Positions 1-21,206 of a DNA stretch of 21,206 bases are shown here, piece after piece. Every line of letters starts with the position of its first letter. Position 1 is the first letter of the stretch. This stretch comes from a virus. The DNA lies in the IMG/VR virus record IMGVR_UViG_3300031623_000769, positions 1 to 21,206 of that record; one strand, written 5' to 3'. The position numbers were made by a program, and so were the translations under genes. Under the pieces are notes generated by a model. That model ran no database searches, was not told where the DNA came from, and saw only the letters and a program-made list of their open reading frames with translations.

Positions 1-27
1 ATAATTGCATTAATGATAAAGCCATAA

Positions 28-885
28 TTAAAACTCCTGTATCGATTCAGTCATATCTTTAAGTCGATGCTTAATAAAATAATTGAGCATTCTATCGCGA
101 CCCAAATATTGGTCACTTTCATACTTTGTTCTTATATTTATCTCGATTTTATCTGGGATACAACCGAGATCTATTAAAGTCTCATTGCGTTTAAAGTTTC
201 TTAAAATTTCTCCTTCAAAAGCCTTTTCCGGTACTATATTTAGCCAATCCAGGATCCTCTTCTTCGACATTGGCTTTTGTCTTAGTCCTTCTACCAAACA
301 TGCGTCATTTGAAAGAATATTAGGTATACCGTCGCTTCTATCTCCATTTACTATTAAAGCGCGCAATTGTCCAGCCGGATCATCTTCTTTAATAAATTTT
401 TTAGTTCGAGGCGACCATTGAAAAACATTAGGATATTTTTGCAATTGGATAAAATCTTTATCAGAAGAAACTATCAATATATTATAATCTCTATGGGAAT
501 ATTCCTTACAAATAACCCCGATAATATCATCTGCTTCACATCCTTCTAAATTAACTACCCTGTAAGGCATATTTTCTGCTATCTCTTCTCGAATATTATC
601 GAGTATTTTAAATAACGCTTGCCAATCTACACCTTGTTTATTTTCTTCTCTTGCTTTCTTTCTATTAGCCTTATAAAATGGATAAATTTCTTTGCGCCAA
701 TTTTTTCTGCTATCACAACAAAAAACAATATCTTTTCCGAACTTGGTACCAAATTTATTCTTGATCATTTTAATATTATGGAGAACCATATGCCTCATCG
801 TGGCATCCTCTTTACCTGGTTCAAATTGTTTACGGAATGCCATAAAATTAGCAATTATCATCTGGTTATAATCAATTAGTATCAT
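28..885 (-). CDS. rnh: T4-type RNase H, 5'-3' exonuclease (FEN-like)
   Basis: This 285-aa protein has the layout of the 5'-3' exonuclease/flap nuclease family, and T4 RNase H (about 305 aa) is the closest type. Candidate metal-binding acids are in the expected order: D5 in MILIDYN, D58 in CCDSRKNWR followed by the basic YKANRK helix, E117/D119/D120 in GCEADDIIG, D142/D144 in SSDKDF, and D182/D185 in NGDRSDGIP, where the helix-hairpin region begins. In T4 the enzyme removes RNA primers and short DNA from lagging-strand 5' ends. It is the last gene of the minus-strand operon in this window, one base after the 255-aa gene, so it is probably co-transcribed with the sugar genes upstream. The ATG start sits exactly at the first beta strand. 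Identity is inferred from motifs; the family is well supported and the T4 subtype is likely. Confidence 0.9.
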   Translation of the reverse strand: MILIDYNQMIIANFMAFRKQFEPGKEDATMRHMVLHNIKMIKNKFGTKFGKDIVFCCDSRKNWRKEIYPFYKANRKKAREENKQGVDWQALFKILDNIREEIAENMPYRVVNLEGCEADDIIGVICKEYSHRDYNILIVSSDKDFIQLQKYPNVFQWSPRTKKFIKEDDPAGQLRALIVNGDRSDGIPNILSNDACLVEGLRQKPMSKKRILDWLNIVPEKAFEGEILRNFKRNETLIDLGCIPDKIEINIRTKYESDQYLGRDRMLNYFIKHRLKDMTESIQEF

Positions 886-886
886 A

Positions 887-1654
887 TTATTTTTTTAGTT
901 TTTTAATTTTAATCTTCTTTCCCAGTTTTACTTTCTTTTCTTTTTTTGTTGTGATTATTATTTCACATTCTTCTATCATCATATCATAAAATTTAATTAA
1001 TCTATTTTGTAAGGGTTTATTTAAATGACTGTAGGCTTCTGCAAAATCTACATCACCATCTTTGGCTAATTTTATTTCACTAGCCATTTCTACAATTTCA
1101 GATTTTAAATGTTTAGCTACAGGTCTTGAAATCTTATTATGTGTAATAAATTGTTTAAAATTATATTTCTTTTTAAAATTTTCTTCAAGTTGTTCGTCAA
1201 CAATATCCTCTATATCATATTTTAATTTTTTTGCAGCTTCTCGAATTCTTTTCTGAATATCTGGTTTTACTTTATCTTTTGTTTCTACTGCTACCTTACG
1301 ATGTTCGGCAATCTCTTCTATCTTTTTTAATTTTTGAATAAAAAGATCTTCATATTCTTCTGGTAAACTCTTTAATCCTCTTAATTTCATTCGCGCAATA
1401 TAACCAACATGATTTCCAACCTCGATTAAATCTGTGATTTTAAGTTTCCCTGGAGATTTACTTTTTACTTTATTTTTTTTATAATATTCTTGAACAAACT
1501 CCATACTCTCTTTAAAATCAAAAAATTTATAATACCATCTAAAGGCTTCATGAATTTCAGATTTTAATTTATCGAGAGGCAAACTATCCCAATCAATAGG
1601 ATCCGGTTCGTCGCCCATATATTTTGCGTTAATACTTCTTTTCGAAAAAGCCAT
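887..1654 (-). CDS. conserved-looking phage protein of unknown function, Lys-rich C-terminus
   Basis: This 255-aa protein is not recognised. The N-terminus is acidic and aromatic (PDPIDWDSLP, then FRWYYKFFDF). The middle, about residues 60-210, is predicted to be long charged helices, and the last 20 residues are almost entirely Lys with Ile/Leu, a tail that could bind nucleic acid. The ATG follows the TAA of the SIS gene directly, in the same reading frame, with a good Shine-Dalgarno (GAAGG, 7 bases upstream). That makes a real start more likely than an extension of the SIS protein. Its position between sugar genes and RNase H does not settle its role. The basic tail and the replication neighbour suggest a DNA-associated function, but this is inference only. 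Confidence 0.8.
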   Translation of the reverse strand: MAFSKRSINAKYMGDEPDPIDWDSLPLDKLKSEIHEAFRWYYKFFDFKESMEFVQEYYKKNKVKSKSPGKLKITDLIEVGNHVGYIARMKLRGLKSLPEEYEDLFIQKLKKIEEIAEHRKVAVETKDKVKPDIQKRIREAAKKLKYDIEDIVDEQLEENFKKKYNFKQFITHNKISRPVAKHLKSEIVEMASEIKLAKDGDVDFAEAYSHLNKPLQNRLIKFYDMMIEECEIIITTKKEKKVKLGKKIKIKKLKK

Positions 1655-2344
1655 TTAGCTACCTTCGTACTCTCCAAGTGATACTTTATGTAATTCTTTT
1701 ATCTCGCACATAATATAATGCAAGATAATAGACATGATGCCTTCACATTTTTCCATATGATTTAAATTAATATGTATATAATTTAAGAGTTTGTCTTTCA
1801 AAATTCCCCCACCATATCCTAAAATACCGAAAGTTTCCATTCCGTTTGAATTGGCCCAGTCAACGGCTTCTATAAGATTTTTACTATTACCACTACCACT
1901 AAGAACTAATAACCCATCGCCTCTATTAGCATAAGTTACAAGTTGATGCTTAAATATATTATCATAAGAATCGTCGTTAGATGTAGCAGTAATGAAGCCG
2001 ATATCATTGCAAAGAGATATAGCTTTGATTCTAGGTCTTGAAAGTCCATTTTCAATTGTCCCTTTAGTTAGATCTTGTGCGAAATGATTGGAATTACATG
2101 CACTTCCTCCATTTCCACATATAAAAAATTGTTTTTCGTTTATATATATGTTCCGAATAGCTTTTAATAACTCATCGAGTTGACCTTCTGAAACTAAATG
2201 CAGAGAACTACTTATAGAATTAACATGTGATCTCCATCCGGATCGTTCCTTTAATAATTCTATTTCTGAATTTACTTTAATATCTGGCATATTATTTGAT
2301 GAAATATTATCTGCCCATTTTACATGTATATTTTTATTTTTCAT
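1655..2344 (-). CDS. gmhA: SIS-domain phosphoheptose isomerase-like protein (GmhA family)
   Basis: This 229-aa protein has a single SIS fold of the GmhA type, which converts sedoheptulose 7-phosphate to D-glycero-D-manno-heptose 7-phosphate. Two sugar-phosphate loops are clear: GNGGSACNSNHFAQDL (residues 77-92) and SGSGNSKN (149-156). It is longer than typical GmhA (about 190 aa) because of a roughly 35-residue N-terminal extension. By hand alignment from memory, the C-terminal helix that normally carries E-x-x-H-x-x-x-x-H reads EGIMSIILH (201-209). The first histidine, usually catalytic, appears to be Met204, and the glutamate in the FAEEL motif is Asp91. Activity may therefore be altered. 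The gene overlaps the upstream GHMP kinase by 11 bp, which supports a joint pathway. Family assignment is confident; substrate is not. Confidence 0.82.
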   Translation of the reverse strand: MKNKNIHVKWADNISSNNMPDIKVNSEIELLKERSGWRSHVNSISSSLHLVSEGQLDELLKAIRNIYINEKQFFICGNGGSACNSNHFAQDLTKGTIENGLSRPRIKAISLCNDIGFITATSNDDSYDNIFKHQLVTYANRGDGLLVLSGSGNSKNLIEAVDWANSNGMETFGILGYGGGILKDKLLNYIHINLNHMEKCEGIMSIILHYIMCEIKELHKVSLGEYEGS

Positions 2345-3296
2345 TATAAAACACTATTCTTGTTCCCTGATTATCGAATCCAACATCAAATGTATCTAAA
2401 GTTCTATTTTTCATATGTATCTCTTTAGCATGATCTGTCATGAAAAGTATATAGCCACCTCCGCCAGCTCCACATATTTTAGATCCTGTTACCCAAGAAG
2501 CAGAATTTTGCATAATGGCTTTAATTGCATCATTAGTAATTCCTTTGGCCAGAGTGTTTTTAATTTGCATGGATTCATTCATGAGTATTCCAAAATCATC
2601 GTACTGTCTGAGATCATAATAATCTAAAGCTTCGGTACAAATGTCATATATTTTATTATATTTTTTTATATTTTTTTCAATAGAATTTATCTGAGAAATA
2701 AGAATTGAAGATGATTGTCTATGCTGGCCAGTATTAACCAGAACAAACTTTCTTTCAAACTCTGCATCATATTGTAATTTTTTAATTTTTACACTGCCAT
2801 CTTTAAAAAACCGAAAATGGTTAAAACCGCCGTAACTAACCGCAAATTGATCTTGCTTCCCAATCGGCTTATCTAAGATTTCAAGCTCAATATGACATGC
2901 TAGATGCGCTATATCGGCCTGATTCATTGGAGCCCCGATCCAAGTACTTATAGCATTTATTAGCCCGACCAGAATACTTGAAGAAGAAGCTAAGCCAGAT
3001 CCCTCAGAAGGAATATCTGCTAATGTTGTAATTTCGAGACCGGATTTTACATCAAAATATCTAAGAACCTCTCGAATATATTCATGTTCAATTTCATCAA
3101 CATTATCGACAGTTTCTTTTTTAGTATAATTACAAACAAATTGGTCTCGATATAATCTATTTAATATAACATAGGTAGATTTATCGATAGCAGCATTTAT
3201 GACTTGACCGCCATCAGGTGCCGTAATATAATATTCTGGAATATCGGTTCCGCCCCCGAAAAAACTAATCCGTAAGGGTGTTTGACAAACTAACAA
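2334..3296 (-). CDS. hddA: GHMP-family sugar kinase, D-glycero-D-manno-heptose 7-phosphate kinase-like
   Basis: This 320-aa GHMP kinase phosphorylates a sugar phosphate using ATP. It has PLRISFFGGGTD at 7-18, the ATP-binding motif PSEGSGLASSSS at 96-107, GKQDQF at 146-151 and the third GHMP motif CGAGGGGYILF at 275-285. The GGGTD N-terminus and GKQDQ are typical of HddA, which makes heptose 1,7-bisphosphate for GDP-heptose, but L-fucose kinase-like relatives share much of this. The start is TTG: an in-frame TGA lies only four codons upstream and no ATG lies between, while the first strand (VCQTPLRIS) follows at once. A purine-rich AGAAGAG lies just upstream. The gene overlaps the nucleotidyltransferase before it by 32 bp and the SIS isomerase after it by 11 bp, so all three are translationally linked. 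Confidence 0.85.
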   Translation of the reverse strand: MLVCQTPLRISFFGGGTDIPEYYITAPDGGQVINAAIDKSTYVILNRLYRDQFVCNYTKKETVDNVDEIEHEYIREVLRYFDVKSGLEITTLADIPSEGSGLASSSSILVGLINAISTWIGAPMNQADIAHLACHIELEILDKPIGKQDQFAVSYGGFNHFRFFKDGSVKIKKLQYDAEFERKFVLVNTGQHRQSSSILISQINSIEKNIKKYNKIYDICTEALDYYDLRQYDDFGILMNESMQIKNTLAKGITNDAIKAIMQNSASWVTGSKICGAGGGGYILFMTDHAKEIHMKNRTLDTFDVGFDNQGTRIVFYNEK

Positions 3297-3684
3297 TTCT
3301 CTTCTTCAGTTCAGTTGATGAATAATGATGAAATCTTTTACAATAATAGAGTTCAATATTTTTTAAGATACATGTATTATACCCCGTTATGAATTTATTG
3401 TCACGGGAATAATCTTCACCTAAAAATCTAATATTAATTTCTATTGTTTTTAATATATTTTTAAGATCTTTTTCTGATTCATAAGGAATAATTTCATCAA
3501 CATATTTACATCCTTTTAATTGTATGAATCGTTCAAAGACTGACTGTACTAAATCTTTTTTGTGAGCGGGACTAGTGTGAAGACCAACGATTAAATAATC
3601 ACAATTTTTCCTCGCTTCTTCTAACATTACAATATGCCCTGCATGTAATAAATCAAAAGCGGATGCTGCAAATCCTTTTTTCAT
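3265..3684 (-). CDS. HxGH cytidylyltransferase-like nucleotidyltransferase (HldE C-domain/TagD type)
   Basis: This 139-aa protein is a minimal nucleotidyltransferase of the cytidylyltransferase superfamily, the size of TagD or of the stand-alone C-terminal domain of HldE. HAGH at 14-17 is the nucleotide-binding HxGH motif, RFLGEDYS at 87-94 resembles the conserved strand after the substrate site, and YSSTELKKR at 121-129 matches the ISSTxxK/R phosphate-binding motif. The family transfers CMP or AMP from CTP or ATP to a sugar or alditol phosphate. Next to gmhA- and hddA-like genes, the likely product is a nucleotide-activated heptose, but the sequence does not fix which nucleotide or sugar is used. 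It overlaps the glycosyltransferase gene by 4 bp (ATGA). Confidence 0.85.
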   Translation of the reverse strand: MKKGFAASAFDLLHAGHIVMLEEARKNCDYLIVGLHTSPAHKKDLVQSVFERFIQLKGCKYVDEIIPYESEKDLKNILKTIEINIRFLGEDYSRDNKFITGYNTCILKNIELYYCKRFHHYSSTELKKRIVSLSNTLTD

Positions 3685-4700
3685 AAGACCGTTGATATTC
3701 TTTCGGCATCTGATTGTTCTTCGAGTTCATCTTCAATATCCATTAATTCAAACATCTCTATCCATTTAGGAGCTCTATAATCCCAACTATAATATTTGTC
3801 AGCATGTTTTTTGGCCCGGTCTATAATATCTTGTGTTTCATCATCCCAATATGTATCTAATAATTTATCTATTTCATCAGCAAATCTATAACAATGTTCT
3901 ATTTCATCTTTAATATAAGGATACATAAATGCATGATCAGAACAAGTCTCTGGTAACGCTCCTAAACTATTTGTAAGCATTAATGTTCTGGAAGACATTG
4001 CTTCCATAGCAGTTCTACAAGAAGTTTCTTCCCATATACATGGATAAGCCCAAATATGCATATCTTTCCATTCTTCTCTTAAAGGCCTTCCTTTAACAAT
4101 TTTATGTAAGGTCATATTAGGATTTTTTTCAATATGATCAAATAATTCTCCGTATGGTTGATCGTTTTCTTTCCACCCATAAATTTGAAAACTTGAATAT
4201 ACATGTAAATGCCAATCATCTCTTTCGAGTTCATGTAAAGCATTACATAATACATGTAAACCTCTTTGAGGTGTAGAAGCATAAATTAAATTTATTTTAC
4301 CTTCTCTAGGTTTTTCATAATGTTCAAATGGAAATATTGCTGTTTTTTGAACTTCACAACGATCCATTGGTAAATCATATTTTTCTAGAAAAGTATGCAT
4401 TTGCCAATAACTCGAAAAGATTAATTTCTCAAATTCTTTTGCACCATCTTTATTTTTTAAAAAATCATGTCCGCCACTTCCATCTTTTGCTAAATCATGA
4501 AACCACCAAATTCTGGGCAAAATAGTTTGAATATTTTCTGGATATAATCTTGATATTATCCATTGATAATCTGTTTTATATTTTTTAGGTAAATGCGACC
4601 ATAATTCTAAGGTTGTTAATTCTGTTCCCCCAAAAGAATTCTTGGCCATATTATTTTCTTTTCTTTGAGGTATTGTTTTATCTTTATAAATGTCTTTCAT
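3681..4700 (-). CDS. GT-B fold glycosyltransferase, GT4-like
   Basis: This 339-aa retaining-type glycosyltransferase probably moves a sugar from a nucleotide-sugar donor. FGGTEL near residue 23 is the N-terminal glycine-rich loop. YASTPQRGL at 140-148 starts the donor-binding domain, and EETSCRTAMEAM at 224-235 is the E-x7-E-type donor site of GT4 enzymes. ALPET follows at about 248. The protein is shorter than usual GT4 enzymes (about 370-400 aa) because the first Rossmann domain is compact. The ATG overlaps the upstream stop as ATGA and has no clear Shine-Dalgarno, so it probably relies on coupling; Met18 is an alternative. There is no signal peptide or membrane segment, so the enzyme should be cytoplasmic. 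The acceptor is unknown. Confidence 0.85.
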   Translation of the reverse strand: MKDIYKDKTIPQRKENNMAKNSFGGTELTTLELWSHLPKKYKTDYQWIISRLYPENIQTILPRIWWFHDLAKDGSGGHDFLKNKDGAKEFEKLIFSSYWQMHTFLEKYDLPMDRCEVQKTAIFPFEHYEKPREGKINLIYASTPQRGLHVLCNALHELERDDWHLHVYSSFQIYGWKENDQPYGELFDHIEKNPNMTLHKIVKGRPLREEWKDMHIWAYPCIWEETSCRTAMEAMSSRTLMLTNSLGALPETCSDHAFMYPYIKDEIEHCYRFADEIDKLLDTYWDDETQDIIDRAKKHADKYYSWDYRAPKWIEMFELMDIEDELEEQSDAERISTVL

Positions 4701-5560
4701 ACGTTGATCTTGAATGTTCTAGGACTGTTTGAAATATGATCTATTAATTCTTTGTGAAAATTTATATTTGCTTCTCTACATTCTTCTAAAGAACTTTTAT
4801 ATTGTCTTTGTTCTTTATCTTGAATAGTTTTCCACCAATCAGTTGTCGGGCAATATAAAGGTTTATGTTTTAAACCGTAAAATTTAGAACACCAAGGAAA
4901 AGCTACAACAACCTTTCCCAAAAGAGTTGCCCAATAAGCACCGTGATAAGAATTTGTAACAACAATATCTCCACTTGCGATAAATTCTATTGTTTCTTCA
5001 AAATTGATTTCATTGTTTACTTTATGAGGATAATCCCAAGTTTCTGGAGGCATACCATGGACAACATTCATTGGAAGCGAAGCATGAGTAAAAAATACAA
5101 TATCATATTTGGTTTCATATTCTTTATCAAAAGCTTCATGCATACAACTCGCACAGGGAACCCATCTTGCAGCTGGTATCGATTGATATATATGTGGATG
5201 ATGATCACGTATGCCCAATAAATCAAATGATCTTATATAACCCGGATACGTTATATTCATTGGCGGTATACATTGTACTTGTTCATCTAAACAAATATAC
5301 ATATGTTCGCCTAATCCCCATCCATATATTCTATAATTAGAATTTTTTTGATGTCTCAGAACGTGAGACATTGGTCTCATTTGACCTATGAGTCCTCCAC
5401 CACCGTAAATGACGTTTTCATGGGGTGGTGCATAATCATATTCTAATTGAAAGATATCTTTTTGATTTCCCGGTAAATCAAAATACTTTGTGGGGGTACT
5501 GTACGAATCACCTATGTTAGTTTCATCTGTCCTAAATATATTGGTAAACTGTAATTCCAT
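4697..5560 (-). CDS. polysaccharide pyruvyl transferase-family protein
   Basis: This 287-aa protein resembles the polysaccharide pyruvyl transferase family (CsaB/WcaK type), which adds pyruvate ketals from phosphoenolpyruvate to glycans. Visible motifs in order are TNIGDS near 14-19, VIYGGGGLIG at 50-59, GIRD at 116-119 and TNSYHGAYWATLLGK at 202-216. The last corresponds to the family's SxxHG(x)2xA(x)3G donor-binding loop. It is somewhat short for the family (usually 300-400 aa). It is the first gene of the glycan/replication operon and starts 14 bp from the divergent plus-strand gene, so its promoter must lie inside that gene or upstream; I could not identify it. Some members transfer other groups, so pyruvyl transfer is a family-based inference. 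Confidence 0.8.
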   Translation of the reverse strand: MELQFTNIFRTDETNIGDSYSTPTKYFDLPGNQKDIFQLEYDYAPPHENVIYGGGGLIGQMRPMSHVLRHQKNSNYRIYGWGLGEHMYICLDEQVQCIPPMNITYPGYIRSFDLLGIRDHHPHIYQSIPAARWVPCASCMHEAFDKEYETKYDIVFFTHASLPMNVVHGMPPETWDYPHKVNNEINFEETIEFIASGDIVVTNSYHGAYWATLLGKVVVAFPWCSKFYGLKHKPLYCPTTDWWKTIQDKEQRQYKSSLEECREANINFHKELIDHISNSPRTFKINV

Positions 5561-5574
5561 AGAAAGGTATATTC

Positions 5575-5961
5575 ATGCAAGATTTAAATGATTTTGGTTT
5601 TAGTACTGTGAGTGAACAAGAATTTACTTCGGCTGCTAAAGAACCTGAAGAGAAAGTAGTTACTGCTGCGGTAGAAAAAGCCAAAGCTGGACAAATAAAA
5701 GAAGTTGAGGGAACTGTAAATAAAATTTGGAGTTTGCTGGACTATCATTATGAAGATATTGATAAGCATAAAGAAAAATTAAATAAAGAATTCAGTAGGT
5801 GTATGAAAGAAGTAGAAGATTTAATTGTACCTCTGCTAAATAATTTAGCAAAATCTTCCACTAATGAATACATATATTGGCCTGGTAGGCGGGAAATTTT
5901 AGAAACACAGATTGAGAAAATTACTGCACATACTCGAGATGTAAATATATTCACTGAGTAA
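5575..5961 (+). CDS. small helical phage protein of unknown function, only plus-strand gene
   Basis: This 128-aa protein is not recognised. The N-terminus is short, polar and probably flexible (MQDLNDFGFSTVSEQEF), residues 20-40 are Ala/Lys/Glu-rich, and residues 45-95 and 108-122 look like amphipathic helices (WSLLDYHYEDIDKHKEKL and similar). A WPGRRE motif lies near residue 103. The ATG has a good Shine-Dalgarno, AGAAAGG, 8 bases upstream. A CCTAAATA sequence about 37 bases upstream resembles the T4-type late promoter TATAAATA, but weakly. The gene diverges from the pyruvyltransferase gene (14-bp gap) and its last 11 bases overlap the end of the RuvC-like gene on the other strand. Its isolation on the plus strand suggests separate timing of expression. 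Confidence 0.8.
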   Translation: MQDLNDFGFSTVSEQEFTSAAKEPEEKVVTAAVEKAKAGQIKEVEGTVNKIWSLLDYHYEDIDKHKEKLNKEFSRCMKEVEDLIVPLLNNLAKSSTNEYIYWPGRREILETQIEKITAHTRDVNIFTE

Positions 5962-6490
5962 CTCCGTATTTACAAAGATAGTAAGAATCAACAATATCGG
6001 TTGCAGGGTTGCCATTTTCTTGAACTAATTCAAAATTATCCGGCTCTGCCTTCCATGATTCTAGCATAGCTTCTTTATTAGAATTTCCCTTACCTGTTGC
6101 GAACTTCTTAATAACAGTTGGAGGAACTGTTTCATAGCGGAAACCATTCTGTTTTAATTTTAATTTCAAAATACCAACATTTTCCGCGATGTTAAAAACT
6201 CTGCCGGTAGACCCATAAGAATAATCTTCTAGTATAACTTTCTCAACTCTACCATTATGCCAACGTAATGCTTCTATGGTCCAATCAGCTAAAAAAATAT
6301 ACTTATCTATTAATTTTAAATCTTTTGGTAACTTATAACAATTTACATTTTGAAGGGTGGCCCACCGAGGCCTCCACTTATCCAAAGCAAAAAAACTAAA
6401 ATTACAATCAATAGGATTAATTGTTCCATCTTTTTTAAATATACAAATACATGGGCTGGTTGTAGAATAATCTATTCCTGCGCAAATCAA
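5951..6490 (-). CDS. ruvC: RuvC-like Holliday junction resolvase
   Basis: This 179-aa RNase H-fold nuclease is of the RuvC type. The four-acid active site is complete: D7 in GIDYSTTSP, E88 in ILEDYSYG, and D165 and D168 in TDIVDSYYL. The RuvC-typical stretch KKFATGKGNSNKEAM lies at 128-142. The family cuts four-way DNA junctions; in a T4-like phage it could take the role of endonuclease VII in resolving recombination intermediates before packaging. The start is TTG, directly after the TAA of the HAD gene and in the same frame, with AGGA six bases upstream; the first beta strand begins at once. It is the last gene of the short operon that starts at 7170 and converges with the plus-strand gene. 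Confidence 0.88.
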   Translation of the reverse strand: MICAGIDYSTTSPCICIFKKDGTINPIDCNFSFFALDKWRPRWATLQNVNCYKLPKDLKLIDKYIFLADWTIEALRWHNGRVEKVILEDYSYGSTGRVFNIAENVGILKLKLKQNGFRYETVPPTVIKKFATGKGNSNKEAMLESWKAEPDNFELVQENGNPATDIVDSYYLCKYGVTQ

Positions 6491-6955
6491 TTAAAATCCT
6501 AACTGTTGTAATTCTCTTATGCTATCTTTTGCAGATGTATGTAATATCGCAATGCCACCTTTGGATTTCCATTCAGCTACGTTTGATTCAGAATCATCGA
6601 TTAAAATATTCGGTGATAAATTTTCTTCAACAGCATAATATTGTTTTTCTCTCTGAAAAACACAATGAATCCTTACGGGGAATAATTTATAATGTTTAAA
6701 AATCCATTGCATTTTTTGTATGCGACATTCTGGAAAACCAGAGTCGTTAGGGATCGCGGTCAAAACATGCCAATCAAATTGCCCGGAAATATGATTTATT
6801 AATTCATCTGCATCAGGCATTTTGGGAAGAGAAAAGAAAAAATCTTCGGGGAGAAGTTCCCATCTGTTTGCCCATTCTTTTTTAGTATTAAATTTGTCAA
6901 TGATGGGTTTATCAAAATCTGATAAAACACCATCCATATCAATAAAAACTTTCAT
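6491..6955 (-). CDS. HAD phosphatase, 5'(3')-deoxyribonucleotidase-like
   Basis: This 154-aa HAD-superfamily protein is close to the small bacterial and phage 5'(3')-deoxyribonucleotidases, which dephosphorylate dNMPs. Motif I is FIDMDGVLSDF with nucleophile D6 and acid D8. Motif II is the Thr in HVLTAIP at 63-69, Lys81 or Lys87 may be the motif III lysine, and motif IV is ILIDDSESNVAEW at 117-129. The length and the small cap fit NT5C-type enzymes. Alongside NrdJ and ThyX it fits nucleotide pool control. A heptose bisphosphate phosphatase (GmhB) role is less likely, because the GmhB Zn-binding Cys/His loop is not seen. It lies two bases after the 70-aa gene and ends at the TAA that precedes the RuvC start. 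Confidence 0.8.
   Translation of the reverse strand: MKVFIDMDGVLSDFDKPIIDKFNTKKEWANRWELLPEDFFFSLPKMPDADELINHISGQFDWHVLTAIPNDSGFPECRIQKMQWIFKHYKLFPVRIHCVFQREKQYYAVEENLSPNILIDDSESNVAEWKSKGGIAILHTSAKDSIRELQQLGF
6497..6500 (-). promoter_or_regulatory. Shine-Dalgarno that sets the TTG start of the RuvC-like gene
   Basis: AGGA on the minus strand lies six bases before the TTG at 6488-6490. It supports initiation at this rare start codon, which is the first possible codon after the in-frame TAA of the HAD gene. Confidence 0.55.
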
Positions 6956-6957
6956 AA

Positions 6958-7170
6958 TTAATCGTATATAAAATTCATTTCGCCTTCAAGGCCCACTTTT
7001 TCTTTATATGCTTTATCAAGAATATCTTCTAACCAGAGTTTGCCTGTAAAAGCAGGCGCATTCTCAATATCTTTCCACAACTCTTGGATTGCGGGAACAC
7101 CTAATGATTCAGTATGTTTTTCAAGAACCTTAACACACTCATCAACATATTTTTCAAATGTTGTTTTCAT
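6958..7170 (-). CDS. small acidic helical protein of unknown function
   Basis: This 70-aa protein is not recognised. It is acidic and mainly helical: residues 1-30 form an amphipathic helix (TFEKYVDECVKVLEKH), there is a probable turn around the Pro/Gly residues, and a second helix follows (WLEDILDKAYKEKVG). There is no membrane segment and no known motif. Its ATG follows a strong sigma-70-like promoter so closely that the predicted mRNA would begin only a few bases before the start codon. AGAGGG lies 4 bases upstream of the ATG. As the first gene of the HAD/RuvC operon it may be expressed early. Confidence 0.7.
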   Translation of the reverse strand: MKTTFEKYVDECVKVLEKHTESLGVPAIQELWKDIENAPAFTGKLWLEDILDKAYKEKVGLEGEMNFIYD

Positions 7171-7180
7171 AATACCCTCT

Positions 7181-7209
7181 ATTATACATCATTAATAAGT
7201 AAATTTCAA
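7181..7209 (-). promoter_or_regulatory. sigma-70-like promoter for the 70-aa/HAD/RuvC operon
   Basis: On the minus strand TTGAAA (7204-7209) is followed by exactly 17 bases and then TATAAT (7181-7186), which is 11 of 12 matches to the host sigma-70 consensus with ideal spacing. It lies in the 49-bp gap after nrdJ. The ATG at 7168-7170 is only 10 bases after the -10 box, so the transcript would start about 3-5 bases before the ATG and be nearly leaderless. The start site itself is inferred, not seen. Confidence 0.7.
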
Positions 7210-7219
7210 CAAAAAAATT

Positions 7220-9181
7220 TTAAATCAAATCTACAACTTCACATCCACCGGGACTTGCACAAGCTTGTGTTTGTGCTCCGGCTGTATGGTCTTCTTTTTC
7301 ATAATCACTTAATTTATCCCAATTTACATTTTTGGGCATTTTTAATAATAATTCTTTATACTGTTCTTCATCGCAATCTTGGTAAGGAGCTTGTTTATAT
7401 GTATGTTCACTGAATGGTAAAAATGAAATGCCGCTAATAGAATCAAAATTATCCCAAACCCATGAACCTACCATCATCCATTCGTGTTCCTTAACCGATA
7501 TTGTAATAGATGGTTTATGCTCACACCAATGATCTTGATATACTTTCCACAATTCTAATTGATCTATAGCTGTCATATCGGTTCTACATATAGCCCCTTT
7601 TGGGCTTTTTTGTGGAAAAGAAAATACTGCAGTATGTTCTGGTTTTGTTATATCAGGTTCATTCGGAAACTTAGCTTCTTTCATAAACTTACATAAAGGA
7701 TCTTTATTATCGGCTCGTACAGTTCGTATATAATAGGGATTATGACGAGCATGAATACCACTAGCACTATCAACGAGCTGAGAAACAGTTCCACTCGGTT
7801 TGACACAAGTAACTGCTGCCGATCTTGGGATCCCCAGTTTTTCAGCCCACTCTTTATTTGTTTCGATAGCGACATTTCGGAGTTCCTCTAAAAGTTTACC
7901 GGTTTTTAACATTCCCCTTTTTCCATTTGTTAATTCATTATCCATTATTCCGGTAAGCGATACTCCCAGAAGTCGTTCTTCTTCGCAATTTCTGGCCCAT
8001 TCTTTTGTAAGATATTTGAAGTTAGTGAGAGTTGATTGGAACGTTCCAAGTATGGTTGCATTGCGCACTTTATCTTTGAGACATTGGCGAGTGTCCCGTC
8101 CTCGGACAACGACTTCAGATAAGTTGCAAAATTCCCGTGACCGTAAAATGATCTCGCTGCATGGATTTGTGCCAAAGTCCTCTCTGGGATCTCTTCTTCT
8201 AATAAATCCTCCATGTTCATCTTGTTCCCTTTCATTTAATTTTTGTACTTGTCGACTAGCTGAATCTCCATTATATATTCCCCGTTCTCCAGATTTTGAA
8301 TCATAAAGAGATAACCATTCTCTCATAAAAGTACCGGCATCTGGTTTTTCTTTATAATTGACAGAATTGTTTGCTAAAGCACGCTGTACATTAATTTTAT
8401 ACCATTCCCCATGTTTTGCAAATCTCATTTCGCGATCATTAAGATCACTAAGACTAATAAGCGCGCTCCTTCGAACGCCTCCTACAACAACTACTTCCGC
8501 AGTCTTACAAATAATATCATGACATTCAATTGGTTTAAGTTGTCTTCCTGCGGCATTTGAAATTATCCCTGTTACAAAATTAAATAAATCTACTAATGGT
8601 TCGGGGCCAGAAGCTCTACCCCCAAAAGTTTTCAAAGGCATGCCTGCAGCTCTTACCTTGCTCATATCCCATTTAGGCTTTTGACCTTGATATAATAATG
8701 AGACTAATTCCTTATAAGCTTTACACCAACCCAATTTACTATCTGCAACTACTATGGTGGTATCTGTTGGAAAAAATTCTTCTGCGATAATTGGCATTTG
8801 ATTTGTATATTTTTCTTCAACAGAAAAACCAACTCCTGTTCCATTCATTAAAACATACATAATTTCATCAAACGTTCTTTGATTATCACATTTTAAATAT
8901 GAACAATTATACCCAGCAACATTTTCTTTTTTGAGAGGTTCGCCAGCCGTCATTAAACATCTCATAGATGGCATAACTTCTAAATTTAGAACCGCTTCTT
9001 CTAATTCTTTTCTTACCTCATCAGAAAAATCATAATTACATTTTTCTTTTAAATCTTCTTTAAAAAAATCAAAATATCTTCCAATTGTTTCGGACCATTT
9101 TTCTCTTCTTTCTTCATCATACCTCCATCTCGCATATCTTGAAAGATGTATAAATGATTGATATTCTGTGGGTAAGTTCAT
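7220..9181 (-). CDS. nrdJ: class II (adenosylcobalamin-dependent) ribonucleotide reductase
   Basis: This 653-aa protein reduces ribonucleotides to deoxyribonucleotides using adenosylcobalamin. Family hallmarks are C93 in YNCSYLK (one of the reducing pair), the catalytic triad N339, C341 and E343 in NPCSEI, the partner C352 in REFCNL, and the substrate-binding loop CVKPSGTVSQL at 459-469. C641 and C647 at the C-terminus serve to regenerate the active-site disulphide. The layout resembles the monomeric Lactobacillus RTPR type (739 aa) and marine phage NrdJ. No inserted intein or split is visible. The start is ATG with AAGGA six bases upstream. It lies 14 bp after thyX, in the operon that begins with primase. 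Its presence implies a host that supplies B12. Confidence 0.93.
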   Translation of the reverse strand: MNLPTEYQSFIHLSRYARWRYDEERREKWSETIGRYFDFFKEDLKEKCNYDFSDEVRKELEEAVLNLEVMPSMRCLMTAGEPLKKENVAGYNCSYLKCDNQRTFDEIMYVLMNGTGVGFSVEEKYTNQMPIIAEEFFPTDTTIVVADSKLGWCKAYKELVSLLYQGQKPKWDMSKVRAAGMPLKTFGGRASGPEPLVDLFNFVTGIISNAAGRQLKPIECHDIICKTAEVVVVGGVRRSALISLSDLNDREMRFAKHGEWYKINVQRALANNSVNYKEKPDAGTFMREWLSLYDSKSGERGIYNGDSASRQVQKLNEREQDEHGGFIRRRDPREDFGTNPCSEIILRSREFCNLSEVVVRGRDTRQCLKDKVRNATILGTFQSTLTNFKYLTKEWARNCEEERLLGVSLTGIMDNELTNGKRGMLKTGKLLEELRNVAIETNKEWAEKLGIPRSAAVTCVKPSGTVSQLVDSASGIHARHNPYYIRTVRADNKDPLCKFMKEAKFPNEPDITKPEHTAVFSFPQKSPKGAICRTDMTAIDQLELWKVYQDHWCEHKPSITISVKEHEWMMVGSWVWDNFDSISGISFLPFSEHTYKQAPYQDCDEEQYKELLLKMPKNVNWDKLSDYEKEDHTAGAQTQACASPGGCEVVDLI

Positions 9182-9195
9182 TCATTTTCCTTGTG

Positions 9196-9981
9196 TTAAA
9201 TTTTTTCTAGGAATTCTTTTTGTTCTCGATTTGATAAACCCTCAAGGGCAAATGCTTTGCTGTCTGATAATTCATACTTTATTACTTCCATTTCTTGTTT
9301 AGAAAATGTTACAGCATCTTTACTATAATCTTCAAATGCTTCACAACATAAAGGAAATTCGGGTTTGATTAATTGATACATTGCTGTAGCATAATCCTGA
9401 GTTTCTTTCTGCGTATGATTATCCATTCTTAATTTACAAAAATGAAAAAAATTATGTAAATCTATTTTCCAAATAACCTCAGTATAATTACCCACCGGTA
9501 GCACAGAGCGAGCCAATTCTCGAGCCAAATCAAGTTCTAATAAATTGTGATAGGAGTGAATAGCATTATCATATATGCGATTAAATTCGAATTTAACAAG
9601 ACCTTTTTGCTCAATCTCTTCACCTCTACCCTGATTGTTTTGGGTTGATTGTTTTTGTATATCATCGTCATGAGGAACGTAAAAGTCTTCACTCATCAAC
9701 GAATATCGTCCTGAATATTCATTTAAATTCGCCGTCCGATGCCGAATTATTTGTCTCATAACAAAAATGGGTAATTTTAAATAGAATTTTACTTCACACA
9801 TTTCAAAAGGAGATGTGTGTTTATGCCTCATTAAATATCGAATTAAATTACGGGTCTCACTAACTTTTTTTGTACCTTTGCCGTAACTTATTCGGGCGGC
9901 ATCGACTATATCTTCATCACTTCCCATAATATCTAATAATCTAACTAGTCCATCTTCATGAACTTTCACTTCTTCATTCAT
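9196..9981 (-). CDS. thyX: flavin-dependent thymidylate synthase
   Basis: This protein makes dTMP from dUMP using FAD, NADPH and methylenetetrahydrofolate. The ThyX signature RHRTANLNEYSGRY (residues 80-93 from the chosen start) fits RHR-x7-S. HTSPFE at 55-60 and the FHFCKLR...TQKETQDYA helix region are also typical. I place the start at the ATG at 9979-9981 (261 aa). It overlaps the primase stop as ATGA and has GGAAAAG at a suitable distance. An upstream GTG at 9991-9993 would add four residues but has no Shine-Dalgarno. Together with NrdJ this gives the phage its own route to thymidylate. The signature has Asn where many members have Ser (RHRTAS), which should not affect function. Confidence 0.93.
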   Translation of the reverse strand: MNEEVKVHEDGLVRLLDIMGSDEDIVDAARISYGKGTKKVSETRNLIRYLMRHKHTSPFEMCEVKFYLKLPIFVMRQIIRHRTANLNEYSGRYSLMSEDFYVPHDDDIQKQSTQNNQGRGEEIEQKGLVKFEFNRIYDNAIHSYHNLLELDLARELARSVLPVGNYTEVIWKIDLHNFFHFCKLRMDNHTQKETQDYATAMYQLIKPEFPLCCEAFEDYSKDAVTFSKQEMEVIKYELSDSKAFALEGLSNREQKEFLEKI

Positions 9982-10976
9982 GATCTTTTCCACTGGTTAA
10001 ATTTTATTCTTGCGGGAAGGCCGCGATAAGTATTCATATTTATTATATCAATAATTTCCAAAATATCCATTTCACCCACGACCATATCATTAATATCTTT
10101 AAATTTAACTGTGTCTGGCCATATGCAAACCGCGAAACCTTTTTTAATAGATTTTTCTATTTTAAATACAATTTCTTTATTTCTTGGTTCATTATCATAT
10201 ACAAAAACAACGTTCTTAGCATAAAACATACTAACATCATCCAAATCGCTGCCGGCCATGGCAAGAGAATTTGGAAGAAACATGCTATCAAACGGTCCTT
10301 CAACAATGTATATTAATTCATCTTCTTTTATTTTATCTAATCCGAATATTTTTGTAGCGCTCTTATCTATTTTAATAGTAAAATATCTTAATGTATTATT
10401 TTCTAAACTTCTACCCTGAGCAGCAATTAGTTTTCGATCTTTACTAAAAAATGGAATAATTATTCTGGGATCATTTGCTTTTAATCGCGCAGCTAATTCT
10501 ACATCATATTTACTCACCCAACTTTTAAAACAATCTGCAAAGTACATATCACTATAGCGATCTTTGGGCAACATTCTTACATCACAAAATTTTACGGCTG
10601 GATGATCTGGATCCAAATCAATTAATTTTGGCGCATCTATTTTTGTAAAAACCGGTTTTCTAAAAATAGGAATTTTTTCTTGATAAACTGGAGTACCGTT
10701 TTCTTCTTTATAATTTTCAAATGAATATTGTCTTGATAAAGTAGGATCTATTTTGTCTAATAAAAATTTTAACGATCCGCCGGCTCCGCAATTATGACAT
10801 TTAAAAATTAAGTTATTTTTTTTATTAAAAAGATAACCTCTTGCTTTAAATTGATTTTTTTGAGAATCTCCACATATTGGACATCTAAAATTATATAAGT
10901 CTCTGGATTTTCGGGCAAAACGAGATAAACGGGAAGAAAGCAAATTAGTATACTTGTGGTCGATATATAGACTCAT
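9978..10976 (-). CDS. 61: DNA primase, T4 gp61-like (CHC2 zinc finger plus TOPRIM)
   Basis: This 332-aa primase of the T4 gp61/DnaG type synthesises RNA primers for the lagging strand. The N-terminal zinc-binding site is C32-P-I-C35 and C60-H-N-C63. The TOPRIM domain begins about residue 221: the catalytic Glu is E226 in YIVEGPFDS, the acidic pair is D261/E263 in VYDNE, and a later acidic site is KDINDM at 293-298. Length is close to T4 gp61 (342 aa). No separate helicase-binding domain is obvious beyond the last 30 residues. It is the first gene after a perfect sigma-70 promoter and a terminator, and its stop overlaps thyX. The matching helicase (gp41) is not in the window. Confidence 0.9.
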   Translation of the reverse strand: MSLYIDHKYTNLLSSRLSRFARKSRDLYNFRCPICGDSQKNQFKARGYLFNKKNNLIFKCHNCGAGGSLKFLLDKIDPTLSRQYSFENYKEENGTPVYQEKIPIFRKPVFTKIDAPKLIDLDPDHPAVKFCDVRMLPKDRYSDMYFADCFKSWVSKYDVELAARLKANDPRIIIPFFSKDRKLIAAQGRSLENNTLRYFTIKIDKSATKIFGLDKIKEDELIYIVEGPFDSMFLPNSLAMAGSDLDDVSMFYAKNVVFVYDNEPRNKEIVFKIEKSIKKGFAVCIWPDTVKFKDINDMVVGEMDILEIIDIINMNTYRGLPARIKFNQWKRS

Positions 10977-11011
10977 TGTGCTCTATATTTTAGAGTTTAA
11001 TTTAATAATAT
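10977..11011 (-). other. primase mRNA leader
   Basis: This AT-rich leader lies between the consensus promoter and the primase ATG. It holds a short inverted repeat, CTCTA (next to AAATA) and TAGAG, on the minus strand just before the start codon. The hairpin could hide the AGAG ribosome-binding site, but the stem is only five base pairs. Confidence 0.35.
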
Positions 11012-11040
11012 ATTATAGTATGATTTAAAAGAAATGTCAA
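11012..11040 (-). promoter_or_regulatory. perfect consensus sigma-70 promoter for the primase operon
   Basis: On the minus strand TTGACA (11035-11040), a 17-base spacer and TATAAT (11012-11017) match the bacterial housekeeping consensus at all 12 positions. Transcription would begin near 11005 and give a leader of about 28 bases before the primase ATG, with AGAG close to the start codon. It sits directly after the terminator of the structural block, so it starts a new unit: primase, thyX, nrdJ. This suggests early expression by unmodified host RNA polymerase. Confidence 0.85.
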
Positions 11041-11043
11041 GAT

Positions 11044-11070
11044 AAAAAAAGGGACCAGTGGTCCCTTTTT
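11044..11070 (-). terminator. intrinsic terminator at the end of the structural block
   Basis: The inverted repeat GGGACCAGTGGTCCC (11051-11065) forms a 6-7 bp GC-rich stem with a very small loop. On the minus strand it is followed by seven U (from the A tract 11044-11050), which is a classic rho-independent terminator. It lies 17 bases after the stop of the 111-aa gene. The flanking T tract on the other side would let it act on plus-strand transcripts too, but no plus-strand gene leads into it. Confidence 0.9.
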
Positions 11071-11087
11071 ACTCGCTGTGGATTTTA

Positions 11088-11423
11088 TTAAGAATTTTTA
11101 AACATTCTTATAATTTTTATGATTTCTACGCCAGCATTAATTGCTTCTTCAACTACTACGTCAAGATCATCTGTTAGATCTTGTAATTCAAATTCATCTT
11201 TAGCAAATTGAATTAATTCTTCGAATTCAGTATCATCTAAATCTTGTAATTCAACTAAAACATCTTCAACATGATCCATAGATGATCCTAATCTTTTCAA
11301 AGGATCAATAAACTTTTTTGCATCCGACCATCCAATATCACCTGCTTCCATTGCAGTAACAGATGCTTCACTTAATGCGAAAACGAAAGCCAATACATCT
11401 TTCGTTTCTTGTACTCCTGCCAT
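11088..11423 (-). CDS. small acidic helical protein of unknown function, end of structural block
   Basis: This 111-aa protein is not recognised. It is strongly acidic, with Asp/Glu-rich helices from about 50 to 95 (VEDVLVELQDLDDTEFEEL and similar), and it ends in an amphipathic, partly hydrophobic helix (AGVEIIKIIRMFK). The N-terminal part has ETKDVLAFVFALSEA and IGWSDAKKF. No signal peptide is seen, and the C-terminal helix is too short and charged for a certain membrane anchor. The ATG has AGAAAGG upstream, the same Shine-Dalgarno and spacer as the plus-strand gene at 5575. It is the last gene before the terminator, so a virion-related or late role is plausible but not shown. Confidence 0.8.
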   Translation of the reverse strand: MAGVQETKDVLAFVFALSEASVTAMEAGDIGWSDAKKFIDPLKRLGSSMDHVEDVLVELQDLDDTEFEELIQFAKDEFELQDLTDDLDVVVEEAINAGVEIIKIIRMFKNS

Positions 11424-11434
11424 AATATACCTTT

Positions 11435-12127
11435 CTAAATGTTATGATTGGGATGGGAAGGAAAAATTCTTCTTTGTTCCCTAATTCCCATAGGTTCAAG
11501 TCTTTTTAAAACTTCCCCTTTCCTCTTCTTTTTTCTTACGGGTGGATCATCGCCTGCTTCAGCACTTCCAGCTATTCCACCTGCGGCCATGGCATTAGCA
11601 GGAGCATCTTCTTTAACTTCCTTATGTTTAAGAAAATCTTTAACCATTTGAAGATCCATATCATGTAATTTTTTCCAATTCGGATCATCAACCCATTTAA
11701 TACCAGATTCACGGTCAGCTTCCATGTCGCCTTCTGCTAGAAAATCTCCTTCTCCCCACTCTTGGAGTATATCTTCATATAAATTTGAAAACTTTTCTTC
11801 CAATACTTTTTCATCTGCTAATATTTTTAGATTTTTTTCTTCGCGAAGAAGTAACAAGGCTGCGGCATAGGTAGCAATTGTTGTTTTTCCAAAAGGTATC
11901 TTACCTAACAATTTCTTCAAATTGAAGATAAGAGTGTCCATCATAGTATAGGCATTTCTTTGTTCTATAGTAGTAAAGTCTCTTTTTTTAATGAGGACTT
12001 TACCATTCTTATCAATAATACCCAGCTTATAAGCATCTGTTTTTTCAAATCTGGTAACTAATCGTTTAAGGAAGGAAAATAGAAAATATAATTCTGAACC
12101 CTGTATTAGCACATTTTTTAGACCCAT
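11435..12127 (-). CDS. conserved-looking structural-region protein with Ala/Gly-rich linker and basic tail
   Basis: This 230-aa protein has no assigned function. Residues 1-110 look like a compact helical domain (SELYFLFSFLKRLVTRF at 11-27, then a short beta segment KLGIIDKNGKVLIKKR and a helix region IPFGKTTIATYAAALLLL). An acidic segment follows (WGEGDFLAEGDMEADRE), then a low-complexity NAMAAGGIAGSAEAG linker and PPVRKKKRK. A linker of this kind followed by a Pro-Val and basic motif is, from memory, common in structural-region proteins of marine T4-like phages, which supports a virion-associated role. AGGA lies at a good distance from the ATG. The hydrophobic stretch near residues 89-98 is too short to be a reliable membrane segment. 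Confidence 0.78.
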   Translation of the reverse strand: MGLKNVLIQGSELYFLFSFLKRLVTRFEKTDAYKLGIIDKNGKVLIKKRDFTTIEQRNAYTMMDTLIFNLKKLLGKIPFGKTTIATYAAALLLLREEKNLKILADEKVLEEKFSNLYEDILQEWGEGDFLAEGDMEADRESGIKWVDDPNWKKLHDMDLQMVKDFLKHKEVKEDAPANAMAAGGIAGSAEAGDDPPVRKKKRKGEVLKRLEPMGIREQRRIFPSHPNHNI

Positions 12128-12134
12128 GAAAATC

Positions 12135-12527
12135 CTATAACCGTCTTAATTGCTTTACTACGTGTTGATCTAGTGTTATATCACTTTCTCTGATATTTGC
12201 ACCTTTTATGCTGCGAACAACTTTTGGCATTCTTTTTAAATATATTAAAAAAGGTTTTAACACATGCCAACTATTTTCATCAATTTTATAAAATAATATT
12301 CGGGTCGCAGCTTCGTTCTCGAATAAATTATATATCATAATCAAGTGGTTAAGAATTAATCTTTGTTTTAATTCATGAGTTGTTAGATAATGATTTAAAA
12401 GCCTTTTTAAATATTTAAACCTTTTCATATCATCTCTATAATCCTCAGTACCGATACATTGAGGATTATCGTAAAACTTCATGCAATATAATTCTATATT
12501 ATCTTCATTTATATCATCAAAATTCAC
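12135..12527 (-). CDS. conserved-looking phage protein of unknown function, helical
   Basis: This 130-aa protein is predicted to be all helical, with aromatic and Leu-rich segments (FKYLKRLLNHYLTTHELKQR and then ILNHLIMIYNLFENEAATR). It resembles a small protein that I recall as conserved among marine T4-like phages, with the pattern DNPQC followed by KRFKYLKRL and LILNHLI, but no function is known to me. Its start overlaps the stop of the 77-aa coiled-coil gene as ATGA, so translation is probably coupled. It lies in the fibre/structural block, downstream of two fibre-like genes. No catalytic motif, metal site or membrane segment is evident. Confidence 0.8.
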   Translation of the reverse strand: MNFDDINEDNIELYCMKFYDNPQCIGTEDYRDDMKRFKYLKRLLNHYLTTHELKQRLILNHLIMIYNLFENEAATRILFYKIDENSWHVLKPFLIYLKRMPKVVRSIKGANIRESDITLDQHVVKQLRRL

Positions 12528-12757
12528 TTTTTCACTTTTTTCACTTTTGAACTTTCAATCACATTATTAGTTTCAGTTTCTTTATTTTCAATCATACTTA
12601 AATAATGATTCGAAACTTGAATTGCACCGTCAAGAGAAGAAAGCGTCCGATCTAATTGTTTAATTTCGTCAGACGCTTGATCTAATCTTGTTTGAACTTG
12701 GACTCTATCTTTTTGTAAGAATTCCAATTGTTTTACAATTTCACTTTTATCTATCAT
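12524..12757 (-). CDS. short coiled-coil protein next to fibre genes
   Basis: This 77-aa protein is one long predicted coiled coil (about residues 5-58) with heptad-like Leu/Val/Ile spacing, followed by a Lys-rich tail (KVKKVKK). It resembles the 79-aa protein at 14449: both have a helix ending in GAI followed by seven residues to a Leu, and similar length. Such small coil proteins near fibre genes may be chaperones or trimerisation partners, but this is inference. There is no Shine-Dalgarno before the ATG; the upstream bases are nearly all A and T. Confidence 0.75.
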   Translation of the reverse strand: MIDKSEIVKQLEFLQKDRVQVQTRLDQASDEIKQLDRTLSSLDGAIQVSNHYLSMIENKETETNNVIESSKVKKVKK

Positions 12758-12782
12758 AATAAATCCATAAATTAAATATTAA

Positions 12783-13502
12783 TTACGAAACATTGTCCCA
12801 AAGTAAAAGATATTTGGTCAGGCCAGATACACATACTTTTATAGCACCGTTTGCAGGACCGGTATTTGTACTAACAGTATTTTCACCGGTAGTTAAAAAT
12901 GGTCCAACATTAGCACCAGCTGCGGCACTATAACCACCTCCTGGAGTAGCATCCCAAGCAAAGGCAACATTTTGTGAAGTTCCCGTTAATGTACTTTGTA
13001 CATCAAACTTAATGAATGCTGTAGGACTCGCGCTAGGTGAAGCTACGGTATTGGCATGAGATAAAATCATGACATATGAGTTACCAGAATCGGCACTATC
13101 CCATGTATTTAAATCAAGTGTACCTCTTATAGCAGATGTTTCTGCAACAAAGGCAACATTAGCATCATGTATAAAAACTTTTGAGGCGGCAGCCGTTAAA
13201 GTTCCAACATTAGCTTGAGTTGCTCCTGTACCTTTTGCATCAACAGTAATTTGTGATGTGGTAATATTATCAAAAACATCGGTAGATGAAGGAGTAATAT
13301 TGGCAGTGTGTGTGGTTTTGTGAACTATTTCCTCAGTGGCTGCTGCTGTACCAGTAACGGTATGAGTAACATTTGCTAAGAAATCTTTAACTGTGAGTTT
13401 TTTGTTCACAGGTGATCCGCTCGGATCATCGATAATATGAAGTAAATCTTCGGACGCCGCTTCTGACGCGGGCGTTAACGCGGTTATTTTCTTATCAGCC
13501 AT
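12783..13502 (-). CDS. fibre-like structural protein with shared N-terminal attachment motif
   Basis: This 239-aa protein has an N-terminal motif, [20 protein letters not shown] (6-25), then [13 protein letters not shown], which is shared with the next gene upstream (13599-14441). Such a motif probably attaches different fibres to the same virion site. The rest is Thr/Ser/Ala/Gly-rich and low in Lys, Arg and Cys, with regular short strands, as expected for a beta-rich fibre shaft or receptor-binding tip. Its C-terminus lacks the GFxGTxPV motif of its neighbour, so the two probably have different tips. The ATG has AAGGAG seven bases upstream, preceded by a 96-bp leader with strong secondary structure. 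The fibre role is inferred from composition and motif. Confidence 0.78.
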
Positions 13503-13598
13503 TTTTCTCCTTGCTGGCTTTTGCAGTGGGACTCACCACCAGTTAAAATCATGCTGAGAATCGCTCTTGCGAAGGGTCTTTCTCAGACATCCAAATAT
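13503..13598 (-). other. 96-bp intergenic leader with strong stem-loop, possible cis-RNA
   Basis: This is one of only two gaps over 60 bp. On the minus strand, CTGAGAA (13580-13586 as read from the 5' side) pairs with TTCTCAG (13554-13560). Inside, TCGC pairs with GCGA around the loop AAGA, leaving a 7-base bulge AGACCCU on one side. A second weaker hairpin (CTGG with CCAG, or GTGG with CCAC) follows at 13514-13542, then the Shine-Dalgarno AAGGAG at 13507-13512. Two tiny ORFs (13 and 22 codons, joined by ATGA) also fit here. A regulatory RNA or leader is likely, but the type is not recognised. Confidence 0.5.
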
Positions 13599-14441
13599 TT
13601 ATGATACCAAACCTAAGCGTTCTAATTCATCTATAATGTCCGCGGCTGTTGTTGCCCCGGCAATAAAAGTAGAATTAGCTGCAACGGGAGCTGTACCATA
13701 AAATCCAACTATATCGGTCGCGCTACCTATTTGTACGCCACCTCTAAATCTCATTACTGTAGTATTAGCTGAAATATACATATCTTTTTCGACACCATCT
13801 TCGAGTGCCATATCTATACCAGATTCTAATTGCATATTTCCGGTTTCAGAAAAGTTACTAGTAAAAGAACCATTATCTGGAACGCTATCTTCTATTAATA
13901 GACTGCCTTGAAAATCTATTCTTGATTCTATCAAACCAACAATTTGCCATCGGTCAGTTATCTTGTGTCCGGTAACTGTATCAAATTTAATACTAACGCC
14001 ATTGGCAAGGGCTTGATCAGTTCCATCAATATCAACAGTTGATGCACCTGTTGAAGTATCTCCATCTCTCCACCATTTAAAAGTGTCATTGGCGGTTATG
14101 GAAGTACCATCAATTTCAACATGCCATACTGAATTTTCTTCTAAATCAAAGGTTCCTAAAATAACTTTTAAATCATCTACTTCACCTTTTATTATTTCAG
14201 GCTGTAAAGCTGTTTTAGAATTTCTTAAATTTATATCTCTGGCAACATTTGTATCAGCGCGAGATTGAATTTTATTAGCAACACTTCTTGTAGTTTTATC
14301 CGTAGATAAAGCTGATAATAAATTATCTAATCTTATCTTTTTATTAACCGGATTCCCAATTGGATCATCTACTATGATTAATAAATCTTCGGAGGTAGGA
14401 GATTCATGGGTATTCAGTGCTGGAATTGATTTATCTGCCAT
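13599..14441 (-). CDS. tail fibre-like protein with C-terminal GFYGT motif
   Basis: This 280-aa protein starts with the same type of motif as its neighbour (TSEDLLIIVDDPIGNPVNKK at about 16-35). In the middle are beta-rich segments (WHVEIDGTSITANDTFKWW and similar). The C-terminus VGFYGTAPVAANSTFIAG followed by a helix ending ELERLGLVS matches the GFFGxxPVxxP motif found at the end of many phage fibre and appendage proteins, where it forms a trimeric cap. Both ends thus point to a trimeric virion appendage. The ATG has a weak GAG eight bases upstream. It follows a 79-aa coiled-coil gene by 7 bp. Confidence 0.83.
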   Translation of the reverse strand: MADKSIPALNTHESPTSEDLLIIVDDPIGNPVNKKIRLDNLLSALSTDKTTRSVANKIQSRADTNVARDINLRNSKTALQPEIIKGEVDDLKVILGTFDLEENSVWHVEIDGTSITANDTFKWWRDGDTSTGASTVDIDGTDQALANGVSIKFDTVTGHKITDRWQIVGLIESRIDFQGSLLIEDSVPDNGSFTSNFSETGNMQLESGIDMALEDGVEKDMYISANTTVMRFRGGVQIGSATDIVGFYGTAPVAANSTFIAGATTAADIIDELERLGLVS

Positions 14442-14448
14442 TTATTTC

Positions 14449-14688
14449 TCAAAAATTTTCTGTTTCAAGTTCTTTCAGTTCAGGTACTTCAACGTCCACG
14501 GATTCGGCTGTCGTTAAAATATCATCGCAAGCACTAATTGCACCCGCGTAAGCTTGTATATTAGCTTTTATTTTCTCAATTTCTCGGAGCTGCACCGAAA
14601 GCCGATTTTCGAGCTCGGCTTTCGCTGCGACATGTTGATTGCGTTTTTCAACAATTGTGCTCACATTTATATTTTCAATATATTCCAT
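14449..14688 (-). CDS. short coiled-coil protein next to fibre genes
   Basis: This 79-aa protein is mostly a predicted coiled coil (about residues 8-58: KAELENRLSVQLREIEKIKA and beyond) with an acidic C-terminus (VDVEVPELKELETE). It matches the 77-aa protein at 12524 in length, in the GAI pattern near its end and in its position beside a fibre gene, so the two may be distant paralogues. It may help fold or trimerise the fibre next to it. No Shine-Dalgarno is seen. CATAAATA on the minus strand at 14701-14708, 12 bases before the ATG, resembles a T4-type late promoter (7 of 8), but such A/T matches arise by chance in this DNA. Confidence 0.78.
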   Translation of the reverse strand: MEYIENINVSTIVEKRNQHVAAKAELENRLSVQLREIEKIKANIQAYAGAISACDDILTTAESVDVEVPELKELETENF

Positions 14689-14703
14689 AATTTAATTTAA
14701 TAT

Positions 14704-15273
14704 TTATGTTATGGTTAACGTTTGTGCTGTTAAACCTGAAAGTACCAACAAAGCAACTGTTGTTCCATCGGTTGTATCTTTCATTGTACCACTATTTAGT
14801 ACGACATTAGATCCGCCTAATGTAAGAACATCGCCTGTTACGACTGTCTGAGCCGCAACTGAAAAGGTAAGTCTGTTTGTTCCTGTTCCTGATGCATATA
14901 CAGCAACGTGTGGTCCACGACCAGAACCAGCTCCCTCGTTACCATTTGCAATGGAAACTGAAGGTGCTCCGGTAACTGTCACTCTTTCATCGTAAGTAAC
15001 CTGAACGGATACTGCTTTTGATCCGCCTGTGATTGCTGCAGCAGTAAATCTCATTGATGTAATAGATGGTGCTGCAAGTGTTGTACCGAGACCGCCCATG
15101 GCAACTAAAATTTCGGGGGATGCTGAAGCGTTTTTACTCGCTTTAGTATTAATAGCCCACCCTTGATCAGTCGCAAAGACGTCTTGTTTGTTATATGTAG
15201 CACCTTCTGTAGTACCTATGTATTTTGGTTTTTGCGCCTGTGTACCGGCAGCTGCTTTTCCCCATAAAGGCAT
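14704..15273 (-). CDS. virion-like protein with C-terminal beta-sandwich (Ig-like) domain
   Basis: This 189-aa protein begins MPLWGKAAAG followed by a KPKYIG segment, a start I recall from structural proteins of marine T4-like phages. Residues 70-189 read as an Ig-like or SwmB-type beta sandwich: SVQVTYDERVTVTGAPSVSI, then strands TNRLTFSVAAQTVVTGDVLTL and a final VVLNSGTMKDTTDGT. There is only one Met after residue 60 and no Cys, which is usual for a surface adhesin-like module. AGGAG lies at a good distance from the ATG. The likely role is a capsid or tail decoration, inferred from fold and context. Confidence 0.78.
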   Translation of the reverse strand: MPLWGKAAAGTQAQKPKYIGTTEGATYNKQDVFATDQGWAINTKASKNASASPEILVAMGGLGTTLAAPSITSMRFTAAAITGGSKAVSVQVTYDERVTVTGAPSVSIANGNEGAGSGRGPHVAVYASGTGTNRLTFSVAAQTVVTGDVLTLGGSNVVLNSGTMKDTTDGTTVALLVLSGLTAQTLTIT

Positions 15274-15299
15274 TATGTCTCCTTGTTTGTTTAAAATAT

Positions 15300-16043
15300 T
15301 TATAACAACTTTTTAAATTCGCGTATAGAAATATTATCTATATTAGAAATCTCTTTATTAAAACATTGTTCTTCCTGAACATGTATAAAATCAACTTCAG
15401 GAAAATAATCAGTAAACATTACTTCAAAATTTTGAATCCACCCTGCTGCTTTCACCGGTAATGCATAACTAGGGGCATAGCAGTCTGTGTCTTTATATAT
15501 ATTGTTTACTTTTCCATTATTTATGTTAAAATCAAAACCCATTAAATAAACCTTGTCGGGTTTTTCATTCTCACAACACAACCAGGTTGCAAGAGGTCCT
15601 GAATCTAACAAAGGTATATGTTTAAAATCATCTACTACGTTTATCTTATCTTCTTCTGTTATCCATGTGAACCAATAGCAAGGATTTGTTTGTAAATCCA
15701 TTGTATGTGTATCATCGTGAAAAACTCTACTAATTTCTTGGCCGTAATGAGCGAATTTAAAATCTGTTTTTTTATTCTCTATTACTTTTATTCCGGGCTC
15801 TAACGTTGACCGAAAAACAGGATACATATCAGGATCCAGTAACTGAAAATTCCTAAACCAACATTGATTTAATTTAGGATATTGTGATTCCACCAACTCA
15901 TGTAACATTTTATTATCAATACATATAAGATTGGTTGGTGTCCAATCCCTATACATCGCATTGCATCCATATGTTGTATGATCTAATAACAAATTAAGGT
16001 CAAAATCTTTACGACTTTCACCATTCCCAATCACTATAAACAT
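15300..16043 (-). CDS. phage protein with N-terminal GNGES motif, possible nucleotide-binding or sugar-related fold
   Basis: This 247-aa protein is of uncertain function. It opens with a beta strand and glycine-rich loop, FIVIGNGESRKDFDLN, then YGCNAMYRDW and LICIDNKMLHEL, the pattern of Rossmann-like proteins of the MptE/DUF115 or sialyltransferase-like kind. Later parts include DKVYLMGFDFN (about 172-182). Such proteins may bind nucleotide sugars or act on glycans, but no catalytic set is clear. The gene lies between the beta-sandwich protein and the 969-aa protein in the structural block, with no obvious Shine-Dalgarno. Context suggests a virion-linked or modification role. Confidence 0.65.
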   Translation of the reverse strand: MFIVIGNGESRKDFDLNLLLDHTTYGCNAMYRDWTPTNLICIDNKMLHELVESQYPKLNQCWFRNFQLLDPDMYPVFRSTLEPGIKVIENKKTDFKFAHYGQEISRVFHDDTHTMDLQTNPCYWFTWITEEDKINVVDDFKHIPLLDSGPLATWLCCENEKPDKVYLMGFDFNINNGKVNNIYKDTDCYAPSYALPVKAAGWIQNFEVMFTDYFPEVDFIHVQEEQCFNKEISNIDNISIREFKKLL

Positions 16044-16052
16044 ATTTGATTG

Positions 16053-18962
16053 TTATGCAGCCGAATTTTCCTTAGTTCCCATAGGCTCTGCTGGTTTGGG
16101 TGAAGCATATGTAAAATGCCCTGCTTTATCCCTAGTAATTGTTCCTGCTTCTGCCATATCGTCCAACAATTTTTGTACTTTTGCTGGGCTACATCTTAAT
16201 GTTCTGGCAATAGTTGAAGCTGAGGCGGGTTCATCGGAAACAGCAAATTCAGCGCCAACTGGTTCACCATCAATACTAGCATAAGAACTTCGGAACAATT
16301 CTAAAACTTGATCTTGTAACGAAGTATCTTCATTTGTTTCAGATATTTTGTTCTTAAATTTTCGAACAAATGCTACTCCTGTACTTTCTTTCATTTTCTC
16401 CTGTTCTGGTTCCATTTTTATTTTATTATTAATTTTACCATTTTCTTTTACTTTGGATTCATCTTCATCATCTTCTTTCTTCATTGCTTTAGAAACTGCT
16501 TTCCTTTTTTTATGTAAAAATTTATCAGAATCATCTGCATCACCATCATTATCAATATCTTTATCTTTGCGATTTTTAAACTTCTTTTGAACAGCATCCG
16601 GTTGAACAGCATCTAATCCTTCGCCATCATCATCCTTATCATTCTTATTAGTTTCTTTAGTTATTATCGGTTCTACTGGTTGCCTCTTACCTAGAATTTC
16701 TTTGGCTTTTTCATAAGCTAATTTTTTAATTTTTTCTTTAAAAATTCTACGTCTGGCATCAATTCTTTCAGTGGTATGTTCTTCGTCTCCTTCAATCATT
16801 TGACCGACTGGTTCATAACTACCGGCCATGGCACCGAGAGCTGAACCAACAGCACCCATTACTTTTCCTTTTGTAGAGGTCGCCACAGCTTTTTTCATGG
16901 AAGGATCATCTGATAACCTTGCCTGAGCCAGTTTCTTTCTGGCTCTTTCTTTGCCTTCCGCATCCATTCTTTTCTGTTGGGCTTTATCTGCGGTTGATGC
17001 AGTGGCACCTCGTTGTTGATCGGCTTTAGTTTGAACTCCGGCAGTCTTTTGAGTTTGAGCGGCAGCTGAAGCTTTTTGATCTTTTACGGCTTTATCTGAA
17101 ATTCGATCTGCATCTGATCTCACAGTCCGAACTCCGGCAGTTTTGACTGCTTGTGAGGGCCCGCGCGCGAGATCCTTTACGCCCCTCTTTACAGCGGATC
17201 CAATTTTTTTCAATAGGCCCGGTTTTTGTTTAGCTTTCAGTTCTACTGATCTTTCTTTCTCTGACTCAATATCATCTAAATTATCCTGATGTGTCTGCAT
17301 TGCATCGTTTTTACGTACCAGTTTATCTTTTTTGTTTTGTGTTCTGCCAGCTGCCGTCATGAAGTTCGGTAATTCTGCTAACACTTCCTCATCTTCTAAT
17401 TGATTTACAAAAGACGCGAATGAAGTTTGTTCATCTTCATTAAGAGAATTATACATTTCGATGACTTCGTCAACAACTCTTTCGGTTATATCTGAATCAT
17501 CCGTAATCATTTGACCGCAAGCTTTTTCTAAATCTTCTAATTCACATTCATCTGCTAATTTTTGAACTTCGGGTGAAGGAGCATCAATTGTTCCCATTTT
17601 AGTAGCATAAGCAAGAGAAACTAATCTGCGCTCTGTATTTTTAATTAACCTCTCGCCAATTTCTCCCCATGTTAATTCATGATATTTTTTATACATCCCT
17701 TCAAGAATAAATTTATGAGAAGGAATTTCGCATTCATCATATTGCTCTGTTTTCATTTTTTTCATAACCGAATTAGCAACTTTTTGATCGGTCATTAATA
17801 CCATCAAAACACTTTGTCGTGCTTCTTCTGACATCTTATCTAGATAAGGTGCTAATTTATCATAATCTTTTTTAGATACTAACGAAGCAGCTCCTTCGAT
17901 TGAGAGTCTATCTTTTCCTCTAACGGCTTTGGCTAATTCTTTAATTTGTTTAGCTATTCCTTTTGATGTAGGTAATTCTTTTGATTCTATTTCCATTTCT
18001 AGATCACACCACCCACAATGTTCTTCAATATCATGATAATTATTAATTACCCTTTTAGCCCATTCCATATTTGTTACTGTATCTTGTTTCTTGGAAAAAT
18101 CTGGCTCTTCTATTCCTTTAATCTTCTTCTTCAAATTGTCATCCCTGTAATCTTTTTTATTCTCGCTTTTTTTCTGCTTCAGTCTTTTTTCATCAACTGG
18201 CATCCAACTTTCTTTTTTAGCGTACCAGTCGTCCTTTCTCCTCTCTTGGTCGCTTTTTGGAGCCGGCAATGAAACTTTTTTCTTTACAGGTGCTTTTTTG
18301 TGCATTTGAGGATTTGCGTCTTTGTGAGCTGCATAAGCATCATCTCCTTTATACCAGGCAGCCTTGACATCATCTTGATAATCTTCCGATGCCTGAAATG
18401 CCGCGGCGAATTTATTGCCTTGTTTCTCTCTCTTTGCTGCCAACTCACCTTCTCTTTTCCTTGGTGTGGGGTTGTCGACAACCCTCTTCTTTTGTGCGTC
18501 TCTTGCGTCTGCTGCTTTATTATAGGCTGTGTTTCTTGCGCGTTGTAACAGTTCTTTCGAAACTTCGTTGACATCATTCTGCTTCTTTGACATCTGGGAC
18601 ATCGCCGTGTCGTGTGCTGCAGGATTGCTAGCAATAGAAAATTTCCTTACTCCGCCTTGCTGAGTTTGAAGTTGTTTTTTCTTTGCTGCCGCGGCTGCTT
18701 TTACTCGTGCTATAGCTGGATCCATTGCTTCATCTGCATCTACAGCCTTAGTAATTGCTTTTCTTTTCTTATGTAAAAACTTATCAGAATTGTCTTCATC
18801 TCCATCAGCGTCTATATCAACATGATCATCATCTGAACGATCTTTCCAATCTTGTTTAACTGCATCTTTGTCTACAGGAGCGAGTTTTTTCTCTCTGATC
18901 ATTCTAACATCTTCTGCGGTTACCGCGCTCCATTTTGCGGGATAATATTTTGACCAGTCCAT
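16053..18962 (-). CDS. large charged, partly disordered structural-region protein with two calcium-loop motifs and C-terminal winged helix
   Basis: This 969-aa protein is the largest in the window and has no single known family. Residues 1-290 are Lys/Asp/Ala-rich and probably disordered. DIDADGDEDNSDKFLHKKRK (49-68) is a calcium-binding-like acidic loop followed by a basic motif, and 802-821 is a second near-identical copy. Residues 295-540 look folded and helical, with CGWC at 316-319. Residues 540-710 are again Ala/Gln/Lys-rich, with a repeated TAGV (13-bp DNA repeat at 17033-17045 and 17129-17141). About 881-952 is a winged helix (ASTIARTLRCSPAKVQKLLD, then GTITRDKAGHFTY). The start is ATG with AGGAG six bases upstream, overlapping the previous stop by one base (TGATG). 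Motif repeats and composition fit proteins I recall from marine T4-like phages; scaffold or internal virion protein is the likeliest role. Confidence 0.85.
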   Translation of the reverse strand: MDWSKYYPAKWSAVTAEDVRMIREKKLAPVDKDAVKQDWKDRSDDDHVDIDADGDEDNSDKFLHKKRKAITKAVDADEAMDPAIARVKAAAAAKKKQLQTQQGGVRKFSIASNPAAHDTAMSQMSKKQNDVNEVSKELLQRARNTAYNKAADARDAQKKRVVDNPTPRKREGELAAKREKQGNKFAAAFQASEDYQDDVKAAWYKGDDAYAAHKDANPQMHKKAPVKKKVSLPAPKSDQERRKDDWYAKKESWMPVDEKRLKQKKSENKKDYRDDNLKKKIKGIEEPDFSKKQDTVTNMEWAKRVINNYHDIEEHCGWCDLEMEIESKELPTSKGIAKQIKELAKAVRGKDRLSIEGAASLVSKKDYDKLAPYLDKMSEEARQSVLMVLMTDQKVANSVMKKMKTEQYDECEIPSHKFILEGMYKKYHELTWGEIGERLIKNTERRLVSLAYATKMGTIDAPSPEVQKLADECELEDLEKACGQMITDDSDITERVVDEVIEMYNSLNEDEQTSFASFVNQLEDEEVLAELPNFMTAAGRTQNKKDKLVRKNDAMQTHQDNLDDIESEKERSVELKAKQKPGLLKKIGSAVKRGVKDLARGPSQAVKTAGVRTVRSDADRISDKAVKDQKASAAAQTQKTAGVQTKADQQRGATASTADKAQQKRMDAEGKERARKKLAQARLSDDPSMKKAVATSTKGKVMGAVGSALGAMAGSYEPVGQMIEGDEEHTTERIDARRRIFKEKIKKLAYEKAKEILGKRQPVEPIITKETNKNDKDDDGEGLDAVQPDAVQKKFKNRKDKDIDNDGDADDSDKFLHKKRKAVSKAMKKEDDEDESKVKENGKINNKIKMEPEQEKMKESTGVAFVRKFKNKISETNEDTSLQDQVLELFRSSYASIDGEPVGAEFAVSDEPASASTIARTLRCSPAKVQKLLDDMAEAGTITRDKAGHFTYASPKPAEPMGTKENSAA
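16485..16562 (-). repeat. second copy of acidic calcium-loop plus LHKKRKA motif
   Basis: Encodes residues 801-826 of the 969-aa protein. The acidic run DIDNDGDADDSD matches the D-x-D-x-D-G pattern of EF-hand or dockerin-like calcium loops, and it is followed by KFLHKKRKA and a short helix. 20 of the 26 residues are identical to the first copy. Confidence 0.75.
18744..18821 (-). repeat. first copy of acidic calcium-loop plus LHKKRKA motif
   Basis: Encodes residues 48-73 of the 969-aa protein, with acidic run DIDADGDEDNSD followed by KFLHKKRKA. The two copies lie about 750 residues apart, near the two ends of the protein, in otherwise disordered sequence. Confidence 0.75.
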
Positions 18963-20356
18963 CAGTTGCTCCTACTTGCAATTATTTTCGAAAGAATTTT
19001 ATTATGTCTTTCGGTTTGATTTAATCTTTTTTTATCTTGTTCGAGTTTAAACTCCTCTTCGGGAGTCAAATTCACAATATATTGTCTATATTTATCTGTT
19101 CCTAATTCTAACTGTCTACCTTCGGAAGTTCGATTCTTATTCCATTCTTTTAAACCGAGAAGTTTTTGCAATTTATTACTAACTGGATCTTTAAAGTCAA
19201 CTTCATCTACAGGAAGAATATCTACCATTTCTTGTAAATATGTAAAATCTGTCTTATTAAAATCAACCATCCCGGACCCTTCATCTAATATTGTTATATA
19301 ATCAGATGTCTTTTTAATAAGTCCTCTTAATGCTGAAAGTTCCCAAAGTTTTACTTTTTCCGTTATTAATTCATACCTTCCAAAAAATTCTTGACATTCT
19401 TTTAAACATCCTTTAATATAGGATATTTCTTGATAATTATATGGTAAAGATTTTATATAGTTAAATATTGTAGCGGCTCTCTTATCTACACAAAATGTCT
19501 CTCCTTCAAATTCAACATGTTCCATCCATAAACTCTCTTTAACATCATCATCGGGCATGGGTGGATACTTCACTGGACGCATTTTGGGCATATTAGCAGA
19601 AATAAAACTATCCGCGGCCTTTTTTTGTTGTTTTGGGGTTGTGGCCTTGTTTTTTCTTGGTGGTAAACTCTGCGGCCGTTTTATGCTCGTATTAAGCACT
19701 TCCGTAGTACTAAGTTTTTCTTTTATTTGTTTTTCCATTACACTGAGTTTCATTTGTTTTCTTAATAATTGATATAAACTTCTACTGTCTCTTTCACTTA
19801 AAGTATCGGGTAAACCCGTTTTAAACGCTTCGAAATCGCCGTCTATAGCGAGAGATCTTAATTTAGATGCAGACATACCAGTCGCATCATCAGCATCAGG
19901 ATCTCTTTCTCCTGCACTTTCTATATCTATTTTTTTAAAATCATAAAAACCATGCGGCTTATCTTTAACGCCGTTATATTGAGTCAAGAGTTTTTTAAAG
20001 TCATTTATTCTATCACTTCCAACAACCATAATGATTTGTTTATATCCTTCATCGTGCAATAAAGAAGCAACTTTCAAAACATCTCCAGGCTGCTCCTTGG
20101 AATATTTAAAAATATTTTGGCCTCTTGGCTTAAACATTTTCTTCATCCATTTGACTTTATTTTTATAGTCTAATGGATTTTTTTTCGAATCTTGTGAGGA
20201 ACTTAAAAAAACAAATGCATCGGCCCGACTTCGAGAAGCCGCTGTTACAATTTTATTAACTAAAATCTCATGCCCGGTTGTGGGCGGATTAAACCGTCCA
20301 AATGTAAATATAGCAGTTTTTAACGTTCCTTCACGTAATTCGATGAATGTTGTCAT
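18962..20356 (-). CDS. TTGH nucleotidyltransferase domain fused to a C-terminal region of unknown function
   Basis: This 464-aa protein has an N-terminal nucleotidyltransferase domain (about residues 12-200) of the cytidylyltransferase/NMNAT superfamily. Evidence is GRFNPPTTGH at 20-29 (the HxGH motif in its TxGH form), VVGSDR at 111-116 and GMSASKLR at 160-167, matching the ISSTxxR site. Such enzymes transfer AMP or CMP. Residues 215-265 are basic and disordered, and residues 275-464 form a mixed helical domain without known motifs. It sits in the structural block, overlapping the 82-aa gene before it (ATGA) and the 969-aa gene after it (TGATG). NAD synthesis, or nucleotidylation of a protein, are both possible; the substrate cannot be read from the sequence. 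Confidence 0.83.
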   Translation of the reverse strand: MTTFIELREGTLKTAIFTFGRFNPPTTGHEILVNKIVTAASRSRADAFVFLSSSQDSKKNPLDYKNKVKWMKKMFKPRGQNIFKYSKEQPGDVLKVASLLHDEGYKQIIMVVGSDRINDFKKLLTQYNGVKDKPHGFYDFKKIDIESAGERDPDADDATGMSASKLRSLAIDGDFEAFKTGLPDTLSERDSRSLYQLLRKQMKLSVMEKQIKEKLSTTEVLNTSIKRPQSLPPRKNKATTPKQQKKAADSFISANMPKMRPVKYPPMPDDDVKESLWMEHVEFEGETFCVDKRAATIFNYIKSLPYNYQEISYIKGCLKECQEFFGRYELITEKVKLWELSALRGLIKKTSDYITILDEGSGMVDFNKTDFTYLQEMVDILPVDEVDFKDPVSNKLQKLLGLKEWNKNRTSEGRQLELGTDKYRQYIVNLTPEEEFKLEQDKKRLNQTERHNKILSKIIASRSN

Positions 20357-20601
20357 TTATCCTCTTTATCCTCTTCTCCGGGTCTTACAATTTTGTGTTC
20401 CGCTTCTTTTTGAACCATTGACATGTAGGTATTTTGAACAGATTTATTTGCGTTCTGTTCTGACATATCCCGAATTTGTTCCTTAGTATATTTAAACCCT
20501 TTAGACTTTTTATCTACAATTCTTTTTACAGAATTTGCTAGATCGGTATAATCATCGTTTGAGAAAGGGCTCTCTCCGAAATAATTATGTTTATCAGCCA
20601 T
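20353..20601 (-). CDS. small polar protein of unknown function
   Basis: This 82-aa protein is not recognised. It is hydrophilic, with an N-terminal acidic/aromatic part (HNYFGESPFSNDDYTDL), a basic middle (KRIVDKKSKGFKYTKEQI) and a charged end rich in Glu/Asp/Lys. It is probably helical in the middle and disordered at the ends. The ATG has GGAGAAG upstream, a good Shine-Dalgarno. TATAAATT (minus strand, 20616-20623) lies 14 bases before the ATG and resembles a T4-type late promoter. Its stop overlaps the start of the nucleotidyltransferase gene, so expression is probably coupled to it. Confidence 0.75.
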   Translation of the reverse strand: MADKHNYFGESPFSNDDYTDLANSVKRIVDKKSKGFKYTKEQIRDMSEQNANKSVQNTYMSMVQKEAEHKIVRPGEEDKEDK

Positions 20602-20615
20602 TATATTCTTCTCCT

Positions 20616-20623
20616 AATTTATA
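20616..20623 (-). promoter_or_regulatory. possible T4-type late promoter
   Basis: TATAAATT on the minus strand matches the T4 late consensus TATAAATA at 7 of 8 positions. It lies in the 36-bp gap before the 82-aa structural-block gene, the place where a late promoter would be expected. The match is weak evidence in AT-rich DNA. Confidence 0.3.
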
Positions 20624-20637
20624 ATTTAAAAATCGAA

Positions 20638-20895
20638 TTACCAGTTTTCGCGATCTACTCTTGCGTCCGATCCTTCTTCTATTGCATTAAGCATATCTTT
20701 TAGCATTGGAGGAACTCTTCCCAGTTTGTGTCCCCTGCCAAATTTTTCCATATACTCTTCATAAATCTGGGCTAATTTATTTTTGGGCCTCGCCGGTGCA
20801 GCCTCGATACATTCTCTCAAAGCGTCTGTTATTTTTACTGACCATTGAGAACCTTCTTTCAATGCTTCAGTTTCTTTTGTAAAAATGGGTCTCAT
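20638..20895 (-). CDS. small protein of unknown function in the structural block
   Basis: This 85-aa protein is not recognised. The middle is helical (ITDALRECIEAAPARPKNKL, then AQIYEEYMEKFG), followed by a basic GRGHKLGRVPPM segment and an acidic C-terminus. I place the start at the ATG at 20893-20895. It overlaps the previous stop as ATGA and has AAAGGAG about 8 bases upstream. A GTG at 20902-20904 would add three residues but would sit on top of that Shine-Dalgarno. A structural or assembly role is suggested by position only. Confidence 0.72.
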   Translation of the reverse strand: MRPIFTKETEALKEGSQWSVKITDALRECIEAAPARPKNKLAQIYEEYMEKFGRGHKLGRVPPMLKDMLNAIEEGSDARVDRENW

Positions 20896-21206
20896 TGGTC
20901 CCACTCCTTTTCTGCGGTGAAATTTATTCTACTAAATTCCATCCTGTTAACTAATTTTAAACCTTTTTGATTATCAAAAGTATCTATAGCAACAAAACCT
21001 TCTGGTTTAGTTACTCTATACCCTGAAGGGGTTTTTATAAAAGTATTTGTTATTCCTTTTACTTCTTCTAATTTTTCAACTATAAAAAGTTTGATATTAT
21101 TTATTAATGATATTAATCGAAATATGATCTCTATTTGATCCATGGAACCATTTAAAGTTTTCATATATCCATCAACAGTCATTTGTTTTCTTTGCCTACC
21201 TCTTTC
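20892..21206 (-). CDS. phage protein of unknown function, 5' end probably cut by the window edge
   Basis: At least 96 aa are seen from the ATG at 21180-21182, but no stop occurs in this frame up to the window edge, and the upstream codons read ERGRQRKQ, a plausible basic protein segment. No well-placed Shine-Dalgarno precedes the ATG (AGAGG is more than 15 bases away). I therefore treat it as a partial gene that extends beyond 21206. The visible part has a helix region (MDQIEIIFRLISLINNIKLF), then a beta-rich end TPSGYRVTKPEGFVAIDTF and KLVNRMEFSRINF. This ending resembles a conserved marine T4-like phage protein that I recall, without known function. Its stop overlaps the next gene's ATG. 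Confidence 0.68.
   Translation of the reverse strand, partial: ERGRQRKQMTVDGYMKTLNGSMDQIEIIFRLISLINNIKLFIVEKLEEVKGITNTFIKTPSGYRVTKPEGFVAIDTFDNQKGLKLVNRMEFSRINFTAEKEWDQ
20904..20910 (-). promoter_or_regulatory. Shine-Dalgarno that sets the ATG start at 20895
   Basis: AAAGGAG on the minus strand is about 8 bases upstream of the ATG at 20893-20895 and directly abuts the alternative GTG, so it favours the ATG. Confidence 0.55.

Follow-up and report, generated by a model that had tools for sequence, protein, structure and literature searches.

A five-gene cassette for a putative activated heptose in a marine T4-like phage, with a candidate for the missing phosphatase

Five adjoining sugar genes on a phage genome raise the question of which activated sugar they make, and of where a phosphatase for its synthesis would be encoded. 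The window, the whole 21,206-nucleotide stretch that was analysed (IMG/VR record IMGVR_UViG_3300031623_000769), belongs to a marine, T4-like phage that infects bacteria. The reading of these genes as one minus-strand unit, made in an earlier note, held: all five open reading frames (ORFs) were found, each with a family match above cut-off.

1655..2344, minus strand: SIS-domain sugar-phosphate isomerase, GmhA-like, 229 aa; SIS_2, 52.5 bits (cut-off 27)
2334..3296, minus strand: GHMP kinase, HddA-like, 320 aa, TTG start; GHMP_kinases_N, 55.1 bits (cut-off 22.3)
3265..3684, minus strand: small HxGH nucleotidyltransferase of a phage group, 139 aa, with HAGH and RFHHYSST motifs; CTP_transf_like, 52.6 bits (cut-off 21)
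3681..4700, minus strand: GT4-type glycosyltransferase, 339 aa; Glyco_trans_1_4, 28.4 bits (cut-off 27)
4697..5560, minus strand: polysaccharide-pyruvyltransferase-like protein, first gene of the set, 287 aa; PS_pyruv_trans/PF04230, 29.6 bits (cut-off 25.3)

The kinase starts at the TTG at 3296, with an in-frame stop (TGA) three codons before it, so its gene overlaps that of the nucleotidyltransferase by 32 nt. This overlap was 32 nt in every one of the 37 relatives that hold both genes and the isomerase, and the 4-nt overlap between the pyruvyltransferase-like and glycosyltransferase genes was kept in 30/30. Pairwise dN/dS across the five genes was 0.095–0.240 against three relatives of a first clade and 0.193–0.335 against one of a second, indicating that all five are under purifying selection. 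A promoter scan of positions 1–7200 returned 42 sites where shuffled sequence gave 40.7 on average, no excess over chance, and thus did not locate the operon promoter; the T4 late-promoter consensus TATAAATA matched the window once where 4.4 matches were expected.

Contigs gathered by the kinase numbered 43, of which 30 carry all five genes in the same order and the other 13 are cut by contig ends. A wider search for relatives of the pyruvyltransferase-like protein yielded 37 loci, every one 69–100% identical, and among 50,697 phage records this protein had no match (E ≤ 1e-3). The major capsid protein of a 177-kb relative is 67.5–70.1% identical to the best 15 of 2,505 matching phage records, whose hosts are several. 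psbA was absent from the five records searched for it and csgG from the nine searched.

The most likely role of the five-gene set is the synthesis and attachment of an unusual seven-carbon sugar. We lean slightly towards the full reading, in which a translationally coupled operon of a T4-like marine phage would make a nucleotide-activated heptose and transfer it. In the route we infer, the SIS isomerase would convert host sedoheptulose 7-phosphate to heptose 7-phosphate, which the GHMP kinase would turn into heptose 1,7-bisphosphate. The 7-phosphate would then be removed by a phosphatase from outside the operon, either a small HAD protein of family phrog_1238 that several relatives encode elsewhere, or host GmhB. 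The HxGH nucleotidyltransferase would activate the 1-phosphate with either CTP or ATP, and the GT4 enzyme would move the activated sugar onto an acceptor, with capping perhaps the task of the pyruvyltransferase-like protein. Most simply, the purpose would be an altered host surface. This reading is favoured by family and structure-database matches, conserved gene order and overlaps, bacterial loci that join kinase, isomerase and GmhB, the recurrence of GT4–HddA–SIS runs, and HAD fusions; it is weakened by the isomerase and kinase falling short of every equivalog cut-off, by two differing metal ligands and by the patchy occurrence of the HAD.

The isomerase scored 94.3 bits against TIGR00441 (gmhA), below the equivalog cut-off of 209.45, and its best matches among solved structures in the PDB are phosphoheptose isomerases (down to 4.5e-20). 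In GmhA the zinc ligands are H64, E68, Q175 and H183, and the available text of PMC5705639 calls E68 and Q175 completely conserved and reports lowered activity on their mutation. Alignment shows two of these ligands kept and two changed: the predicted metal site is H87, D91, E201 and H209, or H-D-E-H in place of the canonical H-E-Q-H. The quartet is present in 103 of 104 aligned isomerase rows, the remaining row being cut. We had considered M204, three residues after E201, as a lost catalytic histidine; this idea was dropped because published work puts the ligand eight residues past the Q/E position, which is H209 and is kept. The H-D-E-H isomerase is a type found in bacteria near HddA-like kinases and at times near GmhB too, and four bacterial isomerases from HddA-like kinase loci likewise fall below the gmhA cut-off (95.5–119.1 bits).

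Similarly, the kinase, with conserved blocks PLRIS, GSGLASSSS, GKQDQ and GAGGGG, reached 119.1 bits against NF049969 (HddA; equivalog cut-off 600), and two bacterial homologues reached 147.5 and 167.3. Its best solved-structure matches are 3K85, 4N3O, 4USM and 4USK, entries named either as a heptose kinase or as a putative sugar kinase. Among bacteria and archaea, 79 loci hold a related kinase; the same isomerase type accompanies it in 62 and an ORF with GmhB motifs in 25. The three such ORFs tested all match GmhB models, two of them exceeding the NF006506 cut-off (TIGR00213 was run on bacteria only). The proposal of a heptose-type isomerase and kinase stands in part: the best structure matches are heptose enzymes or putative sugar kinases and the two genes usually lie near each other in the bacterial and archaeal loci, and no equivalog cut-off was reached.

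The nucleotidyltransferase matched phrog_7878 (2.2e-29) and scored 58.4 bits against TIGR01518 (TagD; cut-off 165.4) and 48.4 against TIGR02199 (rfaE_dom_II; cut-off 181.5). In a tree from which two HAD proteins (L179 and L042) were excluded and fusion proteins were trimmed of their HAD part, it falls in a phage group outside the HldE group and nearer TagD than HldE (94/84). The STTR5 motif, (F/L)XXGRSTT, aligns with RFHHYSST, which has Y at the R5 position; according to the accessible portions of PMC11573728 and PMC11461863, promiscuity does not strictly depend on this arginine. An HxGH nucleotidyltransferase paired with an HddA-type kinase had been thought unusual, but the pairing recurs in phages in several layouts (loci L156, L183 and L192, and SynMITS9220M01 with its kin), and the tree places the nucleotidyltransferases of L156 and L183 among other types. 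The window's group is also present in Vibrio phage phiKT1024, CRP-6 and S-H68, where the annotation puts neither a kinase nor an isomerase gene next to it and HddA gave no match at E ≤ 1e-5 in the records; this nucleotidyltransferase may therefore serve another substrate.

For the transfer steps, the glycosyltransferase matched phrog_2170 (5.4e-26), and GT4 homologues lie directly upstream of HddA–SIS in other phages (e.g. L162, L175, L182 and L020). The PF04230 match of the pyruvyltransferase-like protein covers only the C-terminal end of the profile, and a structure model of this protein built with 15 close sequences was too poor to use (pLDDT 35.8).

No TIGR01656 match was found in the 21.2-kb record, in agreement with the earlier remark that no GmhB is visible, and the relatives (largest, 177 kb), whose records may be incomplete, gave none for the GmhB-containing families (TIGR01656 0/8 records, PF13242 0/16). 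Beyond the window, SynMITS9220M01 and 36 viral contigs, together 37 of the 41 loci examined, encode a nucleotidyltransferase fused to a small HAD phosphatase-like domain; the stretch read also holds an SIS gene in 35 of the 37 and HddA in 29. Two of these fused nucleotidyltransferase domains were included in the tree, and both belong to the window's phage group (98/94). Such fusions suggest that phages bring the phosphatase step themselves. Among 13 records searched, four from relatives of the window hold a free copy of the HAD, one of them (G007) encoding cassette proteins that match the window's at 100% identity, and a fifth holds the fused form; it was not found in the other eight, which include cassette-bearing relatives of 150 kb and 167 kb. 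The fourth HAD motif reads CD instead of DD in the window's relatives, and a tree of the HADs places the fused forms outside the group to which the relatives' free copies belong. The HAD adjoins thymidylate kinase in Klebsiella and Proteus phages.

The phrog_1238 HAD is thus a candidate for the missing phosphatase step, encoded outside the window. PHROGs names this family 'phosphoheptose isomerase', apparently wrongly: all 11 proteins so named that were picked from the HAD searches are HAD-like, and a further two with this name are true SIS proteins. We tentatively suggest, as a possibility rather than a probability, that phages replace GmhB with this HAD, free or fused to a heptose 1-phosphate nucleotidyltransferase, that some viruses thereby encode a complete NDP-heptose pathway, and that the phrog_1238 'phosphoheptose isomerase' proteins are these phosphatases. 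If true, that label names the wrong reaction in phage annotations, and counts of viral sugar genes are affected. Overall, the heptose reading of the earlier note retains its isomerase and kinase families and its lack of GmhB, and loses the unusual pairing; to it is added a candidate phosphatase beyond the window.

The absence of GmhB-family matches from the relatives also fits an incomplete, host-dependent pathway, in which the phage would only boost or divert the host heptose pool and GmhB would come from the host. That the HAD was not found in the relatives of 150 kb and 167 kb agrees with this, as does the C. jejuni GmhB gene, which lies outside the capsule cluster (PMC10680097, available text); the latter is equally a precedent for the main reading, with its phosphatase gene away from the sugar operon. 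However, the HAD is fused to the nucleotidyltransferase in other phages whose kinase and isomerase are of the same types, and we consider this host-dependent scheme rather unlikely. A phosphatase closer to the operon was also sought in an NT5C-family HAD gene at 6491–6955, about 0.9 kb upstream, present in 8/8 relatives searched and in 27 of the 30 loci with all five genes. This gene matches 5'-deoxyribonucleotidases and sits among ribonucleotide reductase and thymidylate synthase genes, and its homologues (32–40% identity) occur in 16 contigs (L255–L270) with no HddA match in the stretch read. The nucleotidase matches and these contigs led us to reject it as the main candidate, and it is very improbable as the missing enzyme.

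Alternatively, the operon's product might be an activated sugar or sugar alcohol of another kind, with the SIS protein acting on another ketose phosphate and the nucleotidyltransferase making a CDP-linked compound unrelated to heptose. The divergent H-D-E-H site, a nucleotidyltransferase nearer glycerol-3-phosphate cytidylyltransferase than rfaE in both scores and tree, and its occurrence apart from kinase and isomerase all point this way, and C. jejuni capsules hold CDP-6-fructose and CDP-6-glucitol units, with enzymes of other Pfam families (PMC10918830, available text). Yet the same isomerase type accompanies HddA-like kinases, at times with GmhB, in bacteria, and the solved structures nearest to the kinase bear the names of heptose kinases or of putative sugar kinases. 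We consider a non-heptose product unlikely.

Sugar pathways of this kind have been described in viruses before; the five-gene set and the candidate for the missing enzyme are new details. Like the GDP-D-glycero-D-manno-heptose pathway of the Campylobacter jejuni capsule (GmhA, HddA, GmhB, HddC), the window has an SIS isomerase and an HddA-type GHMP 1-kinase, and in C. jejuni the phosphatase gene lies outside the capsule cluster (PMC10680097, available text), as is proposed for the phage; it differs in its HxGH nucleotidyltransferase in place of the guanylyltransferase, its isomerase metal site and the lack of a GmhB found in relatives. With the ADP-heptose pathway (GmhA, HldE, GmhB, HldD) it shares a nucleotidyltransferase of the Pfam superfamily that includes the HldE C-terminal domain. 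The HldE kinase domain is PfkB-type, whereas the window has a GHMP kinase, a nucleotidyltransferase outside the HldE group and no HldD epimerase in the operon. The virus-encoded NDP-heptose enzymes of Tang et al. (Science 2024) comprise, in the accessible text of PMC11573728 and PMC11461863, isomerase, kinase and nucleotidyltransferase without a phosphatase of known kind, as in the window, whose nucleotidyltransferase however lacks the STTR5 arginine. The accessible part of the commentary (PMC11461863) describes the phosphatase as absent in viruses, and neither text, as far as available, mentions a HAD–nucleotidyltransferase fusion. Across the titles and abstract openings of the listed papers, a set without most subscription journals, neither this fusion nor a misnaming of phrog_1238 is reported. 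For the viral phosphatase step, a concrete and cheaply testable candidate now emerges from the domain fusion and gene neighbourhoods.

Two phages come close to the window's layout. Synechococcus phage SynMITS9220M01, whose authors named heptose-related genes (PMC7378029, available text), has HddA and GmhA side by side with a nucleotidyltransferase adjoining; unlike the window's, this is fused to the HAD (annotated hypothetical) and followed by an HldD-like epimerase, and no pyruvyltransferase is annotated in the 12.9 kb covered. In Caulobacter phage Cr30 a glycosyltransferase, HddA and GmhA follow one another on the same strand, as in the window, but its TagD-like nucleotidyltransferase is found beyond RNase H, at the opposite end of the linear record. 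T4-like genomes are circularly permuted, and if that of Cr30 is, this nucleotidyltransferase lies about 6 kb from the kinase.

The five sugar genes that the earlier note had described as abutting or overlapping in one minus-strand unit were borne out as five ORFs of the 21,206-base record.

Cassette and surrounding genes
5560 to 1655, minus strand: five-ORF cassette of PS_pyruv_trans protein, GT4-type glycosyltransferase, small HxGH nucleotidyltransferase, GHMP kinase and SIS isomerase
28-885, in the window: RNase H, beside the cassette
In the window, around the cassette: RuvC-like and NT5C genes
Around the cassette: ribonucleotide reductase, thymidylate synthase and primase genes

The kinase start was fixed at TTG 3296, the sole possible start, as a TGA closes the reading frame three codons before it. 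Using the kinase as query, we gathered related contigs in searches of which two kept the best 80 of 427 and the best 80 of 212 relatives, and sorted 43 distinct contigs by kinase identity into a first clade (~77-100%, n = 23) and a second clade (~53-60%, n = 20). The complete set in the same order was present in 30 of the 43, two of which (L141 and L142) have their first gene truncated by the contig end; in the remaining 13, a contig end falls inside the set or within ~240 bases of it. The nucleotidyltransferase and kinase genes overlap by 32 nt in 37/37 loci and the pyruvyltransferase-like and glycosyltransferase genes by 4 nt in 30/30, and dN/dS across the five genes (Nei-Gojobori script) was 0.095-0.240 in comparisons with three relatives from the first clade and 0.193-0.335 with contig L140 from the second. 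The five-gene cassette is real and conserved.

The glycosyltransferase/nucleotidyltransferase and kinase/isomerase junctions are variable, with inserts in some loci. An 87-aa ORF, which to our eye looks MazG-like, lies between the GT4 and nucleotidyltransferase genes in L012 (6541-6804), L139 and L141. L012 and L139, which belong to different clades, share 96.5% DNA identity over this stretch, so it was probably exchanged recently. In L007, a hydrophobic 28-codon ORF (10953-11039) lies between the kinase and isomerase genes, and the 75-nt gap of this contig recurs in two more of 37 loci. At the other end of the operon, a conserved plus-strand ORF at 5575-5961 in the window (95-100% identical in the first-clade relatives compared) begins 14 nt from the first gene, which leaves little promoter space. 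One first-clade contig, L044 (PBYV01000081.1; kinase identity 79%), is catalogued under an Acidimicrobiaceae MAG yet has the phage gene order, and is probably a mis-binned phage contig.

The solved structures that best matched the kinase were 3K85, 4N3O, 4USM and 4USK, each labelled as either a heptose kinase or a putative sugar kinase; we take the last two to be the heptokinase WcbL. The available part of the WcbL paper names 3K85 and 4N3O as WcbL relatives (PMC4691232). Among 79 bacterial and archaeal loci with related kinases (L045-L123), 62 carry an SIS gene of the same type and 25 an ORF with GmhB motifs, counts in which absences mean little because many of the loci are short contigs. All three of the 25 ORFs tested matched GmhB models, two exceeding the NF006506 cut-off, and 27 of the 28 genomes searched from these loci had a TIGR00213 match (E≤1e-5), one of them over the cut-off.

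Solved phosphoheptose isomerases match the window isomerase with E down to 4.5e-20. Its score lies below the gmhA equivalog cut-off (94.3 versus 209.45 bits), as do those of four bacterial isomerases from loci with HddA-like kinases (95.5-119.1 bits). The zinc ligands of Burkholderia pseudomallei GmhA, H64, E68, Q175 and H183, are described in the portion of that paper at hand as completely conserved (PMC5705639), and E65 and H180 are the Escherichia coli counterparts in use in an excerpt of another (PMC5387315). The window isomerase has H87, D91, E201 and H209 at these positions. This H-D-E-H set was found in 103 of 104 aligned rows (one row duplicates the window, and the exception is a cut sequence). 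All rows came from loci that have an HddA-like kinase, and the count therefore holds for isomerases near such kinases. The window isomerase falls short of GmhA in equivalog score and differs from it in two zinc ligands; its gene context suggests that it may work like GmhA.

In a 36-row nucleotidyltransferase tree, in which midpoint rooting served the drawing alone, the 11 proteins of the two clades formed one group (100/99) nested inside an 18-row phage group (98/94). Other members of the latter are the fused domains of SynMITS9220M01 and L194, the Cr30 TagD, the L192 protein, and Vibrio, Roseobacter and S-H68 proteins. TagD, a GCT-like protein and L183 stand next to the phage group (94/84), with HldE proteins across a weaker split (93/76). 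The pairing of an HxGH enzyme with HddA proved less unusual in phages than the earlier note had supposed, as the phage-group nucleotidyltransferase of locus L192 adjoins both HddA and SIS genes. The relatives in Vibrio phage phiKT1024, CRP-6 and S-H68 are 46-53% identical to the window's; no kinase or isomerase is annotated among the neighbouring genes read, and these records are absent from the 12 phage records with an HddA match. The window enzyme and TagD share an arginine five residues before SST, which we take to be a CTP-binding residue, making CTP a lead only as its nucleotide. The published promiscuity motif (F/L)XXGRSTT (PMC11573728, in part) does not occur in the window nucleotidyltransferase, where the aligned stretch reads RFHHYSST; an excerpt of PMC11461863 reports this motif as not strictly necessary.

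In other phages (e.g. L162, L175, L182 and Cr30), GT4 relatives immediately precede HddA-SIS, linking the transferase to the sugar. The pyruvyltransferase-like protein, which may add a pyruvyl cap, matched none of 50,697 phage records at E≤1e-3; among viral contigs, its hits were all relatives, at 69-100% identity. In the Caulobacter phage Cr30 record, whose two ends are L020 and L043, GT-HddA-GmhA lie at one end and RNase H and TagD at the other, on one strand throughout; joined as a permuted genome, these ends would resemble the window order of cassette, then RNase H.

The most useful outcomes, a HAD phosphatase candidate and an apparent naming error, both lie outside the cassette coordinates. 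In agreement with the earlier observation that no GmhB is visible, the GmhB-containing family TIGR01656 was found in neither the window record (0/1) nor relatives' records (0/8), and PF13242 in 0/16, in records that may be incomplete and include those of 150, 167 and 177 kb. Because these searches also missed the two HAD proteins known to be there, the negatives concern GmhB-like HADs only. Campylobacter jejuni relies on a GmhB whose gene lies outside the capsule cluster, according to the part of the source at hand (PMC10680097), and an operon lacking gmhB is therefore not strange by itself.

In SynMITS9220M01, HddA and GmhA are followed by a protein, annotated as hypothetical, in which a HAD-like part (Pfam match below cut-off; phrog_1238 match, 1.4e-25) precedes a CTP_transf_like domain. 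This fusion occurred in 37 of 41 loci examined (L019, L194, L309-L347), which were found with this protein as query (L194 excepted) and are mostly close kin rather than independent; within the stretch read, 35 of the 37 have SIS and 29 HddA. Our HAD motif I expression missed six fusion loci, and the five inspected read DLDET there. Four of 13 records carry a free HAD of the phrog_1238 family: three from the first clade (G004, G005 and G007) and one from the second (G040). A fifth, SynMITS9220M01, has the fused form; the HAD was not found in the 150-, 151- and 167-kb records, four smaller ones or Cr30. The cassette proteins of G007 are those of the window, and its free HAD lies ~47 kb from the kinase. 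In a 26-row tree, the relatives' HADs joined those of cyanophage sugar clusters with support of 87/97, short of the 95 mark; the HADs of Acinetobacter, Klebsiella and Proteus phages stood apart, and the fused HADs lay outside this group. In P-SSM2, S-CAM3, P-TIM68 and S-SSM7, the HAD lies in a cluster that includes a carbohydrate kinase by annotation or by match (PfkB in both tested), and three of the four clusters have an annotated nucleotidyltransferase. Against a heptose phosphatase role, the HAD of Klebsiella phage Marfa and Proteus phage PM2 adjoins thymidylate kinase, and the window's relatives have CD rather than DD as motif IV. A cupin annotated as cysteine dioxygenase stands beside the HAD in P-SSM2 (L353:5411-5767) and likewise in the other three cyanophages; a weak D-lyxose isomerase match in P-SSM2 (E 0.0027, below cut-off) suggests that it could be a sugar isomerase.

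The PHROGs label of phrog_1238 is 'phosphoheptose isomerase', and three scanned phage SIS isomerases fall in phrog_14703, 'unknown function'. All 11 phage proteins of that name picked from our HAD hits, rather than from a survey of all so-named proteins, have HAD motif I and lack GNGG[ST]; the SIS motif is present in two others of that name, one each from SynMITS9220M01 and Cr30. A marine study took gmhA as a viral marker gene, according to an excerpt (PMC9238414).

HAD-like phrog_1238 proteins named 'phosphoheptose isomerase' (among others)
L042:4447-4755
L353:5086-5430
L358:3001-3360

Viral heptose enzymes have reportedly been described by Tang et al. in 2024. The heptose genes of SynMITS9220M01 were named as such by its authors (PMC7378029), and pelagimyophage rfaE and glycosyltransferase genes were read by theirs as likely host-surface changes against coinfection (PMC7029224); viruses are described as lacking the phosphatase of the heptose pathway (PMC11461863), each in the portion of the source available. 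The cassette is probably a heptose operon, as the earlier note had it in proposing that the phage makes and transfers an activated heptose-like sugar; we infer the substrate, nucleotide, phosphatase and acceptor.

Judged from the surrounding genes and from the match of the 177-kb relative's major capsid protein to Gp23, the window phage is T4-like, and its T4-like marine kin suggest a marine origin. The 15 best-listed phage records share 67.5-70.1% identity with this capsid protein and span several hosts rather than singling out one; psbA (0/5 records searched) and csgG (0/9) were not found. The window also encodes a function-unknown protein of phrog_30607 (15300-16043; N-terminus MFIVIGNGES), reminiscent, we presume, of DUF115-type proteins. 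The 177-kb relative carries a block of ORFs (L030-L032; G005:10488-42312), several with cysteine motifs by which they resemble radical-SAM proteins.
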